From contig NZ_CP114039.1 in assembly GCF_026965535.1 (NCBI RefSeq), positions 434,001 to 498,000 of the forward strand: a DNA stretch of 64,000 nucleotides, given 5' to 3'. The notes beneath the pieces are model-generated. The model was not told where the DNA came from. It saw nothing but the letters and a program-made list of their open reading frames with translations, and ran no database searches. The position numbers and the translations under genes were made by a program. Every line of letters begins with the position of its first letter. Position 1 is the stretch's first letter. The stretch is from Corallococcus sp. NCRR. Lineage in GTDB: Bacteria > Myxococcota > Myxococcia > Myxococcales > Myxococcaceae. Below, piece after piece: positions 1-64,000 of the stretch.

Positions 1-10
1 CGCTTTTGAA

Positions 11-1561
11 TCAGGGGGCCAGGACTTCGAACTGGCAGGTGGAGTCCTCCAGGGCCTGGAACGTGGAGTCCATTCCCACATCGATGCCGTAGGTGCCGGA
101 GTGGGCTGCCGTGAAGGCAAACACCCAGCGCGCGCCCACGTGCTCGCGGAGAGGCTCGAAGCGGCTGCCCTGGGCGTCGTAGAAGAACGGGTAGAGCTGA
201 ACCTGGCCCGGGCTGTCCTTCCAATCACAGCCGAACTGGTAGCGCTGCCCGGCGGCGGCCTGGAAGGAGAACCAGTCGCGGTCGGCCGCGTCCGGGATGC
301 GGACGGGCACGGTCTGCGCCGGCCCCGTCAGCGGCGTCGCCGTGGCCAGGGTGTCGCCGTGGTCATCCTCGCCCAGGTCCTCGAACTGGAGGGTGTAGTG
401 GCCCTCCTCCCACCCCGTCGCGAGGCCGGCCTCACTGTGCATGCGCACGAAGTGCGTGCCCTGGGATGCCTTGAAGGCCGTGCGCTTCCGGTCCATTGGA
501 TTCGAGGAGTGGAAGGCAGCCCCGGGGGCGGCGGCGGAGAGGTCACACAGCCGCAGGCCATCCATGGTGCAGGTGGCGCGGTAGTGATGGCCGGGCTGGA
601 CCACGAGGGAGAAGACGTCGTCGTCCGTCAGCGTTTCGACCTTCCCGGACACGGAGGAGGTGCCCCGCGGGAGCGCCGTGGCGGTCTCCACGGTGTCCCC
701 GTGGTCCTCCGCGCCCAGGTCGTTCAGGGTGCAGCGGTAGGGCTGTGACGCACCGGCCTCTCCCTGGTCCTTGATCTCCGCGTAGGCCAGGCCCCCCAGG
801 CCCTTGATGGTGATGCGTCCCCGCGAACCCGGCTCGATGCCGCCGTTCTCGGCGTACGCGTGGACCTTCCCCTTGGAGGTGAGGAAGGCCTGGTACCAGA
901 ACTGCGTGGGGAAGGTGCAATCGAGCACGTAGATGTTGCCCGCCACCGACTGGAAGGAGAGCAGATCCCGCTCTCCCCAGTGCTCACCGCTCCCCACCAG
1001 GACCTGCGCCGACGGCGTGTAGGGCGTCGCCGTGGCGAGCAGGTCGCCGTGGTCGTCCAGGCCCATGTCCATGAAGCGGAAGGAGAAGGGCGCCACGGGG
1101 GCCTCGGAGTACTCGGAGTACCACTGGACCTCCACCGTATGGACGGCGCCCGCCGTGAGCCCGGACCAATGCCACGCATGGGGGGATGAGCTGACGCCCC
1201 GGTTCGGCATGCCGTAGTCGAGCGACGTCCCTGCTGCGTCCCGCAGCCGAAGGGTGTGGCCATCGGAGCCGGTCTCGACGATGAGGTCGTAGTGGTGCCC
1301 CGCCTTGGGCACGAAGGCGAGCCGGAGCGGCGTCTCCACGCTGGCCCAGGTCATGGAATGGACCTCCGTCGCGGACGGCGTCAGGAGCGTATGGCCCTCT
1401 GGAATGACGACCGTCGAGCCGGCGTCGGTCCCGGCGTCCGAGCCGGCGTCGACGGTGGCGCCCGCGTCAGGGGTGGGCTCGTCGTTGGAATCACAGGCGC
1501 CCAGCGTGAAGAGACAGACGCCGAGCATGAAGGCAGACAGGGAACGTTTCAGGATGGGCAT
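11..1561 (-). CDS. PPC-repeat lipoprotein
   Basis: This is a probable outer-membrane or surface lipoprotein of about 516 residues. The N-terminus is a lipoprotein signal ending TLGAC (Cys23), followed by a disordered linker of Asp-Ala-Gly repeats (DAGSDAGTDAG). The rest is built from three beta-rich units of about 120 residues, each opening near a D(L/M)G-x-DDHGD-x-x-x-TATP motif and continuing with a D-x-FSF-x-x-x-AGxxY stretch, a pattern like bacterial pre-peptidase C-terminal (PPC) domains. No catalytic motif is visible. It lies 54 nt downstream of the short-chain dehydrogenase on the same strand but shows no functional link. Two close paralogues sit in tandem near 35-38 kb. The role is unknown; adhesion or ligand binding is possible. 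Confidence 0.85.
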   Translation of the reverse strand: MPILKRSLSAFMLGVCLFTLGACDSNDEPTPDAGATVDAGSDAGTDAGSTVVIPEGHTLLTPSATEVHSMTWASVETPLRLAFVPKAGHHYDLIVETGSDGHTLRLRDAAGTSLDYGMPNRGVSSSPHAWHWSGLTAGAVHTVEVQWYSEYSEAPVAPFSFRFMDMGLDDHGDLLATATPYTPSAQVLVGSGEHWGERDLLSFQSVAGNIYVLDCTFPTQFWYQAFLTSKGKVHAYAENGGIEPGSRGRITIKGLGGLAYAEIKDQGEAGASQPYRCTLNDLGAEDHGDTVETATALPRGTSSVSGKVETLTDDDVFSLVVQPGHHYRATCTMDGLRLCDLSAAAPGAAFHSSNPMDRKRTAFKASQGTHFVRMHSEAGLATGWEEGHYTLQFEDLGEDDHGDTLATATPLTGPAQTVPVRIPDAADRDWFSFQAAAGQRYQFGCDWKDSPGQVQLYPFFYDAQGSRFEPLREHVGARWVFAFTAAHSGTYGIDVGMDSTFQALEDSTCQFEVLAP

Positions 1562-1615
1562 ACCTCGGAAGGGACGCCCACCCTATTCGACGCCTGACGC
1601 CCCGCCAATCTCCTC

Positions 1616-2356
1616 TCAGTACGGACTCGACGTGGGGCGGATGATGATCTCACTCACGTCCACGTCCGCCGGCTGGCTGATGGCGTAGCGGATGGCGCGG
1701 GCGATGGCGTCCGCCGGGATGGCGTCCTTGCGGAACTCGCGCATGTACTCGCGAGACGCCGGGTCGCTGATGCTGTCCGCCAGCTCCGACTGGGTGACTC
1801 CGGGCGAAATCACCGTCACCCGGATGTCCGCGCCCACCTCCTGGCGCAGCCCTTCGGAGAGGGCCATCACCGCGAACTTCGTGGCGCAGTACACCGCCGC
1901 CGTCGGGCTCACCGAGTGCCCGCCAATGGAAGACAGATTGATGAACTGCCCTGACTTCTGGCGCTTCATCACCGGCAGCCCCGCCGCGATGCCGTGCAGC
2001 ACGCCCCGGATGTTCACGTCGATCATCCGGTTCCACTCGTCCAGCTTCAGCTCCTCCAGCTTGGACAGCGGCATCACCCCCGCGTTGTTGATGAGCACGT
2101 CCAGCCGCCCGAACTCCTTCAGCGTGAAGGCCACGAAGCCCTCCACGTCCTCGCGCTTCGTCACGTCCAGCGGCCGGTAGCGCACCTCACCGCCCTGGCC
2201 TCGCAGCTCGCCCGTCAGCGCCTCCAGCCGGTCGGCCCGGCGCGCGCCCAGCACCACCTTCGCGCCCTGGCTGGCGAGCAGGCGGGCTGTCGCCTCGCCA
2301 ATGCCGCTGCTCGCGCCCGTGATGGCCACCACCTTGCCCTGGATGTCCGTCGTCAT
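1616..2356 (-). CDS. SDR family oxidoreductase
   Basis: This is a classical short-chain dehydrogenase/reductase of 246 residues, the usual length. It is expected to be a cytoplasmic NAD(P)(H)-dependent alcohol/ketone oxidoreductase. Visible motifs are the Rossmann TGASSGIGEA near residue 14, the NNAG motif near residue 90, the catalytic Ser in LSSIGG and the YCATK (Y-x-x-x-K) active site near residue 157. An Arg (GARRADR) after beta-2 suggests NADP preference. The gene is divergent from an AraC-type regulator across about 156 nt, a common arrangement in which the regulator controls the dehydrogenase. The substrate cannot be told from the sequence. Confidence 0.93.
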   Translation of the reverse strand: MTTDIQGKVVAITGASSGIGEATARLLASQGAKVVLGARRADRLEALTGELRGQGGEVRYRPLDVTKREDVEGFVAFTLKEFGRLDVLINNAGVMPLSKLEELKLDEWNRMIDVNIRGVLHGIAAGLPVMKRQKSGQFINLSSIGGHSVSPTAAVYCATKFAVMALSEGLRQEVGADIRVTVISPGVTQSELADSISDPASREYMREFRKDAIPADAIARAIRYAISQPADVDVSEIIIRPTSSPY

Positions 2357-2512
2357 GGCTTGCGTCCTCGCTCGTGGGCCCGGCGCGAAGAGGGCGCCGG
2401 GGATGAGGACACCCTCTCAAAGAGGGCGGCGATGGCGGTATCCGGATGCTCGCGGACTCTTGCCCATTCCTGCACGGGCACCGCGGCTCCACAGGCGCTA
2501 TGACTGAGGCGC

Positions 2513-3436
2513 ATGCCGACCGACCTGAGCCCGCATCTGTCCGAGCTGGCGTTGCTGCTGGAGCGCCACACGCCCACGGACGGCATCCACGCCACGGCCA
2601 TCCCGCGCATGGTGCTCATCCGCGCCTCCCAGCCCTCCACGCCCCTGCACGCGCTGCAGGAGCCGGCGCTGTGCATCGTGGCGCGGGGCCGCAAGCAGGT
2701 GCTCCTGGGCGACGAGCTGTATGTCTATGGGCCGGACCAGTGCCTGGTCGCGTCCGTGGACCTGCCCGTCACGGGGCAGGTGGTGGAGGCCTCCGCGGAC
2801 GCGCCCTACCTCTGCTTCCGGTTGGACCTGGAGCCCGGGCAGTTGGGCAGCCTGATGATGGAGGCCGCGCTGGACGCGCCCGGCCCCACGGACATGGTCC
2901 GGGGCCTGGCCCTGGGTCCGGTGGGCGCGCCGCTGCTGGACGCGACGGCGCGGCTGGTGCGGCTGTTGGACACGCCGCGCGACATCCCCGTGCTCGCGCC
3001 GCTCGTCATCCGCGAAATCCTCTACCGCCTGCTGACCGGCGAGAACTCCGAACGGCTGCGGCGCATCGCCGTGGCGGACAGCCGCCGCGAGTCCGTCACC
3101 CGCGCCATCCACTGGCTCAAGGAACACTACGCCGCGCCGCTGCGCATCGAACGGCTGGCGCGCGCCGTCCACATGAGCCCGTCCGCGCTCCACCACCACT
3201 TCAAGTCCGTCACCGCGATGAGCCCGCTGCAATACCAGAAGCAGCTGCGGCTCCAGGAGGCCCGCCGCCTGATGCTGGCCCAGGCCATGGACGCGGCCAT
3301 GGCCGGACACTCGGTGGGCTACGAGAGCCCGTCCCAGTTCAGCCGCGAGTACAGCAGGATGTTCGGTGCACCACCTTCACGTGACATCGCGAGGCTGCGG
3401 GAGTCGCTCGCCTCCGCCCCAGCGGCGGTGCGCTAG
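2513..3436 (+). CDS. AraC family transcriptional regulator
   Basis: This 307-residue regulator has an N-terminal AraC_N-type ligand-binding cupin domain (about residues 20-170, including CIVARGRKQVLLGDE) and two C-terminal helix-turn-helix motifs (about 200-295). The second ends in the AraC signature GYESPSQFSREYSRMFG. The start has a GAGG ribosome-binding site in the preceding GAGGCGC. It is divergent from the SDR gene, so it probably senses a small molecule and activates that gene; this is inferred from arrangement only. AraC_N regulators next to oxidoreductases are common in proteobacteria. Confidence 0.93.
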   Translation: MPTDLSPHLSELALLLERHTPTDGIHATAIPRMVLIRASQPSTPLHALQEPALCIVARGRKQVLLGDELYVYGPDQCLVASVDLPVTGQVVEASADAPYLCFRLDLEPGQLGSLMMEAALDAPGPTDMVRGLALGPVGAPLLDATARLVRLLDTPRDIPVLAPLVIREILYRLLTGENSERLRRIAVADSRRESVTRAIHWLKEHYAAPLRIERLARAVHMSPSALHHHFKSVTAMSPLQYQKQLRLQEARRLMLAQAMDAAMAGHSVGYESPSQFSREYSRMFGAPPSRDIARLRESLASAPAAVR

Positions 3437-3501
3437 TCCCTGGGGCCGATGGCCGACCTGGCGCATCGTTTCCACGTTGTGCCCCCCTCAGGAGGGGCGC
3501 G

Positions 3502-4254
3502 ATGTCATCTGGCGAAGGCGGAGACTGGGGACTGAAGCACACGGCGGCGCAGCTCACCGCCGAGGAGCTGGAGCAGGTGGCCCGCGAGGAGCCGCTCCGG
3601 GACTCCGCCCTGCCCCCCTCGGGCAGCGCCGTGCGGTTCCTGCGGGTGCACCTCATGCGCATCGCGGGACACCTGGGCGAGCTGCACCTGCCGGACTTCC
3701 AGGAGGTGGTAGGCGCCGCGCTCCAGGCCGTGGAGGGCCCCGCGCCCCTGCTCTTCGTCGCGCAGCTGCGGGAGCGGCTCGCCTTCGAGCGGACCAGTTC
3801 CCGGCTCTACGCGGGCCTGCTGGTGAAGACGCATGCCCTGGGCAGCTACCCGGGAGGCCCCACGCCGGAGCGGCTGGTGGAGCTGCACAACCAGGAGCTG
3901 GACCACCTGAACCTCATCCGCGAGTGCATCTACCGGCTCGGCATGGACGCGCCCCAGTTGATGGCGCACGGGGACAGCGCGGATCCGCGGCCCCATGGGC
4001 TGCTGCGGGCCGTGGACGACCCGTGCGCCACGCTCCCGGACGCGCTGCGCGCGGTCCTCATCTCCGAAATCCTCAACAACGCCGGCTGGGCGATGCTCGT
4101 GGACCTGGCCCAGGAGCTGGGACCGCCCGACCTGGTGGACGCCTTCCGCGAAGTCCTTCGCGAGGAGACGCTCCACCTGGAAGAGGTCACCACCTGGGTC
4201 GCCAACCTGCCGGACGACGTCCGCGTCACCGGCGCGCGGGTCTCCGCCAGCTGA
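3502..4254 (+). CDS. ferritin-like diiron protein (uncharacterised)
   Basis: This is a 250-residue cytoplasmic protein with no signal peptide. Residues 80-230 read as a four-helix ferritin-like domain with the diiron ligand pattern E...ExxH...E...ExxH: E96 (in LAFERTSSRLY), E132 and H135 (in HNQELDHLNLI), E189 (in LISEILNNAGW) and E222/H225 (in REETLHLEEV). That pattern is expected for rubrerythrin-, oxidase- or hydroxylase-type diiron sites. The helices are longer and more acidic than in DUF892 or Dps proteins, and no rubredoxin domain is present. A GGAGG Shine-Dalgarno lies about 6 nt before the start. It is convergent with the next gene. Function could be iron storage, peroxide defence or an oxygenase; this is not resolved. 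Confidence 0.85.
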   Translation: MSSGEGGDWGLKHTAAQLTAEELEQVAREEPLRDSALPPSGSAVRFLRVHLMRIAGHLGELHLPDFQEVVGAALQAVEGPAPLLFVAQLRERLAFERTSSRLYAGLLVKTHALGSYPGGPTPERLVELHNQELDHLNLIRECIYRLGMDAPQLMAHGDSADPRPHGLLRAVDDPCATLPDALRAVLISEILNNAGWAMLVDLAQELGPPDLVDAFREVLREETLHLEEVTTWVANLPDDVRVTGARVSAS

Positions 4255-4261
4255 AGGCGCT

Positions 4262-4840
4262 TCAGCGGGACACGGGCCGCCTGCGGGCGACGACTTCCCG
4301 CACGGTGGCGATGAAGGCCGGCTTGTCCGCGCTGCCCTTCACGCCGTCGAAGTCCAGGTCCAGGTTCTCGGCGATGGCCCGGAGGTACTCCAGACAGGGC
4401 TCGTCCTGGGGCGTCTTGCCTTCAGCGAACAGCGGATGACAGACGGGGCAGTAATTGACCACCCAGACGCGCTCGCCCTCTGGAATCTCCAGTGAGACGG
4501 GACTGCCGTCGCTCACGTCCTCTTCGTACGGCTCGATGCGCCAGACGCCCGTGGCGTCATCGTCGTCCATGAGCAGCTGCCGGTAGTTGAGGCTGGGGAC
4601 GAACTCCCACTCGCCCCAGTCGTAGCCGTAGGCCTGCGTCCGCGTGCGGCGGGCGCGGCCCCGGGCCTCCTCGAAGGCGTCCGCGTCCTCCGGCGCCTCG
4701 TCCGCGGCGAAGAAGAACAGGTCCAGGAGGGCCTCGTCGTTGCCGATGCCCTCCTCCTCGCACTCCTTGCCGGTCTTCTCACCGCACTCGAACGACGAGG
4801 GAGGACCGCAGACGCTGCATCGGTAGTCGTGGACGCCCAT
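4262..4840 (-). CDS. hypothetical protein with Cys pairs
   Basis: This 192-residue soluble protein is not assigned to a family. It starts with DYRCSVCGPPSSFECGEKTGKEC, a zinc-ribbon-like set of Cys residues, and has a second C-x-x-C in NYCPVCHPLFAEG near residue 132, so it may hold one structural zinc. The middle is strongly acidic (EAPEDADAFEE, MDDDDATG). No signal peptide or membrane segment is visible. It follows on the same strand after two small lipoprotein genes but shows no clear link with them. The calmly acidic composition suggests a globular cytoplasmic protein. Confidence 0.8.
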   Translation of the reverse strand: MGVHDYRCSVCGPPSSFECGEKTGKECEEEGIGNDEALLDLFFFAADEAPEDADAFEEARGRARRTRTQAYGYDWGEWEFVPSLNYRQLLMDDDDATGVWRIEPYEEDVSDGSPVSLEIPEGERVWVVNYCPVCHPLFAEGKTPQDEPCLEYLRAIAENLDLDFDGVKGSADKPAFIATVREVVARRRPVSR

Positions 4841-4871
4841 GGCTCGAGCCTACCAGTCCCGGCCGGGCGGC

Positions 4872-5468
4872 TCAGTCATCGTCATCGTCGTCACCGTCGC
4901 CGACACCGTCCAGCCAATCGCCGTCGTCGGTGTAGTACCGGTCGGTGATGTTGAAGGTGCACGTCAGCTCGCCGCCGTCCTCGTAGTGGTAGACGAAGCG
5001 GCCCTGGGCCTGGCCATCCCCGTGCACCAGCCGCTCCAACGTCAGGGTTCCCTCCACCGGGACGCCGGTGACGGAGGGGTAGCCTGGATGCCCGGGGCCG
5101 AGGAATGCGTACCACTCGAGGAGCCGCGACGGATCCTCGGGCACCAGGGCGTCTCCCTCCCGCCGGAGCTTCGCGGTCCACGTCCCGGCGGTCACCGTGG
5201 GCTCCCCCGCGATCAGCACGTTCACCCCGAAGTGCGTCAACTCCGGGGCGCCGTCCGGCGAGTACTCCAGGTGGAGCTGCGTGCCCTGGTCCCCATCCTG
5301 GATGAAGTACGCGGACATCACGGCATTGTTGTGGATGGGCCACACCACGCTCCGGTCGCCGTACGGGCCCCGGCATTCGCCCTCGGGCTTGGGAACGGAA
5401 TCACAGGCGGTGATGGACCATGCGCAGGCCAGCCATGGCAGCGCGGTGCGGAACAAGGGTCGGAGCAT
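4872..5468 (-). CDS. small lipoprotein, acidic tail
   Basis: This is a 198-residue predicted lipoprotein with a short signal ending SITAC. After the Cys comes a region with GECRGPYGDRSVVWPIHN and a beta-rich middle ending GRFVYHYEDGGELTCTFNI. The last residues are an Asp run (DGVGDGDDDDDD). It is a tandem paralogue of the adjacent upstream gene: both share a (G)ECRG-x(3-6)-V-x-WPI motif, a GRFVY-Y-x-DGGELTCTF end and a GxPxEGxxTLxxL segment. A related four-Cys lipoprotein family restricted to myxobacteria seems likely. The function is unknown, and the two copies look like a local duplication. Confidence 0.82.
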   Translation of the reverse strand: MLRPLFRTALPWLACAWSITACDSVPKPEGECRGPYGDRSVVWPIHNNAVMSAYFIQDGDQGTQLHLEYSPDGAPELTHFGVNVLIAGEPTVTAGTWTAKLRREGDALVPEDPSRLLEWYAFLGPGHPGYPSVTGVPVEGTLTLERLVHGDGQAQGRFVYHYEDGGELTCTFNITDRYYTDDGDWLDGVGDGDDDDDD

Positions 5469-5516
5469 CCGCCCATCCTAACCAGGGCCCCCACCCGTCC
5501 CGTCAGTCCCACCGCG

Positions 5517-6065
5517 TCATTCCTCGGAAGCCTCCAGGACGTCGAAGGTGCACGTCAGCTCGCCGCCATCCGAGTAGCGGTAGACGAAGCGCCCCTGCGC
5601 GGCCCACGGAGACACCTCGTCCAGCGTCACCGAGCCCTCCAACGGAACGCCGGGCACGGAGAGGTACCCGGTCTCCTCGCCGATGTTGCCCACCCACGCC
5701 GTCACCAGCGACGGCTCCGCGGGCACCAGCCGGCCCTGCCGGGAGAAGAGGTTCACGGTCCGGTCCGCTTCCACCCGGGCGTCCTCCACCAGGTGGATGT
5801 CCACGCCGAAGCCCTCCAGGACCGGCTCGTCCTCCGGCGTGTAGTCCAGGTCGATGAAGGTGTCCGGCAGCTCGCCCTGGACGGCGCGGTGCACCAGCGA
5901 GGACTGCTCCTCGATGGGCCAGCGCACGCGCCGCCCCTGATGCGTTCCCCGGCACTCCCCCGTGGCCCTGGGGAACGCGTCGTCCACCCAGAGGCAGGAG
6001 GAGAGGCAGAGGGCGCAGGCCAACAGCGGCGGCACGACGCGCGGCGGAAGGGACATGGCCTTCAT
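5517..6065 (-). CDS. small lipoprotein, paralogue of neighbour
   Basis: This predicted lipoprotein of about 182 residues has a signal peptide ending CLSSC. I place the start at the ATG giving MKAMSLPP, because the frame open further upstream encodes a charged, non-signal-like stretch; MSLPP, three codons later, is an equally possible start. The mature part has GECRGTHQGRRVRWPIEE and ends in GRFVYRYSDGGELTCTFDVLEASEE, matching the downstream paralogue closely in order. It is separated from that paralogue by about 48 nt on the same strand, so the two are probably co-transcribed. The function is unknown. Confidence 0.82.
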   Translation of the reverse strand: MKAMSLPPRVVPPLLACALCLSSCLWVDDAFPRATGECRGTHQGRRVRWPIEEQSSLVHRAVQGELPDTFIDLDYTPEDEPVLEGFGVDIHLVEDARVEADRTVNLFSRQGRLVPAEPSLVTAWVGNIGEETGYLSVPGVPLEGSVTLDEVSPWAAQGRFVYRYSDGGELTCTFDVLEASEE

Positions 6066-6329
6066 CCTATCCGGAGGACCGTGGACACGGCTGAGCCCGG
6101 GCTCCTTGTAATTCCTGTCATCCCCTGCCGACACGGAGGGTGGGATGACGCGCCACGGGTGAGCATGCTATGAGGCTGTCGCCGTCTGGCTTTGCCCTTC
6201 GCGGCCCGCTCCGGTCAGACGTTGTCTCCCCGGTCGTTCCACCATCCACATCCATCATTTCCCGCCCGGGGGGAGGCGTGGGGCCGAGGGCCCTTCGTGG
6301 GCTGCCTCCGGGTTCGTGCCTGGAGTCGT

Positions 6330-9083
6330 ATGTCTTTCCTGTCGGGTTCCGTCCGCGCCTCGCGCCTGGCCGTGGCCGCGCTGACCTCCCTGTCCCTGAC
6401 CCTGGGAGGGTGCGCCACGCTTCCTCCGCGAGGGCAGGTCGTCATGCGCGACGTGTCCTTCCCCCTGCGTGACTTCCGCATGCCGTCCGGCCTGCGCGTG
6501 GTGGTGGAGCGCGACGCGCGCGCGCCCGTGGTGGCGGTGGTCGCGGTGGTGGGCGCGGGAGGCTCCAGCGACCCGGGCGGCAAGGAGGGGCTGGCGCACC
6601 TGGTGGAGCACCTGGCCTTCCGCGCGCGCCCCGCCAACGGCCCCTCCGTGCAGGCGCGGCTCAACGCCTCTGGCGCGGGGCACTCCAACGCCAGCACCAG
6701 CCTGGACTACACCGCCTACGAGGAGCTCGCGCCCAAGGAGTCGCTGGGCGCGCTGGTGAAGCTGGAGGGGGAGCGGCTGTCGTCGCCGCTCTCCAACGTC
6801 AGCCCGGAGGTCTTCGCGGTGGAGCGCGAGGTGGTCCGCAACGAGCTGCGCCAGCGCAACGAGACGGGCTACGTGGGCCAGGTGTTCAGCTGGGTGCACG
6901 CGGCGTCGTTCCCGGCGGGAGACCCGTACGCGCGGCCCGTGGTGGGTTCGCACGAGTCGCTGTCCGCCCTCACCCTGGCGGACGCGCACCGCTTCGCGCG
7001 CGCCCACTACCGCCCGGACAACGTCACCCTGGTCATCTCCGGGGACGTGGACCTGGCGGAGGTGGAGGCCACGCTCATGCAGAACCTGCCGCCCGCGTGG
7101 GTGGGCACGGGCGCCCCGCTGGCGCTGGACACGCGCATGCCCGCGAAGCGCCCGGAGCCCGCGGCCGCGCCGGTCAGCAAGACGATGCCGGTGTACGCGG
7201 CGGCGGTGCCGTCGCCGGAGCTGTACCTGTCCTGGGTGCTGCCGCGCGCCTTCGACGAGGCCAGCGCCCTGCATGACTTCGTGGGCGTCAGCCTGGACAA
7301 CAACCTCTGGGAGGCGGTGCGCAGCGATGGCGACATCGCGGGCATCTCCACGGGGCTGGTGCCCGGCACGCGCGCGTCGCTGCTCATCGTGCGCGTGCAC
7401 CTGTCGCGCGGGGACCACCCGGAGCGCTCGGCGGAGAAGGTGCTGGACCAGGTGCACAAGACCTGGAGCGGGGAGATCGAGGCCAGCGGCGTGCTGGGCC
7501 AGGAGTTCAACTTCCAGGCCCTGCGCCGCCAGGTGGTGACGAACATGGTGCTGGAGTCGGAGCGGCTGCTGGCGCGGACCCGGAGCCGCGCGCTGCTCAC
7601 CCACTTCACCACGGACGTGCGCTCGTATACGCGCTCGCAGATGGCGCTGATGGGGCTGGGCGGCAGCAAGGTGACGGACTTTGCCTACCAGTGGCTCCAG
7701 CGCGACCGGGCGCACGCCATCCTCGTGCGGCCGGGAGAGAGCGGCACTCAGACGGCGCTCCCCACGCTGGCGAAGCTGCCGGGCGGCGAGCCCGCGGTGG
7801 AGGGCGGCGAGCGCGTCACGCCGTCCATGCTGGCGGCCACCACGGCGCCCGTGCAGGTGCTGAAGCTGGAGAACGGCATGGAGGTGCTGCTGGTGCCCCG
7901 CCCGGGACTGCCGGTGGTGCGCGTGGGCGCGGCGATGGGCGGCGGGACGGCGCACGGGGTGAAGCCGGGCGTGGCGGACCTGGCGAAGTGGGGCTCCTTC
8001 CGCGAGTCGCACTTCGAGGGCCGCCCGAGCGACTGGGGCCTGCACGAGTCCACCCGCACGGCGTTGGACCACGTGCGCGTGGACATGGCCGGCACGGCGG
8101 GCAACGTGGGCAACATGCTGGCGATGCTCGCGGAGGACCTGTCCAGCACCCGCACCTCGGAGGACGTGGTGCGCTACTGGCGCGAGCAGGTGCAGCCGTG
8201 GCGCGAGGCGGTGGACACGCGGCCGGAGGTGCTGGCGCACCGGAACCTGATGCAGGCGCTCTACGGCACGCACCCCTACGCCAACGAGGCCACGGGGGCG
8301 CAGATGGGGCAGGTGTCCTGGTCGGAGGCGCAGGCGTGGTTGGAGGACGTCTACCGCCCGGGCAACACGACGGTGGTGGTGGCGGGCGAGTTCGAGGTGA
8401 AGGACGTGGAGCCGCTGGTGCGCAAGTACCTGGGTGACTGGAGCAGGGGCAAGCCTCAGCCGGTGGCCGTGCCGCCCGCGCCGGCGCTGCCCGCCGCGTC
8501 CGCGAAGGTGAGCACGCTCTTCACCGCGCGCCCCGGGGCCACGCAGGGCCAGGTGCAGGTGGCCTGCCGGCTGCCCACGGCGACGCCGGAGCTGGAGGCG
8601 CGCTACGCGCTGATGGCGGAGCTGCTGGAGGTGGAGGCCTACGACCGGACGCGCTCCGGGACGGGAGCGTCCTACGGCTTCAACGCCGAGCCCTGGATTG
8701 GCCGGGGCGGCGCGGCGCACCTGCTGCTGGGCGGCAGCCTGGATGCGCAGCGGATGAGCGAGGGCGTGGGGTCGCTGCGCGAGACGCTGGCGGCGTTCGC
8801 GAAGGAGGTGTCCGAAAGGGACCTGGCGCATGCGCGCGCGCGGCTGCTGGCGCGGCAGGGGGTGTCGTTCATCTCCACGGATGCGTGGGTGGAGGCGCTG
8901 CTCGAGGCGCGCGTGCGGGGCTTCCCGGTGGAGTCGGTGGCGCAGCGCCCCGCGCACCTCCAGGCGGTGACGGCGGACGCGCTGAAGCAGGAGTTCGCGG
9001 GTTGCCTCCAGCGCCTCGTGGTGAGCGTCACGGGGGATGAGCAGCCCAGCCGCGCCGCGCTCCAGGCGGTGTCGGTGCCGTAG
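6330..9083 (+). CDS. M16 metallopeptidase lipoprotein (fused two-domain)
   Basis: This large M16 (pitrilysin/insulinase clan) zinc peptidase has about 917 residues. The start gives MSFLSGSVRASRL and a lipoprotein signal ending LGGCATLPP; an upstream in-frame extension lacks signal features. The N-terminal half carries the inverted zinc motif HLVEH (in GLAHLVEHLAFRARP) and the distal Glu in EREVVRNELRQR, so it should be catalytic. The C-terminal half repeats the M16 fold (GMEVLLVPRPGLPVVRVG onward) without HxxEH and is the usual inactive partner domain. It therefore carries both halves in one chain, unlike the separate pair at 18.9-21.5 kb. Lipid anchoring points to a periplasmic or outer-membrane peptide-degrading role. 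Confidence 0.92.
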   Translation: MSFLSGSVRASRLAVAALTSLSLTLGGCATLPPRGQVVMRDVSFPLRDFRMPSGLRVVVERDARAPVVAVVAVVGAGGSSDPGGKEGLAHLVEHLAFRARPANGPSVQARLNASGAGHSNASTSLDYTAYEELAPKESLGALVKLEGERLSSPLSNVSPEVFAVEREVVRNELRQRNETGYVGQVFSWVHAASFPAGDPYARPVVGSHESLSALTLADAHRFARAHYRPDNVTLVISGDVDLAEVEATLMQNLPPAWVGTGAPLALDTRMPAKRPEPAAAPVSKTMPVYAAAVPSPELYLSWVLPRAFDEASALHDFVGVSLDNNLWEAVRSDGDIAGISTGLVPGTRASLLIVRVHLSRGDHPERSAEKVLDQVHKTWSGEIEASGVLGQEFNFQALRRQVVTNMVLESERLLARTRSRALLTHFTTDVRSYTRSQMALMGLGGSKVTDFAYQWLQRDRAHAILVRPGESGTQTALPTLAKLPGGEPAVEGGERVTPSMLAATTAPVQVLKLENGMEVLLVPRPGLPVVRVGAAMGGGTAHGVKPGVADLAKWGSFRESHFEGRPSDWGLHESTRTALDHVRVDMAGTAGNVGNMLAMLAEDLSSTRTSEDVVRYWREQVQPWREAVDTRPEVLAHRNLMQALYGTHPYANEATGAQMGQVSWSEAQAWLEDVYRPGNTTVVVAGEFEVKDVEPLVRKYLGDWSRGKPQPVAVPPAPALPAASAKVSTLFTARPGATQGQVQVACRLPTATPELEARYALMAELLEVEAYDRTRSGTGASYGFNAEPWIGRGGAAHLLLGGSLDAQRMSEGVGSLRETLAAFAKEVSERDLAHARARLLARQGVSFISTDAWVEALLEARVRGFPVESVAQRPAHLQAVTADALKQEFAGCLQRLVVSVTGDEQPSRAALQAVSVP

Positions 9084-9095
9084 CGAAGGACGGCC

Positions 9096-9124
9096 CTCCG
9101 TGGGCGCGGCACGCGTCCACGGAG
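9096..9124. terminator. stem-loop terminator after M16 gene
   Basis: An inverted repeat CTCCGTGG/CCACGGAG encloses a second short stem CGCG-GCA-CGCG, giving a stem of about 13 bp with one wobble and a 3-nt loop. It begins 13 nt after the stop of the M16 gene. No clear T-run follows, as is usual in this GC-rich genome. Confidence 0.55.
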
Positions 9125-9212
9125 CCGATGGCGGGGCCCGCCGCCCACCGGTCCCGGGCTTCGCGTCCGGAGGGCATGACCCGCCGGGCCGCGTGCCTCC
9201 GTATGAGGAGGC

Positions 9213-10769
9213 ATGCGAGTCATGGACCTCCGCCGGACGCGGTACCTGCTGGGCGCCCTGCTGTCGTGGGGCGCCGCCGCCTGCCACGGGACGGACGGGC
9301 CCACGTCCCCGTGCGAGGACACGGACTGTGCGGTGCCCGGGCTCACCCGGGCGTTCGAACAGGGCACGCCCTCCACCCAGACACTGGCGCGCGCGGACTT
9401 CGGGGGCCTCAAGGTGCGGCGAGCCTCCGGACGCACCTTCGTACTGGAGACGTCGCGGGACGCGGAAGGCCGGGACACCCGCAGGCTCACCGTGTCCGCA
9501 CCGGACGGTTCGCGGCTGTGGCGGTTCGACGCCACGGCCGGTGACCATCTGAGCGATTTCACCGTGCATCCGTCCGGGGAGGTCACCCTGGGCGTCGAGC
9601 GCACCGGTGCGACAGCGGAGGCCTACGACCTGGTGCGCCTGTCCACCGAAGGCCAGGTGCTGTCACGGCAGCCCCTGCCCACGCCCACGACGGTTCCCGG
9701 CGCCGACCTGGGAGACACCCTCCCCTCCCCCGCGTTCCGCATGAAGTCGCCCTGGATCCACGCCCTCACCGACGGCTGGCTCCGCACGGAGGCGCGCGGC
9801 GAGGACGTGGCCGTGGCCTTCCTGTCGCTCGTGGCCGTCCCGGAAGGCGGACCCACCACCCCGGAGCTGGCGTCAGGCCTGATGACGCTCCAGTGGATGG
9901 ACGGGCGCTACACCGAGCAGTGGACCCGCGTCGTGGACGGACGCCACTCCACGCAGCCGGCCGCCTGGGCCTACGACGAGTTCCGCTGGCGCGAGGCCGC
10001 GCTCCGGCCGCTGCTCGCGGTGGACGCGGATGGGCGGCTGGTGGTGGGGCGCACCTGGAACAGCTCCCGCTGCCTGGCCTCCAGCCGCACGTTCAATGAC
10101 TTCACCGCCGTGCACTGCCGCTCCGGCGACGACGTCACCACGCCCGCGGACACCGAACGGCAGCCCTTCGCCCTGACGGCCTTCACGCCGGTGGGGACGC
10201 GCATCGGGACGCACGTCTTCGTCCCCGCCCGGGCGGCGGAGTTCGTCGTCTTCGACATGGCGGTGCGCGACGGGGAGGTGGCGCTCGCGGGTACGGTGGT
10301 GACGGAGGGCTCGGAGGGCACCATCGCCTGGTACCCGTCCGCGCCGGGCGCGGAGGACCGGATGACGCCCTATGACGGATATCTGGGCGTGCTGTCGCTC
10401 GACTCGGGCGCGCTGCGCTTCGAGCACCGCGTGGACACGGGCCGCGCGGACCACTTCTCCGCGCTGCGCTGGACGGACGCGGGGCTCATCGCCGTGGGCG
10501 CATCCGGCTGGGACCGGTGGCACGGAGGGATGAGCATCTCACGCGGCGCAGGGGCCCTGCTCGCGCTCGCGTCCACCGACGGCCAGACGGTGCGCACGCG
10601 GAAGGCCGGCCCCGAGGGACAGGGCCGGCACTTCCACCTGCTGGGCGTGGACGCGGACGAGGACTCACTGGTGGCGGTGGGGCTCGCGGACGCGCCGATG
10701 ACGCACTCCGGAGACAACGATCACCCGGAGCAGATGACCTTCGGCGGGCTCACGGTGGAGCTGCGCTGA
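9213..10769 (+). CDS. hypothetical lipoprotein, repeat-rich beta protein
   Basis: This 518-residue protein is probably lipid-anchored: its signal peptide ends in WGAAAC. A GAGGAG Shine-Dalgarno lies just before the chosen ATG; a second ATG 9 nt downstream is possible. The mature protein alternates short beta strands and turns, with phrases such as GSRLWRFDATAGDHLSDF, GEVTLGVERTGATAEAYDLVRLSTEG and HFHLLGVDADEDSLVAVGL. This resembles the repeated blades of myxobacterial PQQ-like or seven-bladed beta-propeller lipoproteins. No catalytic motif was recognised. It is convergent with a Cys-rich lipoprotein gene and the two share a small stem-loop. Confidence 0.85.
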   Translation: MRVMDLRRTRYLLGALLSWGAAACHGTDGPTSPCEDTDCAVPGLTRAFEQGTPSTQTLARADFGGLKVRRASGRTFVLETSRDAEGRDTRRLTVSAPDGSRLWRFDATAGDHLSDFTVHPSGEVTLGVERTGATAEAYDLVRLSTEGQVLSRQPLPTPTTVPGADLGDTLPSPAFRMKSPWIHALTDGWLRTEARGEDVAVAFLSLVAVPEGGPTTPELASGLMTLQWMDGRYTEQWTRVVDGRHSTQPAAWAYDEFRWREAALRPLLAVDADGRLVVGRTWNSSRCLASSRTFNDFTAVHCRSGDDVTTPADTERQPFALTAFTPVGTRIGTHVFVPARAAEFVVFDMAVRDGEVALAGTVVTEGSEGTIAWYPSAPGAEDRMTPYDGYLGVLSLDSGALRFEHRVDTGRADHFSALRWTDAGLIAVGASGWDRWHGGMSISRGAGALLALASTDGQTVRTRKAGPEGQGRHFHLLGVDADEDSLVAVGLADAPMTHSGDNDHPEQMTFGGLTVELR

Positions 10770-10794
10770 AGCCCACCGCGTGCCCCCGTGGGCT
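10770..10794. terminator. stem-loop between convergent genes
   Basis: A 7-bp inverted repeat AGCCCAC/GTGGGCT with an 11-nt loop lies between, and partly over, the stop codons of two convergent genes, so it could end transcription from both sides. Confidence 0.45.
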
Positions 10795-11378
10795 CAGTAC
10801 GCCGGGGTCACGTAGCAGAAGTCAGACAGGTACGGGCAGTCCTGCGCGCAGCTGGACGGCGTCTCCCCGTCGCAGCAAACGCTGTCGCCACAGACAGGCC
10901 CGCCGCCGCAGTCCCTCGGGCAGTTGAAGGCGTTCTCCGTGCCCGGGTCACACACGTAATCGCCGCAGTAGCCGCCGGGGCTGCCGCAATCCTGCGGGCA
11001 GTTGTACTGATTCTCCGCGCTGGGGTCGCAATAGCTGTCACCGCACACGGCGCACAGGCCGGCGGCGGACGCGGACGCGAACCCCATGGGCGTCACGTAG
11101 CAGAAGTCAGACAGGTACGGGCAGTCCTGCGGACAGCTGGACGGCGTCTCTCCGTCGCAACACACGGAGTCACCACAGGTGGGGCCGGTGCCACAGTCCT
11201 GCGGGCAGTTGAACGGGTTCTCCGTCGCGGGGTCGCAGATGAAGTCGCCGCAGGAACCGCACAGGGCCTTCTCCTGACGCGCCAACTCGGGCGCGGCCGT
11301 CTCAGTCTCCACGGCCCCTCCGCACGCCAGCAGCAGTCCGGACACCAGGGCCAGCAGGCCCAGCTTCATCGCGTTCAT
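10794..11378 (-). CDS. Cys-rich repeat lipoprotein
   Basis: This 194-residue predicted lipoprotein (signal ending LLLAC) has about 30 Cys residues. A GGAG Shine-Dalgarno sits 7 nt before the ATG giving MNAMKLG. The mature part repeats two modules: CGDxxCDPxxENxxNCPxDC and CGDSVCCDGETPSSCPQDCPYLSDFCYVTP. Each occurs twice, so the gene was made by an internal duplication of about 95 codons. The regular Cys spacing suggests disulfide-knit or metal-binding small domains in the periplasm or on the surface. Similar short Cys modules with an ENxxNCPxDC core are frequent in myxobacterial exported proteins. The role is unknown. Confidence 0.87.
   Translation of the reverse strand: MNAMKLGLLALVSGLLLACGGAVETETAAPELARQEKALCGSCGDFICDPATENPFNCPQDCGTGPTCGDSVCCDGETPSSCPQDCPYLSDFCYVTPMGFASASAAGLCAVCGDSYCDPSAENQYNCPQDCGSPGGYCGDYVCDPGTENAFNCPRDCGGGPVCGDSVCCDGETPSSCAQDCPYLSDFCYVTPAY
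10809..11167 (-). repeat. internal direct duplication in Cys-rich gene
   Basis: A segment of about 75 bp starting at 10809 recurs almost unchanged at 11094, an offset of 285 bp (95 codons). It encodes the CCDGETPSSC-x-QDCPYLSDFCYVTP module. The few differences between copies are mostly synonymous, pointing to recent duplication or gene conversion. Confidence 0.8.
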
Positions 11379-11487
11379 CGTCTGTCTCCGTGTATTCAGC
11401 GCTTCCGCCCTGAGCGGGCTTCCGCTTGTTAATACGGCTCACGGACGGCGCTCAAAGCCTGGGAGCGCACGGCGTAGACTGCCGGTC

Positions 11488-12246
11488 ATGACGACCTCCG
11501 CTTCCGACGCCTCGCGGCTCCTGGACCTGCTGTGGGAGCGCTACGCCTCCGAAGTCCCCTTCGCGCGCACCTTCGTGACGCTGTCCGGGGGCCACTTCCG
11601 CAACGACCACGTCGCGTTCCGCACCCTCGCGCGGCCGGAGGGAGGCATCGCCCTCTTCTCCCGCGTGTTCGAGCGGTTCGGGTGGAAGCCAGCCGGCGCG
11701 TACACGTTCCCGGACGCGCACCTGTCCGCCATCTACCTGTCGCATCCGGACGGACTGCCGCGCGTCTTCCTGTCCGAGCTGAAGCAGGAGGAGCTCTCAC
11801 CGCGCGCCCGCGAACTGCTCGCCGCGCTACCGGTGGATCCGCCGCCGCCGGAGGACGTGGACGCGCTCGCGGCGTGGTTCACGGCGCCGCAGCCTCCCGA
11901 GGAGGCCGCGCTGCTGGAGCTGGAGAAGGAGACGCAGTACGGCGCGTGGCTGCTGGCCTTCGGCCGCAAGGTGAATCACTTCACCGGCGCGGTGGACGAC
12001 GTGGAGGCGTGGCAGCGGCGCATGCGCGAAGCGGGCGTGCCCATGAAGGCGGACATCGAGGGCGAGGCCGGCACGTCCCTCAGACAGACGGCCACGCACG
12101 CGGCCCCGCTGCCCCTGACGCTCCGGGGCGGAGGCACGCGCGCATGGCCGTATGCGTACTTCGAGATCGCCCAGCGCTCGGGAGGGTTCGACGGGTTCCT
12201 GGGGCCGCAGGCCCGCGCGCTGTTCGACATGACGAAGCGGGGCTGA
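11488..12246 (+). CDS. DUF1338 protein, 2-oxoadipate dioxygenase/decarboxylase-like
   Basis: This is a 252-residue cytoplasmic protein of the DUF1338 family. Family members such as HglS convert 2-oxoadipate to D-2-hydroxyglutarate with Fe(II) and O2 in lysine breakdown. Visible family features are NDHVAFRT near residue 36 (metal His), GRKVNHFTGAVDD near residue 158 (second His-containing strand) and YFEIAQRSGG near residue 228 (acidic metal ligand). At 252 residues it matches the short form of the family rather than the roughly 450-residue HglS/YdcJ form. It is a single gene divergent from the Cys-rich lipoprotein, with no lysine catabolism genes nearby. Substrate assignment is by family only. 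Confidence 0.82.
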   Translation: MTTSASDASRLLDLLWERYASEVPFARTFVTLSGGHFRNDHVAFRTLARPEGGIALFSRVFERFGWKPAGAYTFPDAHLSAIYLSHPDGLPRVFLSELKQEELSPRARELLAALPVDPPPPEDVDALAAWFTAPQPPEEAALLELEKETQYGAWLLAFGRKVNHFTGAVDDVEAWQRRMREAGVPMKADIEGEAGTSLRQTATHAAPLPLTLRGGGTRAWPYAYFEIAQRSGGFDGFLGPQARALFDMTKRG

Positions 12247-12422
12247 GGCGGGTGGCGGCCGCCGCCGCGCCGTCCGCGGGGGTGCGCGTGTCCGCTGTGC
12301 GATGGAGCCGTCCATCCCCGGGGTGGGGCCTTCAGGCAGGGCGGCGTGGAGGACGAGTTGCGAGGGCTGGGGCACCTCGCCACCTTGCCGCACGACGAAC
12401 CCACGACAGAGGAGGGCACACC

Positions 12423-12992
12423 ATGCCCATGTCCCGACTTCCGCTGATGCTCGCCGCGACCGCGGCGCTTTGTTTCTCCGCGGGTTGCTCCAAGAAGGGG
12501 ATGCACAAGGAGGATTCCAAGGGGCCGATGTCCGCCACCGAGATGTCGTCCACGGGGGACCAGCGCTGCCCCATGTCCGTGCCGGGCGCGCAGGTCCACA
12601 CGCAGGACACGTCCGACGGCGTGGCGCTCGTGTTCACCACGTCCGACCCGTCACAGGTGTCCGACCTCCAGACGCGCGCCCGGCGGTTGCTGGACGAGCA
12701 GTCCAAGCGCACCAACAGCGCGGAGACGCCCCTGGACCTGGCGCAGGAGGAGGACCTGGGCGACACCCCCACGGAGATCCAGTCTGGCCGCGACGAGAGC
12801 GGGACCGGTGGCGCTGGCAACCAGGGCATGGCCGGGGCGCCCTCCGTCCTCTCCACGGTCGTGGCCACGGACACGCCGGAGGGCATCACCGTCACCTACT
12901 CCGCGCAGGACCACATGCAGAAGCGCCAGCTCATCGACGAGGTCCACGAGACCGCGCGTCAGATGCAGGGCGGTCACTGCCCCGGCATGTAG
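12423..12992 (+). CDS. hypothetical lipoprotein
   Basis: This 189-residue predicted lipoprotein starts MPMSRLPLML, with a signal ending CFSAGC at about Cys21. The start chosen is the ATG directly before the signal; the frame upstream of it overlaps the previous gene and has no signal-like sequence. The mature protein has a Met/Ser/Asp-rich linker and two similar halves: DGVALVFTTSDPSQVSDLQTR and EGITVTYSAQDHMQKRQLID. Each is a beta hairpin followed by a helix, so a repeated alpha/beta unit is likely. HCPGM at the end and RCPMS near residue 40 could bind a metal. The family is not recognised. Confidence 0.82.
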   Translation: MPMSRLPLMLAATAALCFSAGCSKKGMHKEDSKGPMSATEMSSTGDQRCPMSVPGAQVHTQDTSDGVALVFTTSDPSQVSDLQTRARRLLDEQSKRTNSAETPLDLAQEEDLGDTPTEIQSGRDESGTGGAGNQGMAGAPSVLSTVVATDTPEGITVTYSAQDHMQKRQLIDEVHETARQMQGGHCPGM

Positions 12993-13000
12993 CCCACGCG

Positions 13001-13029
13001 CCGGGACGGCGTGGCGAACGCCGTCCCGG
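13001..13029. terminator. bidirectional stem-loop terminator
   Basis: A perfect 12-bp inverted repeat CCGGGACGGCGT/ACGCCGTCCCGG with a 5-nt loop (GGCGA) lies midway between the stops of two convergent genes. It is one of the clearest hairpins in the window. Confidence 0.75.
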
Positions 13030-13037
13030 TGGTGGCC

Positions 13038-13628
13038 CTACCGGCGGAACACCACCGTGAGGTTGTTGCTCGGCATCTCCACCACGCGCTCGCGCAGGAG
13101 CCCGTGGCGCGCCGCTTCGGCCGTGACGGCGCCCAGTTCGCGCACGCCCCAGGACGGGTCGCGCGCGCGGAGCGATTCGTCGAAGGCGAGGTTGCTCGGC
13201 GCGGTCTCCTTCCCCTCCACGAAGTAGGGGCCGTACAGCACCAGCCGTCCGCCCGGACGCAGCACCCGCGCCGCGCCCCGCATCAACCCCTGGCAGGCCG
13301 TCCACGGCGCGATGTGGATCATGTTCACGCAGAGCATGGCGTCCGCGTGCTCCACCGGCCATGCGTCCGAGCTCGCGTCCAGCACGCGCGCGGGCAGGAC
13401 GTTGGCCAGCCCTTCCGCCACGCGCCACGCGTCGATGCTCTCCAGCGACGCCGCGTCACCGTCCGTCGGCTGCCAGGTCAGCTCCGGGAAGGCCTTCGCG
13501 AAGAAGGCCGCGTGCTGGCCGGTGCCGCTCGCCACCTCCAGCAACGTGCCCTCCGTGGGCAGCACCTCCCGGAGGACGGCGAGGAGCGGTTCGCGGTTGC
13601 GTTCGGTGGCCGGGGCGTGACGCTTCAT
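13038..13628 (-). CDS. DUF938 SAM-dependent methyltransferase
   Basis: This is a 196-residue class I methyltransferase-fold protein of the DUF938 family. The start gives MKRHAPATERNREPLL, the conserved beginning of the family; the longer in-frame extension is not signal-like and overlaps the divergent promoter. Motif I is LLEVASGTGQHAAFFA (about residues 28-43), followed by WQPTDGDAASLESI, MLCVNMIHIAPW and GGRLVLYGPYF. The C-terminus SNNLTVVFRR is also typical. The expected cofactor is S-adenosylmethionine; the methyl acceptor of this family is not known. It is divergent from a secreted lipoprotein gene and convergent with the preceding one. Confidence 0.88.
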   Translation of the reverse strand: MKRHAPATERNREPLLAVLREVLPTEGTLLEVASGTGQHAAFFAKAFPELTWQPTDGDAASLESIDAWRVAEGLANVLPARVLDASSDAWPVEHADAMLCVNMIHIAPWTACQGLMRGAARVLRPGGRLVLYGPYFVEGKETAPSNLAFDESLRARDPSWGVRELGAVTAEAARHGLLRERVVEMPSNNLTVVFRR

Positions 13629-13791
13629 GCCCTCCCCTCTTCCACACCCGCGCACGCGAGAAAAGGCCGCTCGCGGAAGATTGCAATCACAGCCAACACG
13701 ACGGCCGCCCCGCATGGAATCCGCAACACTTTCCGGGTCTTTTCGAAAACCTCCTGCCTCGACGCGCCTCATCCCCCAGGCAGGAGTGACC

Positions 13792-15423
13792 TTGACGTTC
13801 TTCAACCGGAATGTTTCACGCATGCTGTGCTCCATGTCCCTGCTCGCGCTCGCGGGCTGCGGGCCCATGGAGGCGGACGCCCCCTCGCTCCCCGAGCAGG
13901 AGGTCGCGACCGCGCGGCAGGCGGTGTCCACCATCGCGTACCGGAGCAGCGCCACGGCGGGGGGCAGCACGCGCACGTCGCTGAGCATCGCGAAGCCCAC
14001 GGGCACGGCGGCGGGTGACGTGCTGCTGGCGCGCATCATCAACCGCAACAACGTGGCCGCGGTGGCGACGCCGCCCGCGGGCTGGGAGTTCGTGCGCTCG
14101 GACCAGAGCGCGTCACAGATCAAGGCGTGGATCTTCTACAAGGTCGCCACCGCGTCCGAGCCGTCCTCGTACGCGTTCACCCTCGACATCGCCAGCTACA
14201 TGGCCGGCAGCATCTCCGCGTTCTCCGGCGCGGACACGAACAACCCCGTCGACGCACAGACGGGTCAGAAGAACGGCCTCACCGCCAGCTTCAACACGCC
14301 CGCCCTCTCCACCAGCACCTCCAACGGCGTCGCGGTGTGGTTCGGCTCGCAGCTGTGGACCGGCTCCGCGTGCCCGGCGAGCCCCATCGTCCCGCCCGCG
14401 GGCTTCACCGAACCCGTGGACACCTGCCTCGTGTCCTCGTCCACCGGTCTCATCTACAACGTGGCCCACAAGGACCTGGGCGCCGCGGGCGCGCAGGGGC
14501 CGTTCAACGGTTCGTCCCCCTACGCGGAGACGAACACCGCGCAGGTGGTGACGCTGCGCGAGGCCAACGCGACCATCCCCTGCTCCGTGGGGGACACCTT
14601 CTCCACCGCGTACACCACCCAGGGCACCGTGACGGCCACCGCGCTGGTGGAGCCGTCGGGCCTGGCCGCCAGCCGCCTCACGTCAGGCGTCCTCTACGCG
14701 CACAACGAGGACACCACCGCCATCGTGGCCATCAGCACCGCGGACGCGAGCACGAAGGGCACCTTCACCGTGTCCAACGTGACGCCCGCGGACTGGGAGG
14801 ACGTCGCCACCGGCCCCTGCCCCGCGGGCCAGTGCATCTACATGGGCGACATCGGCCGCTCGAGCGCCAACTTCCCCACGCCGCCGTCCACCTTCGCCGT
14901 CTACCGCATCCGGGAGCCCAACATCGGCGCGGGCCAGACGAGCGGGAACCTCACCGCCGAGGCCTTCCCCTTCCAGTACCCGGACACGCCCAAGGACGCC
15001 GAGACCCTCATGGTCCACCCCACCACGGGCGACATCTACATCGTCACCAAGTCCTATTCGGGCGCGAGCAAGGTCTACAAGTTCCCCCAGCCGCTCCCCG
15101 CGCCGGGCACCCTGAGCACGCTCGTGTTCGTGGCCAACCTCCCGTTGCCCACCACCACGGACACCAACTACGGGGCCGCCACGTCCGGCGCCATCCACGC
15201 CTGCGCCAACCGCTTCATCCTGCGCACGTACCGCAAGGTGTATGAGTTCCGCGCCGCCACCGGCGCCGCCTTCGAGACCGCGTTCGCCGCCACGCCCGTC
15301 TCCCTGACGGACACCGTGGAGGGCCAGGGCGAGGCCATCGAGTACGACCCGACCGGCACGGCCTATTACACGATGAGCGAGTCGCCCTCGCCCTTCCGGC
15401 TCAAGCGCGTCGTGCGCCAGTAG
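13792..15423 (+). CDS. hypothetical adhesin-like lipoprotein, TTG start
   Basis: This is a predicted lipoprotein of about 543 residues. I place the start at a TTG preceded by AGGAG at 5-nt spacing, which gives MTFFNRNVSRMLCSMSLLALAGC with the lipobox Cys at 23; the frame opens much further upstream but is not signal-like. Residues about 45-230 form a beta-sandwich of the kind seen in bacterial surface proteins, with GDVLLARIINRNN, PAGWEFVR and AGSISAFSGAD. Residues 290-540 look like an NHL- or SMP30-type beta-propeller (LYAHNEDTTAIVAIS, DWEDVATGPCP, CIYMGDIG, DAETLMVHPTTGDIYIVTKS). No catalytic residues were identified. It probably acts on the cell surface. Confidence 0.83.
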   Translation: MTFFNRNVSRMLCSMSLLALAGCGPMEADAPSLPEQEVATARQAVSTIAYRSSATAGGSTRTSLSIAKPTGTAAGDVLLARIINRNNVAAVATPPAGWEFVRSDQSASQIKAWIFYKVATASEPSSYAFTLDIASYMAGSISAFSGADTNNPVDAQTGQKNGLTASFNTPALSTSTSNGVAVWFGSQLWTGSACPASPIVPPAGFTEPVDTCLVSSSTGLIYNVAHKDLGAAGAQGPFNGSSPYAETNTAQVVTLREANATIPCSVGDTFSTAYTTQGTVTATALVEPSGLAASRLTSGVLYAHNEDTTAIVAISTADASTKGTFTVSNVTPADWEDVATGPCPAGQCIYMGDIGRSSANFPTPPSTFAVYRIREPNIGAGQTSGNLTAEAFPFQYPDTPKDAETLMVHPTTGDIYIVTKSYSGASKVYKFPQPLPAPGTLSTLVFVANLPLPTTTDTNYGAATSGAIHACANRFILRTYRKVYEFRAATGAAFETAFAATPVSLTDTVEGQGEAIEYDPTGTAYYTMSESPSPFRLKRVVRQ

Positions 15424-15447
15424 CACGCCCCTCGCGGTTCATCCCCA

Positions 15448-15482
15448 GGCCGCGTCCGGCTTCCGGGCCGGGCGCGGCCTTT
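15448..15482 (+). terminator. rho-independent-like terminator
   Basis: The stem GGCCGCG-t-CCGGC pairs with GCCGG-g-CGCGGCC around a TTCCGG loop and is followed directly by TTTC. It is 24 nt after the stop of the preceding gene and upstream of an AT-rich promoter. Confidence 0.75.
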
Positions 15483-15529
15483 CGTGCGCCGTGAGACGTC
15501 CACGCCACAGCCACGGGCCTGGATGGATT

Positions 15530-15559
15530 TTATGTTATTTCTCGTTTTACTTGTATAAT
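15530..15559 (+). promoter_or_regulatory. AT-rich promoter with consensus -10
   Basis: An AT-rich island stands out in the GC-rich background. It has a perfect TATAAT at 15554-15559 and a weak -35-like TTATGT at 15530-15535 with 18-nt spacing. Initiation about 7 nt after the -10 box would fall at or next to the ATG at 15567, so the transcript may be leaderless. No Shine-Dalgarno is seen. Confidence 0.55.
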
Positions 15560-15566
15560 CGCATCC

Positions 15567-17504
15567 ATGCGAAGCTTCTGTTCCCGTCTGGTGCTGCTCT
15601 CCCTGTTCACACCGCTGCTGGCCTGCGGGCCGGACGGAGACGCGCGGCCCGTCCCCGAGGCGCCGGCCGGGCAGTCGCGGGCGCTGGCGGCGACAGGCCA
15701 TAAAGCGTTCCGGGTGATGACGTACAACGTGCGGGGTCCGCTGGACACGGGCGTGCGCGCGTGGCCCAACCGCAAGGCGGCGGTCCTCCAGCGCATCCTC
15801 GCGAACAACGCGGACATCGTCGGCGTGCAGGAGGCCCAGGCGCCCTCGGGCGGGCCCAGCATCCCCGCGGACCTCATCGCGGGGCTCACGGGCACGGACA
15901 AGCCCTACGGTGTCTACAACCCGGGCGGTGGCAGCCCGAAGCTCATCTTCTTCAAGAAGAGCCGCTTCGAGCTGGCCCCGGAAGTGGGCCAGGGCAACGA
16001 GGCGCTGGTGAACCCCTACGCCTCCAGCGCCACGTGCTTCAGCCACGCGGAGGGGAAGAAGATTGCGTGGGTGGGCCTGCGAGACCTGACGTCCGGCCAA
16101 GTGTACTTCGTGGCCAACACGCACTTCGCCTACGCGGCGGAGTGTTCGCTGGGGCGTCTCAGGGAAGCCGAGCAGATGGCGTCGTTCCTGGCCACGAAGC
16201 CCGGGGGCCTGCCGGTCATCGCCATGGGGGACTTCAACTCCGACGCGCAGGGCCAGCACACGCCAGGGGAGACGACCATCGCGGACCTGGAGGCCGGGGC
16301 CCGGCTGTTCCGCACCGCGCGCTTCGACGGCGTGACGGGCGAGGACGACGCCACGTTCAACAACGCGTGGAACGGATCCACGTCCACGAAGTACCAGCGG
16401 CTGGACTACATCTTCCACAACGGGGGCGCGCTCACCTCGTCCGCGCCTTCCATCGACCGGACGGAGAGCGGCGGCCTCACGCCATCGGACCACTACCCGG
16501 TGCTCGCCACCATCCGCCCGTCCCTCTTCAACGCGGGCTCCACCCTTTCGCCCACGCCCAACGGCACGTCCACCAGCACGCAGCTGTTCTTCGCGGACGT
16601 CACCGGCGACGGCTGCGCGGACCGCATCACCTGGAACTATTCGGTGGGCGAGGGCGAGACGTGGGTGGCGAAGTCGAAGTGCGACGGCGGCTTCGCCACG
16701 GCGGTGAAGAACGCGGGCGCGACGAGCGGCGTCGCCACCACGCGCTTCTTCTTCGCGGACGTCACCGGCGACGGCTGCGCGGACAAGGTCCTCTGGCGGC
16801 CCAACCTGGGGGACGGCGAGCTGCGCGTCTACCCCGCGAAGTGTGACGGCACCTTCGGCGACCGCGTGGCCGTCACCCAGGCGGCGAGCACCAGCGACGC
16901 CACGCGCTTCTTCTTCGCGGACATCACCGGTGACGGGTGCGCGGACCTGGTGCGCTGGAACCCCACGCAGAGGTCCGGCGCCTTCGACACCTTCGTGTCG
17001 AAGTGCAACGGCACGGTGTCTTTCGGCGCCGCGGTGACGAGCACGACGGGCGCGAACACGAGCGCGGGCACCCGCGTGTACTTCGCGGACGTGGACGGTG
17101 ACGGCAAGGCGGACCGCATCCTCTGGAATCCGGACCAGGAGGGGGGCCGCACGCGCGTGTACCGCTCCACGGGCGCGGGGGCGTTCTCGCTGTTCTTCCT
17201 GCACGAGGCAGGCACCAGCGGCGTGGACACGTCCCGCTTCTACTTCGCGGACGTGGACGGCGACGGCAAGGCGGACAAGGTCTTCTGGCGGCCGGGCTTC
17301 CGCGAGGGCCGGATGCAGGTGTACCCGAGCACCGGCACCCAATTCGCGGGCAGCCCGGTGATGGACAACACGGGCTTCAGCAACTCGGAGAACACGGACT
17401 TCTTCTTCGCGGACATCGACGGCCGGGACGGCGCGGACAAGGTGTACTGGAACCCCGGCAACTACGACGGCGACACCAAGGTGTTCCGCGCGCTGGCCCC
17501 TTGA
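15567..17504 (+). CDS. endonuclease/exonuclease/phosphatase-family lipoprotein with VCBS-like repeats
   Basis: This is a 645-residue exported protein. The signal peptide ends LLACG (Cys20), so it is probably lipid-anchored. Residues about 45-310 form an endonuclease/exonuclease/phosphatase (DNase I-like) domain with all signature blocks: [39 protein letters not shown] and SDHYPV. The catalytic Asp and His are present, so a DNase, sphingomyelinase or phosphodiesterase activity is plausible. Residues 325-640 hold six repeats of [13 protein letters not shown]-x-x-W / [13 protein letters not shown]-x-x-W, Ca-binding FG-GAP/VCBS-like blades. The fusion suggests a surface-held or secreted nuclease or lipase-like enzyme. 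Confidence 0.9.
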
Positions 17505-17607
17505 CGCCAGCACGCGGGACGGCGTGCACGAAGCCAGGCACTCTACGCCCCCTGCCCCACGAACCCATGGCCCTGGACGGGGCGACGCGCGCAGACTGCG
17601 CCCCCAC

Positions 17608-18888
17608 ATGCGCGCCCTGCTCTTCGCCACCGTCCTGTCCGGGGTCCTCGCGGCCGCGTCCGCGCGGGCCCAGGCCCCTGCCCGCTCCTACGTGCTGCGC
17701 CCGGCGCGCGTCTTCGACGGCACCACACCCAAGCCTCACACGGGCTGGGTGGTGGTCGTCACCGGCGAGCGCATCGTCGCCGCGGGGCCCGCGCAGGGCG
17801 TGAAGGCGCCGGAGGGCGCGGAGGTCATCGACCTGCCCGGCGCGACGCTGCTGCCCGGCCTCATCGAGGGCCACTCGCACCTGTTCCTGCACCCGTACAA
17901 CGAGGCGAACTGGAACGACCAGGTGCTCAAGGAGCCCCTGGCGCTGCGCGTGGCGCGCGCCACGAACCACGCGAAGGCGACGCTGCTGGCGGGCTTCACC
18001 ACCACGCGCGACCTGGGCACGGAGGGCGCGGCGGACGCGGACGTGGGCCTCAAGCAGGCCATCGACCAGGGCATCATCCCGGGCCCGCGCATGGTCGTCA
18101 CCACGCGCGCGCTGGTGGCCACCGGCAGCTACGGCCCCAAGGGCTTCGCCTCCGAATGGACGGTGCCCCAGGGCGCCGAGGAGGCGGACGGCGTGGACGG
18201 CCTCACGCGCGCGGTGCGCGGGCAGATGGGGCGCGGCGCGGATTGGATCAAGGTCTACGGCGACTACCGCTGGGGTCCGCGCGGCGAGGCGCTCCCCACC
18301 TTCTCCCAGGACGAGATGCGCCTCATCGTGGAGACGGCGAAGAGCGGCGGGCGTCCGGTGGCCGTGCACGCCAGCACGCCGGAGGGCATGAAGCGCGCGG
18401 TGCTGGCCGGAGCGCGGAGCATCGAGCACGGCGACGCCGGCACGCCGGAGGTCTGGAAGCTGATGGCCCAGCGGGGCGTGTTCCTGTGCCCCACGCTGGC
18501 GGCGGGCGACGCCATGCTCCAGTACCGCGGCTGGAAGCGCGGCGTGGACCCGGAGCCCGAATCCGCGAAGAAGAAGCGCGAGGGCCTCAAGGCCGCGCTG
18601 GCGGCGGGCGTGCCCCTGTGCGTGGGTGGGGACTCGGGCGTCTTCGCGCACGGGGAGAACGCGCGCGAGCTGGAGCTGCTGGTGGAGAGCGGCGTGACGC
18701 CCGCGCAGGCGCTCCAGGCGGCCACGTCCGGCAACGCGCGGATGCTGCACTGGGAGGACCGCATCGGGCAGGTGAAGGCCGGGCTCCTCGCGGACCTCGT
18801 CGCCGTGGAGGGCGACCCCACGCAGGACATCCGCGCCGTGCGCCAGGTGCGGTGGGTGATGAAGGGCGGCACGCTGTATTCGCGCTGA
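17608..18888 (+). CDS. secreted amidohydrolase (prolidase-like)
   Basis: This is a metal-dependent hydrolase of the amidohydrolase superfamily with about 426 residues. The start gives [22 protein letters not shown], a Sec signal with an ARA-QA cleavage site, so the enzyme is periplasmic or secreted. Motifs in order are [14 protein letters not shown] (metal HxH), [17 protein letters not shown] (candidate bridging Lys), [10 protein letters not shown] (His), SIEHGDAG (His) and GGDSGVF (metal Asp). This layout matches the Xaa-Pro dipeptidase/imidazolonepropionase-related secreted amidohydrolases. It follows the previous gene in the same direction after about 100 nt. The substrate is likely a dipeptide or cyclic amide; this is not provable from sequence. 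Confidence 0.9.
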
Positions 18889-18897
18889 AAGCCAGCG

Positions 18898-20178
18898 TCA
18901 GAGCGGCGTGCTCACGATGCGCACGGAGCGCTCCTCCACGAAGTAGCGGCGAACGAAGCCCTTGAGCACCGCGGGCGTGAGCGGGGGCGGCGGCTGGAGG
19001 AAGCCCAGGTCCGTGCCACCCTCCCGGCGCGGCTCCGAGGCCTCCGCCGCCAGGGCATCCGCCAGCGCCGGGCCCGCGCTCGACAGCCCGTCCACTTCAC
19101 GCCGGCCCCGCTGGGCCAACAGCTTCTGCTCGGCGGCGGCGGGCGGACGCTTCGCCAATGACTCGAAGGTCTCCTGCATCCGCGACGGCAGGAACGAGCC
19201 GTCCAGGGAGCGCGTGTACGCGAACGCCAGGAGCAGGTCGTTGCCGCGCAGCGTGAGGCACCGCACGTCCACGCCGGAGACGATGGGCTCCTTCACGTGC
19301 ACCGCGAGCAGCAGCCGCAGCTCCAGCAGCGCCGCCACCGTCCGGCACGTCGCGCGCGCCTCCCGGGGAAGCGCGTAGCCCAGCGTCACGAAGGTGTTGT
19401 CCGCCCGCGTCTCCTGCTCCACCGGGAAGACGGCCTCCTCCAGCGCGGGCGCCACCCGCTCCTCGGCCAGGGCTGGCGCCAGCCGATAGCCCTCGTCCAC
19501 CAGGCGGCGCGCCTCCTCGCCGTCCACGGCGCCCGTGAAGACGAGCGAGACGTTGGAGGTGAGGTACTCCGACGCGTAGAACTTCAGCACGTCCTCGCGC
19601 GTGATGCGGCCTCGCGAGTCGCGCGAACCGATGAGCGCGTAGGCGGCGGACACGCTGGAGAAGAGGGCCCCTTCAATCTGGCTGCCCAGCAGCGAGTCCT
19701 TGAAGTGGTACGTGCTCTCCGTCTGGATGATGCCCAGCTCGCGGTCCAGCCGCTTGCCGCCGGGGAGCATGGGGCTGGTCACCATGCGCAGCACGTCCCG
19801 GGCCAATGGGACGAACGCGCTCGCGGGCGCATCCAGCATGTACACGGTGGCGTTCGACATCGTGTGGGCATTCAACGTGCCGCCAGCCGCCTCCACGCGC
19901 GCGCGCAGCTCCGGGCCCGCCAGGTCGTGGCTGCCGTGGAACACCAGGTGCTCCACCAGGTGCGCCAGGCCCTCCTTGCCCGGTGGATCATGCGAGGCGC
20001 CGGAGCGCACCACCACGCGCAGCGACGCGGTGTCCGACGTGGGCCGAGGCACCAGCAGCAGCTCCGTCCCATCCACCAACATCTCGGAGGTGACGGCTGG
20101 CGCCGCGGCGGCGGACGGGGACGCGGCGAGGAGCACCAGCCCGAGCAGGGCGGGCTTCCAGGAGAAGGGGCGATGCAT
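18898..20178 (-). CDS. M16 peptidase, catalytic subunit
   Basis: This 426-residue secreted M16 zinc peptidase has a Sec signal (MHRPFSWKPALLGLVLLAASPSAAA). The inverted zinc motif HLVEH occurs in GLAHLVEHLVFHGSHD near residue 75, and the third ligand Glu is in DRELGIIQTESTYHF about 75 residues on. It lacks a second M16 half, so it probably works as a dimer with the product of the preceding gene, which is only 3 nt upstream and lacks these residues. It is the last gene of a three-gene operon. The pair resembles the alpha/beta arrangement of mitochondrial-processing-peptidase-like bacterial enzymes. Its likely task is peptide or signal-fragment degradation in the periplasm. Confidence 0.93.
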   Translation of the reverse strand: MHRPFSWKPALLGLVLLAASPSAAAAPAVTSEMLVDGTELLLVPRPTSDTASLRVVVRSGASHDPPGKEGLAHLVEHLVFHGSHDLAGPELRARVEAAGGTLNAHTMSNATVYMLDAPASAFVPLARDVLRMVTSPMLPGGKRLDRELGIIQTESTYHFKDSLLGSQIEGALFSSVSAAYALIGSRDSRGRITREDVLKFYASEYLTSNVSLVFTGAVDGEEARRLVDEGYRLAPALAEERVAPALEEAVFPVEQETRADNTFVTLGYALPREARATCRTVAALLELRLLLAVHVKEPIVSGVDVRCLTLRGNDLLLAFAYTRSLDGSFLPSRMQETFESLAKRPPAAAEQKLLAQRGRREVDGLSSAGPALADALAAEASEPRREGGTDLGFLQPPPPLTPAVLKGFVRRYFVEERSVRIVSTPL

Positions 20179-20181
20179 GGG

Positions 20182-21468
20182 TTATCTCCGCCGCATCCGG
20201 ACGCCCGCCGTGGAGCGGAGCGGGACGACGCTGGGGGTGAACAGCAGGTGGATGCGGCGGTCCTCGCCCAACCAGCCCCGCACGGACTGCGTGAGGGACT
20301 CCAGCGTGAGGGATGTCAGCGCGGCCTCCAGCTCCGGCGCGTACCAGGCCGGCGAGTGCACGCTCGCCGCGAGCGCGAGCCCCACCTCCGTGGGGCTCCG
20401 GTCGTCCGTCCGCAGCCGCGCGAGCACCTGGGCCCGGGCCTGCGCGAACTCCTCCGCGCTCACGCGCCCCTCGCGCACCGCGCCCACCTCCTCCAGCATG
20501 AAGGGGCCCAGGTCCAGCGCGGACGGGTCCCTGGCGGGCAGCGTCAGCACCAGCTGATCCATCCATGGCGTCAGCACCACGGACGCGTCCTGCGCGTAGC
20601 CCACGCCCAGGCGGCGGAAGCGCTGCTCCAGCCGCTGTCCCAGGAGCGCGCCCACCACCCGCGCCGCCGCGGCCTGCCGCGCGTCCCCCAGCTCGATGGG
20701 GTAGGCCAGCACGTTGATGTCGCTCACCGCCGGGAGCTTGAGCGTCACCGGCAGCTGGGGCGACAGCCGCGTCACCGCCGACGGCGTCCCGCCCTTGTAG
20801 CGGGCCACGGTGCGCTTCAGGGCCTCCACGTCGAAGTCCCCGGCGGCGATGACCACCGCGTTGCGAGGACTCAACGGGCCGGAGAGATAGGCCGCGATGT
20901 CGCGGTCGGAGAAGGACAGCACCGACTGCGCGCTCGGCGGCACGGGGGCCCTGAAGCGCGGCTCCGTGGAGAGCACCACCGCCAGCACGGACTCCAGGAA
21001 GTCGTCCGCGAAGGTGAGCGAGGGGTCCTGTCCGGTGCGCTCCAGCGCGTCATCCAGTCGCGCGGCGTCCACCTGGGGCGAGAGCAGCCGCGGCAGCAGG
21101 TGCTCCGCGAGCGCGTCGAAGTCCTGCCGGGGCGCGATCAGCGTGAAGCCGCTCTGGCGCAGCCCCGTCGACATCGTCAGGGTCGCGTTCGCGCCGAACA
21201 GCTCGCGCACCAGGTCCTCGTAGCGCCCGCGCCGGTTGGCCTCCAGCATGACGTGCTGGGCCGCCCGGGTGAGCCCCACCAGGCCGCCCTCGTCGTAGCG
21301 CCCCACGGTGAAGACGACGTGCAGCGTGGCGCGCTCCGTCCCGGGACGTGGCGCGAGCACCAGGCGCGCGTGCTCCGGCGACTCCCGCGAGCGTTGAACC
21401 TCGAAGGGCGCGGCCGACGCCGCGCTCCAGGCCCAGAGCAGCAGCCCTCCCCAGACCCACGCCTTCAT
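20182..21468 (-). CDS. M16 peptidase homologue, inactive subunit
   Basis: This is a 428-residue secreted M16-fold protein (signal MKAWVWGGLLLWAWSAASA). It aligns with the active subunit downstream (ATLHVVFTVGRYDEGGLVGL, RNAVVIAAGDFDVEAL), but where HxxEH should be it has LTRAAQHVMLEAN, so it cannot bind zinc in the usual way. The start is the ATG that overlaps the previous stop by 4 nt (ATGA), and the next gene begins 3 nt after its own stop, so all three genes are translationally coupled. It probably provides the non-catalytic half of a heterodimer. Confidence 0.9.
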   Translation of the reverse strand: MKAWVWGGLLLWAWSAASAAPFEVQRSRESPEHARLVLAPRPGTERATLHVVFTVGRYDEGGLVGLTRAAQHVMLEANRRGRYEDLVRELFGANATLTMSTGLRQSGFTLIAPRQDFDALAEHLLPRLLSPQVDAARLDDALERTGQDPSLTFADDFLESVLAVVLSTEPRFRAPVPPSAQSVLSFSDRDIAAYLSGPLSPRNAVVIAAGDFDVEALKRTVARYKGGTPSAVTRLSPQLPVTLKLPAVSDINVLAYPIELGDARQAAAARVVGALLGQRLEQRFRRLGVGYAQDASVVLTPWMDQLVLTLPARDPSALDLGPFMLEEVGAVREGRVSAEEFAQARAQVLARLRTDDRSPTEVGLALAASVHSPAWYAPELEAALTSLTLESLTQSVRGWLGEDRRIHLLFTPSVVPLRSTAGVRMRRR

Positions 21469-23483
21469 GGCGCCTCCTGACTGACGACCTGCGCACCGGT
21501 CCCCGTCGCGGGGACCGCCGCGTCCGTCCCCACCTTCACGCGGGGGCCCGCCACCGACTCCTCCACCCGCAGGCCGTTGAGCCCCGCCCGCCGCACGGTG
21601 AGCGCGTAGCGCGCGGCGCCGTCCGCCGTGTCGCGCCGGGGCCAGGCGAGCCGCAGCCGCTGGCCCCACCACTCCAGCGGATGTCCGCCGTACAGCGCCT
21701 CCTCCTCCGCGGGCGCGGAAGCCCCCTGGACCGCCAGGGCCCGCTTCACCCTCACCATGTCCGCCGCGGACTCCCACCGCGCCTCGCGCTCCTCCTCTTC
21801 CTCCGGCCGCGAGTCCTTCTGGGCCAGGGGCGTCCCGCCGCCGTGCACCCGCAGAGGCCGTCCTCCCTGCCACCAGGACAGCTCCTGCCGGTTGCCCCGG
21901 GCGTCGTAGGTGCTCCACTCCCCGTCGCGCAGGCCGCGCGCGTAGTGGCCCTCCACGTGCGTGATGCCGCTCGCGAAGAAGTGGGCGTAGGGGCCCTGGA
22001 GCCGGCCGTCCGCGTACGTCCTGCTCTCCAGCACGCGCCCGTCCAGGGCCAGGTCCTCCACCACGCCTTCCAGCCGCCCCCTGTTGAAGCGGGCGCGGAA
22101 CACCACCGCCTCCGGCATGGACGCGTCGTGGAGGCGCCATTCGCCCACTTCCAGCCCGTTCGCGTACTCACCGTCCGCGAGCAGCCGCCCCTCCCGGTCC
22201 CAGCGCGACCAGCGCCCGTCGCGCCGTCCCTTCGCGTACGCCTCGCGGAAGAGCAACTGTCCCCGCGCGGTCCTCAGCCACGAGGGCCCCGCTGGCGACT
22301 CCAGCACCGTCAGGCAGCGGGACAGCACGTGGCCCCCTGGCGACGAATCGCGCCGCAAGGTGGTCCCGGTGGGACAGGCGTCCAGGCTCCAGCGGTCCGC
22401 CACGAATCCGCCCGCGGCGAGCCCCAGCAGCGCCAGCGCTCCCGCCCCGGCCCAGGAGGACGGCAGCGTCGCCGGGGGGCCCTGCGGCGCGGCCCGGGAG
22501 GCCCGGGGCAAGCCATGCTGTCCCCGGCTCAGCTGGTGGAGGATGCCCTCGCGCATCCACAGCGTCCCGCAGGAGGCGCACGGCACCACCGCGACGCCCT
22601 GGAACACCACCGTCGAGCACGCGCCCCCGCAGGAGGCGCACCTCGCCGGCCTGCCTCCGGGCTCCTCCAGCATCCGGCGCAGCGCATCCGCGCGCAGGCC
22701 GCGCTCGGTGAGGACCTGGTCCTGCTCCCGGGCGGTCAGCAGGTCGCCACCGCAGGCGTCGCAGTGGGCCCCCAGCCGCCCCTCGCTCCGCCACAGCGGG
22801 ACCGCCGCCGGGCAGTCCGGGCAGTCGTAGCCCGCCTCCTGCCGCGCGGCCTCCGGGGCCGCGGCGGCCTCCACGTCCGCCGCCTCCACGCCCACCGCCT
22901 CCGCGTCGCGCCACGTCCACCACACGGCCCTCAGGAAACCCAGTTGCAGGCCCAGGAGCACCGCGTCCACGCAGAGCACGGCCAGACCCCAGCGCGGCGA
23001 GCGCGTGAGGAACTCCGAGGTGAGCAGCAACGCCACCCCGCCCTGAAGCAGCACGATGCCGGACGCGCAGGCCCTCAGCATCCGCGCGCGGGCGTGCGGC
23101 AGCTCGGACAGGACGCTCGCCAGCCGGGGCAGTCCCGCCAGCAGCAGGCCCGCCACCAGCCCCGCCGCCACCGACGCGGGCCGGGACGCGGGAAGCGCGC
23201 CGCGCCCCCGGAGGCCCTGCACCGCCACCGCCAGGAACAGGGCCCACGCGAGCCAGGGCACCAGCGACACCGCGAGCCCCCAGGGCCGGGGCGGCGCGCT
23301 CCACAGCCACGGCCCCAGCACCCAGGCCTCCAGGAACCGGGGCATCACCTCTGGCGAAGCCAGTTGCCCGAGCCGGGCCATCCCGAACGCGCCCATGAAC
23401 AGCAGGGCCCACTTCGCGCCGTCGCGCGTGGCCCCTCCGCCGTTCGCCTCGACGGCGGCCCCCTCATTGACTTGTGAAGACAT
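21465..23483 (-). CDS. zinc-ribbon/MORN-repeat membrane protein
   Basis: This protein of about 672 residues is first in the M16 operon. The chosen start (MSSQVNEG) has a GAGGGG Shine-Dalgarno about 3 nt upstream; the frame extends 12 codons further. Residues about 25-200 hold several transmembrane helices. Then come two zinc-ribbon pairs (CPDCP...CDACGG near 240-275 and CASCGGAC...CASCG near 305-330), another helix near 385 and, from about 440, repeats of the MORN/YwqK kind (GRRDGRWSRWDREGRLL, GEYANGLEVGEW, GRLQGPYAHFFASG, GLRDGEWSTYD). The C-terminal 100 residues are a beta domain. It may recruit or present partners to the M16 pair; no enzyme motif is visible. Confidence 0.85.
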   Translation of the reverse strand: MSSQVNEGAAVEANGGGATRDGAKWALLFMGAFGMARLGQLASPEVMPRFLEAWVLGPWLWSAPPRPWGLAVSLVPWLAWALFLAVAVQGLRGRGALPASRPASVAAGLVAGLLLAGLPRLASVLSELPHARARMLRACASGIVLLQGGVALLLTSEFLTRSPRWGLAVLCVDAVLLGLQLGFLRAVWWTWRDAEAVGVEAADVEAAAAPEAARQEAGYDCPDCPAAVPLWRSEGRLGAHCDACGGDLLTAREQDQVLTERGLRADALRRMLEEPGGRPARCASCGGACSTVVFQGVAVVPCASCGTLWMREGILHQLSRGQHGLPRASRAAPQGPPATLPSSWAGAGALALLGLAAGGFVADRWSLDACPTGTTLRRDSSPGGHVLSRCLTVLESPAGPSWLRTARGQLLFREAYAKGRRDGRWSRWDREGRLLADGEYANGLEVGEWRLHDASMPEAVVFRARFNRGRLEGVVEDLALDGRVLESRTYADGRLQGPYAHFFASGITHVEGHYARGLRDGEWSTYDARGNRQELSWWQGGRPLRVHGGGTPLAQKDSRPEEEEEREARWESAADMVRVKRALAVQGASAPAEEEALYGGHPLEWWGQRLRLAWPRRDTADGAARYALTVRRAGLNGLRVEESVAGPRVKVGTDAAVPATGTGAQVVSQEAP

Positions 23484-23685
23484 TTCCCCTCGGGATGAGA
23501 CGGCGCGCAGTCTAATCACATCCCGTTGTCATCCGGAAAACCCTCCCCGAGAAACCCCGCCTCAGGGCAGGGATTGACCCGGCCGACCCGCCTTGCCTAT
23601 ACGTCCGCGCTCCGAGGGGGGACGGGCATGGGAGCCCGAGCCCTGATGTCTTCCAGACCTGTCTTTGATTTCAGGGAAACAATCC

Positions 23686-24297
23686 ATGTCATTGCTCCGC
23701 AGCATCTGTCCGTGGGTCCTGGGTGGCATTTGCCTCATGGCTACGACAGAGCCCCAGGCCCAGGGACGAAATGGTTCACGTGTGTCCCATTGGAAGGCGT
23801 TGCCCGGCTCCAGCGTGAAGATGGGGGACGCTACCCGTGAGGGTTCCGGGAGCGTGCTGCCGGACAAGCAGGCCTTCTGCCAGGACGTGAAGGCGGTGGT
23901 GCGCACGGTGGGCAAGGGCTTCAAGCCGCTGCGAGGGCAGGCCCAGCGGGGCAACACGGAGGAGCTCTCCATCTGGGAGTCCACGAAGAACATCCAGGAC
24001 CTGCGCTGCTCCGTCTACCAGACACGGGTGCTGGGGGATTACGTGTACTGCGTCCAGACGAACCAGGAGTGCTCGCCCGCGCAGGACCGCTTCCACCTGC
24101 TCTCCAGCTACCTGATGAGCACGTGCTACCCGGGCTGGAGCTGGCAGGACTCCCGGCTGGACTCGTGGGACACCTATTCACAGCGCCGGATGGTGATGGC
24201 CACCAACGAAGAGGGGCTGCGCATCTCGCTGGAGATGGGCCGGGCGAAGGACTCCTACTCCCGCTGTGACGTGACGCTCACCTTCGAGCTGCTCTGA
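23686..24297 (+). CDS. secreted hypothetical protein
   Basis: This predicted secreted protein has about 203 residues. The start chosen (MSLLRSICPWVLGGICLMA) opens a typical signal peptide and has an AGGGAA Shine-Dalgarno about 9 nt upstream. The mature part has six Cys residues, arranged CQDV, RCSVY, YCVQTNQEC, STCYPG and SRCDVTL, suggesting disulfides. GLRISLEMGRAKDSYSRCDVTLTFELL ends the protein with two likely beta strands. No family was recognised. It stands alone, divergent from the M16 operon, and its 3' end overlaps a convergent small membrane gene by 43 nt. Confidence 0.78.
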   Translation: MSLLRSICPWVLGGICLMATTEPQAQGRNGSRVSHWKALPGSSVKMGDATREGSGSVLPDKQAFCQDVKAVVRTVGKGFKPLRGQAQRGNTEELSIWESTKNIQDLRCSVYQTRVLGDYVYCVQTNQECSPAQDRFHLLSSYLMSTCYPGWSWQDSRLDSWDTYSQRRMVMATNEEGLRISLEMGRAKDSYSRCDVTLTFELL

Positions 24298-24515
24298 AGC
24301 GCGGCGTCCGCGAGCCCCGCCAGCAGCAGCACCGGCGCGACCAGCACCGCGCCGAACCAGGCCAGCGCGTAGAGGACTCCGAAGCCCATGCTCCAGGGGC
24401 CTCCCACGACGGTCCCGGACAGCACGCTTACGGACTCACGGCCTCCGCCCAGGTGCAGCGCCAGGTAGAGCGCGCAGATGCCCAGCGCGGCCATGACGAA
24501 CGGGTGTCGCATCAT
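24255..24515 (-). CDS. small two-helix membrane protein
   Basis: This 86-residue protein has two hydrophobic segments: MMRHPFVMAALGICALYLAL and about 25 residues beginning GFGVLYALAWFGAVLVAPVL. Its ATG overlaps the stop of the upstream gene by 4 nt (ATGA), which is the best evidence that it is real and co-translated with it. Its 3' end runs 43 nt into the 3' end of the convergent secreted-protein gene. The function is unknown; it may help anchor or place its operon partner. Confidence 0.68.
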   Translation of the reverse strand: MMRHPFVMAALGICALYLALHLGGGRESVSVLSGTVVGGPWSMGFGVLYALAWFGAVLVAPVLLLAGLADAALQSSSKVSVTSQRE

Positions 24516-25654
24516 CGGTGCGCCTCCAGGCGCGGCGCCCGCGCCAGACGCCAGAGCGGTCCTTCGACGAGCGCGTACAGCAGCACCGCGTCCGCGAGCG
24601 GATTGCCCGCCGCGAAGCGCACGCCGGTGTCGTCGTGCACCGGAAAGGCCGCGAAGTGGAGGCTCGTGAGCAGCCCGTCCAACGCCTCTTCGTCGTCGAA
24701 CGCCGCCGCCCCCACGAGCGCGAGCCCGCTGGAGCCCGCGTTCGCGTTCACCCATGGAATCGTGGGCCCGGAGTCGATGTCCTGCATCGCCTCCACCTCC
24801 GCTGGCCATTCCGCCGCCCACGCGAAGCCCAGCGTCTGCCCCAGGAGCGCGGCGCGGGCCCGCTGGTATTGGTCGCTCGCGAAGTCCGCGTCCACCACCT
24901 GGAGCATGTGCGCCGCGAGCCACAACGTGGAGCCCTCCGGCCCGTCCTTCGTCACGCCGTCGTAGGTGAAGCTGGACACGAGCAGACCGGTCCGGCGGTC
25001 GGACAGGTGCTCCCGCGCGGAAGCCACCCACCGGCGAAGGAGCGCGCCATGGTCCCGCCCGTCCACCTGGTCCGACAGGCGCAGCGCCGCGAGCGCCACC
25101 GTGTTGCAGAAGGTCCAGCCCTCATCCGGGTAGCTCTCCGCCGCGAGCACCGGCGCGCGCTCCAACTGTCCGGCGATGAGGTCCACGCGCTCGCGCAGGA
25201 GCGGTGCGTAGTCCGCGCGCGTCTCCACCACCTGGCGCGCGGCGAGCATCAACGCCAGCTCACCGTCCACGAAGAGGCTGCGCCCGCCCGGGTCCTTGAA
25301 GGGGCCTGCGTGCACGTAGGGGAGGAAGAAGGCCTCGTGCGCCCGCCGTTCGTCTCGCAGCGTCCGGGCGATGAGGCTGTCCACGACCGCCAGGTGCTCC
25401 GCCTTTCGCGCGGGCTCCGACAGCGCGAGGTTCGCGAACGACAGCACGGAGAAGGTGCGCACCATCAAGTCCCACTCCGGGTTCGAGCGGTGGAGCACGT
25501 CGCGCTCCGCGCTCGACTCCTGGAGCGAGAACGCGCGTTGGCGCAAGGCCAGCGCCGCCGTCAGCGCTTCCCGGTCGCGGGGCCGGAACAGCAGGTGGAG
25601 CGCGGGCAGCCACACCGCCACGGCCAGCACCAGCAGCACGAGTTTGCGTCGCAT
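24512..25654 (-). CDS. linalool dehydratase/isomerase-like protein
   Basis: This protein of about 380 residues has an N-terminal membrane anchor or uncleaved signal (MRRKLVLLVLAVAVWLPALHLLF). The body is all-helical with the repeated motif style of an alpha/alpha barrel: WDLMVRTFSVLSFANLAL, GRSLFVDGELALMLAARQ, ESYPDEGWTFCNTVALAALR, DGPEGSTLWLAAHMLQVVD and NANAGSSGLALVGAAAFDD. This order recalls the linalool dehydratase/isomerase-type fold; a related glycoside-hydrolase-like barrel is the alternative. Whether it acts on terpenes is not shown here. The downstream small membrane protein is translationally coupled. The longer in-frame upstream extension is not signal-like. Confidence 0.78.
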   Translation of the reverse strand: MRRKLVLLVLAVAVWLPALHLLFRPRDREALTAALALRQRAFSLQESSAERDVLHRSNPEWDLMVRTFSVLSFANLALSEPARKAEHLAVVDSLIARTLRDERRAHEAFFLPYVHAGPFKDPGGRSLFVDGELALMLAARQVVETRADYAPLLRERVDLIAGQLERAPVLAAESYPDEGWTFCNTVALAALRLSDQVDGRDHGALLRRWVASAREHLSDRRTGLLVSSFTYDGVTKDGPEGSTLWLAAHMLQVVDADFASDQYQRARAALLGQTLGFAWAAEWPAEVEAMQDIDSGPTIPWVNANAGSSGLALVGAAAFDDEEALDGLLTSLHFAAFPVHDDTGVRFAAGNPLADAVLLYALVEGPLWRLARAPRLEAHR

Positions 25655-25781
25655 GCCCGGCAGTCTCGGCCGGGGGCAGGGCCGCGGCGTGGCCCCTCGG
25701 GCCGGACGGTCGGCGCCGCGCGCTGAACGGTCGCGGAGACGCCATTGTCCCAATTCGCCGGGCCCGCGTGTCTCAAGGGCC

Positions 25782-26786
25782 ATGAAGACACCTGGATGGA
25801 CGGCGCTGACGATAGGAGTGTTCCTGGGAGGCTTTGGCCTGATGAAGCCCCCTTCTGCGGAGGCGTGCGGACGCCCCCTGTGCACTGTGCAGGACAGCCG
25901 CGTTCCCCTGCCACCGGACGCGGTCGTCCCGGCGAACGTGCCGGCCCTGGTGGTGGTGCCTCCTGCCTATGAGTGGGTGGAGGAGCAGAGCCTGCGCTTG
26001 CGAACGGAAGGTGTGGATGTGGAGGCACGCGTCCTCAGGGGTCCCGGGAACAGCGGCGTGCTCGCCCCGGCCGCCCCGCTCGTCCCCGGAACGCGCTATC
26101 GCCTGGAGGGGAGCGTCCCCTGCTCCGAAGGCCGCACGGGAGTGCCCTTCGTCACGATGGCGAGCTTCCTCGCGGGTCCGGAGGTCGCGCTGCCCACGGC
26201 GACCGGCGTGCTCCAGCCGGCAGCCGCGCAGCACGGACAACTCCGGGTCTGGGACGGCGGCGCGTCGTGCGCGTCGGGCTACATCGCGGGCTGGGTGACG
26301 CTGGGCTTCACGCCCTCGCCGGAGCTGGTGCCTTTCCTGCCGTGGGTGCACTGGACGCTGGAGGTGGATGGACAGACGTGGGCCACGGCGCCGCATGGCG
26401 CGGTGGACTCCAGCGGCGGGGTCATCCCCGCGGATGGATTCAGGACGATGCGGGACCTGCTGACCGTCTACTCACTCTGTGGCTACGAGTCCCCCGGGAT
26501 GCCGCCCTCGGCCACGGGCCTCGCGCCCGGGGTGCACACGGCCACGCTGCGCCCGGTGCTCGAACAGTCGGGGACCCCTCTGCCCCCGGTGAGCACTTCC
26601 TTCGAGCTGACGTGTCCCGCCATGGGCTCCGACGGCGGCATCGCGCCGCTCCCCGACGCCGGCACTGACACGGGCCCGGATGACGACCTTCCGGTGAAGG
26701 CCAAGGGGTGCTCGCAGGCCGGAGGTGGACTCTCGGTGCTGGGCGCTCTCGCGGCCCTGCGGCTCTGGCGCCGCCGGAGGGAGTGA
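25782..26786 (+). CDS. MYXO-CTERM protein, tandem copy 1
   Basis: This is a 334-residue exported protein, first of three tandem paralogues. The signal peptide starts MKTPGWTALTIGVFLGG with cleavage after SAEA. The protein has two beta domains; the second holds the conserved FTPSPELVPFLPWVHWTLEVDG segment near residue 180. Four Cys pairs recur in all copies. The C-terminus is a MYXO-CTERM sorting signal: GCSQAGGG, a short hydrophobic helix (LSVLGALAALRLW), then RRRRE. In myxobacteria this tail marks proteins for cleavage at Cys and surface anchoring. An Asp-rich linker (DAGTDTGPDDD) precedes it. Role unknown. Confidence 0.88.
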   Translation: MKTPGWTALTIGVFLGGFGLMKPPSAEACGRPLCTVQDSRVPLPPDAVVPANVPALVVVPPAYEWVEEQSLRLRTEGVDVEARVLRGPGNSGVLAPAAPLVPGTRYRLEGSVPCSEGRTGVPFVTMASFLAGPEVALPTATGVLQPAAAQHGQLRVWDGGASCASGYIAGWVTLGFTPSPELVPFLPWVHWTLEVDGQTWATAPHGAVDSSGGVIPADGFRTMRDLLTVYSLCGYESPGMPPSATGLAPGVHTATLRPVLEQSGTPLPPVSTSFELTCPAMGSDGGIAPLPDAGTDTGPDDDLPVKAKGCSQAGGGLSVLGALAALRLWRRRRE

Positions 26787-27808
26787 TGTTGTCCCAGCCT
26801 GGCGGGTTCGCGTGTCCCAAGGGCATGACGACACGCGCATGGAAGGCCCTGGGAGTGGGGACGTTCTTGCTTGGAGGGGGGCTCGTGCTGCCTCCTTCCG
26901 CGGAGGCGTGCAGCGGAGCCCCCTGCTACCCCCGAGGAATCGATTTCCCGATGCCGGCGGACTCGGTCGTGCCCGCGAACGTGCCGGCGCTGGTGATGGC
27001 GTCGCTCGGATGGCCCCCCGTCGACAGCGACAGCCTGCGCCTGCGCACGGAGGACGGCGCCGACGTGGAGGCACAGCTCTTGTCAGGCCCTGGCCGAAGC
27101 GGGGTCCTCGTCCCGGCCGCTCCGCTCGTGCCGGGGACCGTCTACCGGCTGGAGGGCCACAGCCCATGTCCAGGAGCCTCGGAGGAGGAGAACACCGCGA
27201 CGGCAACGTTCACCGCTGGCCCGGCCGTCGCGCTTCCCACGACGTCGGGGACCCTGCGAGCGGGCCCGGAGCAGCACGGCTCCTTCCCCGTCTACGGTGG
27301 CGCATCCTGTTCGACGGAGGTGCAGGGCAGCGAGGTGACGCTGAGCTTCACGCCCTCGCCGGAGCTGGTGCCCTTCCTGCCGTGGGTGCACTGGACGCTG
27401 GAGGTGGATGGGCAGCCGTGGGCCACCGCACCGCACGGCGCGGTGGAGCCGGCGGGCACCCTCCGCTTCATGGACCGGCTGCAGTACCTGCACGTCCCGC
27501 TCACCGTGTATTCGGTCTGCGAGTTCCCACAGGAGCAGCCGCCTCCCACGGACCAGGGGCTTGCTCCTGGAAGGCATGTGGCCACGCTGCGTCCGGTGCT
27601 CGAACAGTCCCCCACGCCGCTTCCCGCCCTGGAGGTCTCCTTCGAGCTGACGTGCCCCGAGAAAGAGCCCGAGCCCGAGCCGGTCCCCGACGTCGACCCC
27701 GAGCCCGAGGCTCCGCGGCACGAGGGGTGCTCCCAGGCGGGCGGAGGCCTCGCGGCGTTCGGGCTCCTGGCCACGCTCCGGCTCTGGCGGCGCAAGAACC
27801 GCCCCTGA
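26786..27808 (+). CDS. MYXO-CTERM protein, tandem copy 2
   Basis: This is the second paralogue, about 340 residues. The start chosen overlaps the previous stop by 1 nt (TGATG) with GGAGG 5 nt upstream; an ATG 39 nt downstream (MTTRAWKALGVGTF) is a close alternative that fits the signal peptide of copy 1 better. SAEACSGAPC marks the mature end. The FTPSPELVPFLPWVHWTLEV segment is nearly identical in protein and DNA to copy 1. A Pro/Glu-rich linker (EPEPEPVPDVDPEPEAP) leads to the sorting tail GCSQAGGG-hydrophobic-RRKNRP. The tandem order and close spacing imply co-expression as a surface-protein cluster. Confidence 0.88.
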   Translation: MLSQPGGFACPKGMTTRAWKALGVGTFLLGGGLVLPPSAEACSGAPCYPRGIDFPMPADSVVPANVPALVMASLGWPPVDSDSLRLRTEDGADVEAQLLSGPGRSGVLVPAAPLVPGTVYRLEGHSPCPGASEEENTATATFTAGPAVALPTTSGTLRAGPEQHGSFPVYGGASCSTEVQGSEVTLSFTPSPELVPFLPWVHWTLEVDGQPWATAPHGAVEPAGTLRFMDRLQYLHVPLTVYSVCEFPQEQPPPTDQGLAPGRHVATLRPVLEQSPTPLPALEVSFELTCPEKEPEPEPVPDVDPEPEAPRHEGCSQAGGGLAAFGLLATLRLWRRKNRP

Positions 27809-27811
27809 GGC

Positions 27812-28849
27812 ATGTCCCAACGTCCCGGGCTCCCGTGTCTGATGAAGCAAATGCACGGACACGCTTGGACATGGGGCGCGGTGGGGATGTTCCTCCTGGG
27901 GCTGGGGGCGCTCGCGCCTCCTTCCGCGGAGGCATGCGTCGCGCCCAACTGCCTCGTCGACGTCCGCTTCCCTCTCCCAGAGGACGGCGGCACGGTTCCC
28001 TCGAACGTCCCCGGGCTGGTGGTGGTGCCGCCGCTCCTGGAGAACACGGACGTCTCCACCTTCAAGCTGCTCCAGTCGGATGGCACGCCGGTGCCCTTCA
28101 CGCTGGCGGAAGGCGAGCGGAGGACGCACGTCGTGGTCCCGAAGGCGCCGCTCGTGCCGGGCACGCAGTACCGCATCGAGGCGAAGGGCCTCTGCCAGTA
28201 CCGGGACACACAGACGCAATCCGCGACCTTCACCGCGGGCCCGGAGCTGCCCCTGCCCACGACCCTGGGCACGATGAGCGTGGACACACCAAGCCAGGGG
28301 GTGTTCCCGGTGTTCGGGGACTCGAACTGCGGAAGCCCGCAGGAGGGCGAGGCCACCACGCTGCGCTTCACCCCGTCACCGGAGCTGGTGCCCTTCCTGC
28401 CCTGGGTGCACTGGGCGGTGGAGGTGGACGGGCAGCCCTGGTCGTTCGCCAATCACCACGGGTTGACCTCGACGGGCGAGGACAACCCGGACAGCCACAA
28501 GTACGAGTACCGGCGGCAACTGCTGTCCCTCTACACGGTCTGCAAGGCGTACAACCCGCCGCCGCCCAACATGGGCCTCACGCCCGGACGCCATCAGGCC
28601 ACGCTCAAGGGAACGCTGGAGCACGCGGGCGTCACGCTGCCGCCGCTGAGCGTGGACTTCGAGCTCCACTGCCCCACGGCGTGCATGGGTGGAGGATGCG
28701 CCGACGGGGGCACGGACGTTGTCGGAGACCCCGATGACGAAGAGCCCCTCCACGACCCGTCCAAGAACGGCTGCACCCAGGCGGGAGGGGGCCTGACGGT
28801 GCTGGGGCTCCTGGCCACGCTGCGGCTCTGGCGCGGCCGGAGGAAGTAG
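27812..28849 (+). CDS. MYXO-CTERM protein, tandem copy 3
   Basis: This is the third paralogue, 345 residues from the ATG 3 nt after the previous stop; ATGs at 27842 or 27851 would give a shorter signal. The signal ends PPSAEAC, as in the other copies. The FTPSPELVPFLPWVHWAVEV segment is conserved but this copy is more diverged, with a YRRQLLSLYTVCKAYNPPPP insertion-like stretch. Its tail is GCTQAGGGLTVLGLLATLRLWRGRRK, again MYXO-CTERM. The linker before it carries DDEEPLHDPSK. It is convergent with the MopE-like gene, with a 188-nt gap holding a tRNA-like relic. Confidence 0.87.
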   Translation: MSQRPGLPCLMKQMHGHAWTWGAVGMFLLGLGALAPPSAEACVAPNCLVDVRFPLPEDGGTVPSNVPGLVVVPPLLENTDVSTFKLLQSDGTPVPFTLAEGERRTHVVVPKAPLVPGTQYRIEAKGLCQYRDTQTQSATFTAGPELPLPTTLGTMSVDTPSQGVFPVFGDSNCGSPQEGEATTLRFTPSPELVPFLPWVHWAVEVDGQPWSFANHHGLTSTGEDNPDSHKYEYRRQLLSLYTVCKAYNPPPPNMGLTPGRHQATLKGTLEHAGVTLPPLSVDFELHCPTACMGGGCADGGTDVVGDPDDEEPLHDPSKNGCTQAGGGLTVLGLLATLRLWRGRRK

Positions 28850-28851
28850 CG

Positions 28852-28924
28852 CTCCAGGGGCAGGGGTCGAACCTGCGTCCAGCCGGATGAGAGCCGCCTG
28901 CTCCAGCACTGCCTGCTCCTCGCG
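28852..28924 (-). pseudogene. decayed tRNA-like sequence
   Basis: Read on the minus strand, a perfect T-arm is present: stem GCAGG, loop TTCGACC, stem CCTGC (28860-28876). It is followed by a CCCTGGAG acceptor-like end and preceded by a 5-nt variable loop and an anticodon-like arm with loop CTCTCAT (28882-28898, one stem mismatch). The D-arm is degenerate and no matching 5' acceptor strand was found. So this is not a functional tRNA; it could be a decayed gene or the attachment-site footprint of an integrated element. Confidence 0.33.
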
Positions 28925-29037
28925 GGACAGGTCCTTCGCCCGTTGAGACACCAGGTCGGCCACGTCTTCCTGCCGGGGCCGAGCTGGAGTGGATCAAGCA
29001 GGCAGAGCTTGGAGCAGGGGCGTCGGGTCCATGGGGC

Positions 29038-30978
29038 TCAGGGAGCCGTGAAGCTCACGACAGTGCCGCCTTCGCCCGCCGCCACGACACGCGTGGGAGA
29101 TGGACCATCCAGCGAGTACAGCGGGGTTGTCCCCAGGTGCACGGGGGTCCACACGGATCCATCGTAGAAATGAATCCTTCCTTCGGTGGTGGCGACGTAG
29201 ATGCCCTTCTCACTGAAGGCAAGGATGTCTCGGATGCCGGCCTTCGTTGTTCCATTCGCTTCGAAAACGGGAGGCAAAGAGGCCCAGGAGCCTCCGCTCT
29301 TTTTGAAAACGAGTCCATTGGCACCTGCCGCGTAAGCGAATCGGCTATCCGTCACATGGACGCCATAGAGATACCCATCGAAGTTTCCGCCCAAGGAGTC
29401 TGAAACCCACTGAGAGGCTGCCGCGTCATAGCGGTAGGCGACCGCTTTGTTACCGCCATTCCCACCCACGGCAAACAACGTGCCCTGGGACCCGGCGCTC
29501 CCGATCGCACGAAGGTTGTCGCCAACATTGCCGAAGTTAGAAAGAGCGCCGCCTTCTCCGTAGGGATCGGTCCACTTGAAAATCTTGCCATTGCTTGAGA
29601 CCGCATAGGCAGTGGGGTTGCCGCCGGACTGCTCGATACCGGTGACGCCATGCAACGGCGCTGAGCCGGGCGCGGTGACCGCGAAACAAAGGGGGTCGTT
29701 GTTGAAGAGCCGGGTAATCATCTTCCCTGAGTCCGCGACAGCGAAGAGCCGCCCGTTCGCGGACGCCCACGCCGCCGTCCAGTTACCCAGGCAGGAAGGA
29801 TCTGTATACGACGTCGGAGTGCCTGTCGCGAAATCGTAATGGACGAGATTATCGGTACCGGCCAGCCATCCCTTCTGCCCATTGTCGTAAAGGGCGATGG
29901 CCTTCAGGTTATCGCTGCCTCCCACTGACGTGTTCGTCGTCCATGTGAGGGGGGCGCACTCCTCGTCCACCATGCCGGAGCAGTTGTTGTCCAGCCGGTC
30001 GCAGACCTCCGGCAGCCCATTCCGAACGTAGCGAGAGCTCTCATCGCAGTCCTGCGATGGCGAAACACCGCCATCCACGGGCGACTCACAGGCGGCCCCC
30101 GGCACCGCTTGGCCACCGAAGCCGTCGCCATCGCTGTCCACATACCAGATCACCGGCTCTTCGACTCGCACACAGGCGGTCTGGCTCGCGGTGCTGGCAC
30201 ACCTGACCTTGCCCGCGCACTTGAGTTCAGCCTCGCAATCACTCTCAAGACCGAAACCCTCATCCTTGTTGCCGTCGCAGTTGTCATCCTTGTCATCGCA
30301 GAAGAGCTCTGCCCGCCCCGGCCGGATTTGCGGATTGGCGTCGTTGCAGTCACCGCCCAGAGCCACGGCCCCGGCAGGCTGGGCACAGACCTGCACCGCG
30401 ACGTCTCCGTAGCCGTCCCCATCCCCGTCCATGTACCAGGTCGGCTTCTCGTCCGCGTCCGACTCCCCGAGGGTGCAGTTGTCATCCTTTTCGTTGCACA
30501 CCTCCTTGGCGGCGGGGTGCACGGTGATGTCTCCGTCATTGCAGTCAGAGCCCTTGATGGCGCCACCGGGTCCATCGCTGCTGAAGTAGCCGTCCCCATC
30601 TCCATCAACGGCCCGCACCGAGAAGGTCACGTCCAGCGTGCCCTCCTCGGGGACCTCCGCCTTCTCCTCCTGGGGGACACCCACCGTGGGGCCCGAGCAG
30701 TCGACCTCATGCAGCTGCGTGGTCACGCTCAGCACGCGGCCCCAGTCCTTCTTCCGGAACACCGCCACCGACACGGTGTCCGGCTTGTTGCCGGGGATCG
30801 GCACGTCGAGGCGGCTCGTGTTCGCCGCGTTGGCCTCGTCCGTGGCGGTCACCGTGACGCAGCCCTTCGTGAAGCCGCTGTAGCCGATGGTGACGTTCAG
30901 CGCTCCGGCCTTCGAGTCGTCCTTCTTGCACCCCGCCAACACGGAGGCACACAGCACCGTCATCAGGATTAAACGCAT
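29038..30978 (-). CDS. MopE-like metal-binding motif lipoprotein with beta-propeller
   Basis: This is a 646-residue predicted lipoprotein; the start MRLILMTVLCASVLAGC gives a lipobox Cys at 17. Residues about 120-345 carry three repeats of the putative metal-binding (MopE-type) motif, for example DGDGDGY...DCNDGDITVHPAAKEVCNEKDDNC and GGDCNDANPQIRPG...CDDKDDNCDGNKDEGFG. The family is linked to calcium or copper binding in surface proteins. Residues 350-645 form a WD/kelch-like beta-propeller (GWLAGTDNLVHYD, LFAVADSGKMITRLF, AYAAGANGLVFKKSG). The part encoding the propeller is noticeably less GC-rich (about 55-60% by eye) than the rest, suggesting that end was acquired or exchanged. Confidence 0.87.
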   Translation of the reverse strand: MRLILMTVLCASVLAGCKKDDSKAGALNVTIGYSGFTKGCVTVTATDEANAANTSRLDVPIPGNKPDTVSVAVFRKKDWGRVLSVTTQLHEVDCSGPTVGVPQEEKAEVPEEGTLDVTFSVRAVDGDGDGYFSSDGPGGAIKGSDCNDGDITVHPAAKEVCNEKDDNCTLGESDADEKPTWYMDGDGDGYGDVAVQVCAQPAGAVALGGDCNDANPQIRPGRAELFCDDKDDNCDGNKDEGFGLESDCEAELKCAGKVRCASTASQTACVRVEEPVIWYVDSDGDGFGGQAVPGAACESPVDGGVSPSQDCDESSRYVRNGLPEVCDRLDNNCSGMVDEECAPLTWTTNTSVGGSDNLKAIALYDNGQKGWLAGTDNLVHYDFATGTPTSYTDPSCLGNWTAAWASANGRLFAVADSGKMITRLFNNDPLCFAVTAPGSAPLHGVTGIEQSGGNPTAYAVSSNGKIFKWTDPYGEGGALSNFGNVGDNLRAIGSAGSQGTLFAVGGNGGNKAVAYRYDAAASQWVSDSLGGNFDGYLYGVHVTDSRFAYAAGANGLVFKKSGGSWASLPPVFEANGTTKAGIRDILAFSEKGIYVATTEGRIHFYDGSVWTPVHLGTTPLYSLDGPSPTRVVAAGEGGTVVSFTAP

Positions 30979-31059
30979 GGCCCGGCATTTTCGGGCGCGC
31001 CCCTGACGCGGGCAAGGCGCATCGGAGAGAAACCACACCTACACGCTCCCCAATGTGCG

Positions 31060-31185
31060 GAAGGCGTGTTTCAGGCCCGGTGCCATGCCGACGGGCGCCC
31101 TCTTCCCGTCACACAAGAAGTCGAGGCTCGCGGCGAGGCCGTGCAGGCAGGCAGCGGCTCGCGAGTGAGCACGAAGCCGTGGGGC
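31060..31185 (-). pseudogene. remnant of a thiolase-like gene
   Basis: Two short pieces on the minus strand match, in the same order, the thiolase-like gene at 50.5-52 kb: PHGFVLTREPLPA (there NHGLVLTREPPPA) and LDFLCDGKRAPVG (there IDFLCDGKEEPVG). At the DNA level they agree at about 21 of 24 and 25 of 30 positions by hand count. They lie about 50 nt apart here, against about 250 nt in the intact gene, and in different frames, so the copy has an internal deletion. It seems to be a decayed C-terminal fragment. Confidence 0.42.
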
Positions 31186-31261
31186 CGCATCCACCGGCGA
31201 TGGAACACTTCCATGTCCGGGCACGTGACGCGCGGCACGCGGCCCGCTATGCCCCTGCCGC

Positions 31262-32125
31262 GTGAGCACGCCCCTCCTCACCCTGCTTGCCCTCCTGGGC
31301 TTCGCCGCGAACTCGCTGCTGTGCCGCGCGGCCCTCTCGGGTGGCGCGGCGCGCGGCATCGACGCGGGTTCGTTCACGCTGGTGCGGCTCGCGTCGGGAG
31401 CGCTGGTGCTCGCGCTGCTGCTGCGGCTCCGACGGGGCGGCCACGGGACGAAGGGGCACGGGAGCTGGGCCTCGGCGCTCGCGCTCTTCGTGTACGCGGC
31501 CGGCTTCAGCTTCGCGTACGTGCGCATCGGGGCGGGCGTGGGCGCCCTGCTGCTCTTCGGCTGCGTGCAGCTCACCATGCTCGCGGCGGGGCTCGCGCGC
31601 GGTGAGCGGCCGCGTGCGCTCGAGTGGGCGGGGCTCGCGGTGGCCCTCGTGGGGCTCGCGGGGCTCACGCTCCCTGGAGCGAGCGCCCCGGATGCGCTCG
31701 GCGCGGGGCTCATGGCCACGGCGGGCGCGGCGTGGGGCATCTACAGCCTGCGGGGACGCGGGAGCACGGACCCGCTCGCGGCAACGGCCGGCAACTTCGC
31801 GCGCAGCGTGCCGCTGGCCCTCGTACTCGTGATGCTCGCCCGTGCGCTGGAAGCGGCCCCACTCCCGTCGTCCAAGGGGCTCCTGCTCGCGGTCGCGTCC
31901 GGCGCGCTCGCCTCGGGCGTGGGCTACAGCCTCTGGTACGCAGCACTGCCACACCTGAGCAGCGCGCGCGCAGCGGTGGTGCAACTGTCCGTCCCCGTCA
32001 TCGCGGCGGTGGGCGCGGTGCTGCTGCTCGGAGAACCCCTCACCCAGCGGCTGCTCTGGGGTGGCACCGCGCTGCTCGCAGGCGTTCTGCTGAGCCTGCG
32101 CGCGAACCGCAATCTCAAACGCTGA
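31262..32125 (+). CDS. EamA/DMT family transporter
   Basis: This 287-residue inner-membrane protein starts at GTG (MSTPLLTLLALLGFAANSLLC). It has about ten hydrophobic helices in two similar halves, the EamA (drug/metabolite transporter) pattern: a first half to about residue 135 and a second from about 145 (AAGLMATAGAAWGIYSLRGRGS). Typical EamA phrases are GALVLALLL, YVRIGAGVGALLLFGCVQ and AVVQLSVPVIAAVGAVLLLGEPL. Members export amino acids or other metabolites, usually without partner proteins. The substrate is unknown. It is a single gene between the thiolase remnant and the small lipoprotein. Confidence 0.92.
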   Translation: MSTPLLTLLALLGFAANSLLCRAALSGGAARGIDAGSFTLVRLASGALVLALLLRLRRGGHGTKGHGSWASALALFVYAAGFSFAYVRIGAGVGALLLFGCVQLTMLAAGLARGERPRALEWAGLAVALVGLAGLTLPGASAPDALGAGLMATAGAAWGIYSLRGRGSTDPLAATAGNFARSVPLALVLVMLARALEAAPLPSSKGLLLAVASGALASGVGYSLWYAALPHLSSARAAVVQLSVPVIAAVGAVLLLGEPLTQRLLWGGTALLAGVLLSLRANRNLKR

Positions 32126-32234
32126 GACCGCTCCGCGCGTAGCTTTCCAACAACATCGCGCTTTCCAGGCAAACCTTGACCAATCCTTTCGTCTGCAGTT
32201 GCATCGACACCTCACCAGCGAAAGGGAGCGTCAC

Positions 32235-32495
32235 ATGTTGCTTCGTGGGTTCGCGATGTTCGCCGTCGTCTCCATCTTCGGAATGGGCTGTGGTGGCGCG
32301 GAAGTGACGGACGGTGCCGAGAGCGGTGCGCAGCCCGGCCAGGTCTCCGCCGAGGCCCTCAGCAGCTGTGAGACGCTCCAGACCCGCCGCTGTTCTCCGG
32401 GGGCGGAGACGGGCTGCCAGTGGGCCGATGGCGCCTTTGGCGAGTGCTTCTGTCAGGAGATCCCCGCCAACAAGTGGGTCTGCCTGAGAAACTGA
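32235..32495 (+). CDS. small Cys-containing lipoprotein
   Basis: This predicted lipoprotein of 86 residues starts MLLRGFAMFAVVSIFGMGCGG, with a GGGAG ribosome-binding site about 7 nt upstream and a lipobox GMGC. The mature peptide is short, with six Cys in SCETLQTRRCSPG, GCQWADGAFGECFCQEI and WVCLRN, likely forming three disulfides. It ends in a single compact domain without further motifs. It is convergent with another small Cys-rich lipoprotein. The role is unknown; a secreted peptide-like function is possible. Confidence 0.75.
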   Translation: MLLRGFAMFAVVSIFGMGCGGAEVTDGAESGAQPGQVSAEALSSCETLQTRRCSPGAETGCQWADGAFGECFCQEIPANKWVCLRN

Positions 32496-32511
32496 AGCTC
32501 CCTTGGGGACG

Positions 32512-32538
32512 CGGACGGCCGCTGACAGGGGCCGTCCG
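32512..32538. terminator. bidirectional stem-loop terminator
   Basis: A 9-bp perfect inverted repeat CGGACGGCC/GGCCGTCCG with a 9-nt loop lies between the stops of two convergent small lipoprotein genes. Confidence 0.65.
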
Positions 32539-32548
32539 GGTCGGCACT

Positions 32549-32929
32549 TCACAGCGCGCTGCAAGCCCAGACGCCCAGGGGCGTGCAGAAGCAATTGGGA
32601 TTGGGGTGGCCCGGCAGACAGCAACTCCGCGTCCCACCCACGGGCGAACACGGGGTCCCCGCGAGCTTGCTACAGCGATTGTTCAGCCCACAGAAGGGAG
32701 TGGAGGGGAGGCAGATGTTGTAGAAGCCATCGCACTCGACGGAGTCCGCCTGCACCGAGCAGGTGTTCCCTTCACAAGACACCGTCGAACCATCCGGACA
32801 GGTTTGTGAGCACGTGACGAGGGCGCTCGACTGCTGCTCCAGTTCTGGCGCCTCGACAGGCTCCAATCCACCACAGGCCGCCAGCACCGGGACGACAAGC
32901 ACCGTCAGCACACCCAGGAAGCTCTTCAT
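32549..32929 (-). CDS. small Cys-rich lipoprotein
   Basis: This 126-residue predicted lipoprotein (signal [21 protein letters not shown]) has sixteen Cys residues in about 90 mature residues: [55 protein letters not shown] and [12 protein letters not shown]. The pattern suggests a disulfide-rich, knottin-like surface protein. The GTRSCCLPG...CFC end resembles small Cys-rich lipoproteins common in Myxococcales. It is divergent from the M4 protease gene across about 70 nt, so a shared regulatory region is likely; a link between the two is only inferred. Confidence 0.85.
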
Positions 32930-32998
32930 GGCATGTCTCTCCTTGAGGGATTGAGCGGCATCGAATCACAACGCAACGAAAAGCGGCAGGAGACGAAA

Positions 32999-34936
32999 GT
33001 GCAAATGATGACCGCGCATCGAATTCGGGGTCTCGCGACCCTGGGCGTCCTGGTCGGCCTTTCGGCCTGTCAGGGAATGGAAGAAAACGACAAGCGCACC
33101 GCCGCCGAGCCGGACGCATTGGGCGTCACGATCTCCGGACTCCAGGTGGTGGGCACCGACGAGGGCCATGTGCCCACGTTCGCGAATGGGAACTTCGGTC
33201 AACTGCGGCTCGGTGGGAACGAGCGGACCGAGGAGGCAGAGGTCCGCGCGCTGCGCCCTTCCCTCCTCGCGGTGAGCAATGTGTTCCACGCGGACCCCGC
33301 GGAGCTCACCTTCCAGCGGGCCGTCACGGATGGCCTGGGCGACCGGCACTTCATCTACGTGCAGCGCAAGCATGGCCGCGAGGTCCTGGGCGCCGCGCTT
33401 GTCCTCCACACGAGGAATGACGCTGTCTACGCGGTTCACGGCAACGCCCGCGCGGACCTCGACGCGCCGCGAGACGCGCGGCTCAGTCCCGAGGACGCCA
33501 TCGCGGTGGCCCGGCGGGACTCCGCGCGGCTCGACCGGATCGAGCTGGAGACCCATCCGCGGATGGCCTACTGGCCAGCGGGCGGAAAGCTGGACCTCGT
33601 GTACCGCGTGAACGTGACGGGGCGGAGCCAGGACGGAATGGCTGTGGATGAGGACGTCATCATCCACGCCGTGAGCGGGTCGGTCGTGCAGCGGCTGCCG
33701 AACCTCTACACGCTCAAGAACCGGGCGGTGTACGACGTCAACCACGGCGGCTCCGCGAACCTCCCGGGGACCCTCGTCCGGGCGGAGGGCGGCGCGGCGG
33801 TCGCGGACCCGACGGTCAATACCAACTACGACCTGCTCGGCACGACCTACGACTGTTACAAGAGCCTCTTCAACCGCGACTCCTACGACGGCGCGGGGTC
33901 CAAGCTCGTCAGCTCGGTGCACTACGGCTACGGCTACGCCAACGCGGCGTGGAGCGGCTCGAAGAATCAGATGCTGTACGGAGACGGCGACGGCGTGACG
34001 TTCGGCAACATGGTCAACGCGCTGGACGTGACAGCGCATGAGGTGACCCATGGGCTCACCCTCTCCACCTCCAACCTGTTGTACTTCGCCGAGCCCGGCG
34101 CCCTGAACGAGTCGATGTCCGACATCATGGGCAGCGTGTGCGAGTGGTACCGCAACGGCCAGGTGGTGAATGCCAACACCTGGAAGTGCGCGGAGGAAAT
34201 CTATACTCCCGCCACGTCTGGCGATGCCCTGCGCTACATGAACGACCCGAAGCTGGATGGGCAGTCATTGGACTACTTCGACCAGACCTTCAGCCCGTTC
34301 ACCGACGTCCACTACAGCTCGGGCATCCCCAACCTGGCGTTCTATCTGCTGTCCCAGGGTGGCCAGCACCCACGGGGCCGCTCCTCCATCGCCGTGCGCG
34401 GAATCGGCATCGCCAAGGCGGCCCAGGTCTTCCACCGGGCCAACACGGTGCTGCTGCTTGGCAAGACGATGGCCACGTTCGCCGACGCGAAGCTGGCCAC
34501 GGAGCAGGCCGCCGCGCAGCTCGGGTACAGCGCGGCCGACATCGCCTCCGTGACCGCCGCCTGGCAGGCCGTGGGCGTGGGCCCGAGCATCCTCTTCGCC
34601 GGCCAGGGCCTCTGGCTGGGACAGTCCATGGTGTCGAACGACCGCCGGTTCTCGCTCGTCCTGCAGAACGATGGGAACCTGGTCCTCTGGGACGCGACGA
34701 GCGCCCTGTGGACGGCAAACACCGCAGGACAGGGGGCCCTGACGGCCCACATGCAGGACGACGGCAACTTCGTGGTCTACCGCACGAGCACCCCGACCGT
34801 CGGTCAGGCGGTCTGGTCCAGCATGACCTGGGGACATCCGGGCGCCTATCTGATCCTCCAGGACGACGGCAACCTCGTCATCTATGACAAGGACGGCGTC
34901 ACCCCGCTCTGGAACTCGGGGACCTGGGGGCACTGA
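32999..34936 (+). CDS. M4 family metalloprotease with bulb-type lectin domain
   Basis: This thermolysin-like zinc protease has about 645 residues. I choose a GTG start (M-Q-M-M-T-A-H-R) because AGGAG sits 6 nt upstream; ATGs two and three codons on are alternatives. The signal ends VGLSAC, so it may be lipid-anchored. An FTP-type propeptide (about 70-150) and PepSY-like region come first. The catalytic domain has HEVTH (H347, H351), [12 protein letters not shown] (E371) and the transition-state His in HYSSGIPN (H438). From about 535 to the end are three B-lectin repeats, [21 protein letters not shown] and [11 protein letters not shown], which bind mannose in homologues. Prey-cell targeting is a reasonable guess. 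Confidence 0.93.
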
Positions 34937-35044
34937 GGCGCGGCTCCACGCGGCGTCTGCCCGCCGTCTTGAAGCCTGACAAGGCGGCCGTGGCAACCCC
35001 AGGCGCTCTTCGGATAGGGTGCCCGCGTCCCGGGAGCCCATGAG

Positions 35045-36655
35045 ATGTTTTTGAAATCGCGTTCGCTGTCTGCCCTTCTCGTTTCTTGGTGTCTGCTCAT
35101 GGGCTCGGGGTGCGAGTCCACTCCGGAGGAGCCGCCTCCCCTGTCAGACGCGGGCCCGAGCGTGGATGCGGGAAGCGACGCGGGTTCGGATGCCGGTGTG
35201 GACACGGGCCTGGATGCCGGTGTGGACGCGGGGGCCGATGCGGGGCCGGACGACGGACCCGAGGAGCCCCCGCCGCCAGGCGTTCCGGCGGGCCACTCGT
35301 TCCTGCGCCCGTCCGCGACGCGCGTTCGCACCGCGCCTTGGACGGACCCCCAGGTCACGCTCCGCTTCGCCTTCCTGGGACAGGCCGGGCGGCACTACGA
35401 CTTCCTCATCGAGGAGTACCAGCGGTGGGTCATCATGACGTTGAAGGACCCGTCCGGAGCCGTCCTCGAACGCCGGGAAGGCCTCTCCGGGACTCTCCCC
35501 GTGATCACGCACTGGTCCGGGTTCACCCAGGAGGGCTTCTACACGCTGGAGGTCTCGACGGAGCCGTTCGAGTTCCCCCGGGACCTGGTCTTCCGCCTCG
35601 TGGATCAGGGGCCGGATGCTCACGGTGACCTGCTCACCACTGCATCCCCCTGGCGCCCCTCGGAGCCAGTGATGGGACAGGGGAAGCACTCGGGGGACCG
35701 CGACGTGTTCTCGTTCTCCACCGTGGCGGGCCACGTCTATTCGATGGAGTGCGACTTCTCACACCGGGGCTGGTGGCTGTCCTTCTTCGATCCGGTCCTG
35801 AACTACGCCGTCAGAGAGGTGAACGGCGCGAACTTCACGGAGCTGCGGGCCTCCACGGCCTTCAAGGCCCCCGCGGAGCGGGCCCTCGCCATCGTCCAGG
35901 CCAACAACGTCCTGGTGGCCCCGTCCCCTTCCGACTACCAGTGCCGGCTGAAGGACGAAGGGGCGGAGGACCACGGTGAGCGCATGGAGACGGCGACCGC
36001 GCTCGCCGAGGGGACGACCTCCGTCGAGGGGCGGCTCGACTTCCGTGGGGACTTCGACGTCTTCGCGCTGGGCGTCCAACCCGGACACCACTACCGCGCG
36101 ACCTGCACTCCCGGCGCCACGCCGCCCGACTGTCGGGTCCTCGCGGCGCCGCCGGACGGCGAGTTCGAGGGGTTCGACGACATCGTCCTGGCCTTCAAGG
36201 CGGCCGAGACCTCCTACTATGTGGGGGTGAAGGGGGACGGGGTCGTGCGGGCGCAGTGGACGTCCGCCCCGTACTCGCTCCGGTTCGAGGACCTGGGCCT
36301 GGACGACCACGGCGACACGCGGCAGACCGCGACGCCGCTGACCGGACCGTCGCAGACCGTCACCGTGCACATCTCTGAGTTCATCGACGAGGACTACCTC
36401 TCCTTCCAGGCCATCGCCGGGGGGCGCTACCGCCTCAGCGGCGACTGGAGGGACACGTCGACCGGGCAGCAGCTGATCTCCACGCTCTACGATGAGCAGG
36501 GGCGCTCCATCCGGGCCCCCGGGCAGCGCGTCGGCTCGCGCTGGGTGAAGGAGTTCACCCTGACCACGGAGGGGACCTACTACTTCGCGATGGCCGCCTA
36601 TCTGCGGGAGAACCTCGTCGACCACACGGTCCTCTTCGAGGTCCTGGCCCCCTGA
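35045..36655 (+). CDS. PPC-repeat lipoprotein, tandem copy A
   Basis: This 536-residue lipoprotein is a close relative of the first gene of the window. The signal ends CLLMGSGC (Cys23), then comes a long Asp-Ala-Gly linker (DAGSDAGSDAGVDTG). Three PPC-like units follow with D(Q/E/L)G-x-(D/E)DHG-x-x-x-TATP signatures and HYD/YRAT Cys-poor cores. Its last residues (EVLAP) match the other copies. Next is copy B, in the same direction, starting 1 nt after this stop, so they form a coupled pair. No active site is visible; a secreted or surface ligand-binding protein is likely. Confidence 0.86.
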   Translation: MFLKSRSLSALLVSWCLLMGSGCESTPEEPPPLSDAGPSVDAGSDAGSDAGVDTGLDAGVDAGADAGPDDGPEEPPPPGVPAGHSFLRPSATRVRTAPWTDPQVTLRFAFLGQAGRHYDFLIEEYQRWVIMTLKDPSGAVLERREGLSGTLPVITHWSGFTQEGFYTLEVSTEPFEFPRDLVFRLVDQGPDAHGDLLTTASPWRPSEPVMGQGKHSGDRDVFSFSTVAGHVYSMECDFSHRGWWLSFFDPVLNYAVREVNGANFTELRASTAFKAPAERALAIVQANNVLVAPSPSDYQCRLKDEGAEDHGERMETATALAEGTTSVEGRLDFRGDFDVFALGVQPGHHYRATCTPGATPPDCRVLAAPPDGEFEGFDDIVLAFKAAETSYYVGVKGDGVVRAQWTSAPYSLRFEDLGLDDHGDTRQTATPLTGPSQTVTVHISEFIDEDYLSFQAIAGGRYRLSGDWRDTSTGQQLISTLYDEQGRSIRAPGQRVGSRWVKEFTLTTEGTYYFAMAAYLRENLVDHTVLFEVLAP

Positions 36656-36656
36656 C

Positions 36657-38279
36657 ATGTCCATTGCCATGAACGTCAAGCAGCGGTGGCTGTCTGTCCT
36701 CCTCCTGTCCGGCGGGCTCGTCCTCGGCGCGGGATGTGATTCCACACCGGAGCCTCCGCCGCTCGTGCTCGACGCCGGCACGGACGCGGAGGCGGATGCG
36801 GGGAGTGAGCCGGAGCCGGACGCGGGGAACGTCGACTGCGCGGACGACGGGACGGCTGGGGACCCGGGGGACGCGGGCGTGCCGGATGGCGCCACGCTGC
36901 TGACGCCCTCGGACGAAGTGCACACCGTCACCTGGCCGCCCGGAGGAGGCGTGCCGGTGCACTTCGCCTTCGTCGCCCGGGGATGCCGGCACTACGACCT
37001 CACGGTGGAGCCGGGGAGCCTGGGCTACTCGGTGGTCCTGCGGGATGCCGCGGGCACGCGGCTCGACTCCGCCGACCAGTACAGCGACAGCACCGACTAT
37101 CCCCCCAGCCCGCGGCACTGGTCCGGGCTGGAGCGCGGCGCCGTGCACACGTTCTATCTGCTCCCGCTCAACAGCCACCCCCGCGTGCCGTTCCAGTTCC
37201 GCCTGGAGGACCGCGGGCCGGACGACCACGGGGACCTGCTCCTCCGGGCGACGCCCTGGAAGCCGTCGGAGCAGCCCTTCACGGGCTACGGCGAGCACTG
37301 GCGCGAACGGGACCTGCTGTCGTTCGAGACCACCGTGGACCACGTCTACGCGCTCGGCTGCGCCTTCCCGAACCCCTCCTGGGAGCTGCGGTTCCTCAAC
37401 GGCCAGGAGAAGTCGCAAGGCGCCGCGTATGACGTCAACGACCGGGAGACCGAGGGCGAAGCCCGCATCAAGGCCCTGGGGGGCACCTACTTCGCCTCCA
37501 TCCAGGCCAACTCCCTCCTTCCGTCCAGCCCCTACACCTGCGTGCTGAACGACCTGGGGCCGGAGGACCACGGGGGCACCCCGGAAGCGGCCACGCCGGT
37601 CCTGGCCGGCACCGCGTCCGTGCAGGGGAAGATCGAGGTGCCCGGAGACCGGGACGTCTTCGCCCTCTCCGTCCAGCCCGGGCACCACTACCGGGTGTCC
37701 TTCGCCCTCACGGGACAGCGCCAGGGCGCGCTCCGGGACGCGGCGCCGGGGGGCCCGTTCGGCACCCATCCGGCCTCCGGGGGCGTCCCCACCTCGACGT
37801 CCTTCAAGGCGTCCCAGGCGACGCACTTCGTGGAGATGACGGGCACGCCCGCGCTCGAAGCGAAGTACGTGACGGGGAACTACACGCTCCAGGTGGAGGA
37901 CCAGGGCCTGGACGACCACGGGGACACCCTGGACACGGCGACTCCCATCCCGGACGGCCCCCAGACGCTGTCCTTCCGGATCGCTAACGCCATCGACCAC
38001 GACGTCTACACGTTCCAGGCCGTCGCCGGACAGCGCTACCAGCTCGACTGCCCCTGGAAGGTGTCGGGCGCGAAGCACCGGCCGGACGTGGTCTTCCTCG
38101 ACGCGACGGGGGCGGTCCAGGCGTCCACCCTGGAGGACCGGGAGGAGGTGCGCTGGCGGGCTGTCTTCACCGCGCCCCAGAGCGCCACCTACGCGCTCGA
38201 GTTCCGGGCGGACTTCTTCACGTCGCCAGGCACGGTGCTGGGCGACATGGACTGCCGCTTCGAGGCCCTGGCTCCCTGA
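36657..38279 (+). CDS. PPC-repeat lipoprotein, tandem copy B
   Basis: This 540-residue lipoprotein repeats the architecture of copy A: signal ending VLGAGC, acidic linker (DAEADAGSEPEPDAG), then PPC-like units opening DRGPDDHGDLLLRATP, DLGPEDHGGTPEAATP and DQGLDDHGDTLDTATP, and the end EALAP. Either the first ATG or the ATG four codons on (MNVKQRW) could be the start; neither has a clear Shine-Dalgarno, in line with coupling to copy A. Its similarity to the gene at 11-1561 shows a duplicated family spread over at least 36 kb. It is convergent with the P450 gene only 5 nt away. Confidence 0.86.
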   Translation: MSIAMNVKQRWLSVLLLSGGLVLGAGCDSTPEPPPLVLDAGTDAEADAGSEPEPDAGNVDCADDGTAGDPGDAGVPDGATLLTPSDEVHTVTWPPGGGVPVHFAFVARGCRHYDLTVEPGSLGYSVVLRDAAGTRLDSADQYSDSTDYPPSPRHWSGLERGAVHTFYLLPLNSHPRVPFQFRLEDRGPDDHGDLLLRATPWKPSEQPFTGYGEHWRERDLLSFETTVDHVYALGCAFPNPSWELRFLNGQEKSQGAAYDVNDRETEGEARIKALGGTYFASIQANSLLPSSPYTCVLNDLGPEDHGGTPEAATPVLAGTASVQGKIEVPGDRDVFALSVQPGHHYRVSFALTGQRQGALRDAAPGGPFGTHPASGGVPTSTSFKASQATHFVEMTGTPALEAKYVTGNYTLQVEDQGLDDHGDTLDTATPIPDGPQTLSFRIANAIDHDVYTFQAVAGQRYQLDCPWKVSGAKHRPDVVFLDATGAVQASTLEDREEVRWRAVFTAPQSATYALEFRADFFTSPGTVLGDMDCRFEALAP

Positions 38280-38284
38280 CGCGC

Positions 38285-39484
38285 CTACCAGGTCACGGGC
38301 AGCTCGTGCACGCCGAGCAGGTTCTCATCCTTCTTGAAGCTGAGCTCCTCCGCAGGCACGGCCAGCCGCAGCGTGGGGATGCGCTGGAAGAGCGTCTTGA
38401 AGACCACCTCGAACTCGATGAGTGACAGCGCCCGCCCCGTGCACAGGTGGATGCCATGGCCGAAGGCGAAGTGACGGTGCACCTCGCGCTCGAGGTCCAG
38501 CCGGTCCGGGTTCTCGAAGACCGTCTCGTCGCGGTTGGCTGAATCCGGCTGGGCGAGGATGCCTTCGCCGGCGCGGATGAGCTGGCCGCCAAGGGTGACG
38601 TCCACCGTGGCGACGCGTTGCCGGCCCAGGTGCGAGACGTTGACGAAGCGCAGGAGCTCCTGGACGGCCGCGGTGATGGCCGCGGGGTCCTCCATCGCGC
38701 GGAACTTCTCCAACTGCTCCGGGTCGAGCAGCAGCGCCAGCGTGCCCAGGCCGAACATGTACGCGGGCGGCCCGTGGCCCGCGTAGAACAGCGCATGGAA
38801 CATGGCGGCGGCATCCGGGGCGCTCAGCTTGCCCGTCGCCACCTGCTCGGCCACGACGCGCCCGATGAGCGTGTCCGTGGGCTCACGCAGGTTCGCCTCC
38901 ACCAGCGACAGGAAGACGTCATCCAGTCCGGCCAGGGCCGCCATCGCCTCCTCGCGTGACGAGGTCCGGGAGCCGATGGTCCGGCTGAGGACGTGCAGGC
39001 GCTCCGCGCCGTCGTGGGGCACCCCGAGCAGGTCGCAGATGACGCGGATGGCGACAGGCAGCGCGAACGCGGCCATCAGGTCCACTGGCTGAGGGCCCGC
39101 CAGCATCGCGTCGATCGCCTCATCCACGGTGCGCTGGACTCGCGGCCGCAGGGCCTCCATGCGCCGGGGCAGGAACTCCTGCACGAGCATGGCCCGCTGC
39201 ACCCGGTACTCCGCGTCCGGGCGGAAGAAGAAAGGCAGGGTCCGCTCCTGCCGCGCCACCGAGGAGGCGGAGATATGCGGGAACCCTGGCAGCGTGGAGT
39301 CCAGCACCATCCGGGTATCGCTCAGGACCGCGAGCACGTCCTGATAGCGGCTGACCAACCATGCCGTGTTGCCGTTGAACAGCCGGACCGGACACACCGG
39401 GGCTTCCTGCCTCAATCGCTTGTATTCAGCGGGAGGCTCCAACGGGTGCTGCCAATCCTTGGGGAACGGATAGGAATTGCTCAT
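38285..39484 (-). CDS. cytochrome P450 with unusual I-helix
   Basis: This is a 399-residue class I bacterial P450. The haem loop is FAFGHGIHLCTG with thiolate Cys348, and ExxR is ELLR at 276-279. The I-helix, normally (A/G)Gx(D/E)T(T/S), reads AGHGPP at 235-240, so the conserved acid-alcohol pair for O2 activation is lost. The gene is last in a coupled operon: its ATG overlaps the stop of the short C-T NRPS gene by 4 nt (ATGA). It is therefore expected to oxidise a carrier-bound or released peptide from that NRPS, working with ferredoxin partners encoded elsewhere. Substrate and reaction are unknown; peroxygenase-like or substrate-assisted chemistry is possible. Confidence 0.93.
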   Translation of the reverse strand: MSNSYPFPKDWQHPLEPPAEYKRLRQEAPVCPVRLFNGNTAWLVSRYQDVLAVLSDTRMVLDSTLPGFPHISASSVARQERTLPFFFRPDAEYRVQRAMLVQEFLPRRMEALRPRVQRTVDEAIDAMLAGPQPVDLMAAFALPVAIRVICDLLGVPHDGAERLHVLSRTIGSRTSSREEAMAALAGLDDVFLSLVEANLREPTDTLIGRVVAEQVATGKLSAPDAAAMFHALFYAGHGPPAYMFGLGTLALLLDPEQLEKFRAMEDPAAITAAVQELLRFVNVSHLGRQRVATVDVTLGGQLIRAGEGILAQPDSANRDETVFENPDRLDLEREVHRHFAFGHGIHLCTGRALSLIEFEVVFKTLFQRIPTLRLAVPAEELSFKKDENLLGVHELPVTW

Positions 39485-40995
39485 CGGGAAGCTCCTGTTC
39501 GTGTCAGCAGGGCGGCGGCGCCCGCCACGGTGGGATGCTGATACAGCTCACGCACTCCCAGGTCCCGGTCCATCTCGGTCCGGACCCGGGCCGCGATCTC
39601 AATCAACTGGAGGGAATGACCGCCGAGCCGGAAGAAGTCGTCGTACGGGTCGACCGAAGCGACCTTCAGCACGTCGGCGAAGATGCGGGCGAGGTGTGCC
39701 TCCGTCGCGGTCGGGGGCGGACGCAGGCTCGTCACGCGTGCGCCGGGGCTCACGGTCCGCAGGACCTCTTCGTAGGCCGCCAGCAGCCCTTCGATGAACG
39801 CCAGATCGAAGAGACTCTCATCGAACTCGGCCCACAGCGTGAACAGGCCGTCGGGGCGCTCCTCGACCCGCAGGGTGAGCTCGAACTTCGCGGAGGGGAG
39901 GTCCAACACCGACTCCGTCACCTCGCAGCCGTGCAGGGCCAGCGCTCCCGCCGTGTGGGGCGGATGGTAGGCGAAGTTCACCTGGACCACGGGAGAGCGC
40001 GTGGGCTCCCTGGGCGGGCACAGGTCCTGGACGAGCTGCTCGAAGGGCAGGTCCTTGTGGGCGTACGCGTCCGCCGTGGCCGCGGCCACCCTCGTGAGCA
40101 GCTGGCGAAAATCAGGGGCGCCGCGCAGGTCCACTTCCAGCACGACGGTGTTGACGAAGAATCCGAGCACGCGCTCGACCTCGGGCAGGTCCCGGTTCGC
40201 CACGGCCAGCCCCAGCAACACCCGCTCACGTCCCGCGCGCTGACCGAGCACGAGGCCGCACGCGGCGGCCAGCACCGTGAACACCGTCTGACGTTCAGCG
40301 CTCGCCAGGGCGTGCACGGACCGGACAAGGGCGGCGGGCAGCACGCGATGCGCACGGCGCCCCTGGCCCAGCGCGGGACGCGGGGCGACCAGGTCCAGGA
40401 ACAAGGGAGCGCCGGACAGCCGCTCACGCCACCAGCGCGACAGGGACTCGCGCCGTGGAGCGGTGAGCTGTTCGCGCTGCCACGCGGACCAGTCCACGTA
40501 CTGCACGGGCAGCTCGGCCAGGCCCGTGGGTTCGCCCAGGACCGCCGCGCGGTACACGAGGGCCAGGTCCTCGGAGAAGACCTGGAGCGACCCGCCGTCC
40601 GCCGCGAGCAGGTGCAGCGCGAAGACCAGGAAGTGCGTCCGGGGCTCCAGCCGGAGCACGGTGAGCCGCAGCAGCGGTCCGCGCTCCACGTCGAACGGAC
40701 GGGCCGCCTCGGCTTGCGCGTGGCGCAGGGCCTCGGCTTCGGTCGCCACGTCCACGACATGGAGAGGGGCCTGTCCATGCGGCGCGAGGTGCTGCTGCGT
40801 CCCCAGGGGGAAGACGGTCCGCAGCGGTTCGTGCCGGGCCACCAGCACGTCCAGGGCCTCTCGCAGGGCTCGCAGGTCCAGCGGGCCCGCCACCCGGTGG
40901 CAGCGGACCGTGGCATGGGCCGCGCCGGTGGGGTCCATCCGGTGCAGGAAGCACAGCCGCTGCTGGGCGAAGGACATCGGGAACGCGGTCGTCAT
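39481..40995 (-). CDS. NRPS protein C-T (degenerate condensation domain)
   Basis: This 504-residue NRPS subunit has one condensation-type domain (about 5-420) and one carrier protein (about 430-500). The carrier has its phosphopantetheine Ser461 in DDFFRLGGHSLQLIE. The condensation motif HHxxxDG reads HLLAADG at 128-134: the catalytic second His is Leu. No adenylation domain and no thioesterase or reductase follow. Its ATG overlaps the stop of the large NRPS by 4 nt and its stop overlaps the P450 start by 4 nt. Possible roles: a non-condensing domain that holds the peptide for the P450, an unusual release domain, or a module using an amino acid loaded in trans. Confidence 0.93.
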   Translation of the reverse strand: MTTAFPMSFAQQRLCFLHRMDPTGAAHATVRCHRVAGPLDLRALREALDVLVARHEPLRTVFPLGTQQHLAPHGQAPLHVVDVATEAEALRHAQAEAARPFDVERGPLLRLTVLRLEPRTHFLVFALHLLAADGGSLQVFSEDLALVYRAAVLGEPTGLAELPVQYVDWSAWQREQLTAPRRESLSRWWRERLSGAPLFLDLVAPRPALGQGRRAHRVLPAALVRSVHALASAERQTVFTVLAAACGLVLGQRAGRERVLLGLAVANRDLPEVERVLGFFVNTVVLEVDLRGAPDFRQLLTRVAAATADAYAHKDLPFEQLVQDLCPPREPTRSPVVQVNFAYHPPHTAGALALHGCEVTESVLDLPSAKFELTLRVEERPDGLFTLWAEFDESLFDLAFIEGLLAAYEEVLRTVSPGARVTSLRPPPTATEAHLARIFADVLKVASVDPYDDFFRLGGHSLQLIEIAARVRTEMDRDLGVRELYQHPTVAGAAALLTRTGASR

Positions 40996-43900
40996 GCGCG
41001 CGGCAATCGCTTGAGGGAGGTGGAGGCGGCCGGCGCCACGGTGAGCGCCGCGGCCAGCTGCGCGACGGTGGGCCCCATGAGGATGGTCGCGAGCCCGACC
41101 TCGCGCCCCATCATCCGGCTCAGCCGCGAGGCCAGCCGCATCGCCTGCAGGGAGTGCATGCCCAGCGCGAGCAGGCTCTCGTGGACATCCACCCGGATGA
41201 CCCCCAGCAGCTCCGCGACCACCGCCGCGATGCGGACCTCGGTCTCGGTCCTGGGCGCCGTGAAGGGCGCCTCCGGACTGCGTGGGGTCGTGGTGGGCAG
41301 CCGGGAGCGGTCCACCTTCCCGTGCGGGGTCAACGGCCACGCCTCCAGAACGACGACCTCCGAGGGCACCAGGTGTCCCGGCAGCCTGCGCGCCAGGTCC
41401 TCGCGCACGGCCTGCGCGGACACCGCGACTCCCGGCTCGGACACCACATACCCCACGAGGCGGGGCTCCTCCGCGCGCGAGTCGATGACCGCGAGGGTGT
41501 CCGCCACGCCGGGATGCTCCGCCAGGGCGGCGCGCACCTCCGCCAGCTCCACCCGGAAGCCCCGGACCTTCACCTGCTCATCGCGGCGGCCCAGGAACTC
41601 GATGAGGCCCCCCGGGAGCCACCGGCCCAGGTCTCCGCTGCGGTAGAGCCGCCCGCCCGGATGCGCCGCGAGCGGATCCGGCACGAACCGCTCCGCGGTG
41701 AGCTCCGGCCTGTTCCGGTACCCCCGCGCGAGGCCGTCCCCTCCGATGCAGATCTCCCCCACGGCGCCCGGCGGCGCCACCTGCCCGGCCGCGTCGAGCA
41801 CGACGACGTGGGCATTGAGCAGCGCCCGGCCGATGGGCACGTTCGGGGCCTCGGGGTCATGCCCTTCGTCGAGCTTGTAGGCAGTGGCCATGACGGTGGC
41901 CTCCGTGGGGCCGTAGGCGTTCGTCAGCTTCGTGAAGCCCGCGCGCTGAAGCATGCGGAACGCCTCCGGGGGAAAGGCCTCCCCGCCCGCGATCATCCGG
42001 TCCAGGGCGGCGAAGGCCTCCGGGGCCTCCGCCGCCAACCGCGGCAACACCACGGGGGGAACCACCGCGTGCGTGATGCGCTCCTCGACGAGGCACCGGG
42101 CCAGCGAGGGCACGTCCCAGACGGGCGGCAGGAAGTGGACCGCCGCGCCGTTCAACAGCGTCCCCCAGACCTCCAACACCGAGACATCGAAGGAGACCGA
42201 CGCCATCGCCAGCATCGTCTTGCCCGGCCCCAGGTCGTCGGCCAGGGCCGTCCGGTACATGAGCGACACGACCGAGCGGTGTTCGATTTGAACGCCCTTG
42301 GGCTTGCCCGTGGAGCCGGAGGTGTAGAGGACATAGGCCAGGTCGGACGGACTCCCCGAGGGCAACGGCGGACCGGACTTCGGGGGAAGGTCGTCCAGCA
42401 CGACGGTGGGCAGGCCGGTGAGCCGGTCCGTCAGCGCCGCCGTGGTGCCCAGGGCGTGCGCCCCGGCATCCCGGACGAGCGACTCCAGGTAGGGCGGCGG
42501 CGCCTTCGGATCCAACGAGAGGAAGGCCGCCCCCGCCATGAGGCTCCCCAACTGGGCCACGACCAGCTCCGCCGAGCGGTGGATGCACACCGCCACCAGC
42601 GACCCCTGGCCAACGCCCAGGCCTCGCAGGTGGTGCGCCAGGGTCTCCGCCTGGCGCATCAGTGCTCCGTACGTCAGCACGGACGCCCCCGCCTTCACCG
42701 CAGGAGCGTCGGGCGCAAGCCGGGTCCAGTGGGCCAGCAGGTCATGCACCCGGTACGTGGGAGCCTCCGTCCTGGCCCCCACGCTGACGAGCGCGCGCTG
42801 CCCCGCTTCGTTCATCAAGGCCAGCCGGGACACGCGGGTGTCCGGCTCGGCGGTGATGGAGCGCAGCAGCTGCTGGTACGCGGACAGCATCCCGGTGACG
42901 AAGAAGTCGTCGAAGAGGTCGGAGTCGAACTCCCACGAGAGCAGGATGCCGCTCAGGGAGGCCCGGGGGCTGGAGCGCACGGGGCTGTCGGAGCGGGGAA
43001 TGCTCACCAGGTCCCCGGCGAACCGGCTGATGTGTCCCGGTTCGGCGTAGAGGGGCACCGCGACGACGGACAGCTCGAACTTGGCGGAGCCGTTGCTCAG
43101 GCCCTCGACGATGGTGACGTCGAGCGGGGACGCGTCGAGCGAGCCCACCGACGAGTCATGGAAGTTGAACATCGTCTGGATCAACGGATTGAGCCCGCCC
43201 TGGAGCCGCGCGGGTGACTCCGCGAAGATGTGCTCGTACGGCAGCTCCTGATGGTCGAAGACCTCCAGCGTGTTGCGCCGCACCCGCGCCAGGAGCTCCG
43301 TGAAGGTAGGGTCCTCGTGCAGCCGGCCGCGCAACACCACCGTGTTGACGAGCATGCCCAGCAGGCTCTCCGTGTCCTGCCAGCGCCGGTTCGCGACCGC
43401 GGTCCCGACGAGGATGTCCCGCGAGCCGGTGTAGCGGTGCAACAGGACGAAGAACGCCGCGAGGAGCGTGGTGAAGAGGGACGTGTGATTGCGGTCCGCC
43501 AGGTCCTGCAACCGGCGCGCGAGCTCCGCGTCCAGCTCCATCCGGGGCGCCACGCCCCGGAAGCGCCGGGTCCCGGACAGCGCGCGGCGCGGGAGCTGGA
43601 GCTGCGTCTCCGCGCCCTCCAGGGCCTGACGCCAGAAGCGGCGCTGCGCGTTCGCGGCCTCCGTGCCCACCCACTCCCGCTGCCACCGCGCGTAGTCGTA
43701 ATACTGCACGGCCAGCGGAGGGCGGCGCGACTGTCCGTGGCGCACATGGTCGGCGTAGCCGTTGATCAGCTCGCGGACGAAGACGTTGAACGACCAGCCG
43801 TCGTGCACGACGTGGTGCTCGACGTGCACGAGCAGGTGCTCCTCCGCGCCGACCTTCAGGAGCCGCCAGCGGAACGGCCTGCCCTCCGCCAGCACGAAGT

Positions 43901-46124
43901 GCGTCTGCACGGCCTCGCGAACCGCCTCGCCCACCCGGGCCTCCAGCACGTCCTCGCCCACGCCGCTGAAGTCCTGGAGCGGCACCTCCACCTCCCAGGG
44001 CGGCTCCAGCTCGCAGCGCAGCTCTCCATCCACCTCCGGGAAGCGGGTGCGCATCACGTCGTGACGACGGACGACGTCCGTGAGGCTCGCGTGCAGCGCG
44101 GCGAGGTCCAGGGCCCCCGCGAGCCGGAAGACGGCTTGCGTGTGGTAGGCCCGCGCGTCCGGGTTGAGCTTGTGCATCAACCACACCCGCTCCTGGCCAA
44201 ACGACGGGGCGATGGCGGCGCCCGGCTCGCCTCCGCGAGGCCCCAGGTCCACCCCACCCTGCCCCTGCTTCAAGCCGGCCGCGAGCTGGGCGACCGTGGG
44301 CGACTGGAGCACCGCGCTCAACTCCAGCCGAGCCCCCAGGACGCGGCGCACGCGGGCGACGAGCTGGGTCGCGAACAGCGAGTGCCCGCCCAGCTCGAAC
44401 AAATCGTCATGCCGCCCCACCCGCTCCATCCCGAGCAGCGCCGCCGCGATGGCCGCCAGGGCCTCTTCGGCGGGGGACTCCGGCGGCTGGTAGCCGGTCC
44501 GCTCCCGCCGCTGGGGACGGGGCAGCCGGGCCCGGTCCACCTTGCCGCTCGTGTTCAGCGGCCACGCGTCCACCACCACCACCACGTCCGGCACCAGATA
44601 GCCGGGCAGCCGGCGGCGCAGCTCCGCGCGCACCGCGTCGCCGGACAGCACCGCGCCGACGACCGGCATCACGTAGCCCAGCAGCCGCTCCCCCGTGCCG
44701 TCCACGAGCGCCACCGCGTCCCGCACGTCCGGCAGCGCGGCCAGGGCCGCCTCCACCTGGCCCAGCTCGATTCGCGCGCCGCGGATCTTCACCTGGTCGT
44801 CGCGGCGGCCCAGGAACTCCAGCGTGCCGTCCGGCAGCCACCGGCCCAGGTCGCCGCTGCGGTACAGCCGGCCTCCCGGCAGCGGGCCGAACGCATCCGG
44901 AATGAACCGCTCGGCGGTGAGGCCCGGCAGGCCCAGGTATCCGCGTCCGACCCCGTCTCCTCCGAAGCACAGCTCTCCCGGGGCTCCGTCGGGGACGGGG
45001 CGCAGGTGCTCATCGAGCAGGACCACGTGGTAGTTCGAGATGGGGCGGCCAATGGGCACGCGCTCGCCGTCCACGGAGCGCACGGCCTGGAGCGTGCTGG
45101 CCACCGTCACCTCCGTGGGGCCATAGCCGTTGATGAAGCGGTGCTGCGCGCCCCACTGCCGGACGGTCTCCGGCAGGCACACGTCTCCCACGCTCATCAG
45201 CATCTGGAGGTCGGGGAAGCCGCCCGGCCGCAGCGTGCGCAGCACCGTCGCGGGCAGCACCGCGTGGGTGATGCGCCGGGCCACCAGCAGTTGGGCCAGC
45301 GGCTCGCCGGAGAGCCGTGCCGCATCCAGGGTCTCCAGCCGCCCGCCGTTGGGCAGCGCCAGCAGGACGTCGAACAGGGACGCGTCGAACGACGGGTGGA
45401 AGTACTGGAGCGCGCGCGTGTCCGGCCCCAAGTCGCCCAGGAAGTCCCGCTGGGCGTGCAGGAGGTTGGCGACCCCGCGATGCTCGCTCATCACCAGCTT
45501 GGGCTCCCCCGTCGAGCCGGACGTGCAGATGATGTACGCGAGGTCCTCTGGAGCGAGCACCGCGTCGTCCGCGTGTGACGTGGCGGAGCCCGCTTCGGTC
45601 CCCGCATCCAGGAAGGGGACTCCTGGCACCGCGCTGTCCGGCGAGAAGCCGGCCACGAGCGCCGCACCCACCCTGCGGACGATGTCCTCCCGCCAGGCCC
45701 GCGGATGCGCCGGCGACAGCGGAAGGTAGGCCGCGCCCACCCGCCAGACCGCGAGCGCGAGCTCCACGAAGGCGGGGCCCCGGTCCAGCACGAGCGTGAC
45801 CACGTCCCCCCGTCCGATGCCGCGGGCCCGCAGGGCCGAGGCCAGGGCGTGGGTGCGCGCGTCCAGCCGCGCATAGGTCGTTTCAGTGGTCCCGTCCGAG
45901 AGCGCCACGCGGTCCGCGTGCAGCCGGCATTGCTCCGCGATGACGTCCACCACCGAGCGCCATGGACCGTGGTCGACCCTGGAGTCCGGGACGCGCGCCG
46001 GAGCATCCCGCGCCACCGCTGTGTTCCGGCCTGCCAGCGCCCAGGGGCTCTTGCGACGCAGGCTCGCGAGCAGTCGTTCGTATTCGGTTCCGGTGACGCG
46101 GGAGGAAGGGGGCGTGGCGGTCAT
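40992..46124 (-). CDS. NRPS A-T-C-A-T
   Basis: This 1710-residue dimodular nonribosomal peptide synthetase has, in order: adenylation A1 (about 55-535; TSGSTGEPK at 201-209, YRSGDLGR, Lys528), carrier T1 (Ser582 in FELGGHS), condensation C (about 640-1110; intact HHVVHDG at 770-776), A2 (about 1125-1610; TSGSTGKPKG at 1268, Lys1603) and T2 (Ser1658 in ALGMHS). It begins with A, so module 1 is a loading module. Specificity residues by hand alignment to PheA read D-A-F-V-M-V-G-V-A-K (A1) and D-V-L-V-I-G-A-V-M-K (A2); both look hydrophobic, but I cannot name substrates. It is the first gene of the C-T and P450 operon. Confidence 0.96.
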   Translation of the reverse strand: MTATPPSSRVTGTEYERLLASLRRKSPWALAGRNTAVARDAPARVPDSRVDHGPWRSVVDVIAEQCRLHADRVALSDGTTETTYARLDARTHALASALRARGIGRGDVVTLVLDRGPAFVELALAVWRVGAAYLPLSPAHPRAWREDIVRRVGAALVAGFSPDSAVPGVPFLDAGTEAGSATSHADDAVLAPEDLAYIICTSGSTGEPKLVMSEHRGVANLLHAQRDFLGDLGPDTRALQYFHPSFDASLFDVLLALPNGGRLETLDAARLSGEPLAQLLVARRITHAVLPATVLRTLRPGGFPDLQMLMSVGDVCLPETVRQWGAQHRFINGYGPTEVTVASTLQAVRSVDGERVPIGRPISNYHVVLLDEHLRPVPDGAPGELCFGGDGVGRGYLGLPGLTAERFIPDAFGPLPGGRLYRSGDLGRWLPDGTLEFLGRRDDQVKIRGARIELGQVEAALAALPDVRDAVALVDGTGERLLGYVMPVVGAVLSGDAVRAELRRRLPGYLVPDVVVVVDAWPLNTSGKVDRARLPRPQRRERTGYQPPESPAEEALAAIAAALLGMERVGRHDDLFELGGHSLFATQLVARVRRVLGARLELSAVLQSPTVAQLAAGLKQGQGGVDLGPRGGEPGAAIAPSFGQERVWLMHKLNPDARAYHTQAVFRLAGALDLAALHASLTDVVRRHDVMRTRFPEVDGELRCELEPPWEVEVPLQDFSGVGEDVLEARVGEAVREAVQTHFVLAEGRPFRWRLLKVGAEEHLLVHVEHHVVHDGWSFNVFVRELINGYADHVRHGQSRRPPLAVQYYDYARWQREWVGTEAANAQRRFWRQALEGAETQLQLPRRALSGTRRFRGVAPRMELDAELARRLQDLADRNHTSLFTTLLAAFFVLLHRYTGSRDILVGTAVANRRWQDTESLLGMLVNTVVLRGRLHEDPTFTELLARVRRNTLEVFDHQELPYEHIFAESPARLQGGLNPLIQTMFNFHDSSVGSLDASPLDVTIVEGLSNGSAKFELSVVAVPLYAEPGHISRFAGDLVSIPRSDSPVRSSPRASLSGILLSWEFDSDLFDDFFVTGMLSAYQQLLRSITAEPDTRVSRLALMNEAGQRALVSVGARTEAPTYRVHDLLAHWTRLAPDAPAVKAGASVLTYGALMRQAETLAHHLRGLGVGQGSLVAVCIHRSAELVVAQLGSLMAGAAFLSLDPKAPPPYLESLVRDAGAHALGTTAALTDRLTGLPTVVLDDLPPKSGPPLPSGSPSDLAYVLYTSGSTGKPKGVQIEHRSVVSLMYRTALADDLGPGKTMLAMASVSFDVSVLEVWGTLLNGAAVHFLPPVWDVPSLARCLVEERITHAVVPPVVLPRLAAEAPEAFAALDRMIAGGEAFPPEAFRMLQRAGFTKLTNAYGPTEATVMATAYKLDEGHDPEAPNVPIGRALLNAHVVVLDAAGQVAPPGAVGEICIGGDGLARGYRNRPELTAERFVPDPLAAHPGGRLYRSGDLGRWLPGGLIEFLGRRDEQVKVRGFRVELAEVRAALAEHPGVADTLAVIDSRAEEPRLVGYVVSEPGVAVSAQAVREDLARRLPGHLVPSEVVVLEAWPLTPHGKVDRSRLPTTTPRSPEAPFTAPRTETEVRIAAVVAELLGVIRVDVHESLLALGMHSLQAMRLASRLSRMMGREVGLATILMGPTVAQLAAALTVAPAASTSLKRLPRA

Positions 46125-46294
46125 GCGAGGGCTCCTCAGGCAATGACTATCGCCTTGGCTCTCCGCGCGGAGGCTCGCCGCCCGGCAGCCCGGCGTCCCG
46201 GACGTCTAGCACGCGAAGAACACCGCGGTGCCATCATTCGGAGACATCCCGGGTGACTCCATGCGAATGCCAGGAAGGAGTCAGGTTGCTGCCT

Positions 46295-46333
46295 CGGCCC
46301 CGAAGGCGCGTGGGACTCGCGCTTCCGGGGCCG
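46295..46333. terminator. strong stem-loop between secreted gene and NRPS
   Basis: A long hairpin has a 16-bp stem (CGGCCCCGAAGGCGCG against CGCGCTTCCGGGGCCG, one mismatch and one wobble) and a 7-nt loop TGGGACT. It follows the stop of the minus-strand secreted-protein gene and precedes the NRPS gene on the same strand, so it likely separates the two transcripts. Confidence 0.65.
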
Positions 46334-46368
46334 GGGTTCATGCATTCCGTCGGTCCGCGAAGGGCGGC

Positions 46369-47025
46369 TCAGTACCAATCCCAGTAGTCGATGAAGATGA
46401 TGATCGTGGTGCCGTTGGGGCAGTGGTAGATGATGATCAGCGAGTGGTGGTAGCGGGTGAGCTGGTCAGGCCGCCCACCCATGAAGTTCGTCTGCCGGAA
46501 CTGCGCGTCCACGGTGGTGCGCGCGAAGGGCAGCGGATTCGGGACCTCCGTGGAGACGGTCTGCATCGTCGCGGGCAGGCGGGCCACGGCCTTGCCGGAC
46601 GCGTCGATGACGTCCACCTCACCCCGGTACTCGCCCACCTGGATGTCCTCGGCGGCCGCACGCGCGCGCAGCTTGTAGTAGCCCGCGGGGATGCCGGCCT
46701 GCGGCGCGTCCAGGTAGGTGAAGCCGAAGTCCGCGCCCTCGGCCAGCGCGGTGGCGGGGACCTGCTCGAAGCCGGCAATGCTGCTGCCGGCGAACGTCCT
46801 GCCGTCCTTCGACACGGTGACGGTCTCTTCCGGGTTGATCTTCACACCGGCCGCCTTGGCCGCTTCATGCAACTGCGCCCGGGGGTCCGTGCACTCCAGC
46901 GTGGGAGCCTTCGGGGCGTCGAGGCGCGGCATGTACGCCGCCAGCCGCTCACCGGCGATGGCCGTGGTGGAGGTCAGAACCAGCGCCGCGACAAGGGAGA
47001 AAGCCTGGACGAACTTTCGAGTCAT
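46369..47025 (-). CDS. secreted protein with hydrophobic/aromatic C-terminus
   Basis: This predicted secreted protein of 218 residues starts MTRKFVQAFSLVAALVLTSTTAIAGE, cleaved after AIA. Its core is beta-rich (GFTYLDAPQAGIPAGYYKLR, GEYRGEVDVIDASGKAVARL). The end is unusual: a run of Ile and aromatic residues (HHSLIIIYHCPNGTTIIIFI then DYWDWY). An aromatic terminal residue recalls outer-membrane beta-signals, but the protein is too short for a normal barrel. It is on the NRPS strand, about 244 nt upstream of the NRPS start, and separated from it by a strong hairpin. Whether it is linked to the peptide pathway is unknown. The frame extends 15 codons further upstream without signal features. 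Confidence 0.8.
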   Translation of the reverse strand: MTRKFVQAFSLVAALVLTSTTAIAGERLAAYMPRLDAPKAPTLECTDPRAQLHEAAKAAGVKINPEETVTVSKDGRTFAGSSIAGFEQVPATALAEGADFGFTYLDAPQAGIPAGYYKLRARAAAEDIQVGEYRGEVDVIDASGKAVARLPATMQTVSTEVPNPLPFARTTVDAQFRQTNFMGGRPDQLTRYHHSLIIIYHCPNGTTIIIFIDYWDWY

Positions 47026-47310
47026 GAGGGCACCCACAGGGGAATGACGAGAAGGGAAAAGCGTCCCCATGGGCCACCCCGGGAACGCCTCTCGTCATTC
47101 CGAGACCTCTGCACTGCGAATGCCAATCACAGCTCAGGGGCCTGTCCCAGGCGGCGGCGTTTCCGCGGGCCGGCAGGCTGTGACAGGAATGGCCACACAC
47201 GACCCAGGATTCATAGCGAAACCCGCCACATACGGGATATCCGTTATATCTGGCGCCGCGCCGGCGGGAGCTGCCCTATGATTCGAAGCAGGAGGCTGAC
47301 CCGACCGCCC

Positions 47311-48735
47311 ATGCCGAAGTACTCCGTGAACCTGTCCGCCGCGCCTGAAGGTCATGAGGTCCCACCGCTGCTCCAGAAGGTCGGCGAGTGGGTGGGCAAG
47401 CAAGACCATGGAACCCTGGGTTGGTTCGATGGGCTGCTGGCCGAGACCGTCCCCGAGGAGTGGGACCCGGTGAAGGCGGAGCGTCTTCGCGCCTCCGCCT
47501 TCTCGTTCCTGAACCTCCCGGATGGCTCGCTGCTCCTGCTGGTGAAGCCCGGCGGGAAGGCCCCAGCCGCCGTGGCGCTGCTCGGCTCCGAAGGGGAGAC
47601 GCGGACCGTCGCGAACAGCCTGGAGGAGTTCCTCGCCCTGTGGTCCCAGGGAGAGACGGACATCAGCGAGCTCGACGACGAGGAGGCCGGGTCCGGACGC
47701 GAGGCCCTGGCCGCATGGTTGAAGAAGAACAAGGTCAAGGCACCCAAGGCGAAGGCGTTCGACTTCTCCGCCTGGCTCGACGGCGACGAGAAGGCCGGCG
47801 CGATGCCGCGGACGGTCTCCGCGCCCACGTTCTCGCCCACCGGGGTGGTGGCGAAGCTCGGTCCGAAGACACGGCAGGTGGCGTCGGTGCTCGGACGTCG
47901 CGCGGACGCTCCCGAGGTCATCACCTACGTGACGGAGGTGCTCGGCAAGAAGCTGCCGGCCTCGACGAGCGAGAACAACGATTCGGTCAACGTCTCCGCG
48001 CCCAAGCACGGCGTGGAGCTGGTCCTGTCGCATGACATCCTGCACGACGCCTTTCCGCCGGTTCCGAAGACCGCCAGAAGCTTCATCCCCTACGTCTCCC
48101 TCGCATGGGTACGGCCGGCGATAGGCGAAGACGTCCTGGGCGTGCCCTGGAAGGCGAAGTCGGAGGAGGAGGTCTCGAAGGTGCTGGGGCCGCCCACCGG
48201 CCGCCGGGCACGCTTCACGGATGAGGACGAGCCCACCGTCGCCTATTGGGTCCATGCGCTCGACAGCGCTGGGTACTTGAAGCTCGAGGTCGAGTTCGAC
48301 GATTCGGTCTCCGTCACCCTCACGGTGACGGGCTCGGGGGAGCTCGCCCGGTATCCGGATGTCACCACGGCGCTCTTCGTCGGCTATGCGGTGACGCGTG
48401 GGCTGCTGGACACCTCACGCTTCCCGGCACACCAGGCGCTGCTGACCCGCATCGCGCGGCGGGAGGCCCAGGGCTCGGAGTTGGTGAAGCAGGCCATGCC
48501 GCGTGGACTCTGGGCGAACCATCTGCGGGATGAGCCAGCACTCCAGACGCTGTTGTGGCGCTGGTTCCACAACATGAACGACCTGTGGATCACGAAGGAT
48601 CTCATCAAGGTGTTCGGCAAGCGCGCAGGCGAGCATGGTCACGACGCGCCAAAGCTGGATGACGACACGTGGGACGCCGTCGACATGGCCGCGCCCCTGC
48701 TCGACAAGCGCTTCGCCGCGTTCATCAAGAAGTAG
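47311..48735 (+). CDS. SUKH/SMI1-like protein (uncharacterised)
   Basis: This 474-residue soluble protein starts MPKYSVNLSAAPEGHEVPPL; the frame stays open far upstream but without signal or coding character. Residues about 60-165 resemble the SUKH (SMI1/KNR4) family: LLLVKPGGKAPAAVALLGSEGE, SLEEFLALWSQGETDISELDDE and LAAWLKKNKVKAPKAKAFDF. The C-terminal 270 residues are not recognised; they contain VPWKAKSEEEVSKVLGPPTGRRARF and a helical end. SUKH proteins often act as immunity proteins against polymorphic toxins, but no toxin gene is adjacent, so this is only a family-based possibility. It is divergent from the secreted-protein gene. Confidence 0.8.
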   Translation: MPKYSVNLSAAPEGHEVPPLLQKVGEWVGKQDHGTLGWFDGLLAETVPEEWDPVKAERLRASAFSFLNLPDGSLLLLVKPGGKAPAAVALLGSEGETRTVANSLEEFLALWSQGETDISELDDEEAGSGREALAAWLKKNKVKAPKAKAFDFSAWLDGDEKAGAMPRTVSAPTFSPTGVVAKLGPKTRQVASVLGRRADAPEVITYVTEVLGKKLPASTSENNDSVNVSAPKHGVELVLSHDILHDAFPPVPKTARSFIPYVSLAWVRPAIGEDVLGVPWKAKSEEEVSKVLGPPTGRRARFTDEDEPTVAYWVHALDSAGYLKLEVEFDDSVSVTLTVTGSGELARYPDVTTALFVGYAVTRGLLDTSRFPAHQALLTRIARREAQGSELVKQAMPRGLWANHLRDEPALQTLLWRWFHNMNDLWITKDLIKVFGKRAGEHGHDAPKLDDDTWDAVDMAAPLLDKRFAAFIKK

Positions 48736-48744
48736 CCATCTCGC

Positions 48745-49281
48745 TTACTGGCGGATCAGCTCATGGACCGGCTTTCCATCCGGTCCCACGCCATCCAGCC
48801 GCACGAAGTCGACCGAGAAGGGCCAGGACGTCTTCACGAAGACGTGCTCCAGGCGGGAGACGCCGTTGCCCAGCTTCGTCCACGCCTGGACCTGGCATCC
48901 GCCGTCGACCCGCGTGGTGGTGATGTCGACGGGGCGCGAGGGAAAGGCCTTCAGGCTCACCCGGACCCGCCAGCCCTCCGCGGTGGCCTCGACCGACTGC
49001 GAGTCCTCCAACCCATACACGGGTTGCTCGACCCCCAGCAGCTCCTCCACCTCCGCCGGCCCGCGCTCCAACATCCGCCAGTACACATGCACGGGACGCG
49101 TCCCCACGGGGCGGCAGGCCTCGTCCAGGCGCACGGAGTAGTGGACCTGGTTGCGGTTCTCGCTCCGGGTCAGGAAGAAGGCGGACTGCGATAGGACCGG
49201 CGCCCCGGCCGCGGAGGCCAGGGTCGCGACGGTCATCAGCGCAACGGCAGTGAGGTTGTTGAACCCGGATCCAGGAAGCAT
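48745..49281 (-). CDS. DUF4833 secreted protein
   Basis: This is a 178-residue exported protein with a signal peptide (MLPGSGFNNLTAVALMTVATLASAAGA). It fits the DUF4833 family by FFLTRSENRNQVHYSVRLD and RPVHVYWRMLERGPAEVEEL; DUF4833 proteins are single-domain, secreted and uncharacterised. The end (SWPFSVDFVRLDGVGPDGKPV) is a beta hairpin. It is convergent with the SUKH-like gene, 10 nt away. Confidence 0.85.
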   Translation of the reverse strand: MLPGSGFNNLTAVALMTVATLASAAGAPVLSQSAFFLTRSENRNQVHYSVRLDEACRPVGTRPVHVYWRMLERGPAEVEELLGVEQPVYGLEDSQSVEATAEGWRVRVSLKAFPSRPVDITTTRVDGGCQVQAWTKLGNGVSRLEHVFVKTSWPFSVDFVRLDGVGPDGKPVHELIRQ

Positions 49282-49580
49282 GGGGGTCCCCCTTTGATAG
49301 CGGCATGACGGCGGTCGCTCGCGAGGCCGTATCGGGATGTCGAATACCGCTGTCCCCCGGAACTGTCACCCCCCCGGCACACTCTTCACAGAATTCGGCG
49401 CAGGCTCCTCCGAGTACCTCCTCGTCCGCCTGTCGAAGCCCCCCGCGGCCTGGGGTGGCCCACGCGCCGGGGCCAGCCTTGCACTCGCCGTGAGCAGTCC
49501 CAGGTGCGCCAGAATCGCTCGCCCCCTCCCCCTTCCACGTGGGGGCTACGGCTCGGTGTCCCGGGCCGGTTGCGTGACGT
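49282..49580. other. intergenic region with small hairpin
   Basis: This gap between two minus-strand genes (299 nt) contains no convincing coding frame. A short hairpin CCCCC-TTCCACGT-GGGGG lies at about 49528-49545, downstream of the acyltransferase stop, and may be a weak terminator. The remaining part should hold the promoter of the DUF4833 gene; no consensus -35/-10 was seen. Confidence 0.4.
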
Positions 49581-50348
49581 TCAGCGCTCGGCGTCCATGC
49601 GCGCCTTCTCACGGACGATGACATCGCGCACGTGGTCGCGCAGGGCGTGCACGTCCCCGGCGAAGCCCTCCGGGTCGATGGGCTCCAGCACGCGCACCCG
49701 GGCGTGGACCGCCTGCTGGATGACCAGCCCGTGCTTGGGCATGGTCCGCGCGGTGCCAGTGAGGACCACGGGGATGATGGGGCAGCGCTGCTGGATGGCC
49801 AGCGTGAAGGCGCCGTCCTTGAAGGCCTTCACCTCCCCATCCTTGGAGCGGGTGCCTTCGGGAAACATCAGGATGGGGACGCCACGCGACAGCCAACGCT
49901 CACACTCGGCCATCATCTGGATGATGCTCGCCCGGTCTCCGCGGATGAGCGGCACATACCGGTTGAGATGCATGTTCCAGCCGATGAGCGGCAGCTTGAA
50001 GTTTTCCGCCTTGGAGACCCATTTGAAAGGCCGGTAGAGGCCGAAGAGGACCAGAATGTCCCCCAGCGACTGGTGGTTGGCCACCAGCACCGCCGCGCCC
50101 TTCCAGGGCAGGCGTTCGCGGCCCTCCACCCGCAGGTGCCACATCGGGTTCACGTAGAAATACAGCTGTGCCCAGAAGCACGAGTACAGGTGAAGCACGC
50201 GTCCATTCGCGTCAAACGGGCGGGTGAGCGTCCACAGCAGGAGCGCTCCAAGGAACAACACCGCGCTGGACAGCGCGAGGAAGGTCCAGAACGCGATCGA
50301 GAGGAGGATTCGGATGGCTCCCACTCTGTCATGGATGGATGGCTTCAC
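49581..50348 (-). CDS. 1-acyl-sn-glycerol-3-phosphate acyltransferase
   Basis: This is a lysophosphatidic acid acyltransferase (PlsC type) of about 255 residues; it transfers an acyl group to the sn-2 position to make phosphatidic acid at the inner membrane. Motif I NHQSLGD (H-x4-D) lies near residue 90 and FPEGTRS near 162; a hydrophobic segment precedes them (IAFWTFLALSSAVLFLGALL). The start is uncertain: GTG giving MKPSIHD is chosen, a GTG 8 codons later is possible, and neither has a good Shine-Dalgarno. It lies 133 nt downstream of the thiolase-like gene on the same strand, so both may serve lipid metabolism together. Confidence 0.88.
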   Translation of the reverse strand: MKPSIHDRVGAIRILLSIAFWTFLALSSAVLFLGALLLWTLTRPFDANGRVLHLYSCFWAQLYFYVNPMWHLRVEGRERLPWKGAAVLVANHQSLGDILVLFGLYRPFKWVSKAENFKLPLIGWNMHLNRYVPLIRGDRASIIQMMAECERWLSRGVPILMFPEGTRSKDGEVKAFKDGAFTLAIQQRCPIIPVVLTGTARTMPKHGLVIQQAVHARVRVLEPIDPEGFAGDVHALRDHVRDVIVREKARMDAER

Positions 50349-50481
50349 ACAGCGTAGGTGGGCATGGATGACGCCCGGTGCACGAAGCGGATCGCGTGGG
50401 TGACGGCATCCATCGCGGCGCCGGCCTCGAGTGTCAGCGACCATTCGCCCGTGCTGAGCTTCCGGACGTCTCCCATCCCGC

Positions 50482-51999
50482 CTATCCGCTGGAGGCGGAA
50501 GCCCGGTGCCAGAGGATGTCCCCGCCGGGTCCAGCGACGGCGCGCCCTTCACTGCCCACCGGCTCCTCCTTGCCGTCGCACAGGAAGTCGATGCCCGCGG
50601 TGTCGTGAGCAGGGACCTTCGCGAGGAAGCGCTCACCGGAGGCTCCGCGCCCGACGATGACGCCGAACCTCGGGCTGCCGTCGCGCTCGTACAGCACCGT
50701 GTACGTCTCGATACGGCCAGGGCCCGTGGCGTCCTCCACGAACGGAGGGACCGGCCCACGCGCGGCGTCCGCTTCCGCCTGATGCTCGAAGGCCTCAGGG
50801 AGTGTTCCAGCGGGCGGAGGTTCGCGCGTGAGCACCAGGCCGTGGTTGTACGTCGCGAAGCCGCCGTTGCCGAAGAGCAGGCCATGGCGTCCCTGCTCGC
50901 GCAACCGCTGCACCATGCTGACCACCGCGTGGCCCATGTAGTTGGCGATGGGCCCGCCGCCGAACGTGAGGCCTCCGAACACGGTGGCCGGCTTCTCCAC
51001 CGGCCAGCCCAGCACCCGGCGCGCCATCTTCGGCACGCAGGGAAAGCAACTGTAGAGCTCCACGAAGTCGAGCGCGTCGACGCCCAGCCCATTCAGCTCC
51101 AGCGTGCGGCGCAGCGACACGGCCATGCTCGGTGAGCTCGCGTAGCCATCGCGGGCCATGAAGTCCTCCGGCTCGTGCGCCGCCGCGCCCCGTCCCACGT
51201 ACACGAGACGGTCCTCCGGCATGCCGCGCGCGAGCGCCTTCGCCAGGCTGGTGACGAGGAACCCGGCGCCCTGGTTCACGGCGCTGTTCGCCACCATCCG
51301 CTTCCAATACGGGAACGCGATGGGCCGGTTGGACGGTGACGGCGTGACAATCTCTTCCACGGACAAAGGCTCTCGGAGCCACGCGCCCGGGTTGCCCGCC
51401 GCGACCTGGGAGAACCGCGACCAGATCTCGCCGCTCTCCCGCTGCGCCTCCGCCAGCGTCTGGCCGTACGCGGCGCGGCCGGCATTCTCATACAGGGGAT
51501 AGACGTCGACCGGCGAGTTGAGGCCGTAGCGCTTGCGGTAGGCCGCGTGCGCCTGGACACCGATGCTCGTCGCCGCGTTGTGCGCGGAGGGTGCATCCCC
51601 CGCCGCCAGCGCCGCACGCCGGGCCGCCGTGCGCAGCGCCTCACCGCCCACGACCGCCGCGACCTCCACCTCGCCTGCGGCAACGCGGTTGGCGGCCTCG
51701 TGGAGCAGCCGCACCGGGCTGTCACCGCTGGCCTCCGCCGTCTGCTCATGGAGGCGCGGCCGGGCGCCCAGGCGCTCCGCCAGGGCGAGCGGCAGCGGGC
51801 CCATCTGCCGGAACGAGAGCTGATCCACCACCGCCAGCGAATCCAGCCGGGAGAGCCAGCCACCGCCCGCGTCCGCGTCCGCCGCCCGCAGCGCGGCCTC
51901 CATCAAGCCCAGCGAGTCCAGCCCCCGCAGCGGATCGTCCGGACGGTCGTTGATCTGCCCCACGCCCACGATGACGGGAATCCGGTTCGCGTCCTTCAT
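50482..51999 (-). CDS. thiolase-like (acetyl-CoA acetyltransferase family) protein
   Basis: This 505-residue protein of the thiolase superfamily matches the thiolase-like protein type 1 layout with an extra C-terminal domain (about 415-490; RIETYTVLYERDGSPRFGVI). The start ATG has GGAGG about 6 nt upstream. The usual nucleophilic Cys near residue 90 is not visible: the segment reads EQTAEASGDSPVRLLHEAAN. The His/Gly-rich part is present as GGLTFGGGPIANYMGHAV. Loss of the Cys suggests it does not do normal Claisen chemistry, though it probably binds acyl-CoA. It neighbours an acyltransferase gene. A decayed fragment of a homologous gene occurs at 31.1 kb. Confidence 0.86.
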   Translation of the reverse strand: MKDANRIPVIVGVGQINDRPDDPLRGLDSLGLMEAALRAADADAGGGWLSRLDSLAVVDQLSFRQMGPLPLALAERLGARPRLHEQTAEASGDSPVRLLHEAANRVAAGEVEVAAVVGGEALRTAARRAALAAGDAPSAHNAATSIGVQAHAAYRKRYGLNSPVDVYPLYENAGRAAYGQTLAEAQRESGEIWSRFSQVAAGNPGAWLREPLSVEEIVTPSPSNRPIAFPYWKRMVANSAVNQGAGFLVTSLAKALARGMPEDRLVYVGRGAAAHEPEDFMARDGYASSPSMAVSLRRTLELNGLGVDALDFVELYSCFPCVPKMARRVLGWPVEKPATVFGGLTFGGGPIANYMGHAVVSMVQRLREQGRHGLLFGNGGFATYNHGLVLTREPPPAGTLPEAFEHQAEADAARGPVPPFVEDATGPGRIETYTVLYERDGSPRFGVIVGRGASGERFLAKVPAHDTAGIDFLCDGKEEPVGSEGRAVAGPGGDILWHRASASSG

Positions 52000-52284
52000 G
52001 ACTCGCCTCCTGACCGACCTGCTCCCACGACCCGCCATCCCGGTCAATAAGTGGCCCCGGAGCTGGCCGGACGACATCCGCGACCGTGACCACGGCGCCA
52101 CGCCTCGCAACGACATGCACCTGGGCTGCCGGGGGGAGTTCGTCCTGACGGAGACCCTCCCCGAGGGACTGGAGCAGGCGCCGTCCGCACCGCGCGGCCT
52201 ACCTGGGCAAGCAGCGGGTCCGCGTCGCGGTCCCTGTCCGAGCGCGGTAGCCTGTCACCTTCCACCTCACGCACGGAGCCGCGG

Positions 52285-52725
52285 ATGAAACTCCAGACCA
52301 CGCTGACCACTGTTCTCGCCCTCGCCACGGGCGCCGCGGAAGCCCGGGACCCCGCGCAGGACGAGCGCGAGCTGCTCAAGGTCGAGGCCGCGCTCTGCCG
52401 CGCCTTCGAGACTGGCGACGTCGCCACGCTGCGCAAGAGCCTGGACGCGCGCTTCACGCTCACCGACTCCAAGGGCACGGTGACCGACCTGGAGCAGAAC
52501 CTGGCGGAGGTGGCGAAGAAGGACCCCGTCTACGAGGTCTTCCGCAACCACCACCAGAAGATCCGTCTGTACGGAGACGCCGCCGTCGTCACCGGCATCA
52601 CCACCCTCAAGGGCCACTCCGGCAAGACGCAGTTCGAAGGCGACTTCCAGTTCACCGACACCTGGGTCTACCGCGATGGTCAGTGGAAGCTCGCCGCGAG
52701 CCACGCGACCCGGCTGTCCAGGTAA
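52285..52725 (+). CDS. DUF4440/NTF2-like secreted protein
   Basis: This 146-residue protein has a short signal (MKLQTTLTTVLALATGAAEA) and one NTF2-like (DUF4440 / SnoaL-type) cone domain: ELLKVEAALCRAFETGDVATLRKSLDARFTLTDSKG, VVTGITTLKGH and FTDTWVYRDGQWKLAASHATR. These domains bind small hydrophobic ligands or catalyse simple isomerisations; most exported ones are uncharacterised. It is divergent from the thiolase-like gene and convergent, at 6 nt, with the DUF4328 gene. Confidence 0.9.
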   Translation: MKLQTTLTTVLALATGAAEARDPAQDERELLKVEAALCRAFETGDVATLRKSLDARFTLTDSKGTVTDLEQNLAEVAKKDPVYEVFRNHHQKIRLYGDAAVVTGITTLKGHSGKTQFEGDFQFTDTWVYRDGQWKLAASHATRLSR

Positions 52726-52731
52726 CCTGCC

Positions 52732-53532
52732 TCACGCCGCTTCGGCCCCGGCCTCCGGCACGGGGCCGTCCGCGAACTCCAGCCCGTCGCGCCGCTGGTC
52801 GAGCTTCTCCTGGAGCGCCCGGATGATCTGGACGCTGAAGAGGGCCATGACCAGGGCGGAGCCCGCGGCGATCAGCCCCACCACGGCGCCGGCGGTCGAC
52901 ATGCCCCCGTCCGCCGTCTCCAGCTTCCCGATGATCCGCTGGTCCACCTGGTTCATGATCCGCGACAGGACGTTGGCCCCCCACCACATGGAGAGGGGAA
53001 GCACCGCGGCGAAGTGCGCCCCACCCAGCCGCGTCGCGACCTCCTTCATGAGGTGGTAGGGCTTCACCCAGTTCGCCAGGGGAATCAGCCACCACCAGAC
53101 CGCCATCGCTGGGGAATCCCCGATGTCTCTTCCCAGGGCCTTGAGCTGACGGACGACCCGGTGGAACCACATCAGGAGGAAGACCTGGGCCAGGACCCCT
53201 GCCCCCACGTTCAGGAAGACCACGCCCGCGGCGGGCAGGCCCTGCACCTGCTCGGTGAACACCCCCAGGAACAGGATGACGTGGAGGCCCAGGCTCAACA
53301 GGTCCGTCGCCGCGGAGAACTGGAGCGCGGTCACCGCTCGCCGAGCCCGGCCACGCGAGTCAGGCACCTCCAGGGCGGAGAACCGCAGGCACTCGCGGCA
53401 CCAGCCGTTCTCCTGGCCACACCCCGAGCAGACATATCTTCCACACCGAGCGCAGGTGCGCACCGCTTCCCTTTCGGGATGCTGCGGACACACGGCCTGC
53501 GGCTCAACTTCCCCCTCGACGGCACTGAGCAT
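52732..53532 (-). CDS. DUF4328 membrane protein with zinc finger
   Basis: This 266-residue protein has an N-terminal Cys/His zinc-finger (CPQHPEREAVRTCARCGRYVCSGCGQENGWCREC, about residues 15-48; B-box-like spacing) and a membrane domain of five or so helices. The segment SPAMAVWWWLIPLANWVKPYHLMKEVA fits DUF4328. The C-terminal helix ends in a coiled, charged tail (LQEKLDQRRDGLEF). Its function is not known. The cytoplasmic finger plus membrane core suggests a sensor or adaptor. It is on the same strand as the MocR gene, 24 nt after it. Confidence 0.87.
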   Translation of the reverse strand: MLSAVEGEVEPQAVCPQHPEREAVRTCARCGRYVCSGCGQENGWCRECLRFSALEVPDSRGRARRAVTALQFSAATDLLSLGLHVILFLGVFTEQVQGLPAAGVVFLNVGAGVLAQVFLLMWFHRVVRQLKALGRDIGDSPAMAVWWWLIPLANWVKPYHLMKEVATRLGGAHFAAVLPLSMWWGANVLSRIMNQVDQRIIGKLETADGGMSTAGAVVGLIAAGSALVMALFSVQIIRALQEKLDQRRDGLEFADGPVPEAGAEAA

Positions 53533-53556
53533 GAAGAGAGGAATTAGGACCTGTCT

Positions 53557-54996
53557 TCAATCCCTCGTCAATCCCACATAGGCAAGGCTGGCGCCCAGCC
53601 GCTTCATGCCTTCTGGAATGCGTGTCGCGGGAATGCCGCCATAGCCCAGCACCAGCCCTGGCCGCGCGCGAGGTCCCATGAAGTAACGCGACAGGGTGAT
53701 GAGCCCGACCCCCGCGGCCCGGGCTCGCGCCACCGTCTCGCGCTCCAGCGCCATGCCACCCCGCCGGAACGTCGCGCACAGGTGCAGGCCCGCCACGGAG
53801 GGCACCCCCTGGAGCCAGTCGCCGCAATGGCGCGCAAGCCCCTCCGCCACGCGCTCGTGCCGCGCCTCGTAGTCCCGCCGCATCTTGCGGATGTGCCGCG
53901 CCAGCAGCCCGCTGTCGATGAACCGCGCGAGCGCGGCCTGCTCCGGCACCGGGCTGTGCCAGTCCATCACGCGCCGGGCCCACCGCAGCTCCCGCTGGAG
54001 CGACGGCGGCGCGACGAGGAACCCCATCCGCAGCATGGGCACCATCACCTTCGAGAACGAGCCCACGTAGAGCACCCGCCCGGAGCGGTCCATCCCATGC
54101 AACGTCTCCAGGGGCCGGCCGCCAAAGCGGAACTCACTGTCGTAGTCGTCTTCAATCACCACCGCGTCCCGCCGCTTCGCCCACTCCAGCAGCGCCACCC
54201 GGCGCGCGGGTGACATGGGCATGCCCAGCGGGAACTGGTGCGACGGCGTGACGTAGACGAGCCGCGCGGCGTCCGGCAGCGCCGCCACGTCCAGCCCCTC
54301 CGCGTCCACCGGCACCGGCACGACGCGCGCTCCCAGCGACTGGAACACCTGCCGCGCGGGCGGATAGCCCGGCTCCTCCATGGCGACGCAGTCCCCCGGC
54401 TCGATGAGCACCCGGCCCACGAGGTCCAGCGCCTGCTGCGCGCCATTGGTGATGAACACGTCCTCCGCCTCCGCACGCACGCCCCGCGAGACGCCCACGT
54501 GCCGGGCCACCGCCTCCCGCAGCCCCCGGTGCCCGGCGGCGTCCACGTAGCCTCCGGACACCGTGGCGGCCCGCAGCTGGCGCGCCACCAGCCGGCGCCA
54601 GGACTCGAAGGGGAAGCCCGAGACATCCGGGCTGCCCACGCCAAAGTCATACGCGGCGGGAGCCAGCGGAGCGGGCAGGTCCGGCAGCGAACGCCAGAAG
54701 GCCCGCGCGCGCAGCGGCACCTGGGCCTCCCGCCCTGCCCTGCCGCGCGGCCGGGAGGCCTCCCCCTGGACGAAGCTCCCCGCCCGCGTGCGCCCCGCGA
54801 TGAGCCCCTCGGCGGTGAGCCATTCATACGCCACGCCCACGGTGTTGCGGGCCACGTCCAGGCGCAGGGCCAGCTCGCGGGTGGGCGGCAACCGCTCCCC
54901 ACGCCGCAGGCGCCCGTCCAGGATGGCCGCGCGCAGCCCCCGGTAGATCTGCCCGGCCAGGTCCCGGCGTCCCCGGAGCTCCACATGGAAGTCCAT
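53557..54996 (-). CDS. MocR family transcriptional regulator
   Basis: This 479-residue regulator has a GntR-type winged helix (about 10-75; AGQIYRGLRAAILDGRL, LPPTRELALRLDVARNTV, LIAGRTRAGSFV) fused to a fold-type I aminotransferase domain. The PLP lysine is K316 in YVGSFSKVMVP; other conserved blocks are NGAQQALDL, EEPGYPPARQVF, TPSHQFPLG and EDDYDSEFRF. Such proteins sense PLP or amino compounds. It is divergent from the cupin dioxygenase gene, with an ATTGG/CCAAT operator-like cluster in between, so it probably controls that gene and itself. Confidence 0.94.
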   Translation of the reverse strand: MDFHVELRGRRDLAGQIYRGLRAAILDGRLRRGERLPPTRELALRLDVARNTVGVAYEWLTAEGLIAGRTRAGSFVQGEASRPRGRAGREAQVPLRARAFWRSLPDLPAPLAPAAYDFGVGSPDVSGFPFESWRRLVARQLRAATVSGGYVDAAGHRGLREAVARHVGVSRGVRAEAEDVFITNGAQQALDLVGRVLIEPGDCVAMEEPGYPPARQVFQSLGARVVPVPVDAEGLDVAALPDAARLVYVTPSHQFPLGMPMSPARRVALLEWAKRRDAVVIEDDYDSEFRFGGRPLETLHGMDRSGRVLYVGSFSKVMVPMLRMGFLVAPPSLQRELRWARRVMDWHSPVPEQAALARFIDSGLLARHIRKMRRDYEARHERVAEGLARHCGDWLQGVPSVAGLHLCATFRRGGMALERETVARARAAGVGLITLSRYFMGPRARPGLVLGYGGIPATRIPEGMKRLGASLAYVGLTRD

Positions 54997-55011
54997 GCCG
55001 CATCCTCCCAC

Positions 55012-55039
55012 GGATTGGCCCAATGGATTTCGCCAATCC
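55012..55039. promoter_or_regulatory. candidate MocR operator
   Basis: Between the divergent MocR and cupin genes, GGATTGG (55012-55018) and CCAATCC (55033-55039) form a 7-bp inverted repeat. A second CCAAT at 55020-55024 makes ATTGG-C-CCAAT a near-adjacent palindrome and gives two direct CCAAT half-sites 13 bp apart. Such paired inverted and direct half-sites are typical of MocR/GntR regulators. Confidence 0.6.
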
Positions 55040-55079
55040 TGGCCCTGCCACCGGGCCAGCGGAGGACCATCCTTCCGCC

Positions 55080-55535
55080 ATGACCGATTCCACCTACGCC
55101 TCCCACCCCGTCGACTCCGAACGCATGCCATGGATTCCCATGGGCCGGCCCGGGCTCGCGTTCAAGCCGCTGCGCTTCTTCCGCGATGGCAGCGGCTGGA
55201 TGTACCTCTTCCGCCTGGAGCCCGGCACCCTCATCCCCCGGCACCGCCACATGGGCGAGTCGCACGCCTACAACATCTCCGGGCGCCGCAAGCTGCTCGA
55301 CACCGGCGAGGTGATTGGCCCGGGCACGTATGTCTATGAGCCGCCCGGCAACGTGGACAGCTGGCAGGTCGTGGGCGATGAGCCCCTCGTGCTGCACATC
55401 ACCGTGAAGGGCGGCATCGAATACCTGGGCGAAGACGGCCAGGTCCTCCGGAGCGTGAGCCCCGCGGAGCGGCTGGAGACGTACCGCCGCTGGTGCCAGG
55501 AGCACGGCGTGGAGGCGCTCGCCACCATCGAGTGA
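55080..55535 (+). CDS. cupin protein, 2,4'-dihydroxyacetophenone dioxygenase family
   Basis: This 151-residue single-domain cupin has the DAD-type motif PGTLIPRHRHMGESHAYNISG (three His and a Glu as metal ligands) near residues 62-82 and a second motif VVGDEPLVLHITVKGG. Family enzymes use Fe(II) to cleave a C-C bond of a dihydroxyacetophenone. The start chosen is the ATG after GGAGGACC; an ATG 57 nt upstream lies inside the operator. It is divergent from the MocR gene. Actual substrate unknown. Confidence 0.87.
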   Translation: MTDSTYASHPVDSERMPWIPMGRPGLAFKPLRFFRDGSGWMYLFRLEPGTLIPRHRHMGESHAYNISGRRKLLDTGEVIGPGTYVYEPPGNVDSWQVVGDEPLVLHITVKGGIEYLGEDGQVLRSVSPAERLETYRRWCQEHGVEALATIE

Positions 55536-55608
55536 CGAATGCGGTTGCCCCGGCTTCCGCCTCCGGGCAGGAGGAGTCCTGGACCCCGCACCGGAAGGAA
55601 GCCCGCCC

Positions 55609-56280
55609 ATGCCGCCCAGGCCCACCGCACCGCCCCAGCTCCAGTCCGCGCCCGAAGCGCTGCGCAAGTTCGTCGAGGGCCTGCTCACCCTGGACCTGGA
55701 GGAGCCCTGGGCCCAGCCCGCGGAGGTGAAACAGACAGGTGCCGCTGCCTGGCGGCCTCCCAATGCCTACACGCTGGTGATGGGGAACCTGGACGTCGAA
55801 GGCAACGTGGTGGTGGACGTCGCCGGGTATGACGAGGGCATCCTCGTCGTGTTCGGCGACGTCACGTGCCGCAACCTCCTCGTCGACGTGGGCTTCACCT
55901 TCGTCTGCACCGGGACGCTGCGCGTGAAGGAGACGCTCGTGGCCACGTCCATGGACAGCGTGACGTACGCGGCGGGGGTGGTGGAGGCGGAGCTCGTCGA
56001 CTCCGGCTCCGGCGCGTGGCTCACCCTCTTTGGAGACGCGTCCCAACTGCACGTGAAGCATCTCACGCATTACGTGATGAACGGCCGCAAGGTCATCAAG
56101 TCGCAGAACCCTCCCGACCTGCGCGCGCTGGTCGTTCCAGAGGTCCTGGACCTGGAGGAATGGGATTCCCTCTCCGCGCAGCAGCAGGCGGAGGAGGATC
56201 CGAAGGTCCTCATCAAGCTGGACGCGCGAGCGGCCAGCAAGCGCCTGGCCCGAGGCGAGAGCCTCTTTCTCCCGCGCTGA
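55609..56280 (+). CDS. hypothetical beta-helix-like protein
   Basis: This 223-residue soluble protein has no signal peptide. Short repeated strands such as YTLVMGNLDVEGNVVVDV, ILVVFGDVTCRNLLVDVG and FVCTGTLRVKETLVATSM look like turns of a right-handed beta-helix, as in bactofilin-type or polymer-forming proteins. The C-terminal part (residues 165-223) is helical and acidic. I did not recognise a family with certainty. It follows the cupin gene in the same direction after about 73 nt and may be transcribed with it. Confidence 0.78.
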   Translation: MPPRPTAPPQLQSAPEALRKFVEGLLTLDLEEPWAQPAEVKQTGAAAWRPPNAYTLVMGNLDVEGNVVVDVAGYDEGILVVFGDVTCRNLLVDVGFTFVCTGTLRVKETLVATSMDSVTYAAGVVEAELVDSGSGAWLTLFGDASQLHVKHLTHYVMNGRKVIKSQNPPDLRALVVPEVLDLEEWDSLSAQQQAEEDPKVLIKLDARAASKRLARGESLFLPR

Positions 56281-56441
56281 GAAGCCCTCCAGCGCCAGCT
56301 TCCGGCCCGCGCCCTGCGTGCGGGCCGTCCTCACGCGGAATGTCAGACGCGCTTGATAGCTTGCGTACTGTCCGAGGCCGACCGGACGACAGGCTTTCGC
56401 CACTCCTGGGCGAAAAGCGTTATCACAAACCGAGGAACATC

Positions 56442-57935
56442 TTGCGCAATCTTGGATGGAAGTCTTTGGCGGCGGTGTGGCTGACGTGTGCCCTGACAGG
56501 CTGTGGCGCGGAGATGGAGCAGGGCGCGGAGCCCCAGCTGGAGAAGGGCCCTCCGCCAGAAGAACGGGTGCAGGCCCTGGCCAGCTGCTCCGGCCCCATC
56601 GCCCTCACCCCCAACGTGACCGTCACCGGCATCAGCGCGAACGCCGGGGAGTATTCCTGCACGTACACGCTGTACGTCGCGTCCGCGAACAGCAACCTCA
56701 CCTTCAGCACCTCCGGCGGCTCGGGCGACGTGGACCTGTACGTGAAGTACGGCTCGGAGCCGACCACGGGGAGCAGCACCTGTAGCTCCGCGGGCAGCAC
56801 CAGCACGGAGTCCTGCACCATCACCGGCTCACAGGTGGGCACGTATTACGTGAAGCTGTATGGCTATTCCGCGTTCAGCGGCGCGACCCTGAAGGCGACG
56901 TCCACGCCGTCCGGTCCCACGGGCTGCACCAGCAGCACCACGCTGACCAAGGACGTGCCCCTGAACGGCATCGGCGCGACCGCGGGCAACTGGTCCTGCA
57001 TCTACAAGCTGTCCGTCCCCACCGGCGCAACCCACGTGACGTTCACCACCACCGGCAGCGGCGACGCCGACCTGTTCGTGCGCCGGGAGGCCTCTCCCAC
57101 CGAGTCGGTCTACGACTGCAGGTCCAACAGCTACTACAGCAGCTATGAGACGTGCACCCTCCCCGTGTCGTCCACGGGCATCTACTGGGCGCGCCTGTAC
57201 GGCACCGGGGACTTCTCCAATGTGAGCATCACGGGCACGTACACCCTGTCGGAGGGACAGCCGGGGTGCACGACCACCAGCGCGCTCAACAACAACACCC
57301 CCATGTATGGCGTGAGCGCGCCGTCCGGGGCCTTCTCCTGCGACTACACGCTCGACATCCCGTCGGGGGCCACGAGCGTCACCTTCAGCACCACGAACGG
57401 CTCGGGCGGCACCGCGCGCCTCTACGCGAAGCGCGGCAGCTCCCCCACCCTGTCCTCCTATGACTGCCTGGCCAACACGAGCGGCACCAACAACCAGTCG
57501 TGCACGCTCACCAACCCCACGGCGGGCACCTGGCACGTGCGCGTGTACAACGCGTCCTCGTCCACGGCGCTCACCAACGCCTCCGTGCGCGGCGCCTACG
57601 TCACCGGCGGCACGGGCAACCCGGGCACCGGCACGCTGACGAACGGAGTCCCGGTAACGGGCCTGTCGGGCGCGCAGGGGTCGTACCGCTACTGGACCGT
57701 CACCGTGCCTGCCGGGAAGACCTCGCTGCTCGTGCAGACGATGTTCGGCACGGGTGACGCGGACCTGTACGTCCGCCTGGGCTCGCGGCCCGAGGACTAC
57801 GTCTACGACTGCCGCCCCCTGACCAGTGGCAACACGGAGTCGTGCCTCATCAACGCCCCCACGGCGGGCGTCTACCACGTGATGATCAAGGGCTATACGG
57901 ACTACTCCGGCGTGACGCTGAAGGCGTCCTACTGA
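56442..57935 (+). CDS. PPC-domain repeat lipoprotein, TTG start
   Basis: This is a lipoprotein of about 497 residues. The start chosen is a TTG with GAGGA at 6-nt spacing, giving MRNLGWKSLAAVWLTCALTGCG (lipobox LTGC); the open frame continues upstream but without signal features. The mature part holds four pre-peptidase C-terminal (PPC) domains of about 100 residues, each with Y-x-x-x-VPxGATxVTF, GSGDADLFVR/GSGDVDLYVK, a Cys pair and GxYYVKLYGYS-type ends. PPC domains often flank secreted proteases; here no catalytic domain is present, so it may bind carbohydrate or act as a surface coat protein. A strong hairpin follows. Confidence 0.86.
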   Translation: MRNLGWKSLAAVWLTCALTGCGAEMEQGAEPQLEKGPPPEERVQALASCSGPIALTPNVTVTGISANAGEYSCTYTLYVASANSNLTFSTSGGSGDVDLYVKYGSEPTTGSSTCSSAGSTSTESCTITGSQVGTYYVKLYGYSAFSGATLKATSTPSGPTGCTSSTTLTKDVPLNGIGATAGNWSCIYKLSVPTGATHVTFTTTGSGDADLFVRREASPTESVYDCRSNSYYSSYETCTLPVSSTGIYWARLYGTGDFSNVSITGTYTLSEGQPGCTTTSALNNNTPMYGVSAPSGAFSCDYTLDIPSGATSVTFSTTNGSGGTARLYAKRGSSPTLSSYDCLANTSGTNNQSCTLTNPTAGTWHVRVYNASSSTALTNASVRGAYVTGGTGNPGTGTLTNGVPVTGLSGAQGSYRYWTVTVPAGKTSLLVQTMFGTGDADLYVRLGSRPEDYVYDCRPLTSGNTESCLINAPTAGVYHVMIKGYTDYSGVTLKASY

Positions 57936-57968
57936 AGCCGTCCCGCGAACCTGATGTGTGAAGCAGTG

Positions 57969-58004
57969 CCCGGCCCCGAGGTGATTTCTTCCCTCGGGGC
58001 CGGG
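57969..58004 (+). terminator. stem-loop terminator after PPC lipoprotein
   Basis: A perfect 13-bp inverted repeat CCCGGCCCCGAGG/CCTCGGGGCCGGG with a 10-nt loop lies 33 nt after the stop of the PPC lipoprotein and before sthA. No U-run follows. Confidence 0.7.
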
Positions 58005-58026
58005 GTTGGGGGAACACTCCGGACCC

Positions 58027-59424
<1,398 letters not shown>

Positions 59425-59435
59425 AGAAACACGAA

Positions 59436-59469
59436 GGGCACCGCGGGCGCTTGCAGGCCCACGGTGCCC
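59436..59469. terminator. bidirectional terminator between sthA and ahcY
   Basis: An 8-bp inverted repeat GGGCACCG/CGGTGCCC encloses a further GGGC/GCCC stem. It is placed between the convergent stops of sthA and ahcY and can end both transcripts. Confidence 0.65.
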
Positions 59470-59493
59470 CGGGTGTGTCACGTCAGGCGGTGA

Positions 59494-60924
59494 CTAGTAG
59501 CGGTAGGTGTCCTGCTTGTAGGGGCCGCTCTTCTCCACGCCGATGTACTGCGCCTGCTCCGGGGTGAGCTCCGTGAGCTGGGCGTTGAGCTTCTTGAGCT
59601 GGAGGCGGGCGACCTTCTCGTCCAGGTGCTTGGGCAGCACGTACACCTTGCCCACCTGGTACTTGTCGCTGTGCGAGTACAGCTCGATCTGCGCGATGGT
59701 CTGGTTCGCGAAGGAGCTGGACATCACGTAGCTGGGGTGGCCCGTGCCGCAGCCCAGGTTCACCAGGCGGCCCTTGGCCAGCAGGATGATGCGCTTGTTG
59801 TCCGGGAAGATGACGTGGTCGACCTGGGGCTTGATCTCCTCCCACTGGTACTTCTCCAGGGAGGCGACCTCGATCTCATTGTCGAAGTGGCCGATGTTGC
59901 AGACGATGGCCTGGTCCTTCATCTTGGCCATGTGCTCATGGGTGATGACGGACTTGTTGCCCGTGGCGGTGACGAAGATGTCCGCCTTGTCCGCGGCGTA
60001 GTCCATGGTCACGACGCGGTAGCCCTCCATCGCGGCCTGGAGCGCGCAGATGGGGTCGATTTCCGTCACCCACACCTGGGCGGACAGCGCGCGCAGGGCC
60101 TGCGCGGAGCCCTTGCCCACGTCGCCGTAGCCCGCGACGACGGCGATCTTCCCGGCAACCATCACGTCCGTGGCGCGCTTGATGCCGTCCACCAGGGACT
60201 CACGGCAGCCGTAGAGGTTGTCGAACTTGCTCTTCGTCACGCTGTCGTTGACGTTGATGGCGCGGAACAGGAGCGTGCCCTTCTGGGACATCTCCTGCAG
60301 GCGGTGCACGCCCGTGGTCGTCTCCTCGGTGACGCCGAGGATCTTGGCGCTCTTGCGCGAGTACCAGGTGGCGTCCTCGGCAAGCTTGGCCTTGATGGAG
60401 GCGTACAGCTCCGTCTCCTCCTCGCTCTGGGGGTTCGCGATGACGGACAGGTCCTTCTCCGCGCGCTTGCCCAGGTGCATGAGCAGCGTGGCGTCACCGC
60501 CGTCGTCGAGGATCATGTTCGGACCCTCGTGGTCGCTGCCGGCGGGGCCGAACTCGAAGATGCGGTGGGTGAAGTCCCAGTACTCCTTGAGGGACTCGCC
60601 CTTGTGCGCGAACACCGGCGTGCCGGCCTCCACCAGCGCGGCGGCGGCGTGGTCCTGCGTGGAGAAGATGTTGCAGGACGCCCAGCGCACCTGCGCGCCC
60701 AGCGCCTGGAGCGTCTCCACCAGCACGGCGGTCTGGATGGTCATGTGCAGCGAGCCCGTGACGCGAGCGCCCTTGAGCGGCTGCTGCTTCGCGTACTCCT
60801 CGCGGATCGCCATGAGCGCGGGCATCTCGCTCTCGGCGATGCGGATCTCCTTGCGGCCCCAGCTGGCGAGCTTGAGGTCGGCGATGGCGTAGTCCTGATT
60901 CTGCTGCTTGATAACCGCGGTCAT
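59494..60924 (-). CDS. ahcY: adenosylhomocysteinase
   Basis: This 476-residue S-adenosylhomocysteine hydrolase splits S-adenosylhomocysteine to adenosine and homocysteine in the methyl cycle, with bound NAD+. The start gives [17 protein letters not shown], as in homologues; the frame goes 25 codons further upstream without similarity. Visible are [12 protein letters not shown], the cofactor motif [11 protein letters not shown] near 265, ATGNKSVI, and the C-terminal [17 protein letters not shown]...YKQDTYRY signature. Length and order are normal. No riboswitch of the SAH type was found upstream. Confidence 0.97.
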
Positions 60925-61301
60925 GTGTGGCTCCGGATCCAGGGTGGCGCGCCTGCTGGCAAGGGAGCGGCCGTGCCCTGGGAAGAAAGGCCGCCTCACC
61001 CTCGCGAGAAACGCGTTCAGGTGAGCGCCGTTGGGTCATTCGGCTTCGAGCCTGGGGCCGGGAAGGCCTCGCAACGCTCCTCGAAGTCGCGGGGGAAACT
61101 ACGAGATGGCGCCCTGAATTTCAAAGGGAGATTGCCCCCGGGGAGGCGGCCGGAAGTCGCACCCGAGGTGTCCTGGCGGACAGCCTCAGGGAATGTCACG
61201 AGGGGTGGGAGAAGCTGCCCCCTCCTCCGGCTGAACGCGGGCGTGCTCTCCCTGTCGAATGGCAGGAGACCGGGCGAGGCCCCATCGTGGTGTCCGAGGT
61301 G
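60925..61301. other. intergenic region upstream of ahcY
   Basis: This 377-nt gap between ahcY (minus) and the small lipoprotein gene (minus) has no gene I can support. Open frames exist on both strands but show no family features. It must include the ahcY promoter; no clear -35/-10 or SAH riboswitch core was seen. Confidence 0.5.
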
Positions 61302-61793
61302 TCACCGGAACGCATTGACCACGACGGCTGACGCCACGGAGCCATCGAGAATGGCCGTGCCGGGCTTTGACTCGGGTCGCTTCCGCATCTGGTCCTCGCT
61401 CAGCCGTGCCACGGCGCAGATGGGGACCTCGTCGCCGTCGGGTGGATGGGCCTTGTAGTACCGGACAACGGCCTGTGGCCCGCTCGTCCAGACCTCTCCG
61501 TACAGCCGTGTTGTCGTCTCCAGCGGGCCCAGATCGCGCATGAGGACGCTCTCAATCGGGCCATCGTAGAGGGTGATGCGGCGCGATCTCATCTGGTTCG
61601 CGTCCAGCTCCACGAGCGCGGCGTCCCCCACATGCAGCTTCAGGTATCGCATGGCTTCGAGCGCCTTCTCTGGACACGCCTGCATTCCAGGAGAGCCGTC
61701 CGAGCGCAATGAAACGCCACCGGCCGTGGTGCACGCAGAGGACGTGACAAGCAGGATGATAGAGGAGAGCAGGGGGGCTCGGTGGGTGGGCAT
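61302..61793 (-). CDS. small lipoprotein downstream of DUF2381 gene
   Basis: This 163-residue predicted lipoprotein (signal MPTHRAPLLSSIILLVTSSAC) has a single alpha/beta domain: PEKALEAMRYLKLHVGDAALVELDANQ, RRITLYDGPIESVLMRDLGPLETTTRLYG and VVRYYKAHPPDGDEVPICAVARL. It lies 12 nt after the DUF2381 gene on the same strand, so they are probably one operon. DUF2381 proteins in myxobacteria are often followed by such a partner lipoprotein. The gene is less GC-rich than the core of the window. Function unknown. Confidence 0.83.
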   Translation of the reverse strand: MPTHRAPLLSSIILLVTSSACTTAGGVSLRSDGSPGMQACPEKALEAMRYLKLHVGDAALVELDANQMRSRRITLYDGPIESVLMRDLGPLETTTRLYGEVWTSGPQAVVRYYKAHPPDGDEVPICAVARLSEDQMRKRPESKPGTAILDGSVASAVVVNAFR

Positions 61794-61804
61794 GTCAGGA
61801 ACTT

Positions 61805-62752
61805 CTACTGCCGAACCAGGGTGCGATCCATCCTCACCAGGACCTGCTGGTTGCCGTCAGACCTGAAGATCTGCAGGGCCAGATCCACCAATCGCCCGTT
61901 CTTCTCGAAGGCTCTCTTGTCCGCCACGACGGCGATGGTTCCTGACTGCCCTGGAGCGATCGCGGAACGGGTCATCCGAAGCGCGAAGGACTGCTTCGTG
62001 TGGCTCGTCATGTCGCGCGTCAGGTAGGCGTCCGCGAACTCCCATGTGCCGGCGGAGCCCGTGTTCGTCAGGGAGATAACGGCTGCCGCCTTGCCTTGGC
62101 CCGAGTAGACCTCAACGATCATTTCCATGTCCGGGTCTTTCGGGCGGGCGGATGCCACGAATCGAAACGGCGTCTTCTTTGCCTGCCCATTCGCCAGAAG
62201 CGTCGCGTACGCATGATCGATGGAGTTCTCCTCCTTGCGATAGCGTTCGTTTTCCTCGGTCAAGACGTCGTTCTTCTTGAGGGCGTCCATCAGGGCCGAG
62301 TGCATGGCCGCGTAGCTCTCCCGATTCTTGAACACGTCAACCTGCTGGTCGAGAATCGGTGGCCACCCACCGCCATCCTTCTCCCTCCACGGGGGCCTTA
62401 CGAGGAATGGGATCCCGGTGCCATCCGCCAGGGTCACGATCAAGGGGAGCCCTTCATCGCTGTCGAGGTCCCGGATCGGCTCGATGATGACCTTGTTGCG
62501 AACCACCGTCAGCGGTTCGAGCCGGCCCTCCCAGCCAAGGACCTTCGTCTCGCTCGGATCAACGGGGCCCTCGAAGCGCAAGGTCGTGATGACATGCCCC
62601 TTCACGTAGACGGTCTGGGTGCCGTCCGACGGGTGCTCCGAGAGCAGGATGGTCCGCTGCTTGGGGCGGTCGCACTTGTCGCTTGCCTTCACGGCCGCTC
62701 CGGTCAGCAGGACGAAAAGCAGGATCGATCTTGCGAATGGGCCAGGTCGCAT
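61805..62752 (-). CDS. DUF2381 family protein
   Basis: This is a 315-residue exported protein (signal MRPGPFARSILLFVLLTGAAVKA). It fits the DUF2381 family, which is essentially limited to myxobacteria: KCDRPKQRTILLSEHPSDG, VYVKGHVITTLRFEGPVDPS, LPLIVTLADGTGIPFLVRPPW and the C-terminal SFALRMTRSAIAPGQSGTIAVVAD with KNGRLVDLALQIF. The fold is probably all-beta (immunoglobulin-like). Family members are clustered and often linked with Ser/Thr kinases, but none is here. GC content is about 55% by eye, low for this genome. It is divergent from the SitA-like toxin. Confidence 0.88.
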   Translation of the reverse strand: MRPGPFARSILLFVLLTGAAVKASDKCDRPKQRTILLSEHPSDGTQTVYVKGHVITTLRFEGPVDPSETKVLGWEGRLEPLTVVRNKVIIEPIRDLDSDEGLPLIVTLADGTGIPFLVRPPWREKDGGGWPPILDQQVDVFKNRESYAAMHSALMDALKKNDVLTEENERYRKEENSIDHAYATLLANGQAKKTPFRFVASARPKDPDMEMIVEVYSGQGKAAAVISLTNTGSAGTWEFADAYLTRDMTSHTKQSFALRMTRSAIAPGQSGTIAVVADKRAFEKNGRLVDLALQIFRSDGNQQVLVRMDRTLVRQ

Positions 62753-62909
62753 AGAATAGACAACGTATCAGGATGGAAGTCCGCCGGCCAACCCAAGACC
62801 ACCCCAAAAACCCACAAACATGCGAATCACACCAAGCCTTGAAATCTAAAAGCCTGAAGCAAGGATGACGCAGCTCCTGATCTCCAGAGGGCCGGCTCCT
62901 GGGAGTTCC

Positions 62910-64000
62910 ATGCAATCCGTCTGGCTTGTTCTGTTACTCCTCTTGCTGGGAGGGTGTGCGACCACCCGCGTCGTCCACGTGGATGTTGGAGGCGGGAGGC
63001 AGGTGGTTCATGAGTCCATGGAGGTGGCTCCGGTCCAGGTGGGTGAGGACGCGTTCAAGGCGGCCCTCACGCGGCTCCTCCTGGACATGCGCATGGACGT
63101 GGCCTTCCGCGAGACGGATGCGGCCGACCAGCGGGGGTGGGTGCGGTCCAGGGCCCTGCTCGCGTCCTCGAAGGGACTCGCGGACCCGGGCTCGGGCAGC
63201 TCACCTGACGCGCTGTACGCGCGCATCTGCCCTGACGGGGACGACTGTTTGACCCTGGTGGGCGGGACGGGGCTGACGTTCTCGCGCAAGGACCGGACGT
63301 TGATGGCCCTGTCGTTCGCGCTGGACACGGTCTGGGAGAGTGTCGAGGCCGAGGTCGGCAAGGTGCTGAACCCGGTGGTCCTCAAGGCCATGGTGACCTC
63401 GGCCGCGCTGTCCGTGCTCCTCACGATGACGCTGCCCGAGCCCGTCACGAAGGTCATCGCGGTCGCGTTGACGGCGGCGATGGTGGCCTACCTGGGCATC
63501 GTGCCGGTCTGGGAGATGGGCCGGGGCTTCGTGCGGCTCTGGGATGACGCAGGGACGGCAACGAGCGTCATCGAGTTGCAGGACATCGGCCATCGCTTCG
63601 GCAAGGTGCTCGGGACCAATGGGACGCGTGTCCTGGTGTTGCTCGTCACCGCGGCCCTGGGCGGAAGGAGTGCGATGGCGGCCCAGGGCCCCAGGCTCCC
63701 GGGCTTCCCCCAGGCCGCCTTGCGAGGACAGGCCGAGGCGGGATTCATCCTCGGAGAGGCACTGAATGGCGGCGTGACGTCCATCGCGATGCCTGCCGCA
63801 GGAGTGCTGAACGTGGCGCTGGCTCCGGGAGCCGCGGCGGCACTGGCGATGTATGGAGAGGGACGGTTTCCTGGTGACGAGACGGGGCCGGTTCATCACA
63901 TCTGCACGAACAAGAACCTGGTTTCGGCTGCCGCGGGCGGGCCGTGGACGCCCCAGTGCGAGAAGATATTCGGGAAGGCCGGGATGACGCTTGAAGACGC
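62910..64000 (+). CDS. SitA-like polymorphic toxin lipoprotein (partial, runs off window)
   Basis: The visible 363 codons start MQSVWLVLLLLLLGGC with GGGAG 4 nt before the ATG; the lipobox is LLGGC. The order matches myxobacterial SitA toxins: TTRVVHVDVGGG, GEDAFKAALTRLLLDMRMDVAFRE near residue 50, YARICPDGDDCLTLVGG near 110, then a hydrophobic central part (AMVTSAALSVLLTMTLPEPVTKVIAVALTAAMVAYLG) and GHRFGKVLGTNGTRVLVLL. At the edge is GPVHHICTNKNLVSAAAGGPWTPQCEKIF, the start of an AHH/His-His nuclease-type toxin domain. SitA lipoproteins are handed to neighbours by TraA/TraB outer-membrane exchange and kill non-immune kin. The stop, the rest of the nuclease and the expected immunity gene lie outside. 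No sitB-like gene is visible upstream. Confidence 0.88.
   Translation, partial: MQSVWLVLLLLLLGGCATTRVVHVDVGGGRQVVHESMEVAPVQVGEDAFKAALTRLLLDMRMDVAFRETDAADQRGWVRSRALLASSKGLADPGSGSSPDALYARICPDGDDCLTLVGGTGLTFSRKDRTLMALSFALDTVWESVEAEVGKVLNPVVLKAMVTSAALSVLLTMTLPEPVTKVIAVALTAAMVAYLGIVPVWEMGRGFVRLWDDAGTATSVIELQDIGHRFGKVLGTNGTRVLVLLVTAALGGRSAMAAQGPRLPGFPQAALRGQAEAGFILGEALNGGVTSIAMPAAGVLNVALAPGAAAALAMYGEGRFPGDETGPVHHICTNKNLVSAAAGGPWTPQCEKIFGKAGMTLED

Follow-up and report, generated by a model that had tools for sequence, protein, structure and literature searches.

The 64,000-nucleotide stretch of Corallococcus sp. NCRR DNA that we analyzed (hereafter the window) contains three closely spaced minus-strand genes, for a membrane protein and two M16 peptidase subunits, and next to them a fourth gene of opposite orientation. 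The features discussed below are as follows.

23483-21465, minus strand: gene for the leader membrane protein, 672 aa
21528-21716, minus strand: C-terminal W-x-x-R domain of the leader, residues ~590-652, from alignment and a search of 195 genomes
21468-20182, minus strand: middle gene, for the inactive M16 subunit, 428 aa, with a signal-peptide-like N terminus and without HxxEH
20178-18898, minus strand: last gene, for the active-type M16 subunit, 426 aa, with a signal-peptide-like N terminus, HLVEH at residues 73-77 and E154
23686-24297, plus strand: divergent gene encoding a 203-aa secreted protein, lying inside the insert
18889-24297, no strand: four-gene cassette insert of ~5.4 kb, edges uncertain by ~10 bp

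The leader and middle genes overlap by 4 nt, and a gap of 3 nt separates the stop of the middle gene from the last gene. The original prediction had described three genes that overlap or lie within 3 nt, and its coordinates and gene order proved correct; the W-x-x-R domain, the divergent gene and the grouping of all four genes into one insert were absent from it. The host genome, a single contig of 9,787,125 bases, has 15 matches to PF00675, so that the cassette is one among several M16 loci, and a profile search finds one copy of the W-x-x-R domain in it. A second PF00675 match within the window (6495-6911, 1.1e-11) lies about 12 kb from the cassette.

Both M16 proteins open with stretches that read as signal peptides in the sequence. 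Among Pfam matches at E <= 1, the middle protein has PF05193 alone (3.2e-7) and no PF00675, and the last protein has PF00675 at 6.4e-16. The latter carries the motif H73-L-V-E76-H77 together with E154. Motifs and Pfam matches thus agree with the earlier proposal that a middle gene devoid of HxxEH is paired with an active last gene.

We then looked at the distribution of the cassette in the phylum (genomes and loci are designated by our own G and L numbers). A six-row profile of the inactive subunit, with nine candidates scored per genome, matches 13 of 195 genomes at E <= 4.4e-59; six of these 13 are the profile rows themselves and seven are new (G126, G130, G131, G144, G155, G113 and G127). 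The next genome follows at 6.6e-15. When the threshold is set at E <= 1e-12 the count rises to 23, the ten genomes beyond the 13 being at 6.6e-15 or weaker. One genome, G016, matched the inactive subunit of the window at 5.7e-9 and was added to the profile after its neighbouring genes showed a leader and an active subunit. G058, with a similar match (5.0e-8), had no such leader in its neighbourhood and was left out as generic M16.

The original prediction depended on the membrane gene being kept next to the M16 pair in other genomes, and this is what we observe: at every one of the 13 loci a leader adjoins the inactive-subunit gene (12 of 12 without G016). Eight loci have the leader upstream on the same strand, with a 4-nt stop/start overlap in 8/8, and five have it in divergent orientation, with 59-109 bp between the starts in 5/5. 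For these figures, starts were picked by eye at signal-peptide-like ends; for the inactive subunits of G155 and G016, a simple gene caller had chosen more internal starts. The leader of G113 is truncated by a contig end, and the contig of G127 stops short of the active subunit. That one gene content is found in two arrangements argues for a functional tie. The three genes also diverge together: pairwise distances correlate with r = 0.98 for inactive and active subunits (12 genomes), 0.92 for inactive subunit and leader (11 genomes) and 0.95 for active subunit and leader (10 genomes), with a Mantel p of 0.0002 each, a correlation that is also expected from shared descent alone. A pattern scan of named GTDB genomes for the leader and inactive subunit yielded no relative; such a scan detects only close relatives, and records close to the host genome may be missing from it.

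Catalytic motifs are strictly conserved across the cassettes. The HxxEH...E signature is retained in 12/12 active subunits (the G127 contig ends before this gene), and R-x5-Y is retained in all 13 inactive subunits (R285-x5-Y291 in the window protein), none of which (0/13) has HxxEH at the aligned place. In the active subunit, residues C278 and C307, which perhaps form a disulphide, are retained in 13/13 rows, including that of G183, a genome discussed below. The zinc motif and distal Glu thus reside on one chain, with a homologous partner that has no zinc motif; R-x5-Y lies in the C-terminal half of the inactive subunit, and its motif and position suggest the structural R/Y pair of M16B; the two chains are separate, of ~50 kDa (428 and 426 aa), and encoded by separate genes. 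On these grounds we predict that the pair forms an active, M16B-type heterodimeric peptidase. The iron-piracy M16 enzymes of the FusC/PqqL type are single chains encoded with a TonB-dependent receptor. Here we find two chains, and no receptor family among the Pfam matches of the four insert proteins, which sets the cassette apart from that type.

The assignment to M16B follows the description of heterodimers in the part of PMC12731061 available to us, where the zinc motif is on one chain and the R/Y pair in the other half. The mitochondrial processing peptidase alpha/beta likewise combines an active subunit with a homologue without the zinc motif; however, it has no R/Y pair according to the available text (PMC12731061, section 3.2), whereas R-x5-Y is invariant in the inactive subunits of the cassette. 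Other parallels are SPH2681/SPH2682 of Sphingomonas sp. A1 (PDB 3amj, 3ami) and TTHA1264/TTHA1265, which also consist of two chains with the zinc motif on one; positions 49-410 of our inactive-subunit profile match 3amj chain C, the active subunit, over most of its length, at E 8.7e-14. The available portion of PMC12731061 mentions no membrane leader or W-x-x-R partner for either of these pairs. The same portion describes another M16B pair, AlbF/AlbE, as dedicated to the maturation of a bacteriocin, subtilosin A. In the cassette, by contrast, no bacteriocin precursor was recognised. We know of no counterpart in the AlbF/AlbE system of the cassette's leader or fourth gene.

The leader had been described as a membrane protein with helices, two zinc ribbons and MORN repeats. 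In the window protein we do find hydrophobic segments, the last membrane helix spanning about residues 344-362, and four CxxC motifs (residues 221, 241, 282 and 302) that make up two CxxC-pair ribbons; MORN-like repeats and the W-x-x-R domain follow the last helix. However, both named elements fall below the curated Pfam cut-offs in this protein: the PF13453 ribbon scores 17.1 of the required 22 bits and PF07661 13.0 bits against a gathering score of 29.6. The ribbon passes in G155 (23.2 bits), and the PF07661 gathering score is reached by two of the eight other cassette leaders scanned, a set that includes G095 and G183 (G051, 30.7 bits; G043, 51.4 bits).

Neither element is constant from one cassette to the next. 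Four CxxC motifs precede the last helix in the leaders of the window, G155 and G144; two are located near the N terminus in G051, G043, G130, G131, G126 and G016; and none was found in G028, G127 and G095. The leaders of G028 and G127 have instead a TPR-like N terminus (below Pfam cut-offs) and one helix, and their MORN part was called from similarity to other leaders, without a Pfam hit. The leader of G095 is minimal, reduced to a single helix and the end domain with a proline-rich linker, and shows no MORN repeat. Ribbons and MORN repeats, by which the original prediction had defined the partner of the M16 pair, therefore do not define it. What is common to all leaders uncut by contig ends is a membrane anchor and the C-terminal W-x-x-R domain of ~50 residues.

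No protein in the other 15 genomes of the genus matches the leader over its full length, and among the 98 genomes searched most leader matches span the MORN stretch only. MORN-like repeats are shared with the bacterial MORN_2 (YwqK-like) proteins, and further proteins that match this stretch are found in relatives; the W-x-x-R domain and the linkage to M16, however, belong to the cassette leader. One such gene that we inspected, in G092, has no M16 match beside it. We found no paper in the open-licence literature that joins MORN repeats, M16/insulinase and myxobacteria or Myxococcus.

The W-x-x-R domain has the consensus L-x-x-G-x(5)-W-x-x-R ... L-x(3)-R-A-x(3)-G in ten aligned rows, eight with WW and two with SW. 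When the ten rows were compared singly to Pfam, two families were matched by one row each, with a best E of 0.027, and a profile search of PDB sequences gave a best E of 0.4; none of these matches is significant, and by sequence comparison with Pfam and the PDB the domain is undescribed so far. A structure predicted from the window sequence alone had a mean pLDDT of 46.9 and was discarded.

A domain profile built from ten leaders already known beside the M16 pair matches 16 of 195 genomes at E <= 3.1e-6, ten of the 16 being by construction the profile rows. The 16 comprise the 13 genomes with an inactive subunit plus G139, G022 and G183. All loci but that of G139, whose contig starts inside the leader, can be assessed, and 15/15 adjoin an M16 sequence; outside the profile rows the proportion is 5/5 (G131, G095, G113, G022 and G183). 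Weaker matches in G083, G045 and G044 (E 0.002-0.004) and a second one in G095 (0.007) were taken as chance.

These results bear on a simple alternative, in which the M16 pair alone performs envelope protein quality control or peptide scavenging and the leader is a mere co-transcribed neighbour. SPH2681/SPH2682, which are listed with general peptide substrates in the available part of PMC12731061, speak for such a role. But the genes stay linked in both arrangements and at divergent loci, and no W-x-x-R match (E <= 3.1e-6, 195 genomes, 15 of 16 loci assessed) is located away from an M16 sequence, and we hold this explanation to be improbable.

Two loci depart from the usual organization. In G183 (L127:7971-9640), a 113-aa lipoprotein-like protein with the W-x-x-R domain is encoded directly before an M16 protein that reads DMTAH at the zinc motif, and no inactive subunit was found. 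Since an M16 protein without the zinc motif and without an inactive subunit can accompany it, the domain is not strictly tied to an active heterodimer. In G022 (L126, ~8446-9337), we observed the remnant of a deleted cassette, consisting of the 3' end of the active-subunit gene and pieces of the leader. Its active-subunit end is 91% identical to that of G043 over 170 residues, and it occupies the same chromosomal place as the intact G043 copy.

In the window, the four genes behave as a single unit. The left flank of the cassette occurs in each of the other 15 genomes of the genus, with the right flank next to it in 11 of them; in the six of those 11 that we compared, the flanks are 31-45 bp apart, whereas positions 18889-24297 separate them in the window. 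The inactive subunit is present in only one of the 16 genomes of the genus. Gain of the cassette in the window lineage is the simpler reading, with repeated loss as the alternative; loss by deletion is indeed seen in G022. No tRNA gene is present within the window and a single direct repeat, of 8 nt, was detected across the insert edges, so that no integration mechanism is seen. Base composition was uninformative on a foreign origin: the 4-kb blocks covering the cassette have a G+C of 0.718 and 0.739, and the other blocks of the window range over 0.655-0.724.

Such a distribution could suggest a role in antagonism, immunity or defence, the cassette destroying incoming peptide toxins or maturing a secreted toxin. 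It is patchy at both scales (13/195 genomes in the phylum, 1/16 in the genus), at the site in the window it is either wholly present or wholly absent, and a decayed copy persists in G022. However, none of the four proteins has a PADLOC hit at E <= 0.01, as would be expected of a known anti-phage system, the inactive subunit has no plasmid match, and no toxin or bacteriocin family appears among the Pfam matches of the four proteins. A defensive role thus seems to us quite unlikely.

The fourth gene (23686-24297) has homologues in divergent orientation beside the cassettes of G155 and G144, with 49 and 56% identity, respectively; six cysteines are invariant in the three proteins. A search of 96 genomes of the family, outside which G095 and G113 lie, returned four strong matches, all in cassette-bearing genomes: three beside the cassette and one elsewhere in its genome (G126). 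No homologue was found at E 1e-8 beside the other cassette loci. The gene is thus a lineage-specific companion, and its product may be considered a candidate fourth component in the window lineage. A weak fifth match, in G007 (E 2e-6; L132:1423-3378), corresponds to the end of a larger protein in which we noted by eye a HELAH motif, and which has no Pfam hit. We made no use of the structure predicted for the fourth protein from the window sequence alone, for which the best of five models had a mean pLDDT of 59 and the others 32-38. This model has no Foldseek match at E <= 0.001; its best VIA-align match is the DNA polymerase gamma accessory subunit (Z 7.0), followed by DcrB, SciW/EagT6, PA94 and MTC28 at Z 5.1-6.4. 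At most, these matches hint at a DcrB/Mog1-like fold.

The cassette is a conserved variant of the M16B pair that includes an undescribed domain, and we propose the following mechanism for it. Signal peptides would export both M16 chains, and a clam-shell heterodimer would form in the periplasm; its zinc site (HxxEH...E) would come from the last gene, and the active site would be completed by an R/Y pair from the middle gene. The leader would sit in the inner membrane with its last helix running from inside to outside, and its exported C-terminal W-x-x-R domain would dock the heterodimer. This topology is suggested by the single-helix leaders and, in MORN-type leaders, by positive charges that precede the last helix and a cysteine pair that follows it, both noted by eye; six hydropathy segments, as counted in 7/14 leaders, would with a cytosolic N terminus put the C-terminal part inside. 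MORN repeats, where present, might add a surface for contact with the substrate or the envelope. The predicted complex of the three products would trim or degrade exported peptides or small proteins, and where the divergent gene accompanies the cassette, as it does in the window, G155 and G144, the secreted protein could be a client or regulator of the complex. We give about an even chance to the core of this proposal, that is, a membrane-tethered two-chain M16B peptidase acting on exported peptides. In favor of tethering we count two minimal leaders: that of G095, in which a single helix and a linker carry the domain, and the lipoprotein-like protein with the domain in G183.

The same leaders weigh on another view, in which the pair is regulated rather than tethered. 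The W-x-x-R domain would then act as an inhibitor or gate, for example as a pseudo-substrate entering the M16 chamber, and the cytosolic ribbons or TPR-like parts would sense a signal, turning the cassette into a signalling device. This would fit the variation of the N-terminal parts of the leader (ribbons, TPR-like, nothing) against a constant C-terminal domain, as well as the persistence of the domain beside an M16 protein without the zinc motif in G183. However, no sensory part is recognisable in these minimal leaders (G095 and G183) and inhibition is itself conjectural, and we judge regulation unlikely.

Returning to the tethered peptidase, a bolder version would make W-x-x-R a dedicated docking or gating module of M16 heterodimers, and the cassette a horizontally moving, membrane-tethered peptidasome with its own secreted client or regulator in one lineage; we put this forward as a possible but rather doubtful extension. 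To our knowledge, the role or location has been established for only a few of the M16 pairs of bacteria. The constant domain of the partner protein offers a handle here, as it predicts the location of the pair and indicates the protein to use in pull-downs and the genomes worth comparing. Should docking prove true, the M16 chamber would be recruited to the membrane by a dedicated adaptor, and this would be a first function for the undescribed domain.

Finally, two recurrent neighbours were considered and left out of the cassette parts. A reverse-transcriptase gene adjoins the cassette in G051, G043 and G022, which belong to one genus (in G043 at L062:308-1732, PF00078 at 8.2e-21; homologues in L061 and L126). 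The other is a caspase-like/DUF4384/sigma-factor operon (L062:7450-10140 and L103:1800-4698, from a Pfam scan of the G043 copy alone), which converges on the cassette in G043, in G022 and, at 30-34% identity, in the distant G113.
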